Made by a program: the position numbers and the translations under genes. A DNA stretch of 64,000 nt. Origin: Roseibium aestuarii. GTDB taxonomy: Bacteria > Pseudomonadota > Alphaproteobacteria > Rhizobiales > Stappiaceae. Below the pieces are notes generated by a model. The model saw nothing but the letters and a program-made list of their open reading frames with translations, searched no databases and was not told the DNA's origin. The stretch spans positions 62,001 through 126,000 of the forward strand of contig NZ_VORA01000001.1 of NCBI RefSeq assembly GCF_008477545.1, given 5' to 3'. Positions within the stretch are counted from its first letter, which is position 1. Every line of letters starts with the position of its first letter. Positions 1 to 64,000 of this stretch are shown here, piece after piece.

Positions 1-449
1 GTTTCGAGGTGGAAGGCCGTGCGAAGGTGACCGACAGCTTCTCGCTGATTGCCTCCTACACCTTCGTGGATGCCGAGATCACCGAGGACGAGGATGCCTC
101 CAAGGTTGGCCTGACGCCCGATCGGCTGCCGGAACAGCAGGCCTCTATCTGGGGCAAGTACGAGTTCCTCGATGGGCCGCTCGATGGTCTGGCGCTGGGT
201 CTCGGCGTTCGCCACATCGGCGAGAGCACCGACCGCACCAACACGCTGACCGTTCCGTCCGTGACGCTTCTGGATGCCATGGCAGCCTATGACTTCGGCG
301 GAGCCTCCGCCAAGCTGGATGGCGTCAAGCTGCAGCTCAATGCGACCAATCTTCTGGATGAACGCTACACCGCGAGCTGCGCGTCTAAATATGCCTGCTG
401 GTCCGGCGCCGGTCGCACGCTCACCGCTCAGCTGAAGTACACCTGGTAA
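1..449 (+). CDS. TonB-dependent siderophore receptor, C-terminal end (partial)
   Basis: The reading frame is open from the window edge (first full codon at base 3) to a stop at 447-449, so this is the 3' end of a longer gene. The fragment has the alternating beta-strand pattern of an outer-membrane barrel, the late-barrel segment LNATNLLDERYTASC, and a terminal aromatic residue (YTW) as expected for Bam-dependent insertion. The phrase RLPEQQASIWGKYEF is typical of the FhuA/FoxA-type siderophore receptor family. It sits 11 bases before an exported Fes-type esterase and an iron ABC importer, so a catechol-type ferric siderophore is the likely ligand. The plug domain and TonB box lie outside the window. 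Confidence 0.9.
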   Translation, partial: FEVEGRAKVTDSFSLIASYTFVDAEITEDEDASKVGLTPDRLPEQQASIWGKYEFLDGPLDGLALGLGVRHIGESTDRTNTLTVPSVTLLDAMAAYDFGGASAKLDGVKLQLNATNLLDERYTASCASKYACWSGAGRTLTAQLKYTW

Positions 450-460
450 CCGGTGCGATC

Positions 461-2182
461 ATGAAGATGCTTATCCCGTCGCGAATCCTGATTGGCCTGG
501 TGACGATCCTGGCCCTGCTTTCACCGGCACTGGCCGCACAGCAATCCGGGTCCGCGGCGGGGGAGGCCTCTGTCGCGATTCCCGCCAGCAAGGAAGACGT
601 CATCGTGACCGATCGCCTGACGGATGGTCAGGAAGGGGCCCGATGGGGTCTCGCTCCGACGGGGAGGGAAACCGCAGAGCTGGTTCTGGATCTCGAACCG
701 GGGTCCTATCTCTTTGCCTCCTTTCCGGTCACCACCGCATCCCTGACCCTCGACCTGGAGGCTCCTGACGGGGCCTTCCTGCGTCGCCTGCTTCAGCCGG
801 GCGACGCGCGGGGCGATTTCAACCTCGTGATCGGCTCCCGTGGCGAGCGCCTTGTCGCCCGCTTTCGCGGCGGGCCGTCCGATGCCGCTCAGGCAGGGCC
901 ACTGGTCCTGACATTCGACAGGCTGGTCGCGCCTTCCGACCTTCACGCCCGGGCCGATACGTCTCCGGTGGACAGCCCGCGCCTCCGCGCTCTGGTCGAG
1001 GGCCTTGCCACGGCGGAGGCGCCGCAGGCGCTGCTTCAGGCGTTCTGGGACGAGATGGCCGAGCAGGGGACGCCGCTGGTCGAACCGGCGGAGAACGGCA
1101 AGTCCCGGCTGACCTTCCTCTATCGCGGCGCGCGCAGCAACGTGCGCATTCTTGGGTCGCCCTCCGCCGATCATGACCTAATGCATCAGCTGCCCGGAAC
1201 GGACGTCTGGTATCGCACCTATCTGGTGCCCGACGACACCCGCCTGTCCTACCGGCTGGCGCCCGACATTCCCGATGTTCCCGGCACCTTCTGGGAGAAC
1301 CGGGTCGCGATCCTGGCAACCGCCCGTCGGGATCCGCTCAACAAGGCGCCCTGGCCAGCGGAGGCCCCCGATGCCTGGAGGCAGAAGTCCGTTGTGGAGC
1401 TGCCGCAGGCGCCCGCCCAGCCCTTCGTCTCCCGCCAGCCGGGAACGGCGGCCGGAACGGTGGAGACCGTCGACTTTACGAGCGTTTCCCTTGGCAACAC
1501 CCGGCAGGTGTCGCTTTATCGCCCCGCGGACTTCGACCCGCAGGATCCGGAGACGGTTCTTCTCGTTCTCTTCGACGGCGCCAGCTATCAGAGCGACGTG
1601 GATGTTCCGGCAATGCTGGACCAGATGCAGGCCGATGGCGTCATTCCGCAGACTGCGGCCATTCTCGTGTCAAATCCCGATGGCAAGGCCCGTTCGGCGG
1701 AACTCCCCGGCAGCGCCGACTTCTCGCAAGTCATGGCGCGCGAGATCGTGCCCTTCGGTCAGGAACGTCTGGGACTGGCGGTACCGGCCGCCCGCACCGT
1801 CCTCTCCGGATCGAGCTACGGCGGCCTGGCCTCCATGCGTCTTGCCCTCGATCACCCGGAGGTCTTCGGCAACGTGCTCTCGATGTCCGGATCCTTCTGG
1901 TGGTCGCCCGAGGGGACACCCGCGACGGATGCGGAATTCATCGCCCGGCGGGCGGTATCCGAACCCCGGAAGGATCTCCGCGTCTTTCTGACCGCAGGCC
2001 TGTTCGAGACCTCGCGCGATGGATCGCTCGACATTCTCAACACCAACCGCCATCTGCGCGATGTCCTTGAAGCCAGGGGCTATCCCGTGACCCTGCGCGA
2101 ATATGCCGGCGCCCACGACTATCTGGTCTGGCGCGGTGCCCTTGCCGACGGCCTTCTCGCGCTCTTCGGGCCAGCCCCGTGA
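461..2182 (+). CDS. Exported Fes-like siderophore (enterochelin-type) esterase
   Basis: 573 residues. Residues 1-26 form a signal peptide ending ALA-A, so the enzyme is predicted periplasmic, unlike cytoplasmic E. coli Fes. The middle part (about 200-300) resembles the N-terminal domain of enterochelin esterases (DUF3327), including LMHQLPGTDVWYRTY. The C-terminal esterase-D alpha/beta hydrolase domain carries the nucleophile elbow GSSYGG (Ser452) and a late His (His552 in AGAHDYLVW). It probably hydrolyses a trilactone or other ester bond of the ferric siderophore to release iron or shorter units. It follows the receptor by 11 bases and overlaps the next gene's possible GTG start. The exact substrate cannot be read from sequence. 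Confidence 0.88.
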   Translation: MKMLIPSRILIGLVTILALLSPALAAQQSGSAAGEASVAIPASKEDVIVTDRLTDGQEGARWGLAPTGRETAELVLDLEPGSYLFASFPVTTASLTLDLEAPDGAFLRRLLQPGDARGDFNLVIGSRGERLVARFRGGPSDAAQAGPLVLTFDRLVAPSDLHARADTSPVDSPRLRALVEGLATAEAPQALLQAFWDEMAEQGTPLVEPAENGKSRLTFLYRGARSNVRILGSPSADHDLMHQLPGTDVWYRTYLVPDDTRLSYRLAPDIPDVPGTFWENRVAILATARRDPLNKAPWPAEAPDAWRQKSVVELPQAPAQPFVSRQPGTAAGTVETVDFTSVSLGNTRQVSLYRPADFDPQDPETVLLVLFDGASYQSDVDVPAMLDQMQADGVIPQTAAILVSNPDGKARSAELPGSADFSQVMAREIVPFGQERLGLAVPAARTVLSGSSYGGLASMRLALDHPEVFGNVLSMSGSFWWSPEGTPATDAEFIARRAVSEPRKDLRVFLTAGLFETSRDGSLDILNTNRHLRDVLEARGYPVTLREYAGAHDYLVWRGALADGLLALFGPAP

Positions 2183-2253
2183 CCGGCCCCGCCACCCGTC
2201 CCAAGACCTTCATCAGTGCCGGGAAAGGAACCCGGCGCATCCTTTCGGGAGAC

Positions 2254-3387
2254 ATGTCCGAGATGCTTGCTGCTTTCCTTCGCACCGCGGCCCTGGCCGC
2301 AGCCCTTCTGTCCGGATGGATCGGGGCAGCCCATGCCATCGATCTGGTGGACGTGGCCGGACGCCCGGTCCACCTTGATCAACCGGCGCGCACGGTGGTT
2401 CTGGGGGACGGCCGGGCGCTGTCCGCCATGGCCATTCTCGAACCCGAGAACCCGGTGGCCAAGGTGGAGGCCATGCTGTCCAATATGGAGCAGACCGACC
2501 CGGAGCTGCTGGACTACATGAAGGCGCGCTTCCCGCGCACCGCGACCATCCCGATGGTCACCGGTGTGGAGACAGGCGCCTCCGTCGAGCAGGTCATCAC
2601 CATCGGTCCGGATGTGGCGATCCTCTCCATGTCCGGTCACGGCCCGAGCATCGAGGACGAGGAATTCGTCAATCAGCTCGAAGCGGCCGGGATTCCCGTC
2701 GTCTTCATCGATTTCCGTCTGGACCCCCTGAAGAACACGGTCGCGTCGCTTGAAATCATGGGCGAGGTGCTTGGCCGCAAGGACAGGGCAGGGGCCTTCG
2801 CCACCTTCTACAAGGAGCGGATAGCGCGGATCGAGTCCCGTCTTGCCGACTTCACCGGCGCGCGGCCGACGGTCTTCCTTCAGGCGCACATCGGCCGCTT
2901 CGAGTGCTGCGTGGCCATGGCGAACGGCATGCTGGGTCCCTTCGTCGAGGCAGCCGGCGGGCGCAACATCTCCGCCGAGGCCGTGCCGGGTCCGGTCGGG
3001 CGTCACACCCAGGAATTCCTGCTGGCCGCCAACCCGGACATCTGGATCGGCACCGCATCGGGAACCCCTGCGGATCTCGCCGAGGGCAAGCCCTTCGCCG
3101 CACTCGGCATGCATGTCAGTGCGGAAATGGCCCAGTCGTCCGCCATTGCCGGGCTGGAAAGCGCAGGCCTTATGGAACTCGATGCGGTGAAGGCCGGACG
3201 CGCCTACACGATCTGGCACGGGTTCTACAATTCTCCCTTCAACATCTATGTGCTGGAAACCTTCGCCAAGTGGTTCCATTCGGATCTGTTTGCGGATCTC
3301 GATCCGGAAGCCACCTTCCGTCAGGTGCATGAGACCTTCCTGCCCCTCGACAACCCCGGTCTCTATTCCTGGCAGGTCACCCGGTGA
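2254..3387 (+). CDS. Iron-siderophore ABC transporter substrate-binding protein
   Basis: 377 residues from the ATG at 2254, chosen because it directly precedes a signal peptide (LAAFLRTAALAAALLSGW, cleavage after AHA). An in-frame GTG at 2179 overlapping the esterase stop would add 25 unlikely residues. The mature protein begins with the class III periplasmic binding protein pattern IDLVDVAGRPVHLDQPARTV and has the two-lobe BtuF/FepB-like layout. It should capture the ferric siderophore, or its hydrolysed product, in the periplasm and deliver it to the FecCD-type permease, whose GTG start overlaps this stop by four bases. Which chelate it binds is not determinable. Confidence 0.88.
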   Translation: MSEMLAAFLRTAALAAALLSGWIGAAHAIDLVDVAGRPVHLDQPARTVVLGDGRALSAMAILEPENPVAKVEAMLSNMEQTDPELLDYMKARFPRTATIPMVTGVETGASVEQVITIGPDVAILSMSGHGPSIEDEEFVNQLEAAGIPVVFIDFRLDPLKNTVASLEIMGEVLGRKDRAGAFATFYKERIARIESRLADFTGARPTVFLQAHIGRFECCVAMANGMLGPFVEAAGGRNISAEAVPGPVGRHTQEFLLAANPDIWIGTASGTPADLAEGKPFAALGMHVSAEMAQSSAIAGLESAGLMELDAVKAGRAYTIWHGFYNSPFNIYVLETFAKWFHSDLFADLDPEATFRQVHETFLPLDNPGLYSWQVTR

Positions 3388-4466
3388 GCAAGGCCCTGCA
3401 TGAGGGTCAGGAGGCGGCAACCTCCGGCCTCTTCGACCAGTACCGGCGAATTGCCCTGCGGCGGGCGGTGACGGTGGCGGCGCTTCTGCTCCTTGCCGGC
3501 CTCGCCTTCCTGCTGGACATCACGGCGGGGCCTGCGGGTCTCGGGTTTGGTGACGTGATCTCCGGTATCCTCGATCCCGCGTCCCTCGACCGGCGCACCC
3601 ATGTGATCATCTGGGATGTGCGACTGCCCGATGCGCTCATCGCCCTGGTGGTCGGGGCCGCTCTCAGTCTGGCCGGGGTCGAGACCCAGACGACCCTCAA
3701 CAATCCGCTCGCCAGCCCCTTCACCCTCGGGATTTCCGCGGCTGCGACCCTGGGGGCTGCCTTCTTCATCGTTGTCGCCCCCGCTGTGGGCGGATTTGGC
3801 CAGACCTTGCTGCTTCCCGCCTTCGCATTCTCCTTCGCGATGATCGCCGCCGCCGCCATTCTCGGTTTCTCAGGCCTGCATGGCGGATCGTCGACCACCA
3901 TCGTGCTCTACGGCATCGCGCTGGTCTTTCTCTGCGAGGCCATGACCGCCGCGTTGCAGTATGTGGCGAGTGCCGAGGTGATCCAGCAGATCGTCTTCTG
4001 GAACATGGGCAACCTGACCCGCGCCGGCTGGCCGGAGGTTGCCGTGGTCGCATCCGTTCTGGCGGTCATCCTGCCCTTCTCCCTGCGCGATGTCTGGCGT
4101 CTCACCGCCCTGCGCGGCGGGGAGGATCAGGCCCGAAGCGCAGGTCTGTCGGTCACCCGCATCCGGATCATCGTGATGATCCGCGTCGCCATTCTCTCCG
4201 CCGTTGCGGTTTGCTTTGTCGGCACCATCGGGTTCGTCGGTCTTGTCGGGCCCCACATTGCCCGCATGCTTCTGGGCGAGGACCATCGCTTCCTGGTGCC
4301 CGGCGCCTGCTGCACGGGCGCGGCGCTTCTCTCCCTGGCGTCGTGGCTCTCCAAGGTGATCGTTCCCGGAGCCATCGTACCCGTCTACATCATCACCGCC
4401 ATCATCGGCGTGCCCGTCTTCCTTGTGCTCATCTCCTGGCGTCGAAAGGAAACCTCATGGCAGTGA
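3384..4466 (+). CDS. FecCD-family iron-siderophore ABC permease
   Basis: 360 residues with about nine or ten hydrophobic helices. The segments PDALIALVVGAALSLAGVETQ and VGTIGFVGLVGPHIARML are the family signatures; the latter contains the conserved coupling-helix Gly before the ATPase contact. The GTG start overlaps the binding-protein stop (GTGA). Only one permease gene is present, so the channel is probably a homodimer, as in BtuC-type systems, rather than a FepD/FepG heterodimer. The 3' end overlaps the ATPase start by ten bases, which indicates translational coupling. Confidence 0.92.
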   Translation: MSKALHEGQEAATSGLFDQYRRIALRRAVTVAALLLLAGLAFLLDITAGPAGLGFGDVISGILDPASLDRRTHVIIWDVRLPDALIALVVGAALSLAGVETQTTLNNPLASPFTLGISAAATLGAAFFIVVAPAVGGFGQTLLLPAFAFSFAMIAAAAILGFSGLHGGSSTTIVLYGIALVFLCEAMTAALQYVASAEVIQQIVFWNMGNLTRAGWPEVAVVASVLAVILPFSLRDVWRLTALRGGEDQARSAGLSVTRIRIIVMIRVAILSAVAVCFVGTIGFVGLVGPHIARMLLGEDHRFLVPGACCTGAALLSLASWLSKVIVPGAIVPVYIITAIIGVPVFLVLISWRRKETSWQ

Positions 4467-5245
4467 TGCAGGTGAGCGATCTCGGCGTCCGGCTTTCGGG
4501 CCGCGAGATCCTCAAGGGCGTGACCCTTCCCACGCTTCAGGGCGGGCAGGTCGTTGGCCTCGTGGGGCCCAATGCGTCCGGCAAGTCGACCTTGCTGCGC
4601 ACTCTCGCTTTGGGGCGCGCTTTCTCCGGAGAGATCGCGCTCGACGGAGCGCCGGTCCTCTCCCTGTCGCGCCGCGACCGGGCGCAGCGCCTGTCCCTGA
4701 TGCCGCAAACGCCGCCGATCGGGTCGACCCTGACCCCGTTCGAGCTCTTGCGCAGCTACGCAAGGGCAACGCGCCTGAGCGTCTCCGACCGGGATCTGGG
4801 GCAGCGCATGGCAGGGCTGCTCGGGCAGCTGGGTCTTCTGCCCGATGCCCACCGGCGGCTCAACGAGCTGTCGGGCGGCAAGCGCCAGCTTGTCGGTCTC
4901 TGTCTCGCGATGATCGGCGAACCGGAATACCTGCTCCTTGACGAGCCGACCTCGGCGCTGGACCTTAGATGGCAGCTGACTGCCCTCTCCGTCGCCCGCG
5001 ACTTCGCCCGCGATCGCGGTGCCGTCTGCATCGCCGCCCTGCACGACATCAACCTGGCCCTGCGCTTCTGTGATGTGCTCGTGGTTCTCGATCAGGGCCG
5101 CCTCGCAGCCGCCGGTGCTCCGGAAGAGGTGATGACCGCAGAGCTTCTCGCCAGGGTCTACGGCGTTTCGGCGAGGCTCGAGCGTTGCAGTCAGGGGGCG
5201 CCGGTTCTCATCGCCGATGCGGTGGCGCAGCCCGCGCCCGTCTAA
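4457..5245 (+). CDS. Iron-siderophore ABC transporter ATPase (FepC type)
   Basis: 262 residues from the ATG at 4457, which has an AAAGGA ribosome site six bases upstream and overlaps the permease stop by ten bases. Walker A is GPNASGKST (37-45), the ABC signature LSGGKRQ starts at 138, and Walker B YLLLDEP is at 158-164, followed by the D-loop SALD and the switch His in ALHDINLAL. It powers import through the FecCD permease. It is the last gene of the receptor-esterase-ABC unit; the ExbBD-TonB genes begin about 210 bases later. Confidence 0.94.
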   Translation: MAVMQVSDLGVRLSGREILKGVTLPTLQGGQVVGLVGPNASGKSTLLRTLALGRAFSGEIALDGAPVLSLSRRDRAQRLSLMPQTPPIGSTLTPFELLRSYARATRLSVSDRDLGQRMAGLLGQLGLLPDAHRRLNELSGGKRQLVGLCLAMIGEPEYLLLDEPTSALDLRWQLTALSVARDFARDRGAVCIAALHDINLALRFCDVLVVLDQGRLAAAGAPEEVMTAELLARVYGVSARLERCSQGAPVLIADAVAQPAPV

Positions 5246-5453
5246 GCCCGGCAGATCGCCGCAAACCCGGTAACGGAACCCGACGGAAATTGTTTTTGCC
5301 GGGTTCTTGCAAAAAGATGCCTCACGCGGCATAAACCTGAACATAAAACTCATATTGAAGCGCCGCCCTTTCCGGTGCTTCCGGGCAGTCTCCCGGCCTC
5401 GCATCAGGCCACGCTCCGTTCGCCATCTATCGTCATAACCCGTGGATCCGACC
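5246..5453 (+). promoter_or_regulatory. Intergenic region before exbB with hairpin and possible RirA-type iron box
   Basis: The region is more AT-rich than its surroundings. Bases 5276-5282 (GAACCCG) and 5300-5306 (CGGGTTC) form a perfect 7-base inverted repeat around a T-rich loop, a possible terminator or attenuator for the ABC genes. At 5338-5352 the pattern TGA-N9-TCA matches the short rhizobial RirA iron-responsive operator consensus. Only six bases are specified, so a chance match is quite possible; its support is the position about 100 bases before iron-uptake genes. Confidence 0.35.
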
Positions 5454-6179
5454 ATGTTCGCAGAGTTTCTGAACACCCTTCCGCCCTTCGCCCAGCCGCT
5501 TGCGGAGCTAGTCCGGTCCGGTGGCCCGGTCGTGACGATCCTTCTGGGGCTCTCCGTGGTGTCGCTGGCGCTGATCCTGGCGAAGGTGTTCCAGTTCCAG
5601 CTTCTGGGCGTGGGCCGTCACGGTGCCGCGCGCAAGGCGCTCGGTCACTGGCTCGCCGGACGTCGCGCGGAAGCGGGCAAGCAGGTGATGGCCAGCAACG
5701 CGGTCATGAGCGAGGTCCTGCGCAAGCTGCTTCAGGCGGCCTCGGGTGCAGAGGTCAATCGCGAGTTTCTGAAGGAAGACATCGAGCGCATCTGCAATCA
5801 GCGCATCCACACCCTGCGCGGTTGGCTTCGGCCTCTCGACATGATCGCGCAGACGGCACCGCTGATCGGGTTGCTCGGCACGGTTCTGGGCATGATCGAG
5901 GCCTTCCAGGCCATGCAGGGTGCAGGTGCTGCCGTTGACCCGTCCGTTCTCGCCGGTGGCATCTGGGTGGCGCTCCTGACCACGGCCGTCGGTCTGGCCA
6001 TCGCCATTCCGGTCTCGGCCATCGTCGGCTGGTTCGACAGCCGCATCGAGGCGGAACAGGCGGAGATGGAAAGCATCGTCACCGCGTTCTTCACCGGAGC
6101 GGCGGCCGAACGTCCCGCAAGCCGTGTGGTCTCCCTGGAAACTCCGGCAAAGGCTTCGGAAGCCCGCTATGCGATTTGA
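5454..6179 (+). CDS. exbB: ExbB/TolQ/MotA-family proton channel subunit
   Basis: 241 residues from the ATG at 5454 (an in-frame GTG at 5442 would add four). Three membrane segments are visible: about 25-45, then LDMIAQTAPLIGLLGTVLGMIEAF and a Gly/Ala-rich third helix IWVALLTTAVGLAIAIPVSAI. The TAPLIGLLGTVLG and LLTTAVGLAIAIP motifs are diagnostic of the family. It forms the inner-membrane channel that couples proton flow to TonB. Its stop overlaps the start of exbD by 11 bases. Confidence 0.93.
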   Translation: MFAEFLNTLPPFAQPLAELVRSGGPVVTILLGLSVVSLALILAKVFQFQLLGVGRHGAARKALGHWLAGRRAEAGKQVMASNAVMSEVLRKLLQAASGAEVNREFLKEDIERICNQRIHTLRGWLRPLDMIAQTAPLIGLLGTVLGMIEAFQAMQGAGAAVDPSVLAGGIWVALLTTAVGLAIAIPVSAIVGWFDSRIEAEQAEMESIVTAFFTGAAAERPASRVVSLETPAKASEARYAI

Positions 6180-6549
6180 ACCGAGGGCGAAGCGGAAGGC
6201 CGTTGGCCTGACGTCCCTCATCGATGTGATCTTTCTGCTGCTGCTCTTCTTCATGCTGGCCTCCAGCTTCAGCCGCTACCAGTTCCTGCCGCTGGCAAGC
6301 GGAGCGCAAGGGGGTGGTGCCGAGGTCAAGCCGGCCTATGTACGGGTCCACTCCGCCGAGACCATGGACCTGAACGGGCAGCCCGTGCGCCGGGAGGATC
6401 TCTCCGCGCGCTTTGCCGAGCTGGTCGCCCGCGACGGCAAGCTGGTGGCCATCTGGTCCGGTCCGGAAGCCTCGGTGCAGCAGGTGGTGGATGTCATGTC
6501 GGCCGCCCGTCTGGCGGGGCTGAACGCCGTCATCGTCACGGGCAGATAG
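6169..6549 (+). CDS. exbD: ExbD/TolR-family biopolymer transport protein (first copy)
   Basis: 126 residues from the ATG at 6169, the start that overlaps exbB by 11 bases and gives a normal ExbD N-terminus. There is one membrane helix (LIDVIFLLLLFFMLASSF), and its conserved proton-relay Asp is present at residue 19. A periplasmic domain follows. It works with ExbB and TonB to energise outer-membrane receptors. A second, divergent ExbD follows 25 bases downstream. Confidence 0.92.
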   Translation: MRFEPRAKRKAVGLTSLIDVIFLLLLFFMLASSFSRYQFLPLASGAQGGGAEVKPAYVRVHSAETMDLNGQPVRREDLSARFAELVARDGKLVAIWSGPEASVQQVVDVMSAARLAGLNAVIVTGR

Positions 6550-6574
6550 GGTTCTCAAGAGGCATCCGACACTC

Positions 6575-6973
6575 ATGCGCCTGAACAAGCCGATGCGGCG
6601 TCAGCCGCCGGAAAACACCATTCCGCTGATCAACGTCGTGTTCCTGATGCTGATCTTCTTCCTCTTCGCGGGCTCCGTCGCGCGCGACGATGCCCGTCAG
6701 GTGGAGCCGCCGGTCGACATCACGGAAGACGAGAACATCCGCTCGACCGGCGCGCTGATCATCGCGGCCGACGGAACCCTGCATGCCGGGGACAACGAGA
6801 CGACGGTTGGCGCCTGGATCGCGGCGCATGAGGCCTCCGATCTCGCCGCCGAGCCGCTGAAGATCGCCGTGGACGGAACGCTCACGGCCGACAAGCTGGA
6901 AGAAGTCCTCGCGGAGGTGCGCGGGCTGGAAAAGGCTGACGTGGTTCTGATCACCCGAAGGGCAGCGCCGTGA
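6575..6973 (+). CDS. ExbD-family protein, second copy, with Asn in place of the membrane Asp
   Basis: 132 residues with a short basic N-terminus, one helix (PLINVVFLMLIFFLFAGS) and a periplasmic domain. The position matching the essential Asp of ExbD/TolR is Asn20 (codon AAC at 6632-6634), whereas the preceding copy keeps Asp19. The two copies differ throughout, so this is not a recent duplication. It may form a heteromeric ExbD pair inside the ExbB pore with only one protonatable helix. The stop overlaps the tonB GTG start by four bases. Confidence 0.88.
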   Translation: MRLNKPMRRQPPENTIPLINVVFLMLIFFLFAGSVARDDARQVEPPVDITEDENIRSTGALIIAADGTLHAGDNETTVGAWIAAHEASDLAAEPLKIAVDGTLTADKLEEVLAEVRGLEKADVVLITRRAAP

Positions 6974-8001
6974 AATTCGCACGTCTCGTCATCGCTGGTG
7001 GGGTCCTCTCCCTCGTGGTCCACGGGGCCGGCTCCGCCTATTTCGCGCCCGACCCGGAAGAGACCCTGATTGCGGCCAGCAGTGGCGGTGCGGTCGTCGT
7101 CATCGGCTCGCTGGAGGATCTCGTCGAGGGCTCGGATGCCCCGGTCGAGCCCGTCGAGGCGGTGGTGGAAGAGGTCGAGGTGCAGCGCCCGCGTCCGCAG
7201 ACGCCCGTTGAGACCCCGGTGGAGCGGGTGCAGGTCGCGGCGGTGCAGCCTCAGGTCCAGCCGGTGATCCAGGGCGTGACCGATACTGCGCCCGTCACCG
7301 CCACGTTGGCGGAGGAAGCCCGGCCGCTCGAGGAGGTCCAGCCGGCCAAGCCTGTCGAGGTTCAGCCTGCCCAGGCCGTCGAACCGGTCAACCAGGCGCC
7401 GGTGGTCGAGCAGACACCCGTGGAACAGGCACCGATCGAGCAGACGTCCGTCGAAGTGGCGGCGGTCCAGCCCGTGGAGCAGGCGATCGAGCCTCCGGTC
7501 GAGGAGGAAGAGGTGCAGGTGCCGGAGGAGGTGCTCGCCGCCTTGCCGCTCACAAAGCCCGAGCCTCCCGAGCAGAAGCCTGAAAAGCGCGCGGAGCCGA
7601 AGAAGCCGGCCAAGCCGCGCGGCACCACCGTGTCCTCTCGCAAGGGGGCGGACACCCGCGATCCCAACCAGCGGCAGGCTGCACGTCAGGGCGCGGAAGG
7701 CGGTGCGGCCGAACAGCAGGGCAATGCCGCGCGTTCAAACTACAATGGCCTGGTGCAATCCCGCATTTCCCGCGCCAAGCGCTATGTGCGCGACCGGAAC
7801 CTGCGGGGCAAGGTTCAGGTGGCCTTCGTGGTCAGCCGCAATGGTGCGGTAAGCAACATTCGCATCGCCGGGTCCTCGGGCGATGCCCGCGCTGACAAGG
7901 CCGCGCTCTATATGGTCCAGCGCGCGGGCCGCATGCCGGACCTGCCGCCGGAGTTTCCCGGCACGTCCAAGGCCTTCAGCATTCCGATCCGCTTCGAATA
8001 G
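6970..8001 (+). CDS. tonB: TonB energy-transducing protein
   Basis: 343 residues. The N-terminal helix has the SxxxH pattern (Ser14, His18) known to matter in TonB. A long Pro/Val/Glu-rich spacer (about 45-200, many VEQAP/VEPV-like units) is followed by a basic linker. The C-terminal domain (about 250-343) carries YNGLVQSRISRAKRYVRDR, the conserved YPxxA region in altered form, and ends in IPIRFE. The GTG start overlaps the second exbD. It should contact the TonB boxes of the receptors at 1-449 and possibly 52396-55077. Confidence 0.93.
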   Translation: MKFARLVIAGGVLSLVVHGAGSAYFAPDPEETLIAASSGGAVVVIGSLEDLVEGSDAPVEPVEAVVEEVEVQRPRPQTPVETPVERVQVAAVQPQVQPVIQGVTDTAPVTATLAEEARPLEEVQPAKPVEVQPAQAVEPVNQAPVVEQTPVEQAPIEQTSVEVAAVQPVEQAIEPPVEEEEVQVPEEVLAALPLTKPEPPEQKPEKRAEPKKPAKPRGTTVSSRKGADTRDPNQRQAARQGAEGGAAEQQGNAARSNYNGLVQSRISRAKRYVRDRNLRGKVQVAFVVSRNGAVSNIRIAGSSGDARADKAALYMVQRAGRMPDLPPEFPGTSKAFSIPIRFE

Positions 8002-8010
8002 GCAGCGTCG

Positions 8011-8703
8011 CTACCTGCGCGGCGCCATGCCCTGCACCAGCATGCGGATGGAGTGGCGCATGAAGGTGCGGGGATCGGAGATGCCCGGCAGGTCCTCCTC
8101 GTTCTCCGGCCGGAAGATCTGGGCGGCCACCAGCACGTTCATCATGAACTTCGCCGTATCGGTCGCATTGGGCGTGACCAGCCGCCCCAGGTCCGCCTGC
8201 CGGCTGACCCATCCGGTCAGCAATCCGTGCAGGCTGAGGCCGCAATGCTGGCGCAGGATGTCCCCGAGATCCGGATTGGCCACCGCCTCAACATAGAAGA
8301 GGCGGATCTCTGCCGCCTGACGCAGGTGTTCTTCCTCGCTGCGGTCCGCGCGGAAGATCTCGATCAGCGCCTGCTCCAAAGGCAGGTCGCGATCGAGGCT
8401 CGCCAGATTGAGGATCTTCTCCCGGTGCCGGATCGCCATTTCGGCGAAGAGCTCGTGCTTGCCGGGAAACATCTCGTAAAGGGTGCGCTTCGAAATCCGG
8501 CATTCGGCGGCGATATGGCTCATGGTCGTGCGCTGGAACGAACGCTTCTGAAAGGTCCGGAACGCATGCTCGATGATCTCGGCGCGCAGAGCCTCGCTGT
8601 CGTGAACCTTCTGGCGCCCTCGCGGGCGGCAGGCAGCGGACGGAGCGGAAACTGAAGAGTTTCCATCTGTGCCCGTTTTGCACTCATCTGCCAATTGGTT
8701 CAT
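8011..8703 (-). CDS. TetR/AcrR-family transcriptional regulator
   Basis: 230 residues from the ATG whose first base is 8703 (AAGG ribosome site just upstream; a GTG one codon earlier is possible). The N-terminal HTH (about 40-90) reads IIEHAFRTFQKRSFQRTTMSHIAAECRISKRTLYEMFPGKHELF, typical of TetR. The C-terminal half is a variable ligand/dimer domain. It is divergent from the RND pump, the usual arrangement for a local repressor released by a pump substrate. It converges with tonB with only nine bases between stops. Confidence 0.92.
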   Translation of the reverse strand: MNQLADECKTGTDGNSSVSAPSAACRPRGRQKVHDSEALRAEIIEHAFRTFQKRSFQRTTMSHIAAECRISKRTLYEMFPGKHELFAEMAIRHREKILNLASLDRDLPLEQALIEIFRADRSEEEHLRQAAEIRLFYVEAVANPDLGDILRQHCGLSLHGLLTGWVSRQADLGRLVTPNATDTAKFMMNVLVAAQIFRPENEEDLPGISDPRTFMRHSIRMLVQGMAPRR

Positions 8704-8829
8704 CACCTTGCCTGCGTGTTACGAAAGGATACGCTTATTTTGTTGACTCGAGGTCCGTCCCCACACTAGTGGTACTGACCAGTTTTGTAAAACTCGACGT
8801 GAGTTCGAGTGCGAAAAGGACGGCTGCGG
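8704..8829. promoter_or_regulatory. Divergent TetR/RND promoter region with operator-like repeats
   Basis: A candidate -35 (TTGACT, 8743-8748) is followed after 16 bases by a weak -10-like ACTAGT (8765-8770). Overlapping or just downstream are inverted repeats: ACTAGT...ACCAGT at about 8765-8783 (imperfect) and AACTC-GACGT-GAGTT at about 8791-8805. TetR proteins usually bind such repeats over the pump promoter. The ribosome site AAGGA at 8816-8820 supports the ATG at 8830. Confidence 0.5.
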
Positions 8830-10071
8830 ATGTTCCTCCTCCCTGAAGTGACCCGAAAGACCTCGCGCGGATGGCGTGCCACGGCCTTCGCTGCAACGGC
8901 GATCCTGGCCATCGCGGCGCAAGGTGGAAACTCAGAAGTTTACGCCCAGATGCCGGGCGGTGCGGCTTCCAAGCCGCAGGTCGGCGTGATCGAGCTTCAG
9001 CCCCAGTCGGTCGCCATCACCGCCAAGCTTTCCGGCCGCACGGTCGCCTCCATCGACGCCGAAGTCCGCCCGCAGGTGGGAGGGATCATCGAGGAGCGCA
9101 TGTTCAAGGAAGGCTCCGAGGTGAAGGCCGGCGATGTGCTCTATCGCATCGACGACGACGCCTATCAGGCCTCCTATGACGCCGCCGTGGCGACCCTGCG
9201 CAAGGCGGAAGCTGCCCTGCCGAGTGCCGAGACCAAGCTCCAGCGCTACGAAGAGCTGATCGGCCAGAACGCCGTCGCCAAGCAGGATCTTGACGATGCC
9301 CGCGCAGCCCTCGCGCAGGCCAAGGCCGAGGTTGCCTCCGCCAAGGCCGCGGTCGAGACCGCCCGCATCAATCTGGATCGCACCCAGATCCGCGCCCCGA
9401 TTTCCGGCCGCGTGGAAGTGTCGTCCCTGTCCGTTGGCGCCCTGGTCACCGCAAGCCAGAGCGACGCGCTCACCACCATTCGCCAGCTGGACCCGATCAA
9501 CGTCGACGTCACCCAGTCGAGCACCAACCTGCTGAACCTGCGCAAGGCCGTGCGCGAAGGCCGGGTCAAGCTCTCCGGCGACAACGTGCAGGTCCGCCTG
9601 TTCCTGGAAACCGGCGAGGAATATCCGGAGACCGGCAAGCTGGAGTTCTCCGAGGCCTATGTGGATCCGACCACCGGCACCTACACCCTGCGCGCCGAAT
9701 TCCCCAATCCGGACCGTCTGCTTCTGCCGGGCATGTATGTCCAGGCCGTGGTGGAAGAGGGCGTTGCCCAGAACTCGTTCCTGCTGCCCCAGCGCGCCGT
9801 GTCGCGCAATGCCCGCGGCGAGCCGACAGGCTTCTTCCTTGGCGCTGACGGCAAGGTCGAGCAGCGTGTTCTCAAGGTCGAGGGCAACGTTGGCAACAAC
9901 TGGCTGGTCACCGAAGGGGTGAGCGCCGGCGAACGCCTGATCGTCGAGGGCATGCTCTTCGTGAAGGCCGGCGGCGAGGCCATCGGCACCCTCGTGACCA
10001 TCAACGCGACCACCGGCGAAGTGGAAAGCCACGGCGACGCGGTCTCGAACCAGGGCGGGAAGTCCAACTGA
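8830..10071 (+). CDS. RND efflux periplasmic adaptor (membrane fusion protein)
   Basis: 413 residues from the ATG at 8830, nine bases after AAGGA; a GTG at 8809 is an alternative. An N-terminal hydrophobic export signal precedes the barrel-sandwich half [40 protein letters not shown], then an alpha-helical hairpin rich in Ala/Lys/Glu, the second lipoyl half ([23 protein letters not shown]), and beta-barrel and membrane-proximal domains. No lipobox Cys is evident, unlike MexA/AcrA. It bridges the pump and the outer-membrane channel. Its stop shares one base with the pump start (TGATG). Confidence 0.94.
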
Positions 10072-13000
10072 TGTCCGCGTTCTTCATCGACAGACCCATC
10101 TTCGCATGGGTCATTGCCATCGTGACGATGCTGGCTGGCGCCCTTGCCATCACCCAGCTCTCCGTCGCGCAATATCCGCAGATCGCGCCCACCACCGTCA
10201 ACATCTCCGCCAACTATCCGGGCGCCGATGCGGAAACGGTCGAGAACTCGGTCACCAAGGTGATCGAGCAGGGCATGTCGGGGATCGATTACCTCGACTA
10301 CATGACCGCGACCTCCTCCAACACCGGTTCGGCCCAGATCTCGCTCACCTTCTCCAGTGAGGCGGATCCGGACATTGCGCAGATGCAGGTGCAGAACAAG
10401 CTGCAGCTTGTCACCAGCCAGCTGCCGCAGGTGGTTCAGGCCACGGGCGTCACGGTCACCAAGTCCACCACCGGCTTCCTGATGGTGCTCGGCTTCGTCT
10501 CCACCGACGGCCGCATGACCTCCACCGATATTGCCGACTACGTGGACAACACCCTCAATGACACGCTGAAGCGCGTCGAAGGTGTGGGCGAAACCCGGCT
10601 CTTCGGCTCTGGCTATGCCATGCGCATCTGGCTCGATCCGGCCAAGCTGAACAAGTACAGCCTGATGCCGGGCGACGTGAGCTCCGCCATCGAGGCGCAG
10701 AACACCCAGGTCTCCGCCGGTCAGCTCGGCGGTCTGCCCCAGACCGAGGGCCAGCAGCTCAACGCCACCATCACCGCCTCCAGCCGCCTTCAGACGGTGC
10801 AGCAGTTCCGCGACATCATCCTGAAGTCCTCGGAAGACGGGTCCATCGTGCGCCTGAACGACGTGGCGCGCGTGGAAATCGGCAACGAAAGCTATACCAC
10901 TGCGGCCGCCTATAATGGCTCGCCCGCGTCTGGTCTGGCCATTTCGCTGGCCACCGGCGCAAACGCCATCGACACGGCTGCCCGCGTCCGCGACACCATC
11001 GACCGCCTGTCGACGACCCTGCCGGCCGGTGTCGAGGTGGTTTATCCCTATGACACGACGCCCTTCGTCGAGCTCTCCATCGAGAAGGTGGTTCACACCC
11101 TGATCGAAGCCGTGGTGCTCGTCTTCCTGGTGATGTTCGTCTTCCTCCAGAACTTCCGCGCCACGCTGATCCCGACCCTGGCGGTTCCCGTCGTGCTTCT
11201 CGGCACGTTCGGGGTGCTGGCCTTGTTCGGATATTCCATCAACACCCTGACCATGTTCGCCATGGTGCTGGCCATCGGCCTTCTGGTGGATGACGCCATC
11301 GTCGTGGTTGAAAACGTCGAGCGCGTGATGGCCGAGGAAGGTCTCGACCCGCGCGAAGCCACCCGCAAGTCCATGAAGGAAATCACCGGCGCCCTCATCG
11401 GCATCGCGGTGGTTCTCTCCGCCGTCTTCGTGCCCATGGCCTTCTTCGGCGGCTCGGTCGGCATCATCTACCGCCAGTTCTCCGTGACCATCGTGTCCGC
11501 CATGGTGCTGTCGGTGCTGGTCGCCCTCATCCTCACGCCGGCCCTTTGCGCCACGATCCTGAAGAGGGGCAGCCATGGTCATCAGCGCGGCCCCTTCGCC
11601 TGGTTCAACCGGGCCTTCGACCGGGGTGCCGACGGCTATCGTGCGGCCAGCGGCGGCATCATCAAGCGCGGCATTCGCGGGTTCATCGTCTTCCTCGCGA
11701 TTGCCGGCGGCATGGGCTACATGTTCAAGGACCTGCCGAGCTCCTTCCTGCCGCAGGAAGACCAGGGCATCCTGATCTCCTCCGTCTCCCTGCCGGTGGG
11801 TGCCACCCAGGACCGGACGCTGCGGGTGCTCGACAAGGTCCGCAACCACTTCCTCGAGAATGAGAAGGATGCGGTCGAGAGCGTCTTCACCGTCGCCGGC
11901 TTCGGCTTCGGTGGTCAGGGCCAGAACGTTGGTCTCGCCTTCGTCCGCATGAAGGACTTCGCCGAGCGCACCGATCCGCGCCTTGCCGCCCAGGCGGTGG
12001 CCGGCCGTGCCATGGGCGCCTTCTCGCAGCTGAATGAAGCCCGCGTCTTCGCGCTCGCCCCGCCCGCCATCCAGGGCATGGGCAACACCAACGGCTTCAC
12101 CTTCTACCTGCAGGACATCAACGGGGCCGGTCACGAGCAGCTGATGCAGGTGCGCAACCAGCTTCTCGGCATGGCAGCGCAGTCTCCGAAGCTGGTCGCC
12201 ACCCGCCCGAACGGGCAGGAGGATCAGCCTCAGTTCAAGATCGACATCGACACGGAAAAGGCCCGTCTCCTCGACCTGTCCATTTCCGATGTAAACAACA
12301 CCCTGTCGATCGCCTGGGGCTCGGACTATGTGAACGACTTCATCGACCGCGGCCGCATCAAGCCGGTCTACGTTCAGGCGGATGCGCCCTATCGCAGCCA
12401 GCCCTCCGACGTGGACGCCTGGCACGTGCGCAATTCCAACGGCGACATGGTGCCCTTCAATGCCTTCTCCACGGCACGCTGGACCTATGGTTCGCCGCGT
12501 CTGGAGCGCTACAACGGCTCGTCCGCCGTCGAGCTTCAGGGCCAGGCCGCGCCGGGCATCTCCTCCGGCGATGCCATGGCGGAGATCGAGAACATCGTCT
12601 CGCAGCTTCCCGTGGGCTTCGTTCACGAGTGGACGGGTCTCTCCTATCAGGAGCGTCTCTCCGGCGACCAGGCGGTCTACCTCTATGCGATCTCGATCCT
12701 GGTGGTCTTCCTCTGCTTGGCGGCCCTCTATGAAAGCTGGTCGATCCCCTTCGCCGTGATGCTGTCGGTTCCGATCGGCATCTTCGGGGCGCTGGCTGCC
12801 GCCCTGATCTTCGGTCAGACCAACGACGTCTACTTCAAGGTGGGTCTGCTCACGACGATCGGTCTTGCGGCCAAGAACGCGATCCTGATCGTGGAGTTCG
12901 CCATCGAGCGTCAGCGCGAGGGCAAGGGCCTCATCGAGGCCACCCTCGATGCCGCCCGCCAGCGTCTGCGCCCGATCCTGATGACGTCCTTCGCCTTCAT

Positions 13001-13214
13001 CCTGGGCGTGACCCCTCTGGCGATTGCCACCGGGGCCGGTTCGGGAGCGCAGAATTCCATCGGTATCGGCGTGATGGGGGGCATGATCTCCTCCACGGTT
13101 CTGGGTATCTTCTTCGTGCCGTTGCTCTTTGTGGGTGTCCGGCGCATCTTCGGCGGCAAGAAGGCCATGCTGCCCGCCACTCCGGCAGCCGGTCACAGCG
13201 GCGAAACACTCTAA
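10071..13214 (+). CDS. RND multidrug efflux permease (AcrB/MexB family, HAE1)
   Basis: 1047 residues, the usual length of HAE1 pumps, starting [20 protein letters not shown]. The proton-relay residues are present: Asp407 and Asp408 in [16 protein letters not shown] and Lys935 in [14 protein letters not shown]. It has twelve predicted helices and two large periplasmic loops, with the pore-domain phrase [19 protein letters not shown]. It is an inner-membrane drug/proton antiporter working with the adjacent adaptor and channel. Substrates cannot be inferred from sequence alone. Confidence 0.96.
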
Positions 13215-13223
13215 GAGCAGGAC

Positions 13224-14723
13224 ATGATGATGGTGTCGAACGGTCGGCGGGTTTCCGCCGCACACAAGAAGGCCGCCGGATGGTCCCGGCTGGCAACCGG
13301 AGCTCTGGTGGCTGCCCTTCTCGCCGGTTGCGCGGTGGGCCCGGACTATCAGACCCCGGGCATGAACCTGCCGGGTCACTGGAAGAACACGGATGCCTCC
13401 ACGCCGGCCTCCACGCCGCATCTGGCGTCCTGGTGGACCCGTCTTGGCGACCCGCAGCTTGACCGTCTTGTCGAGCAGGCGATTGCCAGCAATCTGGACG
13501 TGCGCAGCGCCAAGGCCAAGATCCGGGAAGCCCGTGCCAGCTACAAGCAGGCCAATGCGTCCCTGTTCCCGAGCCTCGACGGCAGTGCCGGCGTGACCCG
13601 TCAGAAGTCGAATGGAAGCGTCGACACGGTGTGGAACGGCGGCTTCGATGCAGGCTGGGAGCTGGATCTCTTTGGCGCCAACCGCCGCTCCCGGGAAGCC
13701 GCCCAGTATGGTCTGGATGCGGCGGAAGAAGAGCTGCGCTCGACCCTGCTCACCCTGATCGGGGACGTGGCCACCAACTATGTGGAAGCCCGCGGCTATC
13801 AGCAGCGCCTCGCTCTGGCCGAACGCACCGCCAAGTCCCAGGGCGAAACCGCCAAGCTCACCCGCAACCGCTTCCAGGCCGGGTCCTCCTCCGGCGTGGA
13901 TGTCGCCAATGCGGAAGGTCTGGCGTCCTCCACCCTGGCCAACATCCCGACGCTCAAGACCGCGCTCGCCGCAGCCGTTCACCGGCTCGGCGTGCTGACG
14001 GGTCAGGAGCCCACGGCGCTGTCTGCTCAGCTGGCGGCGTCCAAGCGCATCCCGCGTCCGGCCCTGCCGCTGCCCTCCGGCGTTCCGGCGGATATCCTTC
14101 TGTCCCGTCCGGATGTGCGCCTCGCCGAGCGTCAGCTGGCCCAGGCCACGGCGAAGATCGGCGCGGCGGAAGCCGCCCGTTATCCTTCCGTCAGCCTGAG
14201 CGGTGCCGTCTCGACGGCAGCTACCGACTTCGGCGATCTCGGCAAGAACTCCACCATCAGCTGGTCCTTCGGCCCGAGCCTCTCGGTGCCGATCTTCAAT
14301 GCCGGCAAGCTGGCCGCAGCCGTGGAAGTGACCGAAGCCCAGCGGGATCAGGCCTTCCTTGCCTATCAGGCCTCCGTGCTTGGCGCGCTGGAGGATGTGG
14401 AGAACGCTCTGGTCGGCTTCACCCAGGAACGCCGGCGTCTGGCCTCTCTCAGCAAGTCCGCCGACAGCTACCGCGAAGCGGCAAAGCTGTCCCAGTCGCT
14501 CTATCAGACTGGCGCGGTCAGCTTCCTCGACGTGCTGGATGCGGAACGCTCCACCTATTCGGCCGAGGACACGCTCATCCAGAGCCAGGTCAATCTGACC
14601 ACCTATTACATCTCCCTGCACAAGGCGCTTGGCGGGGGCTGGAACGGCGCTGCCAACGCCGACACGCCGGAAGTGGTGGACCAGAACACCGGCCCGCGTC
14701 TCGCCAAGGCCGTCACCGGCTGA
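13224..14723 (+). CDS. Outer-membrane efflux lipoprotein (NodT/OprM family)
   Basis: 499 residues. A lipoprotein signal ends in LLAGC (Cys36) followed by AVGPDYQTP, the standard start of this family. Two repeated coiled-coil/OEP domains follow, with GWELDLFGANRRSREAAQY and GPSLSVPIFNAGKLAAAVEV as the matching strand-turn regions. It forms the trimeric exit duct of the RND pump. It lies nine bases after the pump gene, and a strong hairpin terminator follows. Confidence 0.94.
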   Translation: MMMVSNGRRVSAAHKKAAGWSRLATGALVAALLAGCAVGPDYQTPGMNLPGHWKNTDASTPASTPHLASWWTRLGDPQLDRLVEQAIASNLDVRSAKAKIREARASYKQANASLFPSLDGSAGVTRQKSNGSVDTVWNGGFDAGWELDLFGANRRSREAAQYGLDAAEEELRSTLLTLIGDVATNYVEARGYQQRLALAERTAKSQGETAKLTRNRFQAGSSSGVDVANAEGLASSTLANIPTLKTALAAAVHRLGVLTGQEPTALSAQLAASKRIPRPALPLPSGVPADILLSRPDVRLAERQLAQATAKIGAAEAARYPSVSLSGAVSTAATDFGDLGKNSTISWSFGPSLSVPIFNAGKLAAAVEVTEAQRDQAFLAYQASVLGALEDVENALVGFTQERRRLASLSKSADSYREAAKLSQSLYQTGAVSFLDVLDAERSTYSAEDTLIQSQVNLTTYYISLHKALGGGWNGAANADTPEVVDQNTGPRLAKAVTG

Positions 14724-14746
14724 GCGATCGGAACCTGAAACACGAC

Positions 14747-14779
14747 AAAGGCCGGAGCATCGCTGCTCCGGCCTTTTGC
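14747..14779. terminator. Bidirectional rho-independent terminator
   Basis: A perfect 13-base inverted repeat (AAAGGCCGGAGCA / TGCTCCGGCCTTT) encloses a four-base loop and is followed by TTGCTTT. It lies between the convergent efflux and SulP genes, and its A/T flanks allow it to work for both. Confidence 0.9.
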
Positions 14780-14801
14780 TTTGCGCGGCGCGGCGTGCGC
14801 C

Positions 14802-16562
14802 TCAGAGGGATGCGGCATCCATCGAGGAGACCGGATAGGGGAAGCGGGTGAGCTGATCCCAGGCCCGGTACTGGGAGAGGAAGACCTCTCCGTTCAGGTC
14901 GTCGATGAAATGGGAGGTCTTCAGCTTGTCCATGACCGGTCCCTTCACTTCCGACAGATGCAGGCCGATACCCATGTCCTTGAGCCGGCGGTTGATGGCC
15001 TCCAGGCTCTCCAGCGCGGAATAGTCGATCTCGTTCACCGCCGAGCACATCAGCACGACGTTGCGGATGCGGGTACCTTCCTGAACCCGGTTCTGGATCA
15101 GGTCTTCGAGGAAGCGGGCGTTGACGAAATAGAGGCTTTCGTCGATCCGCAGGCTCAGCAGTCCGGCATTCGTGTCAACCTTGTGCCGGTCGACATTGCG
15201 GAAATGCTGGGTGCCGGGCACAAGGCCCACCTCGGCCACATGGGGGCGCGAGGTCTTGTAGAGATGCAGCAGAACCGAGAGCACCACGCCGGAGGCCACC
15301 CCGATTTCCACCCCGAGCCCGAGGGTCAGCAGGATGGTGGTGATGACGGCGGCGAAGTCCGAGCGGGAATAGGTCCAGGTCTTCTTCAGGATCGAGAAGT
15401 CGACGAGGCTGAGCACCGCCACGACAATGGTCGCGGCCAGCGTTGCCTTGGGCAGGAAATAGACCAGAGGCGTTAGTGCGACGGCGGCAATCGCCAGACC
15501 GACGGCGGTGAAGGCGCCGGCCGCTGGCGTTTCCGCACCCGCATCGAAATTCACCACCGAGCGCGCAAAGCCGCCGGTGACCGGATAGCCCCCGGTGAAG
15601 GCCGCGCCCAGGTTGGCCGCCCCCAGGCCGATGAGTTCCTGATCCGGGTTGATCCGCTGCCGCTTCTTGGCCGCCAGGGTCTCGGCCACGGAAATGGATT
15701 CCACGAAGCCGATGATCGAGATCAGGATTGCGGGCAGGGCCAGCTGGGAGACCAGATCCAGCGAGAAGTCCGGCAGGGTGAAGGGCGGCAGGCTCTGGGG
15801 CACGGCGCCCACGATGGAGACGCCGCTTTCATCCAGATGCAGGGTGCTGACGAGCGCCGTGGTGACGACGACGGCGGCCACAGGCCCGACCTTGGTGATC
15901 ATGTCCGCGAGCCGCGGGCCGAAACCGATGCGGCGCAGAAGCGGTTTCAGGCCCTTGCGGACCCAGAACAGGAACGCCGTGGCGCAGACGCCGATGACCA
16001 GGGTGATCAGGTTGGTCTGACCCAGATGCTCAAAGAGCGAGAGGACCATCTCCAGCAGGTTCTCGCCCCCCGCTTTGATGCCGAAGATGTGCTTGAGCTG
16101 GCTCGTGGCGATCAGCAGGCCCGAGGCAGTGATGAAGCCGGCAATCACCGGATGGCTGAGGAAGTTCGCGAGAAAGCCGAGGCGCAGCACGCCGAGGATC
16201 ATCAGGAACCCGCCCGAGAGACCGGCAAGCGTCAGGGCCGCGACCGCATAGCCGGCGGTGCCCTGGGCCGCAACCTGACCGACCGCCGAGGCCGTCAGCA
16301 GGGAGACGACGGCCACGGGGCCGACGGCCAGCGCCCGCGACGTGCCGAAGACCGCATAAAGCAGGATCGGCACGATGGAGGCATAGATGCCTGCTTCCGG
16401 CGGCAGGCCGGCCAGAAGGGCATAGGCGAGGGACTGGGGGATCAGCATGATCGTGACGATGACGGCGGCCACGAGGTCGTTGGTCAGCGCGTTGCGATCA
16501 TAGGTCCGGCCCCATTCGAGAATGGGGAGATAGCGGCGAAGCAGCTTCATCATTCGGGTCAT
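14802..16562 (-). CDS. SulP-family anion (sulfate/sulfite-like) transporter with STAS domain
   Basis: About 586 residues from the ATG at 16562; ATGs at 16553 and 16550 are equally plausible, and the frame further upstream overlaps the neighbouring gene and is unlikely to be used. Eleven or more membrane helices carry SulP motifs such as LVAAVIVTIMLIPQSLAYALLAGLPP (split signature) and FTGGYPVTGGFARSVVNFDAGA. A C-terminal STAS domain (about 445-560) includes LMCSAVNEIDYSALESLEAI. Downstream of sulfide-oxidising enzymes, it probably moves an oxidised sulfur anion; direction is unknown. Confidence 0.9.
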   Translation of the reverse strand: MTRMMKLLRRYLPILEWGRTYDRNALTNDLVAAVIVTIMLIPQSLAYALLAGLPPEAGIYASIVPILLYAVFGTSRALAVGPVAVVSLLTASAVGQVAAQGTAGYAVAALTLAGLSGGFLMILGVLRLGFLANFLSHPVIAGFITASGLLIATSQLKHIFGIKAGGENLLEMVLSLFEHLGQTNLITLVIGVCATAFLFWVRKGLKPLLRRIGFGPRLADMITKVGPVAAVVVTTALVSTLHLDESGVSIVGAVPQSLPPFTLPDFSLDLVSQLALPAILISIIGFVESISVAETLAAKKRQRINPDQELIGLGAANLGAAFTGGYPVTGGFARSVVNFDAGAETPAAGAFTAVGLAIAAVALTPLVYFLPKATLAATIVVAVLSLVDFSILKKTWTYSRSDFAAVITTILLTLGLGVEIGVASGVVLSVLLHLYKTSRPHVAEVGLVPGTQHFRNVDRHKVDTNAGLLSLRIDESLYFVNARFLEDLIQNRVQEGTRIRNVVLMCSAVNEIDYSALESLEAINRRLKDMGIGLHLSEVKGPVMDKLKTSHFIDDLNGEVFLSQYRAWDQLTRFPYPVSSMDAASL

Positions 16563-16574
16563 TCCGGAAATTAG

Positions 16575-16607
16575 GGCGGCTCCGTCCTGAGTGGGAACGG
16601 AGCCGCC
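16575..16607 (-). terminator. Intercistronic hairpin between SQR and SulP genes
   Basis: Perfect 11-base inverted repeat GGCGGCTCCGT / ACGGAGCCGCC with an 11-base loop. There is no strong U-tract, so it may act as a leaky terminator or mRNA-stabilising element that lowers SulP expression relative to the upstream genes. Confidence 0.6.
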
Positions 16608-16650
16608 TGTCAGCGGCGCCGAGGGGCAACCGGCGCCGAGGGGGATGGGG

Positions 16651-18330
16651 TCACTCTGCCGCCACGGTGATCTTTTCAGGCTTGGCGAGCCATTCGTGGC
16701 CACGCAGCATGGCCTTCCAGTAGAGCGGCGGCAGCATCCGCTCCTTCAGCAGCCAGGCAAGATGGGACGGTTTGGTGCCGTCGATCAGCCAGCTGGGGAA
16801 GGAGGGCTTCAGCGCACCGCCGTAGCCGAACTCGGCCAGCACGATCTTGCCGCGCTCGACCGTGAGCGGACAGGAGCCGTAGCCGTCATACTGGGCCGTG
16901 GGCGAGCGGCCGTCGATGTCGGCGGCCACATTGTCCGCCACCACCGGCGCCTGCTTGCGGGCCGCCGCTGCGGTCTTGGCATTCGGCGCGTTCATCACGT
17001 CGCCGAGCGCCCAGACATTGTCGTAGCTCTTGTGGCGCAGGGTGATCTGGTCCACGTCCACCCATCCGGCCGCATCTGCCAGAGGCGATACCCGGATGAA
17101 GTCCGGCGCCGTCTGCGGCGGGCACACATGGATGAAGTCGAAGTCGTAGGTGACCGTCTCCGGCGTGGTGTCCGGCTTGGAGACCTGGAAGGTCGCCTTG
17201 CGGTTGGGTCCGTCGATCTCCACCAGATTGTGGAAGAAGGACAGCTCCGCCTCATAGGCCTTCACATACTCCAGCAGGGCCGGAACATATTCCTTCACCC
17301 CGAAGAGCACGCCGCCCGCGTTGCAGAAGCGGATGTCGATGTTCGACAAAACGCCCCGGCGCTTCCAGGCGTCCGCCGACAGATACATGGCCTTCTGCGG
17401 CGCGCCTGCGCATTTGATCGGCATGGGCGGCTGGGTGAAGATCGCCTTGCCCCCCTTCATCTCTTTCACGAGCTGCCAGGTATAGGGTGCCAGATCATAG
17501 CGGTAGTTCGAGGTCACGCCGTTGCGGCCCAGGGTCTCTTCCAGGCCCTTGACCTTGCTCCAGTCGAGCTTCAGTCCGGGGCAGACGATCAGCCGGTCAT
17601 ATTTCACCACCCGACACCCGTCGAGGATCACCGCATTGTTGGCCGGTTCGAAGGCGGCCACGGCAGACTTGATCCAGTGAACGCCGCTCGGAATGAGGCT
17701 GCCCATGGTCTTGGCGGTCACCTGGGCATCGAAGATGCCGCCGCCCACCATGGTCCAGCCCGGCTGGTAATAATGGATGTCGGCCGGGTCGATCAGGGCG
17801 ATCTCCAGATCCGGCTTGCGGGCCTTGAGGCTCGCGGCGACCGAGATGCCGCCGGCGCCTGCGCCGACGATCACCACCTGGAAGCTGGCGTCGCCGGTTT
17901 CCGTCGGGGTCTTGCCGCCGTTGGCAATGCGCCGGGCCACGCCGTTCATGTCGTAGCCGGCGGCCTTGGTCTTCTGCAGGATGTCGGGCAGGGGGCGCTT
18001 GCCCGCCTGGGACAGCGACCACAGGGTGGCCGAACGGGTGCCCGTGCGGCAATAGGCGAGGATCGGCCCCGGAAGCTCGCGCAGGGCCCCTTCGAAGGCG
18101 GCGGCGTCCTCGTCCCGCACCAGGCCGCTCTGCACCGGCAGGTAGCGGGTCTCGAGACCGGCAGACTTCGCGGACCGGTCAATTTCCTCGAAGGTCGGTT
18201 GATCCGCGCCTTCGCCATCGGGGCGGTTGCAGATGAGGCTGCGGAAACCCAGAGCCTTGATTCGGGCAATGTCGTCGGCGGCAATCTGGGGGCTGACACT
18301 CAGCCGCTCGTCAATGGTACGCAGTTCCAT
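16651..18330 (-). CDS. Phosphatase/rhodanese-like (DUF442) domain fused to type II sulfide:quinone reductase
   Basis: 559 residues from the ATG at 18330, which follows a strong GGAGGA site. Residues 1-125 form a DUF442/TIGR01244-type domain with the P-loop CRTGTRS (94-100). From about 150 a flavoprotein begins with VVIVGAGAGGIS (FAD binding). The SQR redox cysteines are visible as KCAGAPQK (Cys307) and GYGSCPL (Cys487), and SPLADAAGWVDVD is shared with human-type SQOR. It should oxidise sulfide to a persulfide and pass electrons to quinone; the N-terminal domain probably handles the sulfane sulfur. The MBL-fold gene lies 84 bases upstream. Confidence 0.92.
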   Translation of the reverse strand: MELRTIDERLSVSPQIAADDIARIKALGFRSLICNRPDGEGADQPTFEEIDRSAKSAGLETRYLPVQSGLVRDEDAAAFEGALRELPGPILAYCRTGTRSATLWSLSQAGKRPLPDILQKTKAAGYDMNGVARRIANGGKTPTETGDASFQVVIVGAGAGGISVAASLKARKPDLEIALIDPADIHYYQPGWTMVGGGIFDAQVTAKTMGSLIPSGVHWIKSAVAAFEPANNAVILDGCRVVKYDRLIVCPGLKLDWSKVKGLEETLGRNGVTSNYRYDLAPYTWQLVKEMKGGKAIFTQPPMPIKCAGAPQKAMYLSADAWKRRGVLSNIDIRFCNAGGVLFGVKEYVPALLEYVKAYEAELSFFHNLVEIDGPNRKATFQVSKPDTTPETVTYDFDFIHVCPPQTAPDFIRVSPLADAAGWVDVDQITLRHKSYDNVWALGDVMNAPNAKTAAAARKQAPVVADNVAADIDGRSPTAQYDGYGSCPLTVERGKIVLAEFGYGGALKPSFPSWLIDGTKPSHLAWLLKERMLPPLYWKAMLRGHEWLAKPEKITVAAE

Positions 18331-18414
18331 GGGGTCCTCCTCGCCCATGCGTGCGGCCGCTTTTCCGTCCGGCTTCGCACGCATGGTCCTCGTCTTGATG
18401 TCCTCCGGGAACGG

Positions 18415-19299
18415 TCAGAGACCGTTGACCGGCACCTTCAGGAAACGCTTGCCGCTTTCATCCGCCGGCGGCAGATCGCCCCCGCGCATGTTCACCTGCA
18501 GCGACGGGATGATCAGCTTCGGCATGTCCAGGGTCGCGTCTCGTTCTGTGCGGAACTTGACGAACTCTTCCTTGGTCTTGCCAGCACCCACATGGATGTT
18601 GTGGGCCTTTTCCTCGGCCACCGTGGTTTCCCACTGGATGTCGCGGCCGTTCGGGCCGTAGTCGTGGCACATGAAGAGGCGCGTCTCGTCCGGCAGGCTC
18701 AGCACCTTCTGGATGCTGTCATAGAGCGTTGCCGCATCGCCGCCGGGGAAGTCGGCGCGGGCCGAGCCGCCGTCCGGCATGAACAGGGTGTCGCCGACGA
18801 AGGCGGCATCGCCCATCACATGGGTCATGCAGGCCGGGGTGTGGCCGGGCGTGTGGATGGCAAGGCATTCCATCTCGCCGACCTTGTAGGTGTCGCCGTC
18901 GTCGAACAGCTGGTCGAACTGCGACCCGTCGCGCTGGAATTCGGTGCCTTCATTGAAGATCTTGCCGAACGTGTCCTGCACCACGGTGATGTTGCGGCCG
19001 ATGCCCAGCTTCCCGCCGAGCTTCGCCTGGATGTAGGGCGCAGCCGACAGATGGTCCGCATGGACATGGGTTTCGATCAGCCATTCCAGCTTCAGGCCGT
19101 TCTTCTCGACGAAGGCGATCAGCTCGTCCGCATGGGTGTAGGAGATGCGACCGGCCGCATAGTCGATGTCCATGACGGAGTCGACGATCGCGCAGGCATT
19201 GGAGGCAGGGTCCTTCACCACATAGGAAATGGTGTTGGTGGCCTGATCGAAGAAGCCGGTCACGTCCGGCTTGATGTCGGGATGGGTGGTGTAGCTCAT
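18415..19299 (-). CDS. MBL-fold metallohydrolase, persulfide dioxygenase (ETHE1/Blh) type
   Basis: 294 residues. The metal site HVHADH is at 78-83, followed by the TPGHTPAC His and the late SLPDETRLFMCHDYGPNGR His/Asp region that is characteristic of persulfide dioxygenase and Blh proteins rather than glyoxalase II. It probably oxidises glutathione persulfide made by the neighbouring SQR to sulfite. A GGAGGA site precedes the start. It sits 19 bases after the DUF2892 gene, in a sulfide-detoxification operon. Confidence 0.92.
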   Translation of the reverse strand: MSYTTHPDIKPDVTGFFDQATNTISYVVKDPASNACAIVDSVMDIDYAAGRISYTHADELIAFVEKNGLKLEWLIETHVHADHLSAAPYIQAKLGGKLGIGRNITVVQDTFGKIFNEGTEFQRDGSQFDQLFDDGDTYKVGEMECLAIHTPGHTPACMTHVMGDAAFVGDTLFMPDGGSARADFPGGDAATLYDSIQKVLSLPDETRLFMCHDYGPNGRDIQWETTVAEEKAHNIHVGAGKTKEEFVKFRTERDATLDMPKLIIPSLQVNMRGGDLPPADESGKRFLKVPVNGL

Positions 19300-19318
19300 G
19301 GGGTCCTCCTTGAAACGG

Positions 19319-19528
19319 TCAACAGTCCCGGCAGGTCTTCAGCCCGACGAGGGAATAGAGCGGGCAGTTGCCCACCACCGACGTCAGAAGGAAGATCGCT
19401 GCCACCGCGAGGGCGAGCCAGTGCAGGATGCCGTGTCCCAGCATGGGCAGGACAAGTGCTGCATAGATCAGGAGGGCGGCTGCAATGACGCGCAGCGCCC
19501 GGTCCACGATTCCCATATTCCTGGTCAT
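19319..19528 (-). CDS. DUF2892 (YgaP-type) small membrane protein
   Basis: 69 residues starting MTRNMGIVDRALRVIAAALLIYA, with two membrane helices and a conserved end VVGNCPLYSLVGLKTCRDC. This is the DUF2892 family, usually linked to rhodanese and sulfide genes. A GAGGAGGAA ribosome site lies just upstream. It is the first gene of the leftward sulfide operon. A role in sulfur relay or transport at the membrane is suggested by context and by the three C-terminal cysteines, but is not established. Confidence 0.88.
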   Translation of the reverse strand: MTRNMGIVDRALRVIAAALLIYAALVLPMLGHGILHWLALAVAAIFLLTSVVGNCPLYSLVGLKTCRDC

Positions 19529-19588
19529 GGTTCTTCCTCCTCGGGTTAGACCGATGGAACACCTTAACCTGCAACGGGCCGGGCCCTC

Positions 19589-19603
19589 GGTGACATGGTC
19601 ACC
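19589..19603. promoter_or_regulatory. Palindromic operator before the sulfide operon
   Basis: GGTGAC-ATG-GTCACC is a perfect 6+6 inverted repeat, 61 bases upstream of the DUF2892 start codon. A weak -10-like GTTAAG on the minus strand at about 19563-19568 would put the palindrome near -41, the class II Crp/Fnr position. The adjacent Crp/Fnr gene is the obvious candidate binder; the 5-base spacing between GGTGA and TCACC is not the standard CRP or FNR spacing. Confidence 0.55.
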
Positions 19604-19639
19604 AAAGCCGGAGATTTTTTGAAAAGAGACCGGGAGAGC

Positions 19640-20320
19640 CTAGCGCTCTCCGGCGGAACGCGCCAGCCGTTCGATGGCGCTGCGCCCCACCAGGCGCACT
19701 TCGCCGCGCGCCTGCTCCACCCAGCCGCGCCGCTGGAACTCGGCCAGCGTGCGCGAGATCACCTCCCGCGCCGTGCCGAGTTCGGTGCCAAGGGCCTGAT
19801 GGGTGGCGTGCACCACGTTGGTCTCGTCTGCTAGCTCCAGCAGGCGGGCGGCCAGCCGCACGTCCATGCGCTGGAAGACGATGTGGTCGATCAGGGTGAA
19901 GAGATCGGTGATACGCCGGGAATAGGCCTTGAAGATGAACTCGCGGAAGAGCGACGACCGCCCGGCCAGATCATCGAAGGTGGCCCGGGGAATGGCGACA
20001 GCCCGCACGTCCGTCTCGGCGATGCCATCGGCGGAATAATCCTCGAAGGCCAGCATGCAGGCGGTGGTCAGCACGCAGCTTTCCCCTGCATGCACCCTGT
20101 AGAGGAACACTTCGCGGCCCGTGTCCGACTTCTGCTGAACCCGCACGGTGCCTTCGAGCAGGAGGAGCAGCGCATCGGCGGACTGTCCGGGCTCGAACAC
20201 CTGGGTGCCCGCCGGAACGGAGACGATCTGCGATCCGGCGACAAGCGCCTGCTTCAGGTCTTCCGGCAGGCGCTTCAGCCCCTCGAAACGTTCAATCCAG
20301 CTCGCGGTCTCGGTCGCCAT
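19640..20320 (-). CDS. Crp/Fnr-family transcriptional regulator
   Basis: 226 residues from the ATG at 20320 (ATG at 20347 is an alternative). A cyclic-nucleotide-like beta-roll (about 15-120) is followed by a dimer helix and a winged HTH (QALGTELGTAREVISRTLAEFQRRGWV). It lacks the N-terminal Cys cluster of FNR, but has two Cys in the effector domain (Cys82 and Cys88 in ESCVLTTACML). That pattern recurs in regulators beside sulfur genes and could serve as a thiol/persulfide switch (inference). It is transcribed toward the sulfide operon with a palindrome between them. Confidence 0.9.
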   Translation of the reverse strand: MATETASWIERFEGLKRLPEDLKQALVAGSQIVSVPAGTQVFEPGQSADALLLLLEGTVRVQQKSDTGREVFLYRVHAGESCVLTTACMLAFEDYSADGIAETDVRAVAIPRATFDDLAGRSSLFREFIFKAYSRRITDLFTLIDHIVFQRMDVRLAARLLELADETNVVHATHQALGTELGTAREVISRTLAEFQRRGWVEQARGEVRLVGRSAIERLARSAGER

Positions 20321-20442
20321 GCGGGTCTCGTCCAGTCCTCTCGGCATGCAGTCGGGCCGCCGCGTCTGATGCAACCTGCCCCGCTCCGCAATGTGATAAG
20401 CCCTTTCGCCGCGAAGGAAAAGGGTGGGGGCAGCTCACAAGC

Positions 20443-23073
20443 CTATGAGGCGTGGGTTGCGACCTTTTGCCGGTGGCGGATGCGGTCGCTCGCGCTTCGA
20501 ACTCCCGACAGAAGCCGCGACCAGACGACAGACGCCACGAGCCCGGCGGCAATGGAGCCGAAATAGACCGCCAGCATGATGGCCGGCGTGGGCAGCAGGG
20601 CGCCGAGCTTGAACCGGACGACGTGGACCACCAGCGGGTGGCAGAGATACATGAAGTAGGTGGCTCCGGCGAGCAGCACGAGCAGCTTGCCGATCCGGTA
20701 CTCGATGCGGACCGTGGCGACCAGTAGGAGGATCGCCAGGGCACCTGCGAGCCACCAGGGACGGCCGGTTTCCGCACCGAACTGGGCGAGCGCAAAGCCG
20801 AGGGCCACCAGCGGAACAGCCAGTTTTTCAAGCCAGCTCCGTGCAAAGAAGGCAGCCCAGCCGAGGAAGAAGGGATAGAGCCAGCCATCGACCGTGAGAT
20901 TGATCTCGTTCCCGTTGGGCCATGCGGCCCGCCCCAGAATGCTCAGACCGCCGGCAAGTATGGACAGCCCCAGCATGACGACGAAGGGTCGCTCCCGCAT
21001 CAGGTACCGGAACGCCGGAATGAGAAACAGTCCGCAGGTGATGACCATGGCGTGGATCAGGCTTTCCACGAACCAGAAGCTGAAGAGAACGCTTCGCTCT
21101 TCCGGAGTGAGCACGAAGACGCTGCCCAGAAGATACCAGGAGATGGACTTCGCGGCCGGTGTGACCACCAGAAGAGCCGTCATCAGCAGCATGTAGGGGA
21201 TCAGCAGTCGCGTCGCGGTGCCCACGAGAAAGGCCCGCACTTCCCCCATCAGCAGCTTCGGGAGATGGATCATCGCCATGCTGTAGCCGGCCAGCGCAAA
21301 GAGAATCCCGGAGCCTCCGCGCAGGAATTCCGTATGATCCGGATTGCTGTGTCCGAGGAAGATGAGGGAGATCGCCAGCAGCCTGAGGAGAACATCCGTG
21401 CCCATGGTGAGCCGCCGGCGGACCGGACCTGCCGTCCCCACCTCCGGCTGATGCGCGTCAGCCCTTGCCTGAAGCTGAGCAACGGGCAGCGTCTCCCATC
21501 CTTCGGGGATCGTGCCGATCAGTTCCTCCAGGCCAATGGAGACGCTGACATAGGCGAGGGAATCGCCACCGAGGCCGGCGAAGCTGTCCTTCTCGTCCGG
21601 AAGCGGACGGTTCATCGCGCGGGCGTAAAGCTCGGCGACACTCATCTCCCGACCGCGCGTGGCCCGTGAGGCGGCTTCGGCGGCGGCCATCTTCGTCAGT
21701 CCGGTTTCGCGCAAGGTGACCAGATCCACCTTTCCGGACGATAGATGAGGCACATCGGTGACCGTCCAGGCGAAGATCGCAACCGGCGGCAATCCGCATT
21801 CGCGGGCGACAAGGGTCCGCGCGGCATCCGGATCACCGGACCGCATGGCGAGCAGCAACGCCCCGTCGTTGCCCGTCACGAGCGCATCGAAGCCCGCCTT
21901 GCGCAGAAGGGCTTCCACGTCGTCGAAGCCGATCCGCAGTCCGGCAATCTTGGCAAAGCGGCTGAGCCGGCCAACGATCCTGTACAATCCTTCGGCCGTA
22001 CGCTCGGCCAGATCTCCAGTCACAAGTTCCTGAAGTTCGGCGCTTTTCGCCAGATCGGATCTCGCGAGCGCATAGCCCATCATCACGTTGGGGCCGCGAT
22101 AGACCAGCTCGCCGGAAATCCCCGGCTCGGAAACGGTGTTGCCCTCGCTGTCGCGGATCTCGAAGGAGCCGCGCGGGATCGGAAGACCGATGCAGCTCGA
22201 ATGCGCAAGGGCCAGATCCGGCGGCAGATAGGCCATGCGCGCCGTGGCCTCCGTCTGGCCATACATGACCACGAAGGACAGCCCATGGCTCTTGGCAAAC
22301 TCGGCGTAGGTGCGGACGAGATCCGGCGATAGCCGCCCGCCGGCCTGGGTCAGCGTCTTCAATGTCCTGGGCGGCGCGTTTCGCAGCCCCAGCCGTTCGA
22401 ACAATTCGTAGGTGTAGGGAACACCGGCGAGATCCGTCACCCCCACCTGATCGAGGAAGGGGCGGAACGCGCCATCAATCACCGACAGGTTGGTGAGGGC
22501 GATGGTTCCGCCTGCCTTCAGGAAGGAATTCAGCACGGACAGACCGTAGGAATAATGCATGGGCAGCGTGGTGACAGCCACGCGCTCCGGGCCAAGCCCG
22601 AGATACTCCGCGATCGACCGGGCATTCTCATGCAGGTTGGTGTGAGACAGCCGAACGAGCTTGGTGGACCCTGTCGACCCGGAGGTGGAGAGCATGACCC
22701 CCAGATCGGGGTGCAATGGGTCGGAACTGCCGGGGCCGGAGGTCAACGTTCCCGCCTGCCAGATCAGGTCCGGCTTGAAGGTGCTGACCAGCGCACCGTC
22801 ATGGGCAACGGTTCCCTCCGCCGCCAGCACAACCGGCCACCCCGCCTGAAGGGCACCCAGATAGGCAGTCACCGCTTCCGGCGTATTGCTCATTTCGAGA
22901 AGCAGGAGCCCGCGATCCTTGCCTGAGATCCGCCGCAGATCGGCACCGAAGCCGCGAGCGAGATCATCGAGCTCCCGGTAGCTGATGCGGCGACCATCCT
23001 GCGCGATCAGGGCGCAGCGATCGGCATGACGGGCCAGGTCGGAAAAGAAGAAGGTCTGGGTCTCGGTCAGCAT
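20443..23073 (-). CDS. Adenylation-carrier-acyltransferase-3 fusion protein
   Basis: 876 residues in three parts. Residues 1-460 are an acyl/amino-acid adenylating enzyme: P-loop STSGSTGSTKLVR, YGQTEATARM, TGDLAERTAEGLYRIVGR, and the catalytic Lys region SSGKVDLVTL. Residues about 470-540 are a carrier domain with the phosphopantetheine site GGDSL (Ser505). From about 560 there are roughly ten membrane helices ending in TYFMYLCHPLVVHVV, as in membrane acyltransferase-3 proteins. It probably activates an acid, loads it on its own carrier and passes it to an exported acceptor such as a glycan or lipid. It stands alone between unrelated operons. The acid and acceptor are unknown. Confidence 0.85.
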   Translation of the reverse strand: MLTETQTFFFSDLARHADRCALIAQDGRRISYRELDDLARGFGADLRRISGKDRGLLLLEMSNTPEAVTAYLGALQAGWPVVLAAEGTVAHDGALVSTFKPDLIWQAGTLTSGPGSSDPLHPDLGVMLSTSGSTGSTKLVRLSHTNLHENARSIAEYLGLGPERVAVTTLPMHYSYGLSVLNSFLKAGGTIALTNLSVIDGAFRPFLDQVGVTDLAGVPYTYELFERLGLRNAPPRTLKTLTQAGGRLSPDLVRTYAEFAKSHGLSFVVMYGQTEATARMAYLPPDLALAHSSCIGLPIPRGSFEIRDSEGNTVSEPGISGELVYRGPNVMMGYALARSDLAKSAELQELVTGDLAERTAEGLYRIVGRLSRFAKIAGLRIGFDDVEALLRKAGFDALVTGNDGALLLAMRSGDPDAARTLVARECGLPPVAIFAWTVTDVPHLSSGKVDLVTLRETGLTKMAAAEAASRATRGREMSVAELYARAMNRPLPDEKDSFAGLGGDSLAYVSVSIGLEELIGTIPEGWETLPVAQLQARADAHQPEVGTAGPVRRRLTMGTDVLLRLLAISLIFLGHSNPDHTEFLRGGSGILFALAGYSMAMIHLPKLLMGEVRAFLVGTATRLLIPYMLLMTALLVVTPAAKSISWYLLGSVFVLTPEERSVLFSFWFVESLIHAMVITCGLFLIPAFRYLMRERPFVVMLGLSILAGGLSILGRAAWPNGNEINLTVDGWLYPFFLGWAAFFARSWLEKLAVPLVALGFALAQFGAETGRPWWLAGALAILLLVATVRIEYRIGKLLVLLAGATYFMYLCHPLVVHVVRFKLGALLPTPAIMLAVYFGSIAAGLVASVVWSRLLSGVRSASDRIRHRQKVATHAS

Positions 23074-23262
23074 CAGGGAGATCCGGAGTGGCGAGCCTTG
23101 AAAAAACGGACTCGAAACAGAAAAAAGCTATTTGCAAATGGCGCGACGGGCAGGTGCCGTCGCGGCCTAAGCTACATCACCGGTCTGACAGAGGGAAAGG
23201 GCCCATCGCGATTTCTGGCGATCAGGGTCTGGAAGAATGCCCATCATGGTGAATGGGCGCGC

Positions 23263-23303
23263 CCTGACGGGGTGGAGGGAACGTGTCCTTTCACCCCGTC
23301 AGG
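23263..23303 (-). terminator. Hairpin downstream of the galactoside operon
   Basis: Perfect 12-base inverted repeat CCTGACGGGGTG / CACCCCGTCAGG, 17-base loop, located about 50 bases past the beta-galactosidase stop. No long T-run follows, so termination may be partial. The rest of 23074-23350 shows no gene. Confidence 0.65.
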
Positions 23304-23350
23304 CGGTGCCGAGCGGTAGGCTTGCCGCCACGCGCTGGGCTGTCGCCCGC

Positions 23351-25285
23351 CTACCCCCGCCAGATGGCGACCTGTTGCGGGGTGAGGCGGCGGGTGCCGA
23401 GGAGGGGATTGGCGCTTTCCGGCAGGTCCCAGGGTTGCGTGCCATAGTTGAAGGCAAAGAGCAGGTCTCCGCGCCGGCGCAGACGGATGAAGTCGGGCAC
23501 GGGCAGGGTGTCGAGCCCGGCCGCCTCGACCGCCAGCCTCAACGTGCCGGTCAGCAGGTCCTCGTCGGGCCAGCAGGCAAGCGCCATCACGTTGCCGCGC
23601 CGGGTCAGGGCCGGATCCCCGTTGGCGAAGCGGGCCAGAACCGCACAGTCCCGGGCGTCCACATATTCGCGCCAGCGGATGCCTGCGCCGGAAACCTCTC
23701 CCGAGACCGCATCGCTGAGACCCGGGCGCAGGGTAGACACCTGGGTGACCCGGGTGCCGGTCAGGGGCTGCAGCGGGCCGGGCGCCAGCTCCTGCGGAAT
23801 GCGGAAGCTGCGGTCGCGGGATCCGCTGCGCGGGCCGAAGAGCACCACGCCCTCTGCGCCTGCGAGCGCGGCACGCGCGGCCTCGTCCACATGCACCATC
23901 GTGGGCACGACCACGAGCCGGTAGTCGGCGAGGTCACCGCCAGGCCGCACGAAATCCACATCCAGCCCGAGACGGCGCAGGGCCTCGTACCAGCGGAAGC
24001 AGAGTTCCTCGAAGCGGAAGTCCTTGCCCTGCGGCTGCACCATGGTCGACCAGTAGGACGCATAGTCGAAGACGAGGGCAACCTGGGCGCGGCCGCTGTC
24101 CGGCAGGGTGCCGAGCATTGCGAGTTCGCGGCCCACCTGGGCGGCCTCCCGCCCACCGACCGACCACTCGTCGCTGCCGGCGAGGTTCAGGCCCGCATGC
24201 ATCTGCTCCTGGGCGAAATCGGCCTGGCGCCAGCGGAAATAGCTGACGACCTCCGCCCCGTGGGCCAGTGCCTCCCAGGTCCACAGGCGCACCATTCCGG
24301 GCTTGGGCACCGGGTTCCAGGGCGCCCAGTTCACCGGACCGGGCTGCTGCTCCATGACCCAGAAGCGCCCGCGTCCCACAGCCCTGTAAAGGTCGTGGTG
24401 ATATGCGGCGATGTCGGGATGAGAGGTTTCGGCCCAGCGGGTGCGCTCCGCCTCGGAGAAGGGGAATTTCTCCACGAAGCCGATCGGATAGCTGTCCCAG
24501 GAGGCGAGATCCAGATTGTCGCCCACTTTGAAATGGTCGAAATCCGAGACGAAGCCCATGAAATTGTGGGTGATCCAGCGCCCCGGCGAATGCTTGCGAA
24601 TGATCTCGCACTGCATCCGGTCATAGTCGGCGATCTGGTCGGAATGGAAGCGCCAGAAATCGTGGCGCGTGGCCGGATTCGGCTCGGTCACCGTGCGCGC
24701 GGGCAGGGCGACATCCTCGAAACTGGCGAGCTCCATGGACCAGAACACCGTGCCCCAGGCCTCGTTCAGCTGGTCGACGCTCTGGTAGTGCCGGCGCAGC
24801 CAGGAGGCGAAGGCCTTCCGGTCCTCCTCGCCCCAGGAGAGCGTGGTGTCGTGGCAGCCATATTCATTGTCCGTCTGCCAGCCGACGATCCCCGGATGGG
24901 TGCCATAGCGGGCGGCGACCTTCTCCACGATGCGCGCGCTTTCCCGCCACCAGGTCCGTGACGAGAACGTGTAGTGGCGGCGCGACCCGAAGCCGCGCAC
25001 CTGGCCGTTTTCCTCGAACGGCAGGATGTCGGGGTATTCGTCCACCAGCCATTTCGGTGGGGTCGCGGTGGGCGTGCCCAGAACGATTTTGAGACCGGCC
25101 GCATGCAGCACGTCGATGGCCCGGTCGAGCCACTCGAAGGTGAAGTGATCACGGCAGGGTTCGATCCGTGACCAGGCGAACTCGCCGATGCGTACGTGGG
25201 AGATGCCGATTTCGCGCATGCGCCGGGCATCCTTGGCCCAGCGGCTTTCGTCCCAGTGTTCCGGATAGTAGCAGACGCCGAGCAT
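23351..25285 (-). CDS. GH42 family beta-galactosidase
   Basis: 644 residues, typical GH42 length, starting [16 protein letters not shown]. The catalytic acid/base is Glu141 in QTDNEYGC and the nucleophile Glu312 in WVMEQQPGPVNW. A trimerisation domain and a C-terminal beta domain follow. There is no signal peptide, so it acts in the cytoplasm on imported beta-galactosides. It is the last gene of the sugar operon; its ATG shares one base with the ATPase stop (TAATG), so translation is coupled. Confidence 0.95.
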   Translation of the reverse strand: MLGVCYYPEHWDESRWAKDARRMREIGISHVRIGEFAWSRIEPCRDHFTFEWLDRAIDVLHAAGLKIVLGTPTATPPKWLVDEYPDILPFEENGQVRGFGSRRHYTFSSRTWWRESARIVEKVAARYGTHPGIVGWQTDNEYGCHDTTLSWGEEDRKAFASWLRRHYQSVDQLNEAWGTVFWSMELASFEDVALPARTVTEPNPATRHDFWRFHSDQIADYDRMQCEIIRKHSPGRWITHNFMGFVSDFDHFKVGDNLDLASWDSYPIGFVEKFPFSEAERTRWAETSHPDIAAYHHDLYRAVGRGRFWVMEQQPGPVNWAPWNPVPKPGMVRLWTWEALAHGAEVVSYFRWRQADFAQEQMHAGLNLAGSDEWSVGGREAAQVGRELAMLGTLPDSGRAQVALVFDYASYWSTMVQPQGKDFRFEELCFRWYEALRRLGLDVDFVRPGGDLADYRLVVVPTMVHVDEAARAALAGAEGVVLFGPRSGSRDRSFRIPQELAPGPLQPLTGTRVTQVSTLRPGLSDAVSGEVSGAGIRWREYVDARDCAVLARFANGDPALTRRGNVMALACWPDEDLLTGTLRLAVEAAGLDTLPVPDFIRLRRRGDLLFAFNYGTQPWDLPESANPLLGTRRLTPQQVAIWRG

Positions 25286-26394
25286 TATCGTGTCAGATCC
25301 CCGTTGAGCACGGCCAGGCCGTTCTGGTCGAAGAGATGGCAGGCCCTTGCGTTCAGGCCGATGGAGATGGAATCGCCCGCCCGCTGCGGGGCCAGACCGT
25401 CGGCCTTCACGGTCACTTCGGTGCCATCCGTCAGGTCGGCGAAGAAGATCGTCTCCGAGCCCAGATGTTCGGCAAGCCGGACCCGGGTTGTCAGCACACC
25501 GTCGCCCCGTCCGTCCGCGTTCATGTGCTCCGGCCGGATACCGAGGGTCATGGGGCCCGCCTGCACGGGTGTGCCGGCAAGGGTACGCCCGTTCAGCGGC
25601 AGGTCGATCTGCCCTCCACCCGGAAGCGTCACCCGCGCGGCGTCTCCTTCCAGAGCGACATCGACCTTGAGGAAGTTCATCTTCGGCGAGCCGATGAACC
25701 CGGCGACAAAGAGATTCGCCGGGCGGTGATAGAGTTCCAGCGGCGAGCCCACCTGCTCGATGTGACCGGCCGAGAGAACGACGATCTTGTCGGCCATGGT
25801 CATGGCTTCCACCTGGTCGTGGGTCACGTAGATCATCGTGGCCTTGATGTCCTGATGCAGGGCCGAAAGCTCGGCGCGCATCTGCACGCGCAGGGCCGCA
25901 TCCAGGTTGGAGAGCGGCTCGTCGAAGAGGAAGACCTCCGGATTGCGGACGATCGCACGGCCGATGGCCACGCGCTGCCGCTGGCCGCCCGAGAGCTGGC
26001 CCGGCTTGCGCTGCAACAGCGGTTCAAGCTGAAGCATCTTGGCGGCCATTGCGGTGCGTTCCGCGATCATGGCCTTCGGGTGTCCGGTCATCTTCAGGCC
26101 GAAGCCGATGTTCTCGGCCACCGTCATGTGCGGATAGAGCGCGTAGGACTGGAAGACCATCGCCACACCCCGCTCGGACGGGCCCACATGGGTCATGTCC
26201 TGATGGCCGATGGAAAGCGACCCGTCGGTGATCTCCTCCAGCCCGGCGATCATGCGCAGAAGCGTGGACTTGCCGCAGCCCGAAGGCCCGACGAAGACGC
26301 AGAACTCCCCGTCCTTCACCTCCAGATCGATGCCCTTGATCACCGTGACGGCGCCATATTGCTTGCGGATGCCGCGAAGGGTCACGTCAGCCAT
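25285..26394 (-). CDS. Sugar ABC transporter ATPase (UgpC/MalK/MsmK type)
   Basis: 369 residues from the ATG at 26394. Walker [10 protein letters not shown] is at 36-44, the signature [14 protein letters not shown] at about 135, Walker [18 protein letters not shown] at about 155, and a C-terminal TOBE/regulatory domain (about 240-369) includes GIRPEHMN. It energises the galactoside importer encoded upstream. The start overlaps the end of the alpha-galactosidase gene by eight bases. Confidence 0.94.
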
Positions 26395-28486
26395 GGGTGG
26401 GGTCTCCGGTGATGGGTTCGAGTTCGAGGAGCAGGGCGCTTTCGGGGCGCAGCATCGGCAGGGGCAGACCGGCGGACGTGAGGTTCGCCAGATCGAAGGA
26501 GACGGCGCCGGCGAGCAGGTCGCGCTGGGCCTGCGAGCTGCGGATGAACTCCGGAGCCTGCGGGGAATGGGAGGCAATGCGCCAGCGGCCACCGAAGCGG
26601 GTCGCGGCAGCGGGCAGGCGCAAGGGGGCGGGCTGTTCCGCCACCATCTGCGGCCCTTGCGCCACGATCACCGCGATGCGATCCGCAGAGGCTGCACCCC
26701 AGACGTGGCGACCGTCCACCGGATCGAGCCGGAAGGCGGCGCCCGGCGCATGGAGCAGGGATCGCAGGCGCTTGTGGGTTGCGATATATCCGCCCAGCTC
26801 CTCGCGCTCCGCCGCGCTCATCTCCAGCGGATTGAGTTCCACGCCGAAGTGATAGGCCATGGCCACCAGTGCCCGGAACGACAGGCTCAGGATCCGGCCG
26901 GTCTGGTGATTGGGGCTCGCCGAGACATGGGAGCCGAGCAGCTCCGGCGGCAGGAAGGCCGAGGCTCCACGCTGGATCTCCAGCCGCTCCAGCGCATCCG
27001 TGCAGTCCGACGTCCACACCCGGTGCGTCTGGGCGAGCACGCCGAAATCGACCCGGCCGCCCCCCGAAGCGCAGCTTTCGATCTCCACGGCCGGATGGGC
27101 CTTCCGGATGCGCTCCATCAGGGCATAGACGGCGCGGGTCTGGCGCGCGGTCATGGCGCGGCCCTTGCGCCCGCCCACATGGGTCAGGTCCCGGTTCATG
27201 TCCCACTTGATGTAGGCAACCGCATGGGCGCGCAGCACCGCGTCGATCTTGCAGAAGAGATGGTCGGAGACTTCGGGCCGCGACAGGTCGAGAACCAGCT
27301 GGTTGCGCGACAGCAGCAGCGGACGCCCCTCGACCTGCAGCACCCAGTCCGGATGTGCCTTGTAGAGCTCGGAAACCGGGTTGATCATCTCCGGCTCGAA
27401 CCAGATGCCGAACTCCATGCCGAGGCCGGTCACATGATCGACCAGCGGGGCCAGCCCGTCCGGATATTTCGTCGGGTCGATGTCCCAGTCGCCCAGGCTC
27501 GTGGTGTCGTCGTCCCGGCGTCCGAACCAGCCGTCGTCGAGAACGAAGCGCTCGATGCCGATCTCGGCGGCGGCGGTCGCCTGAGCCTTGAGACTGTCCA
27601 TCTTGTGGTCGAAGTAATTGCCTTCCCAGGTGTTCAGCGTCACCGGTCGCGGTCGCATCCCGCCTTCCGGCCAGGGCACCAGCTCCTCGCGCAGGAAGGC
27701 GTGGAAGGCGGCGCTGTCCGACCCCGCATAGGCAACCGGGCTCTCATAAGTGTCGCCCGGCGCCAGGCGCATCTCGCCCGGCTCGAAGAGCTCGCCCAGA
27801 TGGACGAGCCGCCGTCCGTCGTCGCAGCTGTCGATCACGATCTGGTGGTTTCCGGAAAAGCCCAGGGCCACGCCGAACCGCTCGCCACCACTCTCCACGA
27901 AGAGCATGGGCACCCGGTCGTGAGATGTGCGGCCGCGTCGGCTTTCCTGGGACCAGAGCCCCTGGCCGATTACGTCGCGCCGGGTCTGGAATTCCCGCCC
28001 CCACATTCCGGTGGTGTGTTCGACCAGAAGATCCGCTCCGGTGGTCGCGAAACTGCCCGCCATGCAACGATCGAGCTGATAGGCGCTCTCACCGTCGTTG
28101 GTCAGGGTGACGCGGGACGAGATCAGCCCGCCCTCGTGGGCGTTCAGCGTGATGGCAATCGCGATCCGGGCAACGCCGTCGCGAGCGCTCAGCGTCAGGC
28201 TGTTGTCCCCCCTCGTGGCAGACCAGCCGCTGAAATGGAGCAGGAAGTCGCTGCCGTCGCGATGGCCCGAGATCGCCGGCCAGCCGAAGAAGCCCATGCC
28301 CCCGGTCGGCAGAAGCACGCAGGACGGCACCGCCGCATCCATGCCGTTGATCCGGCTTGATCTTTCGATCAGCGGCGCTTCGCTTTCGCCAGCCGCGCCA
28401 AAGGCAAGGATCTCCGGCATGCCGCTTTCGGGAAGGCGCAGGGTCAGCCCCAGCGCGGAGGAGGAAAAGGAGACGATCGAACTCAT
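26387..28486 (-). CDS. GH36 alpha-galactosidase
   Basis: 699 residues from the ATG at 28486, which overlaps the permease stop (ATGA). The (beta/alpha)8 barrel contains the nucleophile Asp429 in YIKWDMNRD and the acid/base Asp494 in WTSDCTDALE. FVLDDGWFGRRDDD and CASGGGRVDFGVL are family signatures. There is no export signal. It hydrolyses terminal alpha-galactosyl residues of melibiose or raffinose-type sugars brought in by the adjoining ABC importer. Confidence 0.95.
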   Translation of the reverse strand: MSSIVSFSSSALGLTLRLPESGMPEILAFGAAGESEAPLIERSSRINGMDAAVPSCVLLPTGGMGFFGWPAISGHRDGSDFLLHFSGWSATRGDNSLTLSARDGVARIAIAITLNAHEGGLISSRVTLTNDGESAYQLDRCMAGSFATTGADLLVEHTTGMWGREFQTRRDVIGQGLWSQESRRGRTSHDRVPMLFVESGGERFGVALGFSGNHQIVIDSCDDGRRLVHLGELFEPGEMRLAPGDTYESPVAYAGSDSAAFHAFLREELVPWPEGGMRPRPVTLNTWEGNYFDHKMDSLKAQATAAAEIGIERFVLDDGWFGRRDDDTTSLGDWDIDPTKYPDGLAPLVDHVTGLGMEFGIWFEPEMINPVSELYKAHPDWVLQVEGRPLLLSRNQLVLDLSRPEVSDHLFCKIDAVLRAHAVAYIKWDMNRDLTHVGGRKGRAMTARQTRAVYALMERIRKAHPAVEIESCASGGGRVDFGVLAQTHRVWTSDCTDALERLEIQRGASAFLPPELLGSHVSASPNHQTGRILSLSFRALVAMAYHFGVELNPLEMSAAEREELGGYIATHKRLRSLLHAPGAAFRLDPVDGRHVWGAASADRIAVIVAQGPQMVAEQPAPLRLPAAATRFGGRWRIASHSPQAPEFIRSSQAQRDLLAGAVSFDLANLTSAGLPLPMLRPESALLLELEPITGDPTHG

Positions 28487-29334
28487 CCCTTGGTGGCTCC
28501 GAGTGTCAGCCCGGCAATGAAATGCCGCTGCATGAGGAAGAACATGAGGACCGGCGGCAGGGCGGCGATGATCGATCCGGCGGAAACCAGATGCCAGGCC
28601 GCGACCCACTGGCCGTTGAGGGAATAGAGACCGGCGGTCACCGGCATGGCGTGCTGCCCCTGAACCAGAACCGTGGCCCAGAAATAGTCGTTCCAGATGA
28701 AGGTGAAGACGAGCACGGAGAGTGCTGCGATCGCCGGCCGCATGAGGGGGAGAACGATGCGGCTGAAGATCTTCCATTCGCTGACGCCTTCCACCCGCGC
28801 GGCCTCGATCAGGGCAAAGGGAAGGCCCTTGATGAAGTTGCGCATGAAGAGCGTGCAGAAGCCGGTCTGGAAGGCGACGTGGAAGAGAACGAGCCCAATC
28901 GTCGTGTCATAGAGCCCCGCCTTCAGGGTCATGTCGCGCACCGGCACCATGAGGATCTGGAAGGGAATGAAATTGCCCGCCACGAACATGAAGAACAGCA
29001 GCAGGTTGGCGCGGAAGTTGTAGACCGCCAGGGCAAAGCCGGTCAGGCAGGACAGCGCCACCGCTCCGATCACGGTCGGGATCGTCACCTTGAAGGAGTT
29101 GAGGATGTACCAGCCGATGGGCGAGTTGGCGAAGACGGCGCTGTAGTTCTCGACGCCGGCGAAGCCTGAAGGAATGCCGAAATAGTTGCCGGCCGCCAGG
29201 TCGCCCGCAGGGCGCACGGAAGTGATCGCGACGCCGATCAGCGGCAGCAGCCACGCGATGAGCGCGACGGGCAGCAGCAGCTTGTAGCCGATGCGGACCC
29301 AGGGAGCGGATTTCTGGATGGGGGTCGGGAACAT
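28483..29334 (-). CDS. Carbohydrate ABC permease (MalG type)
   Basis: 283 residues from the ATG at 29334, which shares one base with the upstream permease stop. Six membrane helices are predicted. The EAA loop reads EAARVEGVSEWKIFSRIVLPLMRPA, where the MalG-type permease meets the ATPase. It forms the heterodimeric sugar channel with the 29334-30242 protein. Confidence 0.93.
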   Translation of the reverse strand: MFPTPIQKSAPWVRIGYKLLLPVALIAWLLPLIGVAITSVRPAGDLAAGNYFGIPSGFAGVENYSAVFANSPIGWYILNSFKVTIPTVIGAVALSCLTGFALAVYNFRANLLLFFMFVAGNFIPFQILMVPVRDMTLKAGLYDTTIGLVLFHVAFQTGFCTLFMRNFIKGLPFALIEAARVEGVSEWKIFSRIVLPLMRPAIAALSVLVFTFIWNDYFWATVLVQGQHAMPVTAGLYSLNGQWVAAWHLVSAGSIIAALPPVLMFFLMQRHFIAGLTLGATKG

Positions 29335-30242
29335 CAGCCGTTCCTTTCCTGCGACAGCATGCGCACGATGAAGACGGTGATGAAGACCATCATGATGAGG
29401 AAGAGCACCACGGCAATCGCCGCGCCATAGCCCATGCGGAAGCCGTATTCGGACAGCGCCTGCTCGTACATGAAGTAGGAGAGCACCTGGCTGGAGCCAT
29501 AGGGCCCGCCGGCGGTCATGATCGACACCAGATCGAAGGACCTGAGCGACCCGATCACGGTCACCACCAGCGCGATGAAGGAGGCCGGCGCCAGCTGGGG
29601 AAGGATCACGTGCCACAGCAGCTTCAGCCCCTTGGCCCCGTCCATGCGCGCGGCTTCCACCTGCTCCGGATTGATGTTGTTGAGCCCTGTCAGATACAGG
29701 ATCATGCAATAGGCGGTCTGGGGCCAGAGGCCGGCAACGATGATGCCATAGGTCACGAAGCGCTCATCGGCGAGGATGGCGACCTGCTCGCCCGTCAGCC
29801 ACTCGATCAGCGCCGAGAACAGGCCGAAGTCGGGCGCATAGAACCAGGTGAACATCAGGCCGACGACGACCTGGCTGATCACGAAGGGAAAGAAGAACAG
29901 GGACTTGTAGAGGCGGATGCCGAAGACGGTCTGGTTCAGGAAGAGCGCGACCGCCAGTCCCCCCGGAATGGCCAGAAGATAGAGCAGCAGCCACAGAACG
30001 TTGTTCTTGAGCGACACATAGAACGTATCGTCATCCAGCAGCTCGACATAGTTTTCGATCCCGATCCAGACCTTTTCGCCCAGTCCGTCCCAGTCGTGGA
30101 AACTGATCCAGACCGACTGGACGATCGGAATGAGCACATAAAGCAGAAACATCACCAGACCCGGCGCCAGGAAGAGCCAGGGGGTCAGGCTGCGCTTGTG
30201 CCGGGACCAGAAGGTCTGCGGCCGGGCAGGGGCGAGGGGCAC
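29334..30242 (-). CDS. Carbohydrate ABC permease (MalF type)
   Basis: 302 residues from a GTG at 30242, chosen because AGGA lies eight bases upstream and because the upstream frame is a low-complexity, unlikely extension. Six helices begin TPWLFLAPGLVMFLLYVLIP. The EAA loop is EAARMDGAKGLKLLWHVILPQL. It pairs with the MalG-type permease. A 150-base gap with a large hairpin separates it from the binding-protein gene. Confidence 0.92.
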   Translation of the reverse strand: MPLAPARPQTFWSRHKRSLTPWLFLAPGLVMFLLYVLIPIVQSVWISFHDWDGLGEKVWIGIENYVELLDDDTFYVSLKNNVLWLLLYLLAIPGGLAVALFLNQTVFGIRLYKSLFFFPFVISQVVVGLMFTWFYAPDFGLFSALIEWLTGEQVAILADERFVTYGIIVAGLWPQTAYCMILYLTGLNNINPEQVEAARMDGAKGLKLLWHVILPQLAPASFIALVVTVIGSLRSFDLVSIMTAGGPYGSSQVLSYFMYEQALSEYGFRMGYGAAIAVVLFLIMMVFITVFIVRMLSQERNG

Positions 30243-30329
30243 GAGTGTCGTCCTGAAGTCCGTGTCCGTTCCGCCCGGGCCATGAGGACAGGAGCGGGCG
30301 GGGCGGTAAAAGGATAAGCGGTGACGGGA

Positions 30330-30390
30330 GCGCCGAAGCCACGGGTGCCCGTCCCCCTTGGGCGGGGCGGGCACCCGGCGCTTTCGGCGC
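30330..30390 (-). terminator. Large nested hairpin between sugar-binding protein and permease genes
   Basis: Two nested inverted repeats are present: outer GCGCCGAA / TTCGGCGC (30330-30337, 30383-30390) and inner CGGGTGCCCG / CGGGCACCCG (30342-30351, 30368-30377). Such structures in ABC sugar operons usually protect or truncate mRNA so that binding protein is made in excess over the membrane parts. It begins three bases from the binding-protein stop. Confidence 0.7.
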
Positions 30391-30392
30391 GG

Positions 30393-31625
30393 TTACTTGT
30401 AGGCGCGCTCGCGGACCTTATCGAGGCGGGCCAGGATGTCGTCGACCTTGTCTGGCTTCACCATGAACTCCTGGAAGCCTTCCATGCCGGCCTTGGCCAT
30501 CGCGGCCGGGGCGTCCCGGTCATAGAACTGCGCCAGGGCATAGGCGTTGGACAGCATCTTGAAGCCCGCATCGAGGAAGGGGTCTTCCGGGGTTTCCGAC
30601 TTGCTGTTCACCGGCAGCTGGCCAAGGGTCTTGTTCATCTTGGACTGGGCTTCGGGCGAGGCGAGATAGGCGAGGAAGACCTTGGCGTCCTCCTTGTTCT
30701 TCGCGCCGGACGGAATGTGGAACGTGTCCGTCGGGGCTTCTTCCGCCATCGGCAGATCCGGGTTGATCTGCGGGAACTGCAGGAAGCCGATCTGGTCTTC
30801 CTTCAGGCCGCCGTCCTTCATGGCGGCAACCGCGAAGTTGCCCATCAGATACATGGCGGCCTTGCCCTGCACCAGGTGCGGGATGGCGTCCTGCCAGTCG
30901 ATGGCCGCATGGTTCTCGACGAAATAGCCGGGCTCCACCAGCTCGGCCCACTTCTCGAACACGGCCTTCACCCGCGGGTCGGTGTAGGGCACCTTGCCGG
31001 AGGTCAGGTCCATGTGGAACTCGTAGCCGTTGACCCGCAGGTCGAGATAGTCGAACCAGCCGCCGGTCGGCCACAGGGCCTTGGTGCCGATGGTGAAGGG
31101 CGAGATTCCGGCTTCCTTCAGCTTGGCGCAGGCGGCCAGCAGCTCGTCCCAGGTCTTCGGCGGGGTGATGCCCTGTTCGGCGAAGATGTCCTTTCGGTAG
31201 TAGATGCCCCACTGATAGTAGGTATAGGGCACGCCCCACTTCTTGCCGTCGATGGTCATGGAGGCGGCGGCCGACTTCAGTTCGTCGTTCAGGCCGTTCG
31301 CCTCCCAGACGTCGCTCACGTCCTCGAACAGGCCTGCCTTGACGAAGGGCTCCATGCGGTTGCCCGCATACCAGGCGGCCACGTCCGGCGCGTCGGCGGT
31401 CAGGAAGTTGCGGATCGCGGACTTGTAGCCCTCATGGTCGAAGTTGTTCCACTTCACCGTGATGTCCGGATGCTTGGCCTGAAAATCGGCGATCAGTTCT
31501 TCCATCGCCTGCCTCGGCGCCGGATCGGACTGGTCGGAATTGAGAATGATCTCGCCGGCAAAGGCGGAAGACGACAGCAGGGCAGCAGACAGGGACAGGC
31601 CTGCCAGGCTCTTCAAGAAACGCAT
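30393..31625 (-). CDS. Sugar ABC transporter substrate-binding protein
   Basis: 410 residues with signal peptide MRFLKSLAGLSLSAALLSSSAFAGE. Family-1 extracellular binding protein features include FQAKHPDITVKWNNFDHEGYKSAI near the N-terminus and AAMYLMGNFAVAAM in the hinge region. It is the first gene of the leftward galactoside operon. Given the GH36 and GH42 enzymes downstream, the ligand is probably a galactoside such as melibiose or raffinose (inference). Confidence 0.93.
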   Translation of the reverse strand: MRFLKSLAGLSLSAALLSSSAFAGEIILNSDQSDPAPRQAMEELIADFQAKHPDITVKWNNFDHEGYKSAIRNFLTADAPDVAAWYAGNRMEPFVKAGLFEDVSDVWEANGLNDELKSAAASMTIDGKKWGVPYTYYQWGIYYRKDIFAEQGITPPKTWDELLAACAKLKEAGISPFTIGTKALWPTGGWFDYLDLRVNGYEFHMDLTSGKVPYTDPRVKAVFEKWAELVEPGYFVENHAAIDWQDAIPHLVQGKAAMYLMGNFAVAAMKDGGLKEDQIGFLQFPQINPDLPMAEEAPTDTFHIPSGAKNKEDAKVFLAYLASPEAQSKMNKTLGQLPVNSKSETPEDPFLDAGFKMLSNAYALAQFYDRDAPAAMAKAGMEGFQEFMVKPDKVDDILARLDKVRERAYK

Positions 31626-31779
31626 GATTTCCTCCCGATGACCACTTGTCAGTCATGTTGTGGGCCCGGCCGGGATCCGTCTCCTCTTGGGATCCCTCGC
31701 TGGGCATGGTCTTGATTTTCGGGAAAATCCTCGTAGCTTCTACCCATATTTCTCAGAACCATTCCGGGATCCTAAGATC
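31626..31779. promoter_or_regulatory. Divergent control region of the galactoside operon and its AraC regulator
   Basis: A perfect palindrome GATTTTC-GG-GAAAATC lies at 31714-31729, about midway between the two divergent genes. It is the only AT-rich symmetric element in the gap and a plausible regulator site. AraC proteins more often bind direct repeats, so the assignment is uncertain. Confidence 0.5.
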
Positions 31780-32736
31780 GTGAGTGCGCCTGCCATCCAG
31801 CCGAGGGATGAATCGGTTCCGGTGCATCCGGAGCTGAACCCGCGCCACCCGATGGTGATCTTCGACGATCACCGCTTCTGCGCCGGCATGGCGCTGGACG
31901 TTCAGCGGATGCCCGGACCGCACATGCACAGCCAGATCGAGCTGAACTTTCTGCTCGAGGGGCGCATGACCTACTGGTTCGACGGGCGCGAACTCACCCT
32001 GGATGCGGGCCGGCTCTGCCTGTTCTGGGGCATGATCCCCCATCAGGTGATCGATGTGGATCCGGGCACCCGCTTTGCCTGTTTCTATGTGCCCATGTCG
32101 GTCTTCCTCGGGCTGGCCAACCTCGGCGAGTTGCGCGATGCGGTCTTCCGCGGCGCCATGGTCGAGGCCCGCGAGATCCGCAGCTATGACCGCGACATCT
32201 TCCTGCGCTGGCGGGAGGAGTTGCTGTCCGGCGACGAGGGACTGGCGGAAATCGTCCGCAACGAGCTCACCGCCCGTCTTCTGCGCATCTCGCGCGATGG
32301 CTGGCGCGACCTGCGCGAGGAGGGCTCGGCCATCGCCAGCCTGAGTGCCACCGACACCGAGCGTGCCCGCCATGTGGAAGGCATGCTGCGCTTCATCACG
32401 GAGCACGCGGTCGAAGATATCGGTGTGGCCGATGTGGCGCGGGACCGGGGGCTGCACCCCAACTATGCCATGACCCTGTTCAAGAAGGCGGTGGGGCACA
32501 CCATCAACCAGGCGATCTCCCGCAACCGCCTGGATACGGCCCAGTCCCTGCTCATTTCCACCAATCTGCCGATTGTGGACGTTGCCTTCGAATCCGGCTT
32601 CGGATCGGTCTCCCGCTTCTACGAGGCCTTTGCCCAGCGGTTCTCCGACAAGCCCACCGCCTTCCGCAAGCGCATGCGCGAAAAGGCCCGCTCCCACGCC
32701 CTCGCCGCCGGCTGGAACGTCAGCACGCCGGGTTGA
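31780..32736 (+). CDS. AraC-family transcriptional regulator
   Basis: 318 residues if started at the GTG at 31780; the in-frame region back to 31660 looks non-coding, and the true start is uncertain. An N-terminal cupin sensor domain (GPHMHSQIELNFLLEGRMTYWFDG) precedes a C-terminal double HTH (IGVADVARDRGLHPNYAMTLFKKAVG and VDVAFESGFGSVSRFYEAFAQRF). It is divergent from the galactoside operon and most likely activates it in response to a galactoside. Confidence 0.9.
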   Translation: MSAPAIQPRDESVPVHPELNPRHPMVIFDDHRFCAGMALDVQRMPGPHMHSQIELNFLLEGRMTYWFDGRELTLDAGRLCLFWGMIPHQVIDVDPGTRFACFYVPMSVFLGLANLGELRDAVFRGAMVEAREIRSYDRDIFLRWREELLSGDEGLAEIVRNELTARLLRISRDGWRDLREEGSAIASLSATDTERARHVEGMLRFITEHAVEDIGVADVARDRGLHPNYAMTLFKKAVGHTINQAISRNRLDTAQSLLISTNLPIVDVAFESGFGSVSRFYEAFAQRFSDKPTAFRKRMREKARSHALAAGWNVSTPG

Positions 32737-32744
32737 GGCGGCAG

Positions 32745-33671
32745 TCACCCCGTTTGGGTGGGCGCGTCTGCGGCCGAAAGGAAGGCCTGAAGCCGGGGAA
32801 CCATGAAGTCGAGGAACACTCGCACCCGATGAGGCAGCCGTTGGCCGCCAAGATAGAGCGCGTGGACGTCTTCCGTGTTCCCTTCCACCGCCCGGGGAAG
32901 GACCTCCACCAGGCGTCCGGAGCGCAGGTCCTCGCGCACATGGAATTCTCCGATGCAGGCAATACCGACCCCGGCAACCGCCATGCGCCGCACCGTCTCG
33001 CCGTTGTTGGCGAGCAGCGATCCGGAGATGCCCCGGTCGATCACCCTGCCGCTGTCATGCAGGGGCCAGGTGGGGATGGACCGGCGGAAGTTGAACCCGA
33101 GACAGTCGTGCTGCGCCAGATCCTCGATGGTCAACGGGGTGCCGCGCCGTGCGAGATACTCTGGCGCGGCCACGATCTTGCGCGGTGCCGTTCCAAGCTT
33201 GCGGGCCATGAGCGTGGAGTTCACAAGGGCACCCACGCGGAAGGCGACGTCCGTGTGATCGAGCAGAAGATCAACGATCTCGTCGGAGATCGACAGATCC
33301 ACCACGACCGAGGGATAGGCCTTCCAGAACTGCGGCAGCAGCGGTTCGACGGCCACCATCCCGAACCCGACCGAGGCGCTGACCCGAATGGTGCCCGTGA
33401 CCCGCGCCGCGCCCTGCGCCAGCTCCCGCTCGACCGCATCGAGATCTGACAGAAGCCCCTGGCTGCGCTCATAATAGATGCGGCCCTCCTCCGTCAGGGC
33501 CAGATGTCTCGTGGAGCGCCGCAGGAGCTGCACGCCGAGGCGCGTCTCGATCCGGCCCACCAGTTTCGAGACGGTGGAGGACGCCATGCGCAGGTGTCGC
33601 GCTGCCTCCGAAAAGCTGCCCAGCTCCACCACCCGCAGGAAGACCTGCATTTCTCCGATGCGATTGTCCAT
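32745..33671 (-). CDS. LysR-family transcriptional regulator
   Basis: 308 residues. The N-terminal wHTH reads MQVFLRVVELGSFSEAARHLRMASSTVSKLVGRIETRLGVQLLRRSTR, and a periplasmic-binding-like effector domain follows. This subgroup (CrgA/AaeR-like) often controls an adjacent transporter. It is divergent from the MFS gene at 33923, with paired GTGAATTC-type half-sites between them. Confidence 0.93.
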   Translation of the reverse strand: MDNRIGEMQVFLRVVELGSFSEAARHLRMASSTVSKLVGRIETRLGVQLLRRSTRHLALTEEGRIYYERSQGLLSDLDAVERELAQGAARVTGTIRVSASVGFGMVAVEPLLPQFWKAYPSVVVDLSISDEIVDLLLDHTDVAFRVGALVNSTLMARKLGTAPRKIVAAPEYLARRGTPLTIEDLAQHDCLGFNFRRSIPTWPLHDSGRVIDRGISGSLLANNGETVRRMAVAGVGIACIGEFHVREDLRSGRLVEVLPRAVEGNTEDVHALYLGGQRLPHRVRVFLDFMVPRLQAFLSAADAPTQTG

Positions 33672-33922
33672 GAGAGGCAGGATAGGTGAACTGAATTCAC
33701 AAGTGAAGCGGCTCCACAGGGCATTCTCGTGCCGCCGCAGGTCGATTATCTGAGCTTTTGTGAATTCCAGTCCGGATATCCGGCAAGGCTCCTCGTTCTC
33801 AAATCCCCATCACCACGCCTCGGTTCGGCAGGCCTGCAGACAATCGCGCTGCGCCGCCGCCACGGATCATCGCCTCTCCCGGCGCCCGTGTGGAGCGCGT
33901 GACAAAAACAAGGAAAGACCCG
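33672..33922. promoter_or_regulatory. LysR/MFS divergent region with inverted half-sites
   Basis: A perfect 10-base inverted pair, GAATTCACAA (33693-33702) and TTGTGAATTC (33758-33767), is spaced 55 bases apart. The left copy sits inside GTGAA-CTGAA-TTCAC (33686-33700). Two separated sites of related sequence are typical of LysR recognition and activation sites. No gene is visible in this gap. The AAGGAAAG ribosome site at about 33910 supports the MFS start. Confidence 0.5.
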
Positions 33923-35101
33923 ATGAAACCAGACACCTCATTCTGGCCCCTGATGGCGCTGGCCATTGGCGCCTTCGGCATTGGCGTGACCGAATTTTCG
34001 CCCATGGGCATGCTTCCGGTCATCGCGGACGGTGTCGGGGTCTCGATCCCCGCTGCAGGGCTTCTGGTCAGCGGCTATGCCCTCGGGGTCATGGTCGGGG
34101 CTCCCCTCATGACCCTGTTCTTTGCCCGGTTCGGCAAGCGGACCGCGCTCATCGCCCTCATGTCCATCTTCACCCTCGGCAACCTCCTCTCCGCCCTCTC
34201 GCCCGACTACTGGACGCTTCTGGCTTCGCGGGTCGTCACCAGCCTGAACCACGGGGCGTTCTTCGGCCTGGGTGCTGTGGTCGCCTCCGGTGTGGTTGCG
34301 CCGGACAAGCGGGCGAGTGCGGTCGCGACCATGTTCATGGGCCTGACACTTGCCAATGTGGGCGGGGTTCCCCTCGCGACCTGGGTCGGGCAGCAGATCG
34401 GCTGGCGCGCCGCCTTCTGTGGCACCGCAGGCCTTGGCGTCGTTGCGATGATCGCCCTTGCTCTCGCCCTGCCGAGGGGTGGCGCGGGACAGGCGCCCGA
34501 TCTGCGCAAGGAGCTGAAGGTCCTGACCCGCGGCCCGGTGGTGGCAGCCCTCTTCACCACGGTTCTGGGCTCCAGTGCCATGTTCGCGCTCTATACCTAT
34601 CTCTCGCCGGTCCTGCAGACCCTTGCCGGCGCCTCCCCGGAAGGAGTGTCGATCGCGCTCGTGGTGATCGGCCTCGGCTTCACGGTCGGCAACTGGCTGG
34701 GCGGACGGGTCGCCGACTGGTCTCTCGATGGCGCGACGGCCCTGTTCCTGACAGCGCTCAGCGCGATCATGCTGGGCCTGCCCCTGGTTCTCGGGTCGCT
34801 TGTCCCTGCCATTACCCTGCTGTTCTTCTGGGGCGCGGCCGCCTTCGCCATCGTCCCGCCGGTGCAGATGCGGGTCATGAAGGCTGCCGCCGAAGCGCCG
34901 GGACTGGCCTCGTCGATCAACATCGGCGCGTTCAATCTGGGCAATGCCATCGGCGCGGCGCTGGGCGGTGCGGTCATCAGTGCAGGGCTGGGTTACGGGG
35001 CCGTGCCCGCAGCCGGAGCGCTGACTGCAGCGGCAGCACTTGGTCTGCTGGTGCTCGGTCGCCGCAAGTCCGCTGCCGCACAGCGTCTGTGTGACGCCTG
35101 A
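33923..35101 (+). CDS. MFS transporter (DHA1, sugar/drug efflux AraJ-like)
   Basis: 392 residues from the ATG at 33923, preceded by AAGGAAAG; a GTG at 33890 is an alternative. Twelve membrane helices are predicted, with GAFGIGVTEFSPMGMLPVIADGVGVS and the motif-A-like loop ARFGKRTALI. The first helix pattern is typical of the AraJ/YdhP arabinose or purine-type efflux group. It is probably controlled by the divergent LysR. The substrate is unknown. Confidence 0.92.
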   Translation: MKPDTSFWPLMALAIGAFGIGVTEFSPMGMLPVIADGVGVSIPAAGLLVSGYALGVMVGAPLMTLFFARFGKRTALIALMSIFTLGNLLSALSPDYWTLLASRVVTSLNHGAFFGLGAVVASGVVAPDKRASAVATMFMGLTLANVGGVPLATWVGQQIGWRAAFCGTAGLGVVAMIALALALPRGGAGQAPDLRKELKVLTRGPVVAALFTTVLGSSAMFALYTYLSPVLQTLAGASPEGVSIALVVIGLGFTVGNWLGGRVADWSLDGATALFLTALSAIMLGLPLVLGSLVPAITLLFFWGAAAFAIVPPVQMRVMKAAAEAPGLASSINIGAFNLGNAIGAALGGAVISAGLGYGAVPAAGALTAAAALGLLVLGRRKSAAAQRLCDA

Positions 35102-35148
35102 TCCGGCGTTCCAAGCGGCCGCGGCAGATCCTGAAAACGCATGCAGAA

Positions 35149-35176
35149 AGGGGCGGCGCCTTCCGGTGCCGCCCCT
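35149..35176. terminator. GC-rich hairpin between MFS and ribokinase genes
   Basis: 12-base inverted repeat AGGGGCGGCGCC / GGTGCCGCCCCT with one G-T wobble and a TTCC tetraloop, between two convergent genes. No T-run follows. The remaining 35102-35266 sequence shows no gene. Confidence 0.7.
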
Positions 35177-35266
35177 CGTGTGACGTCGGTGAAATGAGCA
35201 TGACGTGCACGGTCTGGGCTGTTCGCCGACGTGGACGCTTGAACGCGCCCGCCAGCAGCGGCCACG

Positions 35267-36148
35267 TCAGATGTGAGGAGGCCGACCTTTCAGGAAGGAT
35301 TCGACGTCTTGCCGAGAGGGAATGGCGGTTGCCGCGCCCTTGAGTGTGACCTTGAGGGCGGCTGCGGCGTTGGCGTAGTGGAGTGACTGCCTCACGTCGT
35401 CTCCGCCGTCGAGGCAGGCGAGGAAGGTCCCCAGGAAGGTGTCTCCGGCAGCGGTCGTATCCACCGCCGTCACAGTCAGGGCCTCGACTGCAATGCTTTG
35501 CGTGTGATCCACGTAGCGCGCGCCTCTTGCACCGGACGTCACCAGAAGCGCTGGCAGCGTGATCGGCTGGTCTCCGCACGCAGCTTGCAGCTGGGCATGC
35601 TCGACTTCGTTGAGCGCCAGAAGGTCGATCAGCGGCAGCAGCGGCAGGACGGAGCTGGCCTCGAAGGGCGCTGCTGCAAAGGCCACCTTCATTCCGTGCG
35701 CACGGGCCAGCCGGGCGGCTTCCGCGATGCCATTCGTCTCGTTCTGGAAGAGCAGCCAGTCATAGGCTGCCATGGTCGCAATCGCTGCGGAAATCTCCGA
35801 GGTCGTGAGCGTCGCGTTTGCACCTTGGGAGAGAACGATGGAATTTTCTCCGTCCTCGCCGACCATCACGAAGGCCTGACCCGTCTGAACGTTTTTGCGC
35901 AAATGAACGTGACCGGTATCGACCTTGGCGGACTGGAGGAAGTCCGTCAGCCAGCCGTCGCCATGGCCGATCGCCCCGAGATGAACGACGGATCCACCGG
36001 TTCGGGCAATCGCGACGGACTGATTTGCCCCTTTGCCCCCTAGACCGATCTGCTCCGAGAGCGCCGTCACGGTCTCGCCGGGCAAGGGCAATGACTTGAG
36101 GTGATAGGCTCGATCGACATTGATAGAGCCGAGGTTCAGGATTGCCAT
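35267..36148 (-). CDS. PfkB-family carbohydrate kinase (ribokinase-like)
   Basis: 293 residues. The N-terminal signature GLGGKGANQSVAIARTGG matches the PfkB/ribokinase group. The C-terminal signature DTTAAGDTFLGTFLACLDGG contains the catalytic Asp and anion hole GAGD-like AAGD. It would phosphorylate ribose or a related sugar or nucleoside in the cytoplasm. No ribose ABC genes are adjacent; the nearest neighbour is a truncated LacI gene on the other strand, so the gene looks like a remnant of a larger sugar locus. Confidence 0.88.
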   Translation of the reverse strand: MAILNLGSINVDRAYHLKSLPLPGETVTALSEQIGLGGKGANQSVAIARTGGSVVHLGAIGHGDGWLTDFLQSAKVDTGHVHLRKNVQTGQAFVMVGEDGENSIVLSQGANATLTTSEISAAIATMAAYDWLLFQNETNGIAEAARLARAHGMKVAFAAAPFEASSVLPLLPLIDLLALNEVEHAQLQAACGDQPITLPALLVTSGARGARYVDHTQSIAVEALTVTAVDTTAAGDTFLGTFLACLDGGDDVRQSLHYANAAAALKVTLKGAATAIPSRQDVESFLKGRPPHI

Positions 36149-36284
36149 TCACTCGTTTCCCGAGACGCTTGCGTGTGGAGCTTGAGCCTGTAGCACGACA
36201 ACTGGCGCGCCGTCGCGACAGCAGAGGCCGCAAGGATCTTTACGCCCGCCTCCCGAACCTCCGCAGACCCAGCTTACAGCCGGA

Positions 36285-36780
36285 TGCCGTCGCATTGCCT
36301 TCATTTCCGGCGAGCGCTGGATGGAGGCCTCAAGCCAGCGCATGGAAGGGTTCGAGCGGGCCATGATCGCTGCGGGCCTGCCGATCCATCCGGAACTGGT
36401 GGTGGAAGGCAATTTCCTGCCCTCGGGTGGCCGCACCGCGACCTTCGAGCTGATGAGTCGGGAGGCGCCGCCGGACGCGATCTTCTGTGCCAACGATCTG
36501 ACGGCCGTCGGCTGTTATGAGGCGTTGAAGGAGCTCGGCCTGCGGGTTGGCAGGGATGTGGCGGTGATGGGCTATGACGACCAGGAAACCGCCCAGCAGC
36601 TCTACCCGCCCCTGTCCACCGTGCTTCTGCCGCACCGGGAAATGGGGCAATGGGCCGTCGACGCCCTGCTCAGCCCCGAACCGCTGACCGCGGAGGAAGT
36701 CCGCCAGCCCTGTCCGCTGGTGCTGCGGGACTCCCACCTGCGCGGCGGAGCGCTACATCTGGTGGAGGCCAGGCCGGACC
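36285..36780 (+). pseudogene. LacI-family regulator, C-terminal remnant
   Basis: The frame reads like the second half of a LacI effector domain: RRIAFISGERWMEASSQRM, then DAIFCANDLTAVGCYEALKELG, VMGYDDQETAQQLYPPLSTV, and CPLVLRDSHL. The DNA-binding HTH and first half of the sensor domain (about 160-170 residues) are missing; upstream in-frame sequence back to a stop at 36183 is unrelated low-complexity. The frame then runs on, without a natural end, antisense through the acyl-CoA ligase gene. It is most simply a deletion remnant, presumably once controlling the ribokinase-linked locus. Confidence 0.75.
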
Positions 36781-36848
36781 GGACAATGCCTGGTCCGACC
36801 AGCGTTTCACTGGAGGTGGAGTGCCGCGCCACCCGCACGTCCGATTGG

Positions 36849-38354
36849 TCAGGCCGAGAGCTCGGTGGCGAAGGTTCTGATGAGATCCGCCTTCAGGATC
36901 TTGCCGGTGGAGGCAGCCGGCAGCTTCGTGGTGAGGACAATGCGGGACGGGCGCTTGTAGCTGGTCAGCCGTTCGTCGGTGAAGGCTTTAAGGGCTGCCA
37001 TGTCCACGGCGTTCGGGTCGGCGCATTGCACGAAGGCCAGAACCTCCTCGTTGCCATCCTCCGTCTTGCGGCCGACCACCGCGCATTGCACCACCTGCGG
37101 ATGGTCGTTGAAGGCGGCTTCCACTTCCGGCGGATAGACGTTGAAGCCGGAGCGGATGATCAGTTCCTTCGCCCGGCCGACGATGTGCAGGTTGCCTTCC
37201 GCGTCGATCCTGCCGAGATCGCCCGTGCGCAGGAAGCCGTCGGGGGTGATCGCCCGGCTGGTCTCCTCCGCATTGCGGAAATACCCGCCCATCACGTGGG
37301 GGCCGCGGGTCAGGACCTCGCCGACGCCCGGCTCGTTGCCGAGGGTTTCGTCGATGCGCACCTCGACGCCGGGCAGGGGCTTGCCGACGGAAATATCGGG
37401 CGAGCCGATGGGGTTCTTCGTGCTGGAGACGCCGGCGGTGGATTCGGTCAGGCCATAGCCGTTCTGCAGGGGCAGGCCGTAGAAGGCCTCGGCCTTGCGC
37501 TTCCACGCCGGATCCAGCGGGGCCGCGCCGGAGGAGACATAGCGCAGCGGCGAGCCGGTAAGTTTTTCCTCGCCCAGGCTGGCGGTGTGCTGCATGAGCA
37601 GGGCGTGCATCTGGGGCACGGCGGGCAGCATCGTGGCCTCCTCGCGCAGGGCCTCCAGCAACCGGTCTGCCCGGAAGCGCGGCACCATGCGGATCGAGGC
37701 GCGCGCCGTCGCCCCGCCAACGAGCATCGAGGCCAGCCCGAAGACATGGGTCATCGGCAGGGCGCCATAGATCTGGTCCTGGGAGGTCATGCCGCGCAGG
37801 GTGGCGGACGCGTTGCCGGCAAAGAGAAGGTTGCCGTGGGTCAGCATCACGCCCTTCGGGTCGCCGGTGGTCCCGGTCGTGTAGAGCAGCACGGCCACGT
37901 GAGCGCCGACCGGAGCACCCTTGTCGAGGCCTTCATGTGCCTTGAGGCCATAGCTGCCGAAACTTGCGGTCCGCAGCTCGGCACCTGCTGCCTCCGCATG
38001 GGCGGCGGCTTCTGCCGACACGTCGCAGGCCCAAACCGTCACATGCGGCTTGGCGTGGTCGGCGATGCGCTTGATTTCATGGCTGTTCATGCGGGCATTC
38101 ACCGGCACGGCAACGGCGCCCACGAGCGAGCTGGCGAAGACGAAGGAGGCGGCCATCAGGCTGTTTTCACAGACGATCAGCACCCGTTCCCCGGCGGTGA
38201 TCCCGGTTTCCCCGAGGATGGCGGCCGCTTCGCGCACGGCTCCGGCATATTCGGCCCAGGTCCAGCGCGACCAGTTGTGGTCGACCATGGCGAGGGCGCC
38301 GCTGTTGGCGCGAGAGGCTGTGAAGATCAGATCGTGGATCAAACTGGCCGTCAT
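36849..38354 (-). CDS. Acyl-CoA ligase (AMP-forming), PimA-like by context
   Basis: 501 residues from the ATG at 38354, with GGGAG eight bases upstream. AMP-binding motifs include LLYTTGTTGDPKGVMLTH, YGLTESTAGVS, TGDLGRIDAEGNLHIVGRAKELI and the C-terminal Lys region PAASTGKILKADL. It activates a carboxylic acid to its CoA thioester. It is the last gene of a beta-oxidation operon whose gene content matches the Rhodopseudomonas pim (pimelate) operon, so a dicarboxylic acid is a reasonable substrate (inference). Confidence 0.9.
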   Translation of the reverse strand: MTASLIHDLIFTASRANSGALAMVDHNWSRWTWAEYAGAVREAAAILGETGITAGERVLIVCENSLMAASFVFASSLVGAVAVPVNARMNSHEIKRIADHAKPHVTVWACDVSAEAAAHAEAAGAELRTASFGSYGLKAHEGLDKGAPVGAHVAVLLYTTGTTGDPKGVMLTHGNLLFAGNASATLRGMTSQDQIYGALPMTHVFGLASMLVGGATARASIRMVPRFRADRLLEALREEATMLPAVPQMHALLMQHTASLGEEKLTGSPLRYVSSGAAPLDPAWKRKAEAFYGLPLQNGYGLTESTAGVSSTKNPIGSPDISVGKPLPGVEVRIDETLGNEPGVGEVLTRGPHVMGGYFRNAEETSRAITPDGFLRTGDLGRIDAEGNLHIVGRAKELIIRSGFNVYPPEVEAAFNDHPQVVQCAVVGRKTEDGNEEVLAFVQCADPNAVDMAALKAFTDERLTSYKRPSRIVLTTKLPAASTGKILKADLIRTFATELSA

Positions 38355-38423
38355 CCGGATCACTCCCGAAAATCTTGTCTGGCGCACGCTCTGTGACGTG
38401 CTGGTGTGCAGGGCCGTCGCGCC

Positions 38424-38870
38424 TCAGGCGGAAACGGGTGGTGTCTTCAGCGCCGCGTCGGGCACCTTCTTGAAGACGCCCTGGGCCGTGGCGATGATGG
38501 TGCCGTCCTCGTCCTTCACGACCCCTTCGAGGAAGAGCAGGGACTTGCCGCCGCCGACAATCCGGCCTGTCGCCGTGATGCGCGAGCCGACCCGGGCCGG
38601 GGCCAGGAACTGCGTCGTCATGGAGACGGTGAGGAAGGGGCGGCGGCCGCTGTCATCCAGGGTCAGGCTGGCGGTGGCCCCCATGCAATTGTCGAGCAGC
38701 ACGGTGCTGAAGCCGCCATGCAGGACGCCATGGCGGTTGGCATGACGCTCCTCGACGTCGAGCCAGCAGCGGGCACAGCCGTCGCCCTGGCCGACATCGA
38801 GAACGTAGCCGAGCAGGCGCTGCGCGCCCGTCTCGTTTTCAATCAGCGTGGAGAGAGGTGCCTCGCTCAT
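38424..38870 (-). CDS. PaaI-type hotdog thioesterase
   Basis: 148 residues with the hotdog-fold signature HGVLHGGFSTVLLDNCMGAT. It would hydrolyse acyl-CoA intermediates and recover CoA if the pathway stalls. The start overlaps the upstream acyl-CoA dehydrogenase stop by four bases (ATGA), which places it firmly in the operon. Confidence 0.88.
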   Translation of the reverse strand: MSEAPLSTLIENETGAQRLLGYVLDVGQGDGCARCWLDVEERHANRHGVLHGGFSTVLLDNCMGATASLTLDDSGRRPFLTVSMTTQFLAPARVGSRITATGRIVGGGKSLLFLEGVVKDEDGTIIATAQGVFKKVPDAALKTPPVSA

Positions 38871-40000
38871 GCGACGGCCAGCCGGATGAAGCGGTCCAGG
38901 TGATGGATCCCGTCGCCGAAGCGGTGATCGACCATGGTCAGCCGCTTGGCGAGATGGCCGAGGTCATATTCCATCGTCATGCCGATGCCGCCATGCAGCT
39001 GGATGCTCTCCTCGGCGACCAGCTTGCCCACCCGGGAGATCAGGTTCTTGGTGGCGGCGACATGCAGGTCGCGCAGGGCGGACGGTCCGTCCAGGTTGCC
39101 AGCCAGATTGATCACGGCGGAGCGGGCCTGCTCGATCTCGACCAGCACATCCGCCATGCGGTGCTGCAGGGCCTGGAACTTGCCGATGGGCTTGCCGAAC
39201 TGCTTGCGGGTCTGGAGATAGTCGGTGGTCAGAACGCGGATACGGTCCATCAGGCCCAAGGCTTCCGCGCAGATGGCGAGCGTTGCCCGGGCATGTGCAT
39301 GGACCAGGGCCGCATGGGCCTCGCCCTCCACGCCCAGCAGCGCCGCGTCGGCGACCTCGACCCGGGTGAGGGTCAGTTCCGCCCCCCGGCCACCGCCCGA
39401 CAGCGGATAGTCCCGGATCTCGAGGCCGGGCGCATCGGCTGCGACCCGGAAGACCGAGATGCCGGCGCTGTCGGAGACCTGGCCGCTGGTTCGGGCCGTC
39501 ACCAGCAGGTCGTGGGCGGCAGAGGCATTGACGACCACGGACTTGCGGCCTTCGAGACAGTAGCCGCCAGCGGTCTTCTCCGCCGTCAGCGACACCCGGT
39601 CGAGCGCATAGCGGTTCGCGGGTTCGGTGTGGGCCAGCGCCAGCTGATGGGTCCCCGCGATGACGGCCTCGAGGGTCTGCGCGGCCGCATCGCCGCCGAG
39701 CGCGCCGAGAAGCCCGCCGGCCAGAACGCCGGTGTCGAGGAGCGGCTCGACCGCTCCGGCCCGCCCGATTTCCTCAAAGACGGTCGCAAGGTCGAAACCG
39801 CTGCCGCCGTAGCCGCCCTGGTCCTCGGTGAAGAGCGCGCCAATCACGCCGAGTTCCGCCAGACCTTCCCAGATCCGGTCGCTGAAACCGGTGGGGCTGG
39901 CCTCGGCGGCCTCGCGGGTCGCGGTGGTGATGGTGTTTGCCAGATAGCGCCGCAGGGCGTCCTGCATCATCCGGCGTTCTTGGGTCAGTTCGAAATTCAT
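38867..40000 (-). CDS. Acyl-CoA dehydrogenase, PimD-like small subunit
   Basis: 377 residues starting MNFELTQERRMMQDALRRYL. The C-terminal ACAD signature is TRKQFGKPIGKFQALQHRMAD and QLHGGIGMTMEYDLGHLAKR, with a Glu in the usual region of the catalytic base. This subfamily pairs with a larger ACAD in pimeloyl-CoA dehydrogenase. It lies nine bases after the partner ACAD gene and probably forms a heteromer with it. FAD-dependent and cytoplasmic. Confidence 0.9.
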   Translation of the reverse strand: MNFELTQERRMMQDALRRYLANTITTATREAAEASPTGFSDRIWEGLAELGVIGALFTEDQGGYGGSGFDLATVFEEIGRAGAVEPLLDTGVLAGGLLGALGGDAAAQTLEAVIAGTHQLALAHTEPANRYALDRVSLTAEKTAGGYCLEGRKSVVVNASAAHDLLVTARTSGQVSDSAGISVFRVAADAPGLEIRDYPLSGGGRGAELTLTRVEVADAALLGVEGEAHAALVHAHARATLAICAEALGLMDRIRVLTTDYLQTRKQFGKPIGKFQALQHRMADVLVEIEQARSAVINLAGNLDGPSALRDLHVAATKNLISRVGKLVAEESIQLHGGIGMTMEYDLGHLAKRLTMVDHRFGDGIHHLDRFIRLAVA

Positions 40001-40009
40001 GGCGCGTCC

Positions 40010-41206
<1,197 letters not shown>

Positions 41207-41217
41207 GGGGGTCTCTC

Positions 41218-42393
41218 TCAGAAAATCTCGAACAGGCCGGCAGCGCCCTGACCGCCGCCGATGCACATGGTGACGACCCCGAGCTTTGCCCCGCGACGGC
41301 GACCTTCGATCAGAAGGTGGCCGGTCATGCGGGCGCCGGTCATGCCGAAGGGGTGGCCGAGGGAAATGGAGCCGCCGTTGACGTTGCAGCGGTCCGGATC
41401 GATGCCGAGCTGATCGCGGCAGTAAAGAGCCTGACTGGCGAAGGCCTCGTTCAGTTCCCAAAGGTCGATGTCGTCGACCTTCAGGCCCTGACGTTCCAGC
41501 AGGCGCGGCACGGCGAAGACCGGGCCGATCCCCATCTCGTCGGGCTCGCAACCGGCAATGGCAAAGCCCTTGAAGGCGCCGAGCGGCGTCAGGCCCTGAC
41601 GCTCCGCTTCGCCTTCGTCCATCAGCAGCAGTGCTGCGGCCCCGTCGCTGAGCTGGGAGGCATTGCCTGCGGTGACGAAGTCGGTCTCGCCGCGCACCGG
41701 CTTGAGGCTTGCGAGGCCGTCGAGCGTGGTCGAGGGACGGTTGCATTCGTCCCTGGCGAAAAGCGCCTGAACCTCCGAGGTCTCGCCGGTGGCCTTGTCG
41801 GTGACCGCCTTGGTGACGTCCATCGGCACGATCTCGTCGTCGAAGAGACCGTTTGCCTGGGCGTGGGCGGTGCGTTGCTGGGAGATCAGGGACAGTTCGT
41901 CCTGAGCCTCGCGGGACACGCCGTAGCGATGAGCGACAATGTCGGCGGTCTCGATCATCGTCATGTAGAGTTCGGGCTTGTGCGCCTCGATCCAGCTATT
42001 CTTCGACGAGCGGACCGGCGGCTGCACCATGGAGATGCTCTCGACCCCGCCGGCGAGGATGGCCTTCGCCCCTTCATGGGCGATTTGATGGGCGCCCATG
42101 GCAATGGCCTGCAGGCCCGATGCGCAGAAGCGGTTGACCGTGGTGCCGGCGATGGACACGGGCAGACCGGCGCGGATCAGTCCCTGACGGGCGATGTTAC
42201 CCCCGGTGACATATTCCGGATAGCCGCAGCCGAGCACGCAGTCCTCGATCAGGGCCGGATCGATCCCGGCGCGGGACACGGCATGGGCGAGAACGTGCCC
42301 GGCCATGTCGGCCCCGTGGGTGATGTTCAGCGAGCCGCGGGCCGCCTTTCCGACGGGGGTGCGGGCAGTGGAGACAATGACGGCGCGGTTCAT
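41218..42393 (-). CDS. Acetyl-CoA acyltransferase (thiolase), PimB-like
   Basis: 391 residues. The acylation Cys lies in [19 protein letters not shown], the active-site His in [20 protein letters not shown], and the second Cys in [18 protein letters not shown]. It performs the final thiolytic cleavage of beta-oxidation. The start overlaps the upstream bifunctional gene stop by four bases. Confidence 0.94.
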
Positions 42394-44492
42394 GCGGAGG
42401 CCTCGTTCAGATCCTTGAAAGTCTTTCCCTCTGCGACGAGCTTTTCCAGCAGCCGTGCAGGGGACCAGTAGTGAGCGTCTTCGGCGGCGTAGGTCCGGAT
42501 CCGGTTCAGGACCGTGTCCAGGCCGATCTCGTCGGCATATTGCATCGGGCCACCACGCCAGCGCGGGAAGCCGTAGCCAGCGAGGAACACCACATCGATG
42601 TCGGAGGGGCGCTGAGCGATGCCGTCTTCCAGAACGCGCGCGCCCTCGTTGATCATCGCGGCCATGTAGCGATCCTGGATCTCTTCCGCGGTGAAAGTCC
42701 TGGGCGCGATGCCTTCGGCCTTGCGGGCGCCGTCGAGCATGGCGCTGACCTCGGGGTCCGGGCGGCCTTTCGGAGCCTCGGCGTCATAGATGTAGAAGCC
42801 GCGTCCGGTCTTCTGGCCCAGCCAGCCCTTGTGATACAGGGCATCGGCAAAGCCGACGTAGCGCTCGTCCGGATGACGGGCGGGAGCGCGGCGCTGGCGC
42901 GTGGCGTAACCGATGTCGATGCCGGCGAGATCGGCCACCTGGAAGGGGCCCATGGCGAAACCAAAGTCGGTCAGGGCCGCGTCGATGTCATAGGGGCTGG
43001 CGCCGTCCATCATCATGTAGTCGGCCGCCAGGCGGTAATGGGCGAGAATGCGGTTGCCGATGAAACCGTCGCAGACGCCTGCACGCACCGCCGTCTTCTT
43101 CATGCGCCGGGCCAGGGCAAAGGCGCGTGCGACCTGGGTGCCGGAGGTCTTGTCGGCGACGACGACCTCGAGCAGGCGCATGACATGGGCTGGCGAGAAG
43201 AAGTGCAGACCGATGACATCTTCCGGCCGGGAGGTGACGGCGGCAATCGCGTTCACATCCAGATAGGACGTGTTGGTTGCCAGCGTTGCGCCCTTCTTGG
43301 CAATGCCGTCGAGCGCGCGGAAGACCTCCTGCTTGACGTCCATGTTCTCGAAGACCGCCTCGATGATCACGTCGGCCGTCGAGAGGTTCTCGTATCCGAC
43401 GCAGGTCTTGAGCCGTTCGCCCAGAATGGCCGCGTGGTCCGCCGGCTTGAGCGTCTTGCGCTCAAGCGCACGTGCGAGGTTCTTCTCGATGGTTGCCCGG
43501 GCCCTGGCCGCGAACTCCTCCTCGCGCTCGACAAGGGTCACCCTGTATCCGGCCATCGCGGCGGCGGTGGCAATGCCCGCCCCCATGGTGCCGCCACCGA
43601 TGATCCCGACCTCTTCGATCGGCTCGACCGCGATGTCCTTGATGTCCGGCACATGGGCCGCCTTGCGCTCGGCAAAGAAGGCGTGGATCAGGGCGGCGCG
43701 TTGCGGCGTGGACATGAGCGAGAGGAACAGGCGGCGTTCCTCGGCCATGCCGGCCTCCCTGTCGAGCCGCGTTGCGGCCTCGACCGCATCGACCGCGGCA
43801 AGCTGGTTGATCTGGCCCTTGTATCTGGCCCGGCAGGCGGCGCGGGCCTTTTCAAAGACCGACGCATCGGCCTGGGGGGCGGGCAGATAGCTCAGACGGC
43901 GGATGGTCTGGGGCGCGGCCGCGAGCTCCCGAGCTAAAGCGGATGCGCTCGCCAGCAGATCCGCCGGCTCCGCGATCTGGTCGAACAGACCGCAGTCGAG
44001 GGCTTCGGCCGCCGTCAGCTGCCGGCCGCTGGTGATCAGATCGAGCGCCGTGCCGATCTCGATCAGGCGGGGCAGGCGCTGGGTTCCGCCGGCACCGGGA
44101 ATGAGGCCGAGGGTCACTTCCGGCAAGCCGATGCGCGCGCCCGGGGTTCCGATGCGGGCATGGGCGCCGAGCGTCAGCTCGCAGCCGCCGCCCAGAGCCA
44201 CACCGTTGATGGCCGCGACGATCGGCTTGGCGCTGTCTTCGATCAGGTTGATGATCTCCGGCAGGGCGGGGGGCATCGGCGTCTTGCCGAACTCGCGGAT
44301 GTCCGCGCCGCCGACGAAGATCGAGCCGTCCCCGGTCAGGATACCGCCGAGGGCGTCCGCATCGTCGTTCAGGCGCAGCACCGCGTCCTTCAGGGCTTCG
44401 CGGACCTTCTGCGAGGTCGCATTGACCGGGGGATGCGCGATCGTCAGGACGGCGATCCCGTCGATCAGCTCATAAGTGACGGTTTCCGTCAT
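42390..44492 (-). CDS. Enoyl-CoA hydratase / 3-hydroxyacyl-CoA dehydrogenase fusion (FadB/PimF-like)
   Basis: 700 residues. The N-terminal crotonase domain shows [20 protein letters not shown] and [23 protein letters not shown] with the two catalytic Glu positions. From about 295 a Rossmann domain begins [22 protein letters not shown], followed by [18 protein letters not shown] and the C-terminal HCDH repeats. It hydrates the enoyl-CoA and oxidises the hydroxyacyl-CoA. It is the first gene of the operon, with a palindrome about 65-85 bases upstream. Confidence 0.93.
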
Positions 44493-44555
44493 ACCCTTCG
44501 TTCCTCTCGTGATGTCCTGCCGTCAGACAGCGTCTAATTTCGGCATGTCAAAATT

Positions 44556-44575
44556 AATTCCACTTTGCGGAATTT
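44556..44575. promoter_or_regulatory. IclR-type operator candidate before the beta-oxidation operon
   Basis: TTCCAC-TTT-GCGGAA (44558-44572) is a near-palindrome flanked to AATTCC...GGAATT. It lies between the IclR gene and the first beta-oxidation gene. A closely matching sequence, TTCCAC-TAT-GCGAAA, occurs upstream of the TRAP genes at 48480-48494. The shared form TTYCRC-N3-GYGRAA fits the size of known IclR-family sites. Confidence 0.65.
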
Positions 44576-44584
44576 ATACCGGCG

Positions 44585-45385
44585 CTACAGACCTCCGGCT
44601 CCGCTTGGGGCCTGACCCATCATGCGCTCCAGCTCCCGCACCGCAGTTTTCAGTTTCGGGCCGACTTCGCTGATCATCCGCTCCATGGTCAGGTCCTCGG
44701 GCGTCGCGCCGCAGGTGAAGATGACCGGCTCGCTCAGGTCGCGCGCATAGAAGGGCACGGAGACCGCGTTCACATTGCGCGAGAAATAGTCTGCCGGGTC
44801 GGCAATAACGAAGCCGCGCGACATGAGCTGGCCATTGGCCTTGCGCCGCATCTCGATCGCCCGCTCGCGCGGCAGCTCGTCGGAGGCAATCTCGGCATAG
44901 AGCCGGTCGAACCCTTCCTCGGACAGGGACGCCATCAGCGCGTGACCGGAGGAGGATCCGTTGATCGGAAGGCGATGACCGATCTCGAGCCAGATCGATG
45001 CCACCGTGCGCGGCCGCCAGGTCTTCACCAGCATCATCCGGTCCTGGTCCTGCACCGCCAGCAAGGCCATGGTCCCGGTGTCGTCCGCCAGGCGCTGCAT
45101 CAGCGTTTCGGACAGGTCGACGAAGGAAATGGCCGCGCTTGCTATGTTGCCGAGGGCCAGCAGGGCGGGGCCCGGCCGGTAGCGGTCGTGCCGCCGCGCA
45201 TGGCTCAGATACCCCAGCGCCTGCAGGGTGAAGGTCAGCCGGGAGACCGTCGACTTGGGCAGGCCGGTGCGTTCGGCGATTTCCGCGTTGCCGAGGCCAT
45301 TGTCGGAAACGCGGAAGGCGCGCAGCACACTCAGACCCCGGGCAAGGGTCGTTGCGAACCGTCTGTCATTCTCGAAATCACTCAT
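44585..45385 (-). CDS. IclR-family transcriptional regulator
   Basis: 266 residues. The winged HTH (LGNAEIAERTGLPKSTVSRLTFTLQALGYL) is followed by the IclR effector domain (GNIASAAISFVDLSETLMQRLADDTG through GHALMASLSEEG). It sits between the TRAP permease (31 bases upstream, same strand) and the beta-oxidation operon (downstream, same strand). It probably senses the imported acid or a CoA intermediate and controls both units through the shared palindromes (inference). Confidence 0.93.
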   Translation of the reverse strand: MSDFENDRRFATTLARGLSVLRAFRVSDNGLGNAEIAERTGLPKSTVSRLTFTLQALGYLSHARRHDRYRPGPALLALGNIASAAISFVDLSETLMQRLADDTGTMALLAVQDQDRMMLVKTWRPRTVASIWLEIGHRLPINGSSSGHALMASLSEEGFDRLYAEIASDELPRERAIEMRRKANGQLMSRGFVIADPADYFSRNVNAVSVPFYARDLSEPVIFTCGATPEDLTMERMISEVGPKLKTAVRELERMMGQAPSGAGGL

Positions 45386-45416
45386 CTCGGGCCCTCGGCT
45401 GCGCGTCGTTTCAGGC

Positions 45417-46760
45417 TCATTGCATCGTCGACGGAATGAGCGTGGAGATTATCGGAAACGCCATAAGAAGCAGGAGAACGACGAAGTCCAGAGCCAGGAA
45501 GCGAACGATGCCCGCAAAGATCTGGTCGATGCTGACCTGCTTGCCCACCACGTTGCCGATGACGAAGACATTCAGGCCAACGGGGGGCGTGATCAACCCG
45601 ATTTCGAGCAGCTTGATGATGACCACACCGAACCAGATCAGGTCAAAGCCGTAGCCTTCCACCAGCGGGATCATCAGCGGCAGGGTGAGCACCATGATGC
45701 CGATCGGGTCGAGGAACATTCCGAGCACCAGATAGAGGACGGCAATGGCGGCCAGAAGAACGACGGGCGAGAGCTGTGCGGCCGTGATGCTTTCCCCCAG
45801 CGCGCTGGCGACACCGGTCAGGGCGACGAAGGCGACGAAGATCTTGGCCGAGGCGGCGATGACGAAGATGGCCGCCGACTGCAGGGCGGTTTCGCGCAAG
45901 GAGCGCAGCAGACCGTCCCAGGTGAGCTTCTTCTGGAGAAAGCCGATGACAACTGCCGCCGAGACGCAGATGGCTGCCGCTTCGGTGGCCGTGAAGATGC
46001 CGCCGTAGATGCCGCCGATGATGACGGCAAAGAGCGCGATGGCGGGCCAGGCCTTGAGCGCGGCGCGGCGCTTGGCGCCCCGGCGGATCTCACCCGTGAA
46101 GGTCGGTGCCGAAGCCGGGTCCTTGCGCACCCAGAGGTAGATCACCACGAGGAAGCCGGCGAGGGTCAGCAGGCCGGGCAGGATGCCGGCCAGGAACAGC
46201 TTGCTGATCGAGGTCTCGGTGAAGATGCCGTAGATGATGAAGAGCACGGACGGGGGAATGAGCGAGCCGAGCGTGCCGCCGGCGGCAACCGAGGAGGTCG
46301 CCAAGCGCTTGTCATAGCCCATGCGCAGCATTTCCGGCGAGCAGATGCGGCCCATGGTCGAGGCGCAGGCGATGGACGAGCCGGTGATGGCGGAGAAACC
46401 GCCGCAGCCAACCACCGACGCCATGGCCACGCCGCCGGGAATGCGCACCAGCCAGACCCGTGCCGCGTCATAGATGCGCGTGGTGATCTCGGAGCGGTAG
46501 GCAATGTGCCCGAGGGCCACGAAGAGCGGCACCATCGACAGGTCGTAGGAATGGATCAGATCGAAGAAATTCGAAAAGACCATGGAGGTTGTCGGCTTGA
46601 TCGCCCGTTCCGGGGTGAAGGTCCCTGTGCGGAAGGCGAACATGACAAAGCTGCCGATCGTGGCCACCGAGGCCAGGGCAAAGGCAATCGGCACGCGGAT
46701 TGCCAAGAGGAGAATGACCGCGCCAAAGGCTGCCAGTCCGACGAGAGTGCCGTCCATCAT
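45417..46760 (-). CDS. TRAP transporter large permease (DctM)
   Basis: 447 residues from the ATG at 46760 (the adjacent ATG at 46757 is also possible). About twelve helices with DctM hallmarks: VPIAFALASVATIGS near the start, GGFSAITGSSIACASTMGRI, TLGSLIPPSVLFIIYGI and GMFLDPIGIMVLTLPLMIPLV. It is the sodium- or proton-driven channel subunit for a carboxylate. The start overlaps the dctQ stop. Confidence 0.94.
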   Translation of the reverse strand: MMDGTLVGLAAFGAVILLLAIRVPIAFALASVATIGSFVMFAFRTGTFTPERAIKPTTSMVFSNFFDLIHSYDLSMVPLFVALGHIAYRSEITTRIYDAARVWLVRIPGGVAMASVVGCGGFSAITGSSIACASTMGRICSPEMLRMGYDKRLATSSVAAGGTLGSLIPPSVLFIIYGIFTETSISKLFLAGILPGLLTLAGFLVVIYLWVRKDPASAPTFTGEIRRGAKRRAALKAWPAIALFAVIIGGIYGGIFTATEAAAICVSAAVVIGFLQKKLTWDGLLRSLRETALQSAAIFVIAASAKIFVAFVALTGVASALGESITAAQLSPVVLLAAIAVLYLVLGMFLDPIGIMVLTLPLMIPLVEGYGFDLIWFGVVIIKLLEIGLITPPVGLNVFVIGNVVGKQVSIDQIFAGIVRFLALDFVVLLLLMAFPIISTLIPSTMQ

Positions 46761-47278
46761 TCGTCTCCAATCGCGGGTTTCGGGTCGGCGAGCTCGCGGA
46801 TGTCCTCGCCGGAGACGAGCAGGCGCAGGTCGGAGATCACGAAGCTCAGCAGCCGAAGCCAGCAGGCACACAGGCCGATGAGAAAGATCAGGCGTCCCGG
46901 CCACTTGGGCAGGGAGAACTGCCCGAAGAAGAAGGATCCGCTCGAATAGGTATGGGCCAGTTCGCGCCAGCCGGCATAGATCAGCGGGCAGAGCGCGAAG
47001 AGGCCGACGAAACTGCCGAAGATGACGAGGCCGGCCTGCACGCGCAGGGGCATCATCTTGGCCAGAAACTCGACGCCGATGTGACTGCGGGCCGTGGTGG
47101 CTGCGGCCAGCGGTAGCAGGATCGAGGCGACCATCAGTTCCCGCACCATGATGACCGTGTCGGGAATGCCCGAGTTGAACAGGGCCCGCAGCAGCACGCT
47201 GACGGTGATCAGGAGGCAGAGACCCGCAATTGCGCAGACCGAGAGGTCGAGCAGCAGGCGTTCGAGGCGTCGCAACAT
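46757..47278 (-). CDS. TRAP transporter small permease (DctQ)
   Basis: 173 residues from the ATG at 47278; the frame upstream of this is an implausible extension into the gap. Four helices carry DctQ features: VCAIAGLCLLITVSVLLRALFN, IMVRELMVASILLPLAAATTARSHIGVEFL and WPGRLIFLIGLCACWLRLL. It supports DctM assembly in the inner membrane. It follows the binding-protein gene after 115 bases. Confidence 0.9.
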   Translation of the reverse strand: MLRRLERLLLDLSVCAIAGLCLLITVSVLLRALFNSGIPDTVIMVRELMVASILLPLAAATTARSHIGVEFLAKMMPLRVQAGLVIFGSFVGLFALCPLIYAGWRELAHTYSSGSFFFGQFSLPKWPGRLIFLIGLCACWLRLLSFVISDLRLLVSGEDIRELADPKPAIGDE

Positions 47279-47393
47279 GGCTGGGATCCGGGGGTGATGA
47301 TCAGAAGGCGCAGGTCCGAAGTGTCCCCGGCCCATTCGGCCGGGGACAGCGCAGGGAAGGGCCCTGCGGAATGTCTCGAAGGGCAGGGCGCGC

Positions 47394-48440
47394 TCAGCGC
47401 GTCCAGGGATAGCCCTTCTCGTCCCGTTCGGCGGCGTATTTCTCCAGCAGGCTCTTGTACTGCGCCAGCAGACCCTCGCCGTCGAGGCCGGCGGCATCGG
47501 CCCGCTGCACCCATTCGGTCACATATTTGCTGCCGGCTTCCACCAGCTTGTCGCGTTCGGCCACCGGCAGGGAGATGATCTCCACGCCCGCGTCCTTCAT
47601 CTTCGCGACGGCTGCGTCATTGTCGGCGTTGATCAGCTCGCCCAGCTTGTCGGCCATGGCGACGCCGGCTTCCGTCATGGCCGTCTTCTGGGCGTCGTCC
47701 AGGGCGTCATAGGAATCCTTGTTCATCAGGATCCCCAGGCCACCGACTTGGCCCCAGTTCAGCAGGGTGTAGGAGGTCATGACCTCCTGTTGCTTCAGGG
47801 CGGCCACTGCATAGGAATAGCCCTGGGAACAGTCGATCAGGCCGGTGTCCAGCCCCTGATAGGCGTCATAGACCGACATGTTGACCATGTTGGCGCCGAA
47901 GTCGCCGAAGGTGTCGCCATAGGCCCCGGTGCCGCGCACCTTCAGTCCGGCGATATCCTCGGTGGTGCGGATGGCGGCGTTCTTGCAGCCGATGTTAACC
48001 TGCGAGGTGGTGAAGGTGCCGATGAACACCAGGTTCTTCTCGGCCAGGTCGGCCTGGATGCTCGGTGCGGTGCGCATCAGTTCGTCGGTCGCGCGCATGC
48101 CCACCCAGGCATCCTCGTTCAGGAGCGGCAGGTCGGCGATGCCGTAGCCGATCATTTCCTGCGGGAAATAGACCGAGATCACGGTGCCGAGATCGGCGAC
48201 GCCATCGGCAATCGCCTGAACCGCGCCGCTCGCGTTGAACAGGGCACCACCCCACTGCACGTCGAACTTGAGGTCGCCGTTGGAACGCTTCTCGGCTTCG
48301 GCAACGAAATGCTCGAGGGACTTGGCGCGGGCGCCCCGGTTCGGACCGGCCTCGCCGAGGATGAGCGTCGTCTGTGCGGCCGCAACACCGGCGGACATGC
48401 AAAGGGCAAGCGCAGCGGTGGCTGCAAGAAGATGTTTCAT
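47394..48440 (-). CDS. TRAP transporter substrate-binding protein (DctP)
   Basis: 348 residues from the ATG at 48440, preceded by GGAGG. Signal peptide MKHLLAATAALALCMSAGVAAAQ. DctP/YiaO-type features include RSNGDLKFDVQWGGALFNASGAVQAIADGVADLGTV and LKVRGTGAYGDTFGDFGANMVNMS, which contains the carboxylate-binding Arg (VRGTG). The ligand is likely an organic acid that feeds the adjacent CoA-dependent pathway (inference). Confidence 0.92.
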   Translation of the reverse strand: MKHLLAATAALALCMSAGVAAAQTTLILGEAGPNRGARAKSLEHFVAEAEKRSNGDLKFDVQWGGALFNASGAVQAIADGVADLGTVISVYFPQEMIGYGIADLPLLNEDAWVGMRATDELMRTAPSIQADLAEKNLVFIGTFTTSQVNIGCKNAAIRTTEDIAGLKVRGTGAYGDTFGDFGANMVNMSVYDAYQGLDTGLIDCSQGYSYAVAALKQQEVMTSYTLLNWGQVGGLGILMNKDSYDALDDAQKTAMTEAGVAMADKLGELINADNDAAVAKMKDAGVEIISLPVAERDKLVEAGSKYVTEWVQRADAAGLDGEGLLAQYKSLLEKYAAERDEKGYPWTR

Positions 48441-48477
48441 AAGGGCCTCCCTCCCTTGGACAAAGATCGCAGGCAGT

Positions 48478-48518
48478 AATTCCACTATGCGAAACTAACT
48501 ACTGCATAATGGAAATTT
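48478..48518. promoter_or_regulatory. Duplicated IclR-type operator candidate before the TRAP operon
   Basis: Two related inverted copies face each other: AATTCCACTATGCGAAAC on the plus strand (48478-48495) and, reading the minus strand from 48517, ATTTCCATTATGCAG. The inner 11-mers TTCCACTATGC and GCATAATGGAA differ at one position. The first copy matches the site at 44556-44575. The block lies 38-78 bases upstream of the DctP start codon. Confidence 0.65.
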
Positions 48519-48540
48519 AACGGAGGTTGCGCGTGGAGGC

Positions 48541-49084
48541 AATCCCTCACAGCGTTTTTCTCGTGCCTTCACATGGCTCACCCAAGGCGATCCCCTAGCC
48601 CTCCCGGTTCCTCTTGGAGGAGTGCTTGAGAAAACGAGGAATGCCTTCCAGGACGCTGCACTCTTCCGACACGGGCTCAGGCGGTGGCTACGAAGTGAAG
48701 GCGCAGAGGATGGAGCGTCGGGATCACAGGCTGCTAGCAAGGTATGCCGACGATCAATTGGCGGCGTGGTCTGAAGCGCCAGGCTGACCCGAGCAAAACC
48801 GTGAGCTTCTAGATGCAGGTGCGCATCTCAAGGCGCGACCATCTTCGGCGACGTTTCCAAAAATGGATGCAGCCTGGATTGCTCCAAAAATACTTGGATG
48901 CCGCTTCGGGTTTCGCTGTGATTTGCGAGTGCTGACGATCACGGGGGGCTCTGGAGGGCTCTCGTTTCCCGAGCGAAACCGTCGGACTCAAAATGTTGAA
49001 TATTAGAGTTATAAATTGTAGAGAGCCGCGACGCGGATCTGGCGGCGGGCGTTGAACCGCTGCCGGCCTTCCTTCCTCCCTTGA
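48541..49084. other. Long intergenic region without a recognisable gene
   Basis: No tRNA, no transposase and no convincing gene is seen. A plus-strand frame from about 48614 to a TGA near 48787 reads LEECLRKRGMPSRTLHSSD and later HRLLARYADDQLAAWSEAPG, but it has no start context or recognised family. TTGGAGGAGTGCTT at 48614-48627 recurs at 55419-55432 at the end of the integrase remnant. The last 100 bases are AT-rich (TATAAA at 49010) and probably hold the promoter of the protease gene. Confidence 0.4.
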
Positions 49085-51985
49085 ATGGCCCTCACGCCGT
49101 TCCCATCCCGAGCCATTGTCGTGACCAGCCTGTTTCGGAGCCTCGCCGCTCTCTCTTTCTCCGTTTTTTGCGCCGTCTTCCTGACCCTGTCTTTCGTGCC
49201 TGTCCCGGCGCAGGAGCAGGACAGCGCTGATCTTCTCGAGTGGGATCCGCGTCTCGTCCGTGGCACGCTCGACAATGGGTTGTCCTACGTCATCCATGAC
49301 AGCAAGCGGGAGGGAGATCCGTACAATATCCGCCTGATTGTGAATGCCGGGTCCGTCGACGAGGCCGCGCCCGGAGGGCTGGCGCATATTCTCGAGCATA
49401 TGGTGTTCCAGAGCACGAAGGCGCATCCGGAAACCATCCACCGCTACATCGCTCGCCTCGGCTGGCGGACCGGGGTTCAGATCAATGCGATGACCCGCGA
49501 CACGGAGACCCAGTTCATGGTCCGCACGCGGCCCCACGACGCCCTCGACGTGGATGGGGTCATGGCACTGCTGGCAGACATGCTCCTCGCGCCGGTTCTG
49601 AGCGCGGACGACTGGAGCCGGGAGCGGCAGGTCATTCTGGAGGAACTGCGCCTCAACAGCTCCGTCGCGGAGCGGGTCAATCGTCTCAAGAAGGCCCAGG
49701 TGCGCAATGGCTCGAACTATGCCGCAACGACGCCGATCGGCACCCGTGAGCGGATTGAGGCCGTCGGCATCGATGAAATCCAGGCGTTTCACGAGCGGTT
49801 CTATCGCCCATCCAACATGACCGTCATCGTCAGCGGGCGGGTGGACCCGGCGACGGTGGTCGCAGCTCTGGATCGGCATTTCGGGTCCTATCCCTCTTTG
49901 AGTGCTCCTGAGCGTCCCTACCTGGTGCTCCCGCTCCGACCCGGAATTCACATCGGACGAGTTCAGGATCCGGCGGGAATGTCTTCCCGGGTAACCTATG
50001 CGTTTCGGGTTTCCGCACCAAAGCGCGACACCATCGACGGGCTCCGTTTCTATCTGGAGAAATATTTCCTCGGCCGTCTGATCCGTGACCGCATTTCCGC
50101 CCAGTCGTCGGCATTTTCCGGGGAAGTGGAGGGGCTGACCTTCGTGCTTCAGGAAACCACGAATGAGCGGTTGACCCTGGCCTTTGCGGCGAAGACCCAT
50201 GACCACGACATGGGACTGGCCGTGTTGCTGCGCGAGGTGGAACGGCTGCGGCAGAATGGCGTGAGCGAGACGGAGTTTGCTGCTTTGAGGGAGAAGGTCG
50301 CTGACATCGCCCGGCGCAACGTCAAGGCGGCCGGATCGCGGACGTATCAGACCTGGGAAGACAAGATCGCGAGCAGCCTCGTGCAGGGCAAGGTCCTGAC
50401 CCATCCGGAAACGGAGCGGGACCAGATTCTGGCAGCGCTCGACGAGATTACCTTCGAAGACCTGAACCGGCGGCTTGTCGAGTGGTTGGGCGCCGCAGAC
50501 CGGCTCGTGTATTATCAAGTCCCGGGCAGCGTTCAACGGGAGCTGCCCACTGAGGAACACGTGATGTCCCTCGAGGCCGGTTTTGCGCGCCAGCGTTTCT
50601 CCCCTGTGACCGAAGGCGTGGGCGTCTCCGTCCCCGAGGCCAAGGACGAGGACGAGGAGCTGGAGGTCGAAGAGCCGACCGCGCGGCTGGAGCTTCCGGA
50701 AATGTCTGAGGCGACCGGGGATGCAGGGCGTTTGTCCGCTCCCGAGGATCTTGGCAAAGGTGTCATCGGCTGGCGTCTGGAGAACGGTGACCGGCTGGTC
50801 TGGCTGGATCGGCCGACACCCGGCGACAAGCTGACAATCAAGGCCCTGTCGGAGCCCGGATTCGAGAATCGTCAGTATCCCAGTTGGTTGTCCCAGGCTG
50901 CCATCCAGCTTTGGGACCAGAGCGGCTTCGATTTCTGGACCGAGACGGAAAATGCCAGCTATCGCGAGAACAAGGACCCGAAATGGAGTGTGGCCCTCAA
51001 ACCTGGTGAGCTGGACATCGCGGCGATCGCCAGTCCGGAAGAGCTGTCCTCGCTCCTGCGGGCCTACGGGCACAAGATCCTTCATGTCTCCCTTTCCGCA
51101 GATGCCCTTTCGGCGTTCAGGTCTCAGATGGGGGAAGATCTTGCACGCGATTTCACTCCCTCTCAGAAGTTGGCCATGCAGGTGAATGCCTGGCGCTTCG
51201 GCAACACGGCCACGCGGCCCGACGCCCGGGACCTCGAACATCTGACCTTGCAGGACCTGTCCGAAGCCGCGGCGAATATTCTGATGCAGCCGGTAACCTG
51301 GCTGGTCGTGGGCCCGCGCCCCCAACCGGCTGCGGGTTTCGGCCTCGAGAGTCTCTTCGCGAGGCATGTCGGCAGGATTCCGCGTCAGGCCACGCTCGGT
51401 CCTGTGCCGTCCCGCCAGGTGGATGGTCATCGCAAGGAAACGGTGCACGTCTATGAGCAGGCCATGGCGAGCGTCAGGTTGCTTGGCAGTACGGACATGG
51501 AATGGTCACCGGAAAAGGCCTTCCTTCTGTCTGCGTTGACACCACTGACCCAGACCGCGCTGAAGGATGAACTCCGGCTGCGGCTTGGAGGCGTCTATTC
51601 GGTGGCCTTTGAAATGACCTTGTCCCCCTGGACCGATCGGCTTGAACTCGACGTATCGTTCACATGCGCGCCGGACCGGGCAGAGGAACTGGCTCTGGCG
51701 GCCCGTACAGTGCTGGATGACCTTCCCAATCGCCTGACCGGAATGCAGCTTGATCGCTTGCGCGAGGATCTCCGATTTGCTGAAAGCGGCCGCCTGGAAG
51801 ACCCGAATACCTGGGTCCGGCGCCTTGGCTTGAGCCTCCGCAGCTATGGCGATGCGCGCTATCTGGAGACCATGGCCCAGCTGGCGGATCGGCTGACGCA
51901 GGACCGGATCGAGGCCCTGGCACAGTCGCTCATCCCGCTGGCCCGAAGCCTGACGGTCATCGCACTGCCCAGGAAAGCCCCCTGA
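49085..51985 (+). CDS. Exported M16 (pitrilysin/PqqL-like) zinc metalloprotease
   Basis: 966 residues. A hydrophobic export signal (about 15-43, VPVPAQEQ) predicts a periplasmic enzyme; the ribosome site at the ATG is poor, so a slightly internal start is possible. The inverted zinc motif HILEH is at 101-105, and the third ligand Glu lies in RQVILEELRLN (about 186). Two M16 halves follow, separated by an acidic linker (EAKDEDEELEVEEP, about 518-531), and the Arg-Tyr element LRLRLGGVYSVAF sits near the C-terminus. It probably degrades an imported polypeptide. A TonB-dependent receptor gene follows on the same strand. Confidence 0.92.
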   Translation: MALTPFPSRAIVVTSLFRSLAALSFSVFCAVFLTLSFVPVPAQEQDSADLLEWDPRLVRGTLDNGLSYVIHDSKREGDPYNIRLIVNAGSVDEAAPGGLAHILEHMVFQSTKAHPETIHRYIARLGWRTGVQINAMTRDTETQFMVRTRPHDALDVDGVMALLADMLLAPVLSADDWSRERQVILEELRLNSSVAERVNRLKKAQVRNGSNYAATTPIGTRERIEAVGIDEIQAFHERFYRPSNMTVIVSGRVDPATVVAALDRHFGSYPSLSAPERPYLVLPLRPGIHIGRVQDPAGMSSRVTYAFRVSAPKRDTIDGLRFYLEKYFLGRLIRDRISAQSSAFSGEVEGLTFVLQETTNERLTLAFAAKTHDHDMGLAVLLREVERLRQNGVSETEFAALREKVADIARRNVKAAGSRTYQTWEDKIASSLVQGKVLTHPETERDQILAALDEITFEDLNRRLVEWLGAADRLVYYQVPGSVQRELPTEEHVMSLEAGFARQRFSPVTEGVGVSVPEAKDEDEELEVEEPTARLELPEMSEATGDAGRLSAPEDLGKGVIGWRLENGDRLVWLDRPTPGDKLTIKALSEPGFENRQYPSWLSQAAIQLWDQSGFDFWTETENASYRENKDPKWSVALKPGELDIAAIASPEELSSLLRAYGHKILHVSLSADALSAFRSQMGEDLARDFTPSQKLAMQVNAWRFGNTATRPDARDLEHLTLQDLSEAAANILMQPVTWLVVGPRPQPAAGFGLESLFARHVGRIPRQATLGPVPSRQVDGHRKETVHVYEQAMASVRLLGSTDMEWSPEKAFLLSALTPLTQTALKDELRLRLGGVYSVAFEMTLSPWTDRLELDVSFTCAPDRAEELALAARTVLDDLPNRLTGMQLDRLREDLRFAESGRLEDPNTWVRRLGLSLRSYGDARYLETMAQLADRLTQDRIEALAQSLIPLARSLTVIALPRKAP

Positions 51986-52014
51986 AAGCCGTACCGGCGC
52001 TCTGCTGAATTCCG

Positions 52015-52046
52015 TCGCCCGCAGCTCGGCTGCGGGCGATTGCATT
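52015..52046 (+). terminator. Rho-independent terminator after the M16 protease gene
   Basis: Perfect 11-base stem TCGCCCGCAGC / GCTGCGGGCGA with a three-base loop, followed by TTGCATTT, about 30 bases past the stop codon. It shows that the receptor gene has its own promoter. Confidence 0.85.
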
Positions 52047-52395
52047 TGAGCGCTCGCCTGCTGCCGCGCGTGCCAAATGTGTCAATTTTGCAACGGGTAA
52101 AAATATGAGTAAGAAAATCATGTTTTGATACCCGCTATGGTTGCATTTCTTTCACGTGTTTCTGCTGCCGCGATTTATTTGCCGAAGCGGAATGAAATCT
52201 GTGACGCTGACTCCCTCTTGGGAAAAGGTGAATTTTTGACTTCTTGACTCAAGTTTTTTGAGTCTGCCTTTAGGTCAGCCATAGCGCGCGCGAAGAAGCC
52301 TTGTTCGCTTCCGCGGCATCCTCTGATTGGTTCCACCTATTTCCTCAGGGTCGTATCTGCGCACTTGAATTCCCAATTGAAACAAGGCGATTTCC
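52047..52395 (+). promoter_or_regulatory. AT-rich promoter region of the TonB-dependent receptor
   Basis: About 350 bases, clearly lower in GC than flanking genes. Two tandem TGACT-type -35 candidates occur at about 52237-52250. GACTCAA / TTGAGTC (52246-52252, 52258-52264) is a perfect 7-base inverted repeat overlapping the second one, with TTTAGG (52269-52274) as a possible -10. CGGGTA / TACCCG at 52094-52134 is a weaker inverted pair. No gene is seen here. The repeat may be an iron- or LysR-type operator, unproven. Confidence 0.5.
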
Positions 52396-55077
52396 ATGAA
52401 CATTCGTGGTTCACTTTTGCGGCAGGTATCGCGGTTGACCCTGCTTTCCATTGGCCTTTCGGGCGGTGGATTGGGTCAGAGTCTTGCTCAGGAGACGACA
52501 ACGCTCGAGGTGGTGATTGTCGGGACGGATACGCCGGAGGGGGCTGCGAGCCTGAGCGAGGTTGGTTCCAGCGATACGGGCCGAACCACCATGAATGCCC
52601 AGTCGGTGTCGACCCGGACAGACACCACGGGGGATGCGACGAGCATCCTGAAGAGCTTGCCGACCGTCCAGTATCTGAACAATTCCGCGGAAGCCGATGA
52701 CGAGGGCGAGAACGCGGATGACGTCGTTGATTTCCGTCCGCTGGAAGTTTCAATCTCCGGAGCCCAGACCGACGAGAACATGTTCATGCTCAACGGCGTG
52801 TCGATCAATAGCACGGCCGGCGCCTACGACCCTGTTTCCAGCGACTATGGCAACGGCATCTCGCGGTGGGACAGCACCCAGTCCGCGAACAACATTCGCG
52901 GGTTCTACGGCATGAGCTCCCAGAGCCAGTACACGCCGAGCACCTTTGTCGAGGAGGTCGAGCTCTTCGATTCCAACGTGTCCGCGAAATACGGGAATTT
53001 CCAGGGTGGAGTGGTCAATTACAAGCTGAGGAAGCCGGATCCGGACGCCACCGAGTGGCGTGGCGCGACCACCTTCAGCTATCAGGACAACCGCTTCGCG
53101 AACTATCACATCGCCACGGATGACGGTGAAAACCCGAAGGGCCGCACGGAGCCGGAGTGGCAGAAGTTCGACTTCTCGGTCACGGCCGACGGCCCTGTGA
53201 CCGACAGCATCGCCGCGCTTGTCGCATTCTCCCGTCGCTATGGCGGCGCGGACAAGCAGATGGACGTTCAGTATGTCGTTGATGAGGATTCGGAATATGT
53301 GCCGTTCTCATCGATTTCCGATTTTTATCGGGTGTCTGTCAGCAAGGAGCTGGACGAAGGCGAGTTGAACTGGTCCACCAACCTGACCCATGCCGTGCAG
53401 GAATGGGTGTCCAATGCCATGTATGACGTCGGGATCGATGTCGGCAATGTCGCCGTGCAGAACGTCCTCGATTTCGACCGTGACCTGGATATCCTTGGCG
53501 GAGTGCACCTGAACAGCAAGGGTCTCTTTAATTACCAGAGTGTGACCAACGAGTCGGGCGTCGATGAATACAAGGTCTGGACCATTTACAGGGAGCGGAC
53601 GCGTAGCGGAACGACTTATGTCACTGATAGCGACCTCTTCTCCACCTGGTGCCAGAACCCGGATGGATCCACCTCGACGACCTACTGCTATGAGGGCGGG
53701 GCCGGCAGCAAGTCGCTGGACGATGTTACCCTTGGTGGCACCTCCGAACTTGATGGTGACCTGCTCTGGGGCACCTTCCTGCTCGGCGGCGGCTTCGAAT
53801 ATACCCGCGCCAGCCGGACATTCTCCGGGCTCGACACCTATACCGCCACAAAGACTACGGCCGACGCGGAATATGAGACCTACGGCGGATTCCCCGGCAG
53901 CTTTGTCTGTGACACGGGCGATGACACCTGCACGAGGGACGTCTATTTCTCCAGCAGGCTGGTCTATGACGACTATGACACCACGGTAAACGCCAGCAAG
54001 TTCGACCTTTATGCCCAGACCGAGCAGGAATGGCGCTGGCTGAAGATCCGGGCAGGCTTGCGCGGCGACTACAACACCTATCTGCAGAACTACAACGTGG
54101 CGCCGCGGTTCGTCTCCACGGTGACGCCGTTCGACAACCTGTCCTTCACCTTTGGCGCAAACCGTTACTACTCCGGCGATTACATCACATACGCGATCCA
54201 TGACAACACGGGTGGCCGCACGAGCTACTCGCGCAGCTATGACGCTACGACCGGCGAAGTGGGGGGCTGGGTCGCGGGAACGCTGACCGCACCTTACCGC
54301 TACGGCGACGGGGACTTGCGAACCCCCTACAACGACGAGTTGACCGGTGCGGTCTCCTATGACGATCCGTTCAGCGGCGGCAACTGGCGCCTGAAGTATC
54401 TCAACCGACAGGGGCGCGATCAGTTCTCCCGTTCGAGCGAAAGCACCACGCGGAACAATATCCTGAGCAACGAAGGTTCTTCGAGCTACCAGTCGGTAAC
54501 CTTAGAATACACTCGCGATTGGCGGATCCAGACAGAATATCTCGAGAAGCTCGGGGTGCATCTGGCTGGAGTCTGGGCCCAGCGCGATATCTCGAACAAC
54601 ACATACTTCGATGAATCTATCGACGATGAATATATCTATTATGGCGGTTCGACCTACACCAAGGCAGGCTTCCAGCAGGTCACCGGCAATCTCGATATTC
54701 CGCTGCGCTTCAATCTTGGCGTCACTTCCACGTGGCTGGAGGGCAGGCTGCGTCTCGGCCTGAGTGGAGATGTGGTCTTCGGTTACACCGGCGTGCGTGA
54801 CAGCGGCGATGATGCGGACGAGCTCGGGATCGTGGCGACCTATGATGGGGCCGACGTCTCGACACTGACAGACGTCTACGAGGACTATGATTTCGACACC
54901 AATCTCAGCCTGAACGCCACCGTGGGCTACACGGTTGCCGAGATCGAGGGGAACCCCTTCGACATCGAGCTGAAGGTTTCCAATCTTCTGGATGACGTCT
55001 CCAACATGGTGTCGAGCGACGACAATCCCTGGGTCCGCGGCCGAACCATCGCCCTGACCGGAAAGTTCACCTGGTAA
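52396..55077 (+). CDS. TonB-dependent outer-membrane receptor (large, protease-associated)
   Basis: 893 residues with signal peptide ending SLAQ, then a TonB-box-like TTLEVVIVGT. The plug domain (about 40-230) includes ISGAQTDENMFMLNGVSIN and SAKYGNFQGGVVNYKLRKP. The C-terminal 22-strand barrel ends GRTIALTGKFTW with the terminal aromatic residue. Acidic, Tyr-rich extracellular loops and paired Cys (CQNPDGSTSTTYC; CDTGDDTC) are visible. With the adjacent M16 protease it resembles FusA/FusC or PqqU/PqqL, systems that import an iron protein or peptide. The ligand is unknown. Confidence 0.9.
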   Translation: MNIRGSLLRQVSRLTLLSIGLSGGGLGQSLAQETTTLEVVIVGTDTPEGAASLSEVGSSDTGRTTMNAQSVSTRTDTTGDATSILKSLPTVQYLNNSAEADDEGENADDVVDFRPLEVSISGAQTDENMFMLNGVSINSTAGAYDPVSSDYGNGISRWDSTQSANNIRGFYGMSSQSQYTPSTFVEEVELFDSNVSAKYGNFQGGVVNYKLRKPDPDATEWRGATTFSYQDNRFANYHIATDDGENPKGRTEPEWQKFDFSVTADGPVTDSIAALVAFSRRYGGADKQMDVQYVVDEDSEYVPFSSISDFYRVSVSKELDEGELNWSTNLTHAVQEWVSNAMYDVGIDVGNVAVQNVLDFDRDLDILGGVHLNSKGLFNYQSVTNESGVDEYKVWTIYRERTRSGTTYVTDSDLFSTWCQNPDGSTSTTYCYEGGAGSKSLDDVTLGGTSELDGDLLWGTFLLGGGFEYTRASRTFSGLDTYTATKTTADAEYETYGGFPGSFVCDTGDDTCTRDVYFSSRLVYDDYDTTVNASKFDLYAQTEQEWRWLKIRAGLRGDYNTYLQNYNVAPRFVSTVTPFDNLSFTFGANRYYSGDYITYAIHDNTGGRTSYSRSYDATTGEVGGWVAGTLTAPYRYGDGDLRTPYNDELTGAVSYDDPFSGGNWRLKYLNRQGRDQFSRSSESTTRNNILSNEGSSSYQSVTLEYTRDWRIQTEYLEKLGVHLAGVWAQRDISNNTYFDESIDDEYIYYGGSTYTKAGFQQVTGNLDIPLRFNLGVTSTWLEGRLRLGLSGDVVFGYTGVRDSGDDADELGIVATYDGADVSTLTDVYEDYDFDTNLSLNATVGYTVAEIEGNPFDIELKVSNLLDDVSNMVSSDDNPWVRGRTIALTGKFTW

Positions 55078-55101
55078 GGACCCGGCCGCAAGAAACGGGG
55101 T

Positions 55102-55141
55102 GGGAAGGCACGATCTCTGCCGGTTGAGGCCGTGCCTTCCC
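55102..55141 (+). terminator. Hairpin after the TonB-dependent receptor gene
   Basis: Perfect 11-base inverted repeat GGGAAGGCACG / CGTGCCTTCCC with an 18-base loop, 25 bases after the stop codon. There is no T-run. Confidence 0.65.
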
Positions 55142-55209
55142 GTCTGGAACGGTTCCGAAGAGCGTGCCTTCGAGGGACGCTGTGCCTTTGCTCGGGACTG
55201 ATGCGCTTG

Positions 55210-55449
55210 TCACACGTGATCGCGATGGCCACCGCCCATGGCTTCCGCTCAAGCTTCCGCGACTGGGCCTCGGAGAATGGCTATGCCCGCGATCTGGCCG
55301 AGCGGGCACTCGCCAACACGATCAGGAACGCCGTCGAGGCCACCTATCACCGCACCGACCTCCTCGATCAACGCCGCGACATGATGCTGGACTGGGAGAG
55401 GTGGGTGCTGTCGGACGTTTGGAGGAGTGCTTCAACCCCTAGTAGATAG
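55210..55449 (+). pseudogene. Tyrosine recombinase (P4/prophage integrase) C-terminal remnant
   Basis: The frame to the stop at 55447-55449 contains ATAHGFRSSFRDWASENG, then ARDLAERALANT, EATYHRTDLLDQRR and MLDWERWVL. These are the last catalytic motifs of P4-type integrases: the HxFRSSFRDW box with His and Arg, the LAH-like helix, and the nucleophile Tyr in YxRxDL. The N-terminal arm-binding domain and first catalytic Arg are absent; upstream in-frame sequence falls in the hairpin after the receptor gene. It marks a former island end directly before the CRISPR locus. Confidence 0.85.
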
Positions 55450-55650
55450 TGCACCGGGTGAGCGCATTTGTGATAATCGCTCGTATCTAACCCTGTGCAA
55501 AACATCTTACCGAGAGACACGCGAAAGTCAGCATTGCATCAGATCTGTACCAGTTCACGCGAACTGGGGTGAATGCGGAAAAATTTCCTGTTTCATTCAG
55601 AGGGAGCGCTTCATAAGGTGTGATTATCGTTTTTACACCAAGAAGTTTTC
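55450..55650 (+). promoter_or_regulatory. Control region of the cas operon with perfect operator-like palindrome
   Basis: CCAGTTC-ACGC-GAACTGG is a perfect 7+7 inverted repeat at 55550-55567, 83 bases before the cas3 start. A near-perfect direct repeat TGTGATWATCG occurs at 55469-55479 and 55619-55629, bracketing it. The sequence is AT-richer than the surroundings. No regulator gene is present within the cas cluster, so the binding protein would act in trans. Confidence 0.55.
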
Positions 55651-57929
55651 ATGTTCTTCGCTCATTCCGGCTCCCCAGACGATCAAGGCGACTGGCAGAG
55701 GCTGCAGGATCACCTGCAGGAAACGGCCCGCAGGGCCGCGGATTTCGGGCGACCTCTGGGGCTCGAGAAACCGGCATATCTGGCTGGCCTCCATCATGAT
55801 CTGGGCAAATACACGCGCCAGTTCCAACGGCGCCTCGCGGGTGACGACATTCGGGTAGATCACTCGTCCGCCGGGGCCGTGGAGATGATGGCCCGAGCTG
55901 AAAAGTTGCCGGCGGCCGGTCGGATCGTTCTGGAGCTTGTGGCTTACTGCATTGCGGGCCACCATGCCGGATTGCCGGACCGCAAGAATGAGACCGCCGC
56001 AAGCCTTGATCGGCGCCTGGAAGCCGACGTGCCCGCGCTTGACCCGATCTGGCAACAGGCGCTCGCCGAAGCCTCGCAACGCTGGTCTGAGGGGCTGGCC
56101 CCGGACCTCCTGCGGACCATCCCCCCGGCGGATGCGGACTTCTCCCTGTCGGTCATGGCCCGCATGATCTTTCCTGTCTGGTGGACGCGGATTTCAAGGA
56201 TACGGAGGCCTTCTATGACCGGCTGGAAGGCAGGTCGCGGGACCGGGACTGGCCGGCTCTGCAGGAGTGCCTGCCCCGGTTTCTGACGCTCTTTGACGCC
56301 CACATGGCGGAGAAGGCCGATGCGGGCGGCGAGTTGAACCGTCTCCGCGGCGATATCTTGCATCATGTGAGAGCGCAGGCCGCGAATTCGCCTGGCCTTT
56401 TCACGCTGACTGTGCCGACGGGCGGGGGCAAGACCCTGGCATCCCTGGGCTTTGCCCTGGATCACGCCAGCCACCATGGTCACCGGCGGATCATCTATGC
56501 GATCCCTTTCACCTCGATCATCGACCAGACGGCAGCCATTTTCCGGAAACTCCTCGGCGATGACGTCGTTCTCGAGCACCATTCTGCGATCGATGAGGAA
56601 AAGTGGCAGCAGGGGCGCAAGGAGGACAGGCAGCAGGCGGACAAGCTGAAGCTGGCGATGGAGGACTGGGCCGCGCCGGTCGTGGTCACCACCAATGTCC
56701 AGTTTTTCGAGAGCCTGTTTGCGGCCAGAACCTCCAGAGTGCGAAAGCTGCACAACATCGCCGGCAGCGTCATCATTCTGGACGAGGCGCAGACCATTCC
56801 ACGTCACCTGCTCAGGCCGGCGATGCGGATGCTTGACGAGCTGGCCCGCGCCTATGGCTGCACCATCATCCTGTGCACGGCCACCCAGCCGGCCCTTGGC
56901 AAGGACAGAGTGCAGGGCGGGCTGTCCCTGGAAGGGCGGGAACTGGCTCCCGATCCCCACGAACTGGCGCGAAAGCTGCGGCGCGCAACGGTTCGCATGG
57001 TCGGGACCATGGCCAACGGCGATCTGATCACCCAGCTGGAGGGGGAGGAGCAGGCTCTCGTCATCGTCAACAGCCGCAAGCATGCGCTGGACCTGTTTCG
57101 GGAGGCGGAGCAGGCGAGGCTGGACGGCCTGGTCCATCTCACGACCCGGCAATGCGCGGCGCATCGTCGTCAGATCCTCGATGAGGTGCGGAGCAGGCTG
57201 GAGGGGAAGCAGACCTGCCGTGTGGTCGCCACCAGCCTGATCGAGGCTGGTGTCGATGTGGACTTCCCGAAGGTCTGGCGGGCGGAGGCGGGGCTGGATC
57301 AGATCATCCAGGCGGCGGGCCGCTGCAACCGGGAAGGCCGGCGGGCCACCGAGGAGAGCATTGTCACCGTGTTCTCGTCTCCTGATTATCCGCCTCCCCG
57401 GGAAATTCGGAGCCTGATGGGCGACATGGAGCGCATGCGGACGACCCATGCGCAGGATCTGCAGTCTCTTGCCGCCATCGAAGCCTATTTCGCCGAGGTC
57501 TACTGGCGCATGGGAGGCGATCTCGACCGGGAGGGCATTCTCGATCTCTTCACCCACAGCAGGAAGGGCACGGACTACGCCTTCCGCACGGTGGCCGAGA
57601 AGTTCCGCATGATCGAGAGCGGCATGGTGCCCGTGATTGTCCCATGGGGTGATGGGGCGGGGGACGACGAGGCGCGGGAGGCGATCCGCCTTCTGGGCGT
57701 TCCGGAAAAATCCTCCGCCGCGCTTGCAAGGGCCTTGCAGACCTTTGTCGTCCAGGTGCCGCCGGAAGCGCGGGCGCGTCTCGTGGCGAATGGCAAGGCG
57801 GAGTTTGCGGCGCCGGCGCAGCGTGGCGACCAGTTCTGCGTGTTGAAGGACGAGGGGCTCTATCTGCCGGACGTGGGTCTGCTCTGGGAAGACGCGGACT
57901 ATCTGGCTGCGGAACAATTGATGATCTAG
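55651..57929 (+). pseudogene. cas3: Type I-C cas3 (HD nuclease-helicase), interrupted by a -1 frameshift
   Basis: The HD nuclease part (frame from 55651) has HSG near the start, HHDLGKY, DHSSAGA and GHHAGLPD, the metal-binding set. This frame should continue through the family motif RMIFSCLVDADF, but it reads RMIFPVWW and then unrelated residues to a stop at 56284-56286. The expected SCLVDADFKDTE is in the next frame starting at base 56172, so one base is missing around 56169-56174. The helicase part follows in that frame to 57929. Intact Cas3 would degrade Cascade-bound DNA. This copy is inactive, expressed as two pieces, or reflects a sequencing error. Confidence 0.85.
56181..57929 (+). CDS. 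cas3: Cas3 helicase portion (DEAD/DEAH SF2) as separate open frame
   Basis: 582 residues if started at the GTG at 56181, which codes the Val of the conserved VDADF motif and has no ribosome site, so independent initiation is unlikely. Helicase motifs are intact: Walker A PTGGGKT, Walker B LDEAQTIP, TATQPAL, VNSRKHAL, ATSLIEAGVDVDF and QAAGRCNREG. The C-terminal Cas3 domain is complete, and 25 bases separate it from cas5c. It would unwind and feed DNA to the HD nuclease only if joined to the upstream part. Confidence 0.8.
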   Translation: MDADFKDTEAFYDRLEGRSRDRDWPALQECLPRFLTLFDAHMAEKADAGGELNRLRGDILHHVRAQAANSPGLFTLTVPTGGGKTLASLGFALDHASHHGHRRIIYAIPFTSIIDQTAAIFRKLLGDDVVLEHHSAIDEEKWQQGRKEDRQQADKLKLAMEDWAAPVVVTTNVQFFESLFAARTSRVRKLHNIAGSVIILDEAQTIPRHLLRPAMRMLDELARAYGCTIILCTATQPALGKDRVQGGLSLEGRELAPDPHELARKLRRATVRMVGTMANGDLITQLEGEEQALVIVNSRKHALDLFREAEQARLDGLVHLTTRQCAAHRRQILDEVRSRLEGKQTCRVVATSLIEAGVDVDFPKVWRAEAGLDQIIQAAGRCNREGRRATEESIVTVFSSPDYPPPREIRSLMGDMERMRTTHAQDLQSLAAIEAYFAEVYWRMGGDLDREGILDLFTHSRKGTDYAFRTVAEKFRMIESGMVPVIVPWGDGAGDDEAREAIRLLGVPEKSSAALARALQTFVVQVPPEARARLVANGKAEFAAPAQRGDQFCVLKDEGLYLPDVGLLWEDADYLAAEQLMI

Positions 57930-57954
57930 CGATCGGCGCAAGGGGAGGTTCGGT

Positions 57955-58623
57955 TTGTCATATGGAATCCGACTGAAGGTCTGGGGAGACCACGGTTGCT
58001 TCACCCGTCCGGAAATGAAGGTGGAGAGGGTCTCCTATGATGTCATGACGCCCTCGGCGGCGCGGGGCATCCTGGAGGCGATCCATTGGAAGCCGGCGAT
58101 CCGCTGGGTGATCGACGCCATTCATGTGCTGGAGCCGATCCGGTTTCAGTCGATCCGCCGCAACGAGGTCGGGTCCAAGGCGCCTGCGGGCAAGATCAGG
58201 ACCGCCATGAAGCGCGGCGATCTGGGTGGGCTGCAGGTGCTGGTGGACGAGGACCGGCAGCAGCGCGCCGCGACCGTTCTGGTCAGGCCGGCCTATGTGA
58301 TCGAGGCGCATTTCGAGCTGACGGAAAAGGCCGGTGCCGACGACAACGAGGGCAAGCATCTCGACATCTTCAACCGGCGGGCCGAGCGGGGCCAGTGCTT
58401 TCACCAGCCCTGTCTGGGCACGCGGGAGTTTGCGGCACATTTCGAGCTGATCCCTGCCGAGGCCCCCTTGCCGGAGACGGTCTCAGAGACCCGTGACCTT
58501 GGCTTCATGCTCTGGGACATCGATCATCAGGCACCGGGGCGACCGTCCATGTTCTTTCGGGCTCAGCTCGACAAGGGCGTGGTCCGGATTCCACAGCCCG
58601 GCTCGGCGGAGGTGCTGCGATGA
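57955..58623 (+). CDS. cas5c: Cas5c (Cas5d), type I-C pre-crRNA endoribonuclease and Cascade subunit
   Basis: 222 residues from a TTG at 57955, supported by GGGGAGG six bases upstream and the standard N-terminus SYGIRLKVWGDHGCFTRPEMKVERVSYDVMTPSAARGILEAI. In type I-C there is no Cas6; Cas5c cleaves the repeat at the 3' base of its hairpin and stays on the 5' tag. The repeat here has the matching hairpin and would leave a tag ending GGATCGAAAC. The stop overlaps cas8c by four bases. Confidence 0.95.
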   Translation: MSYGIRLKVWGDHGCFTRPEMKVERVSYDVMTPSAARGILEAIHWKPAIRWVIDAIHVLEPIRFQSIRRNEVGSKAPAGKIRTAMKRGDLGGLQVLVDEDRQQRAATVLVRPAYVIEAHFELTEKAGADDNEGKHLDIFNRRAERGQCFHQPCLGTREFAAHFELIPAEAPLPETVSETRDLGFMLWDIDHQAPGRPSMFFRAQLDKGVVRIPQPGSAEVLR

Positions 58624-60380
58624 GCGTCCTGTCTTCTCTTGCGCGGGCCTATGACCGGCTCCCCGACGCCCCGCCGTCCGGCTTCTCTTCGGAGAAGGTC
58701 GGCTTCTGCATTTCCCTGAACGAAGACGGCTCCGTTGCCCACGTGACCGACCTGCGCGACACGAGCGGGAAGAAGCCTGTGCCGAGACAGATGCTGGTGC
58801 CCCATCCGGTCAAGCGCACGGCCGGGATCTCGCCCAACACCTTCTGGGACAAGACATCCTATGTGCTTGGCGTGACGGCGGGGGAGGGCAAGCGCACGCA
58901 AGCCGAGCATGCGGCCTTCGTCGAGCATCATCAGGCTTTGCTTTCGGGAACTGAGGACACTGGCCTCAAGGCGTTGCTTCAGTTTTTGGGGGACTGGACC
59001 CCCGATAGGTTTTCCCAGCTCGAATGGCCGGAGGAGATGAAGGATCAGAACGTGATCTTCGCCCTGGAAGACGAGCGGTTGATCCATGTTTATCTTCATG
59101 ATCGGGCAGCGGCCCAGGCACTCTGGGCAGCCGCTGGGGCCGCTGGGGACAGGTCCGGGCAGATCTGCCTTGTGTCGGGTCGACACGGTCCTGTGGCCCG
59201 GCTTCATCCCTCCATCAAGGGGGTCTGGGGCGCTCAGTCGTCCGGTGCGGCCCTGGTCTCCTTCAATCTCGACGCCTTCACTTCCTATGGGCACGAGCAG
59301 GGCGACAACGCTCCGGTCTCGGAGGATGCCGCCTTCAGATACACCACGGCACTGAACCGCTTCCTGGAAAAGGGCAGCGGCCACCGTCTCCAGATCGGGG
59401 ATGCGTCCACCGTCTTCTGGGCCGATGCATCTGGTCTTGGCGGGGCTGCGCATCAGGTGGAGGAAATGGCCGAGCAGCTGTTTGCGGGGTATTTCGACAC
59501 GGATCCTGCAGCGGAAGAAGAGAATGCCGTCAAGGAAATCGGCATTCTTCTGGAGCGTATCCGCAAGGGCGACCATCTTCAGGATCTCGGCGTCCAGCTG
59601 GATGGGGAAATCCGGTTCTTCGTGCTCGGCCTTGCGCCCAATGCCGCTCGGCTGTCGGTCAGGTTCTACTTTGAGAACAGCTTTGGCGAGCTGACACGCC
59701 ATTATCAGTGCTTCATCTCCGACATGCGCATAGATCCGCCGCCGCGCGACGGCTATCCGCCGCTCTGGCGCTATCTGCGCGAGACGGCGGTGCTGGGGAA
59801 GGGAGAGAACGTTCCGCCCAATCTGGCAGGGGAATGGATGCGCTCGATCCTGAGCGGAGGGCGGTATCCGCTTTCGCTTCTCTCCGCCGTTCTGACGCGC
59901 CTCCGCGCCGACGGCGAGATCAACGCGCTCCGCGCCGGCATTCTGAAAGCCAATCTCGTCCGAAATTTCAACTGGGAGGCTCCCGTGGCACTGGACACAC
60001 AAAACCCTGATCCTGCTTACGTCCTCGGGCGTCTGTTTGCAGTACTTGAGAAAATTCAGCTTCTGGCGCTGGGAAAGGTGAATGCGACGATACGGGATCG
60101 GTACTTTGGAGCTGCTTCCGCAACACCGAGAACAGTTTTTCCGCTGCTTTTAAAGCTCAATCTTCATCATAGAAGTAAGGCAGAGAAGAATGAAAATACG
60201 CGTAAGCTTGAGAGATTTTTCTCAGGTCAGATTGCTGAAATTATGAATTTACTTCCGACTGAGTTTCCGAAGTCGTTGTCTCTTTCGGATCAGGGGAAGT
60301 TTTCTATCGGATACTACCATCAGTTTAATTATCGAAAGTCAGAGGATACTAGCTCTGATGCCGGGGAGGCCAGCCAATGA
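58620..60380 (+). CDS. cas8c: Cas8c (Csd1), type I-C Cascade large subunit
   Basis: 586 residues, normal Csd1 length, beginning MSVLSSLARAYDRLPDAPPSGF. Family phrases include VSFNLDAFTSYGHEQGDNAPVSEDAAFRYTTALN and FFVLGLAPNAARLSVRFYFE. It recognises the PAM and opens the target DNA. An internal, in-frame start at 59985 (GGGAGG then GTG) should give the small subunit Cas11c. The last 350 bases are markedly AT-rich compared with the rest of the operon. The stop overlaps cas7 by four bases. Confidence 0.95.
   Translation: MSVLSSLARAYDRLPDAPPSGFSSEKVGFCISLNEDGSVAHVTDLRDTSGKKPVPRQMLVPHPVKRTAGISPNTFWDKTSYVLGVTAGEGKRTQAEHAAFVEHHQALLSGTEDTGLKALLQFLGDWTPDRFSQLEWPEEMKDQNVIFALEDERLIHVYLHDRAAAQALWAAAGAAGDRSGQICLVSGRHGPVARLHPSIKGVWGAQSSGAALVSFNLDAFTSYGHEQGDNAPVSEDAAFRYTTALNRFLEKGSGHRLQIGDASTVFWADASGLGGAAHQVEEMAEQLFAGYFDTDPAAEEENAVKEIGILLERIRKGDHLQDLGVQLDGEIRFFVLGLAPNAARLSVRFYFENSFGELTRHYQCFISDMRIDPPPRDGYPPLWRYLRETAVLGKGENVPPNLAGEWMRSILSGGRYPLSLLSAVLTRLRADGEINALRAGILKANLVRNFNWEAPVALDTQNPDPAYVLGRLFAVLEKIQLLALGKVNATIRDRYFGAASATPRTVFPLLLKLNLHHRSKAEKNENTRKLERFFSGQIAEIMNLLPTEFPKSLSLSDQGKFSIGYYHQFNYRKSEDTSSDAGEASQ
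59985..60380 (+). CDS. cas11c: Cas11c small subunit from internal start within cas8c
   Basis: 131 residues in the same frame as cas8c, starting at codon 456. GGGAGG at 59974-59979 lies five bases before the GTG, a strong Shine-Dalgarno placed inside a coding region. The product starts just before ALDTQNPDPAYVLGRLFAVLEKIQ, the C-terminal alpha-helical part. Type I-C systems are known to make a separate Cas11c by internal translation of the cas8c 3' end, at this size. It would line the Cascade belly with Cas7. No direct proof from sequence alone. Confidence 0.7.
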   Translation: MALDTQNPDPAYVLGRLFAVLEKIQLLALGKVNATIRDRYFGAASATPRTVFPLLLKLNLHHRSKAEKNENTRKLERFFSGQIAEIMNLLPTEFPKSLSLSDQGKFSIGYYHQFNYRKSEDTSSDAGEASQ

Positions 60381-61330
60381 CCGCAATTTCCAACCGTTAT
60401 GATTTTGCCCTCGTTTTCGAGGTCACGAATGGAAATCCGAACGGGGACCCGGATGCAGGCAACATGCCGAGGCTCGATCCGGAGACCAACCGGGGGCTGG
60501 TCACTGATGTCAGCCTGAAGCGCAAGATCCGGAACTATGTGGAGCTGGCCAGGGAACGACAGGATGGCTTTCACATCTATGTCGAGGAAGGCTCGATCCT
60601 GAACGAGAAGCATCGGCAGGCGTACAAGGCGCTTTATCCGGACGATTCCAAGCTGGACAAGGCAGCCAAGCTGAACCCGAAGGACGACACTGAAGCGGCG
60701 AAGCTGAAGGACTTCATGTGCGCCAATTTCTTTGATGTGCGCACATTCGGTGCGGTCATGTCGACGGGAATCAACTGCGGTCAGGTCAAGGGCCCGGTGC
60801 AGATGGCCTTTGCCACATCCGTCGAGCCGATCCTGCCTCTGGAAATCTCGATTACCCGCATGGCCGCGACCAACGAAGTGGAACGGAAGCAGAAGGCGGA
60901 AGGTGACGACAGCAATGATCGGACCGACAACCGGACCATGGGACGCAAGCACATCGTGCCCTACGGCCTGTATGTCGCTCATGGCTTCATCTCTGCGAAG
61001 TTTGCCGAGCGAACAGGATTTTCCGAAGGGGATCTCGAATTGTTCTGGCAGGCTCTCGAAATGATGTTCGAGCATGATCATGCGGCCGCCCGTGGCGAAA
61101 TGGCGACCCGCAAGCTGGTCGTGTTCAAGCACGCCAATGCCCTGGGCAATGCACCTGCGCACAAGCTGTTTGATCTGGTTCGCATCGGGCGCAACGTTGA
61201 CGGTGAGTTCCGCGCCGTTGATGACAAGCGGATCGGCAACGAGCCTCCGGCCCGGAAATTCTCCGATTACATCATCGAAATCGACCGGGACAACTGCCCG
61301 GAAGGTGTCGAGATCATCGAGAAGTTCTAG
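60377..61330 (+). CDS. cas7: Cas7c (Csd2), type I-C crRNA backbone subunit
   Basis: 317 residues starting MTAISNRYDFALVFEVTNGNPNGDPDAGNMPRLDPETNRGLVTDVSLKRKIRNYVE, the classic Csd2 N-terminus with the GNPNGDP motif. It also has the DVRTFGAVMSTG and IVPYGLYVAHGFISAKFA regions. Several copies polymerise along the crRNA spacer. The start overlaps cas8c and the stop lies two bases before cas4. Confidence 0.96.
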   Translation: MTAISNRYDFALVFEVTNGNPNGDPDAGNMPRLDPETNRGLVTDVSLKRKIRNYVELARERQDGFHIYVEEGSILNEKHRQAYKALYPDDSKLDKAAKLNPKDDTEAAKLKDFMCANFFDVRTFGAVMSTGINCGQVKGPVQMAFATSVEPILPLEISITRMAATNEVERKQKAEGDDSNDRTDNRTMGRKHIVPYGLYVAHGFISAKFAERTGFSEGDLELFWQALEMMFEHDHAAARGEMATRKLVVFKHANALGNAPAHKLFDLVRIGRNVDGEFRAVDDKRIGNEPPARKFSDYIIEIDRDNCPEGVEIIEKF

Positions 61331-61332
61331 GC

Positions 61333-62001
61333 GTGCCGGACTGGGCCCCAGGTTCTGAGACTGCGGGAGGGGAGGCCATCCCCCTCTCGGCCCTGCAGCA
61401 TGCGGTCTATTGCCTGCGACAGGCGGCCCTGATCCATCTGGAGCGGTTGTGGGCGGACAACCGTTTCACGGCCGAGGGCGACGTTCTCCATGCCGTGGCC
61501 GACAAGGGCGGCAGCCGCAAGGCGCGCGGTGTGCGCCGCGTCATGGCTCTGCCGCTCGCCTGCAAGCGTCTCAATCTCGCTGGCGTTGCGGATGTGGTCG
61601 AGTTTCCCGGCTGGCCGGATGACGAAATCCCCTGTCCGGTGGAGTACAAGCGCGGAAAGCCGAAGCTGCACCGGGCCGACGAGGTGCAACTATGCGCTCA
61701 AGGGTTTTGCCTTGAGGAAATGACCGGTCTGACCGTGCCGCACGGCGTGCTGTTCTACGCCGAGACACGCCGCAGGGTGAGCGTGCCCTGCGACAGGGAC
61801 CTTCGGCAACTGACCGAGGCGACGGTGGCCTCCCTTGCCGCTGTTTTCCGATCCCGGCAAACCCCGGGCCCGACTCTCCAGACATCCCGGTGCCGGGCCT
61901 GCTCGCTGAAGGAACTTTGCCGCCCCGAAACGGTCTCCCGCCCGGTGAAGGCCTGGCGTCGGCGGATGCTGAACGGAGCCCTTGAGGCGGAAGCGCCATG
62001 A
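61333..62001 (+). CDS. cas4: Cas4 nuclease (spacer acquisition)
   Basis: 222 residues from a GTG at 61333. Cys27 (HAVYCLRQ) and the C-terminal cluster CRACSLKELC give the four cysteines of the iron-sulfur site. The RecB-type nuclease core includes VEYKRGKPK. Cas4 trims prespacers and helps select the PAM end with Cas1-Cas2. The stop overlaps cas1 by four bases. Confidence 0.94.
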   Translation: MPDWAPGSETAGGEAIPLSALQHAVYCLRQAALIHLERLWADNRFTAEGDVLHAVADKGGSRKARGVRRVMALPLACKRLNLAGVADVVEFPGWPDDEIPCPVEYKRGKPKLHRADEVQLCAQGFCLEEMTGLTVPHGVLFYAETRRRVSVPCDRDLRQLTEATVASLAAVFRSRQTPGPTLQTSRCRACSLKELCRPETVSRPVKAWRRRMLNGALEAEAP

Positions 62002-63032
62002 AGAAGCTGCTGAACACGGTCTATATCACCACCGAAGGTTCCGCCTTGCGCAAGGATGGCGAAAACCTGGTGGCGGATGTGGAAGGTGTCGAGAAGGCCC
62101 GTGTGCCCCTGCACATGCTGGCCTCCGTTGTTGCCTTTGGCGCGGTCTATGCGTCTCCGGCCTTGATGGGGGCCTGCGCCGCCGCCGGAATCACTCTGGT
62201 TTTTCTGGAGCGGAACGGCCGGTTTCTGGCCCGGGTCGAAGGTCCGGTGTCGGGCAACGTGCTCCTGCGGCGGGCGCAGTATCAGGCGTCGGATGCACCG
62301 GAGGAGATTGTCCGGTCCATCGTGACGGCCAAGATCGTCAACCAGCGCGCCGTGTTGCTGCGTGCCTTGCGGGATTACCGGACCGAGTATTCCGAGCAGG
62401 TTCTGAGCGAAATCACCCACGCGGCCGACCGGATGGCCATGATCGCCCGCCGGGTGGAGGCGACGGACGAAACCCTGGACCGAATGCGCGGGTCGGAAGG
62501 GGAGGCAGCCAATCTCTATTTCTCCGTCTTCGATCATCTGATCCGCTCGCCGGACCCGGAAATCTGCTGGCGTGGGCGCAGCCGTCGTCCGCCGCTTGAT
62601 CCGGTCAATGCGGTTCTGTCCTTTCTCTACACGTTTCTGACCCATGATTGCCGGGCTGCCTGCGAAAGCGTGGGTCTGGATCCGGCGGTGGGGTTTCTTC
62701 ACCGGGACCGGCCCGGCCGCCCCAGCCTCGCGCTCGATCTCATGGAGGAGCTGCGTCCGGTTCTGGCCGATCGGCTGGCCCTGTCCCTGTTCAACCGCCG
62801 TCAGCTCAGGGCGTCCGACTTCGAGACGAAGGACGGGGGCGCGGTTTTTCTGAGCGACGACGCTCGCAAGACGGTTCTGACCGCCTGGCAGGAGCGCAAG
62901 CGCGAGGAGCGACAGCATTTGTTCCTCGGCGAGAAGGCACCCCTGGGGCTTGTGCCCTATCTGCAGGCGCAGATGCTGGCGGGGCACCTGCGCGGCGACA
63001 TGGACGCCTATCCGCCGTGGTTCTGGAAATAG
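61998..63032 (+). CDS. cas1: Cas1 integrase (type I-C)
   Basis: 344 residues starting [30 protein letters not shown]. The metal site is formed by the Glu in [18 protein letters not shown], the His in [24 protein letters not shown] and the following acidic residue. It inserts new spacers at the leader end together with Cas2. The end is complete and is followed by AGGAG and cas2 eight bases later. Confidence 0.96.
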
Positions 63033-63040
63033 GAGCGCAG

Positions 63041-63331
63041 ATGCTGGTGCTTGTGACATATGATGTCCGGACGTCGGAAGGGGACGGTGCCCGTCGCCTT
63101 CGCGCGGTGGCCAAGGCCTGCCGCGACTATGGTCAGAGGGTGCAGTATTCCGTCTTCGAGATCGAGGTCGATCCGGCACAATGGACGAAACTGAAAGCCC
63201 GCCTCGAACGGGTGATCGATCCCGCCCATGACAGTCTGCGCTACTATCACCTCGGCGCAAACTGGCAGCGTCGGGTGGAGCACGTTGGCGCCAAGCCCGC
63301 GACCGATCTGGGTGGAACATTGATCGTGTGA
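63041..63331 (+). CDS. cas2: Cas2
   Basis: 96 residues from the ATG at 63041, preceded by AGGAG. The ferredoxin-like fold starts [11 protein letters not shown] with the conserved Asp, and ends [18 protein letters not shown], the type I-C Cas2 tail. It bridges two Cas1 dimers during spacer integration. It is the last cas gene, 206 bases before the first repeat. Confidence 0.96.
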
Positions 63332-63537
63332 AGGCGCCGGCGGTGGCGTGTGCCACGCCGCGCGAACGTCAAGCGTGCCGGAAAGGCCCGGCAGGGTCGC
63401 GATCTGGCCAGCTCTTTGAAAAGACAGCTCTTTGTCGAATCTCGGGTCTTCGGGCCGGAGGCATGGGCAAGCATGTTGTCAGGGTTCGCGCTGGCATGGC
63501 GGTTCATGTCGCCTGATCAACGTGTTAGCGTGACACA
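63332..63537 (+). promoter_or_regulatory. CRISPR leader
   Basis: The 206-base gap between cas2 and the first repeat has no gene. It contains a direct repeat CAGCTCTTTG at 63409-63418 and 63425-63434 (16-base period). This should hold the array promoter and the integration-anchoring sequence. A clear -10/-35 pair was not identified. Confidence 0.75.
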
Positions 63538-64000
63538 GTCGCCCCCTCCCGGGGGCGTGGATCGAAACATTACGGTGACAGATGCGTGGTCTCAGGCTGC
63601 TGTCGCCCCCTCCCGGGGGCGTGGATCGAAACGGTTGTGGATCGGTCCAACTCGGCGCACACCACGTCGCCCCCTCCCGGGGGCGTGGATCGAAACATGA
63701 GCATTTCAACCGTTTCCTGCATTTCAAAAGGTCGCCCCCTCCCGGGGGCGTGGATCGAAACGCAGGCTGCCCGAGGGCTCGGCCCTGCCGGGGAAGTCGC
63801 CCCCTCCCGGGGGCGTGGATCGAAACGGGCGCCGGGGGGCGCAGCTGGATCTGTCGGGCGGGTCGCCCCCTCCCGGGGGTGTGGATCGAAACCAGTCCTG
63901 CGAGCCGGGCGTGACGTACACCTACCAGTCGCCCCCTCCCGGGGGCGTGGATCGAAACTCGGCGGTCTGCTCGGCGTCGGCTTTGCCTCTGGGTCGCCCC
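63538..64000 (+). CRISPR. Type I-C CRISPR array, 7 full repeats plus the start of an eighth
   Basis: Repeats of 31 bases (GTCGCCCCCTCCCGGG... to ...GTGGATCGAAAC) start at 63538, 63602, 63666, 63731, 63796, 63862, 63928 and 63993, the last cut by the window edge. Spacers are 33, 33, 34, 34, 35, 35 and 34 bases, all different. Each repeat has a CGCCCCC / GGGGGCG hairpin and an 11-base 3' part TGGATCGAAAC that becomes the crRNA 5' tag. The repeat at 63862 has one change (GGGGGTG for GGGGGCG). The cas genes and leader lie upstream, so new spacers enter at the left end. Confidence 0.98.

Follow-up and report, generated by a model that had tools for sequence, protein, structure and literature searches.

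A single-base frame break in cas3 of an otherwise complete type I-C CRISPR-Cas locus of Roseibium aestuarii

The window, by which we mean the whole stretch of 64,000 nucleotides of Roseibium aestuarii DNA analyzed here, ends in a CRISPR-Cas locus on the forward strand (Table 1). The locus resembles type I-C (cas3-cas5c-cas8c-cas7-cas4-cas1-cas2) in gene set, in gene order, in the subtype-specific Cas5c, Cas8c, Cas7 and Cas1c families and in an internal Cas11c start, and it differs from typical type I-C in that its cas3 lies in two reading frames. The NCBIfam models for cas5c, cas8c, cas7, cas4 and cas1c were matched above their cut-offs, and cas2 was identified by Pfam and PADLOC. All six genes are open, in agreement with an earlier reading of the letters (the sequence-only reading), which had described the operon as otherwise complete. 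An array of 10 repeats of approximately 31 bp with 9 spacers lies beside the cas genes. A simpler pattern scan counted 9 of these 10 repeats, and 19 repeats in G011, a genome of the same genus with an intact Cas3.

Table 1. Features of the type I-C locus (positions in the window).
Feature	Position	Strand	Description
cas3 HD frame	55651..56286	+	211 aa; HD nuclease domain to RMIF, then out-of-frame residues, TGA stop 56284-56286
cas3 helicase frame	56091..57929	+	612 codons stop to stop; in-frame starts GTG 56181, ATG 56304
frame switch site	56169..56174	+	between RMIF and SCLVDADF
cas5c	57955..58623	+	TTG start; TIGR01876 4.8e-53
cas8c	58620..60380	+	TIGR01863 5.8e-171
predicted internal Cas11c	59985..60380	+	GTG at cas8c codon 456, strong ribosome site, -10.2 kcal/mol
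cas7	60377..61330	+	TIGR02589 1e-111
cas4	61333..62001	+	TIGR00372 1.5e-33
cas1c	61998..63032	+	TIGR03640 2.6e-152
cas2	63041..63331	+	PF09827 9.6e-27; PADLOC Cas2c 5.5e-43
CRISPR array start	63538..64000	+	continues beyond window end; L006 9039-9656

Translation of Cas11c from an internal start of cas8c has been described (PMC7684278), and the internal GTG is common to R. aestuarii, G011 and a second relative, G003. The 3' part of cas8c that also encodes Cas11c is much more divergent in R. aestuarii than the remainder of the gene. In its last two 60-column alignment blocks, identity to G011 and G003 is 47-57%, and that between G011 and G003 is 82-91%. A swapped Cas11c segment is possible. Upstream of cas3, an 893-aa ORF (52396-55077) has the look of an outer-membrane receptor by eye, with no Pfam match at 0.001, and the ORF that precedes it (49085-51985) encodes an M16 peptidase. 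An integrase remnant that we had suspected by eye upstream of cas3 was dropped, as it had no Pfam or PADLOC match and an E-value of 0.26 against the integrase that lies next to cas3 in G011.

The cas3 gene is split over two forward-strand frames. The HD ORF matched the cas3_HD model TIGR01596 (1.3e-21) over profile positions 1-138 of 178. The helicase frame matched TIGR01587 (7.8e-35) and PADLOC Cas3c (1.2e-178) over 56178-57926, and its similarity to Cas3 starts only at the frame switch. When the intact Cas3 of G011 was aligned with the two frames by tblastn, residues 4-186 were found in the first at 63% identity and residues 186-767 in the second at 78%, and the two pieces abut without a gap at query residue 186. 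The same alignment puts the switch between RMIF and SCLVDADF, where the sequence-only reading had placed it. The break is a single base and sits within a short T run. Judged from the alignments, the two-frame cas3 is not a chance arrangement. The frame is broken relative to intact orthologues, which is one of the two marks of a cas3 pseudogene, the other being the absence of Cas3 activity from the cell.

The HD domain of Cas3 carries five motifs (H-HD-H-H-D), of which motifs I, II and V bind metal site 1, according to the part of PMC3727216 that we used. By its position, the Asp of LVDAD would be motif V, a metal ligand. This residue is invariant in an alignment of 10 relatives, and the stretch around it aligns with the same part of two Cas3 chains of solved structure, 8zns_A and 8g9u_P. 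The frameshift falls just before LVDAD, so that the HD chain retains the earlier motifs (assigned by eye) and lacks motif V. Since the motif V Asp is encoded in the helicase frame, the encoded HD chain is not complete. The statement in the sequence-only reading that all HD and helicase motifs are intact therefore holds for the two frames combined and fails for the HD chain alone.

We searched 87 genomes of the family and found a helicase match in 16, R. aestuarii included; at the genus level, 4 of 45 genomes had one, again counting R. aestuarii. One uninterrupted HD-helicase Cas3, which the R. aestuarii locus lacks, is encoded by 14 of the 15 relatives with a homologue, in frames of 736-776 aa. 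In the fifteenth, G010, cas3 is present as two pieces at contig edges, with a frame of 456 aa, and the genome has no cas8c match. At the switch site itself, all 15 relatives read RM(I/L/V)FS(C/A)LVDAD(F/Y) in a single frame (one of the two G010 copies was looked at). This comparison, which the sequence-only reading had proposed, bears out its one-base frameshift in cas3: the frame is joined at the site in every relative, and the split is particular to the R. aestuarii genome. The two pieces in G010, which is of the same genus, are near-identical 5' copies of cas3 (1,564 bp, 99.9%), one (L004) at the end of contig C10 and the other (L005) at the start of contig C19; they may be either what is left of a type I-C locus or a place where the assembly broke at a repeat. 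The alignment of the G003 Cas3, which is near a contig end, begins at residue 29 of the G011 protein and residue 14 of the R. aestuarii HD part. Just upstream of the intact cas3 in G011 (L008, 16740-18218) there is an integrase-like gene, with Phage_integrase and Arm-DNA-bind_3 matches that are both under the curated Pfam cut-offs, hinting at a mobile origin of the G011 locus.

A wider scan gave a similar picture. Among the best 80 of at least 581 confirmed stretches, a ranking that favours intact genes, 78 were uninterrupted for 680 aa or more, one (L083) meets a contig end and one (L075) is frame-broken. L075, from a Hyphomicrobiales MAG, has a type I-C-like cas3 with a frame change at approximately 7979-7985, near residue 507 of the G011 protein. 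The nearest named loci among the wider-scan matches listed belong to Falsochrobactrum, Hyphomonas, Magnetospirillum, Shinella and Paracoccus, in keeping with an alphaproteobacterial source. The same DNA was not found on plasmids in a near-match search.

We consider a real and recent loss-of-function frameshift in a type I-C cas3, a case of ordinary decay, to be the probable explanation, and the likeliest of those weighed here. Translation from the ATG at 55651 would exit the Cas3 frame after RMIF and halt at the TGA at 56284-56286, and the product would be an HD fragment that lacks both the helicase and the metal ligand of motif V. Little or no helicase would be expected, because neither internal start of the second frame has a ribosome site. 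The best anti-SD energies are +0.6 kcal/mol at the GTG at 56181, which agrees with the earlier claim that this start lacks a ribosome site, and +0.7 kcal/mol at the ATG at 56304; the corresponding values are -11.0 for cas5c, -10.8 for cas8c, -10.4 for cas7, -3.0 for cas4 and -0.6 kcal/mol for the native cas3 ATG. As the native start itself reaches only -0.6 kcal/mol, the measure is not decisive. The ATG at 56304 is in the helicase frame only 17 bases beyond the HD stop, and weak re-initiation there is therefore possible, which would give a helicase without an HD domain. A second Cas3 acting in trans was rejected: the HD model and the helicase protein each matched the R. aestuarii genome once.

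The Cascade genes (for Cas5c, Cas8c with the internal Cas11c, and Cas7) and the adaptation genes (for Cas4, Cas1 and Cas2) are open. With these genes open, crRNA processing, target binding and perhaps spacer uptake could still take place, and destruction of target DNA could not. We infer the loss of Cas3 activity, the expression of the other genes and any retained binding or adaptation from the state of the reading frames; target binding and spacer uptake by this locus are plausible. A type I-C Cascade of Neisseria lactamica without Cas3, used as a CRISPRi tool, binds and represses its targets (PMC10865793, seen in part), which makes a bind-only state plausible here. The two share a Cas3-less type I-C Cascade, engineered there and natural here, with binding in R. 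aestuarii being a prediction only.

Breakage of cas3 in type I loci is already known, and as cas gene decay the present case is ordinary. In Salmonella, 9 of 16 genomes carry pseudogenes of cas3 and cse1 next to cas genes that appear intact (PMC2886076). The degraded type I loci of Escherichia and Salmonella resemble the one described here in having a broken cas3 beside apparently intact cas genes; they differ in being of the Ecoli subtype (I-E) and in that cse1 is often broken too, whereas in R. aestuarii cas3 alone is affected, by one base (PMC2886076). A truncated cas3' has been recorded in one Moritella strain (PMC5399434, in part). The accessible portion of PMC6546361 holds nothing on cas3 frameshifts, and within the literature on natural cas3 breaks, of which we saw parts, we found no type I-C cas3 frameshift, although one may still exist in print. 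If real, the locus would be a natural Cas3-deficient type I-C locus at an early stage of decay, with its Cascade and adaptation genes open, and it would be suited to asking whether spacer acquisition or target repression continues in a type I locus that has lost its nuclease.

The main rival is a sequencing or assembly error, in which case cas3 would be intact in the living strain and its type I-C system normal. The break is known from one assembled genome, it affects one base within a short run of T, and cas3 shows no other decay. To weigh this, we compared ORFs of G011 with 356,400 bases of the R. aestuarii genome, counting as a match an identity of 60% or more over 80 aa. Of 1466 ORFs (spurious ones counted), 286 matched and covered 209,766 bases, with 6 two-frame cases. 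Five of these are upstream read-through, neighbouring genes or probable non-genes, the alignments being judged by eye; cas3 is the sole case with two abutting, similar halves within a known gene. The reverse comparison, in which 299 of 1232 R. aestuarii ORFs matched G011, gave 5 two-frame cases, two of them tandem paralogues and none judged a clear frameshift. This census would overlook frameshifts close to the ends of genes and those in genes with no match in G011. A one-base join artefact was flagged as a two-frame case and served as an unplanned positive control. As cas3 is the only clear in-gene frameshift in approximately 210 kb, the assembly does not appear indel-prone here. The genome is also rated 99.99% complete with 0.15% contamination, which again speaks against an error.

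The age of the break was approached with three-taxon estimates of dN on the branches to R. aestuarii, G011 and G003, which are 0.139, 0.126 and 0.139 for the HD part and 0.066, 0.069 and 0.080 for the helicase. The dN/dS ratio was left aside because dS is high (0.5 to 2.4). The cas3 dN on the R. aestuarii branch is not raised, so that the break, if real, is recent. The unchanged dN and the clean helicase frame would fit equally well with a gene unbroken in the living strain or with a Cas3 that is still made. After the census, a sequencing error is less likely, and we now regard it as unlikely.

More unusually, the locus may persist as a Cascade that binds targets without a nuclease while adaptation still works, a natural CRISPRi or memory-only state, or Cas3 may come from two frames, through an unrecognised form of recoding or as an HD fragment acting with a helicase chain that bears motif V. 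We hold this broader proposal, taken with all its variants, to be improbable.

The explanation that fares worst is that Cas3 is still made from its two frames, by recoding or as a cooperating HD fragment and helicase chain. The helicase frame shows no decay and runs cleanly to its stop, there is the in-frame ATG shortly after the HD stop, and separate Cas3'' (HD) and Cas3' (helicase) proteins, likewise in two reading frames, are known from certain type I systems (PMC3727216). Unlike in those systems, the cut here interrupts the HD domain ahead of motif V, a ribosome site is missing at both the GTG and the ATG of the second frame, and the gene of the relatives is fused; a split Cas3'' would carry the whole HD domain as a separate chain, and here the motif V Asp is in the other frame.

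Programmed -1 slippage takes place on a slippery heptamer of the form X_XXY_YYZ. No such heptamer is present at the switch site, as read from the sequence, and no stimulatory RNA structure was seen downstream, where shuffled sequences form a more stable fold than the 89 bases that start at 56172 (z +0.91, with 167 of 200 shuffles at least as stable; pseudoknots are outside the model). A two-frame cas3 occurs in 0 of the 15 relatives. We therefore dropped programmed slippage, which the sequence-only reading had offered, for want of a heptamer, a structure and conservation; its other suggestion, a true two-chain Cas3, falls with the missing motif V and the single frame of the relatives. A working split Cas3 is the least likely reading, and a very doubtful one.

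Self-targeting was considered as the cause of cas3 loss and gave a weak negative: 4 of the 7 matches of the array to the R. aestuarii genome were listed and 6 of 26 first-look candidates scored, and among the matches listed 2 lie outside the array, of 19 and 21 bases. None of 50,697 phage records matched the array, and 3 of the 9 spacers, used as exact patterns of 21-23 bases, had no match in viral contigs. An 18-base pattern across the frame switch matched two viral contigs; neither stretch encodes the helicase, and the matches were taken as chance. Beyond the window end (L006 9559-9720 and 10187-10276), the length of the G run varies in the last repeats, a truncated repeat comes next, and a tRNA-Ser (GGA) lies on the reverse strand approximately 0.5 kb beyond.
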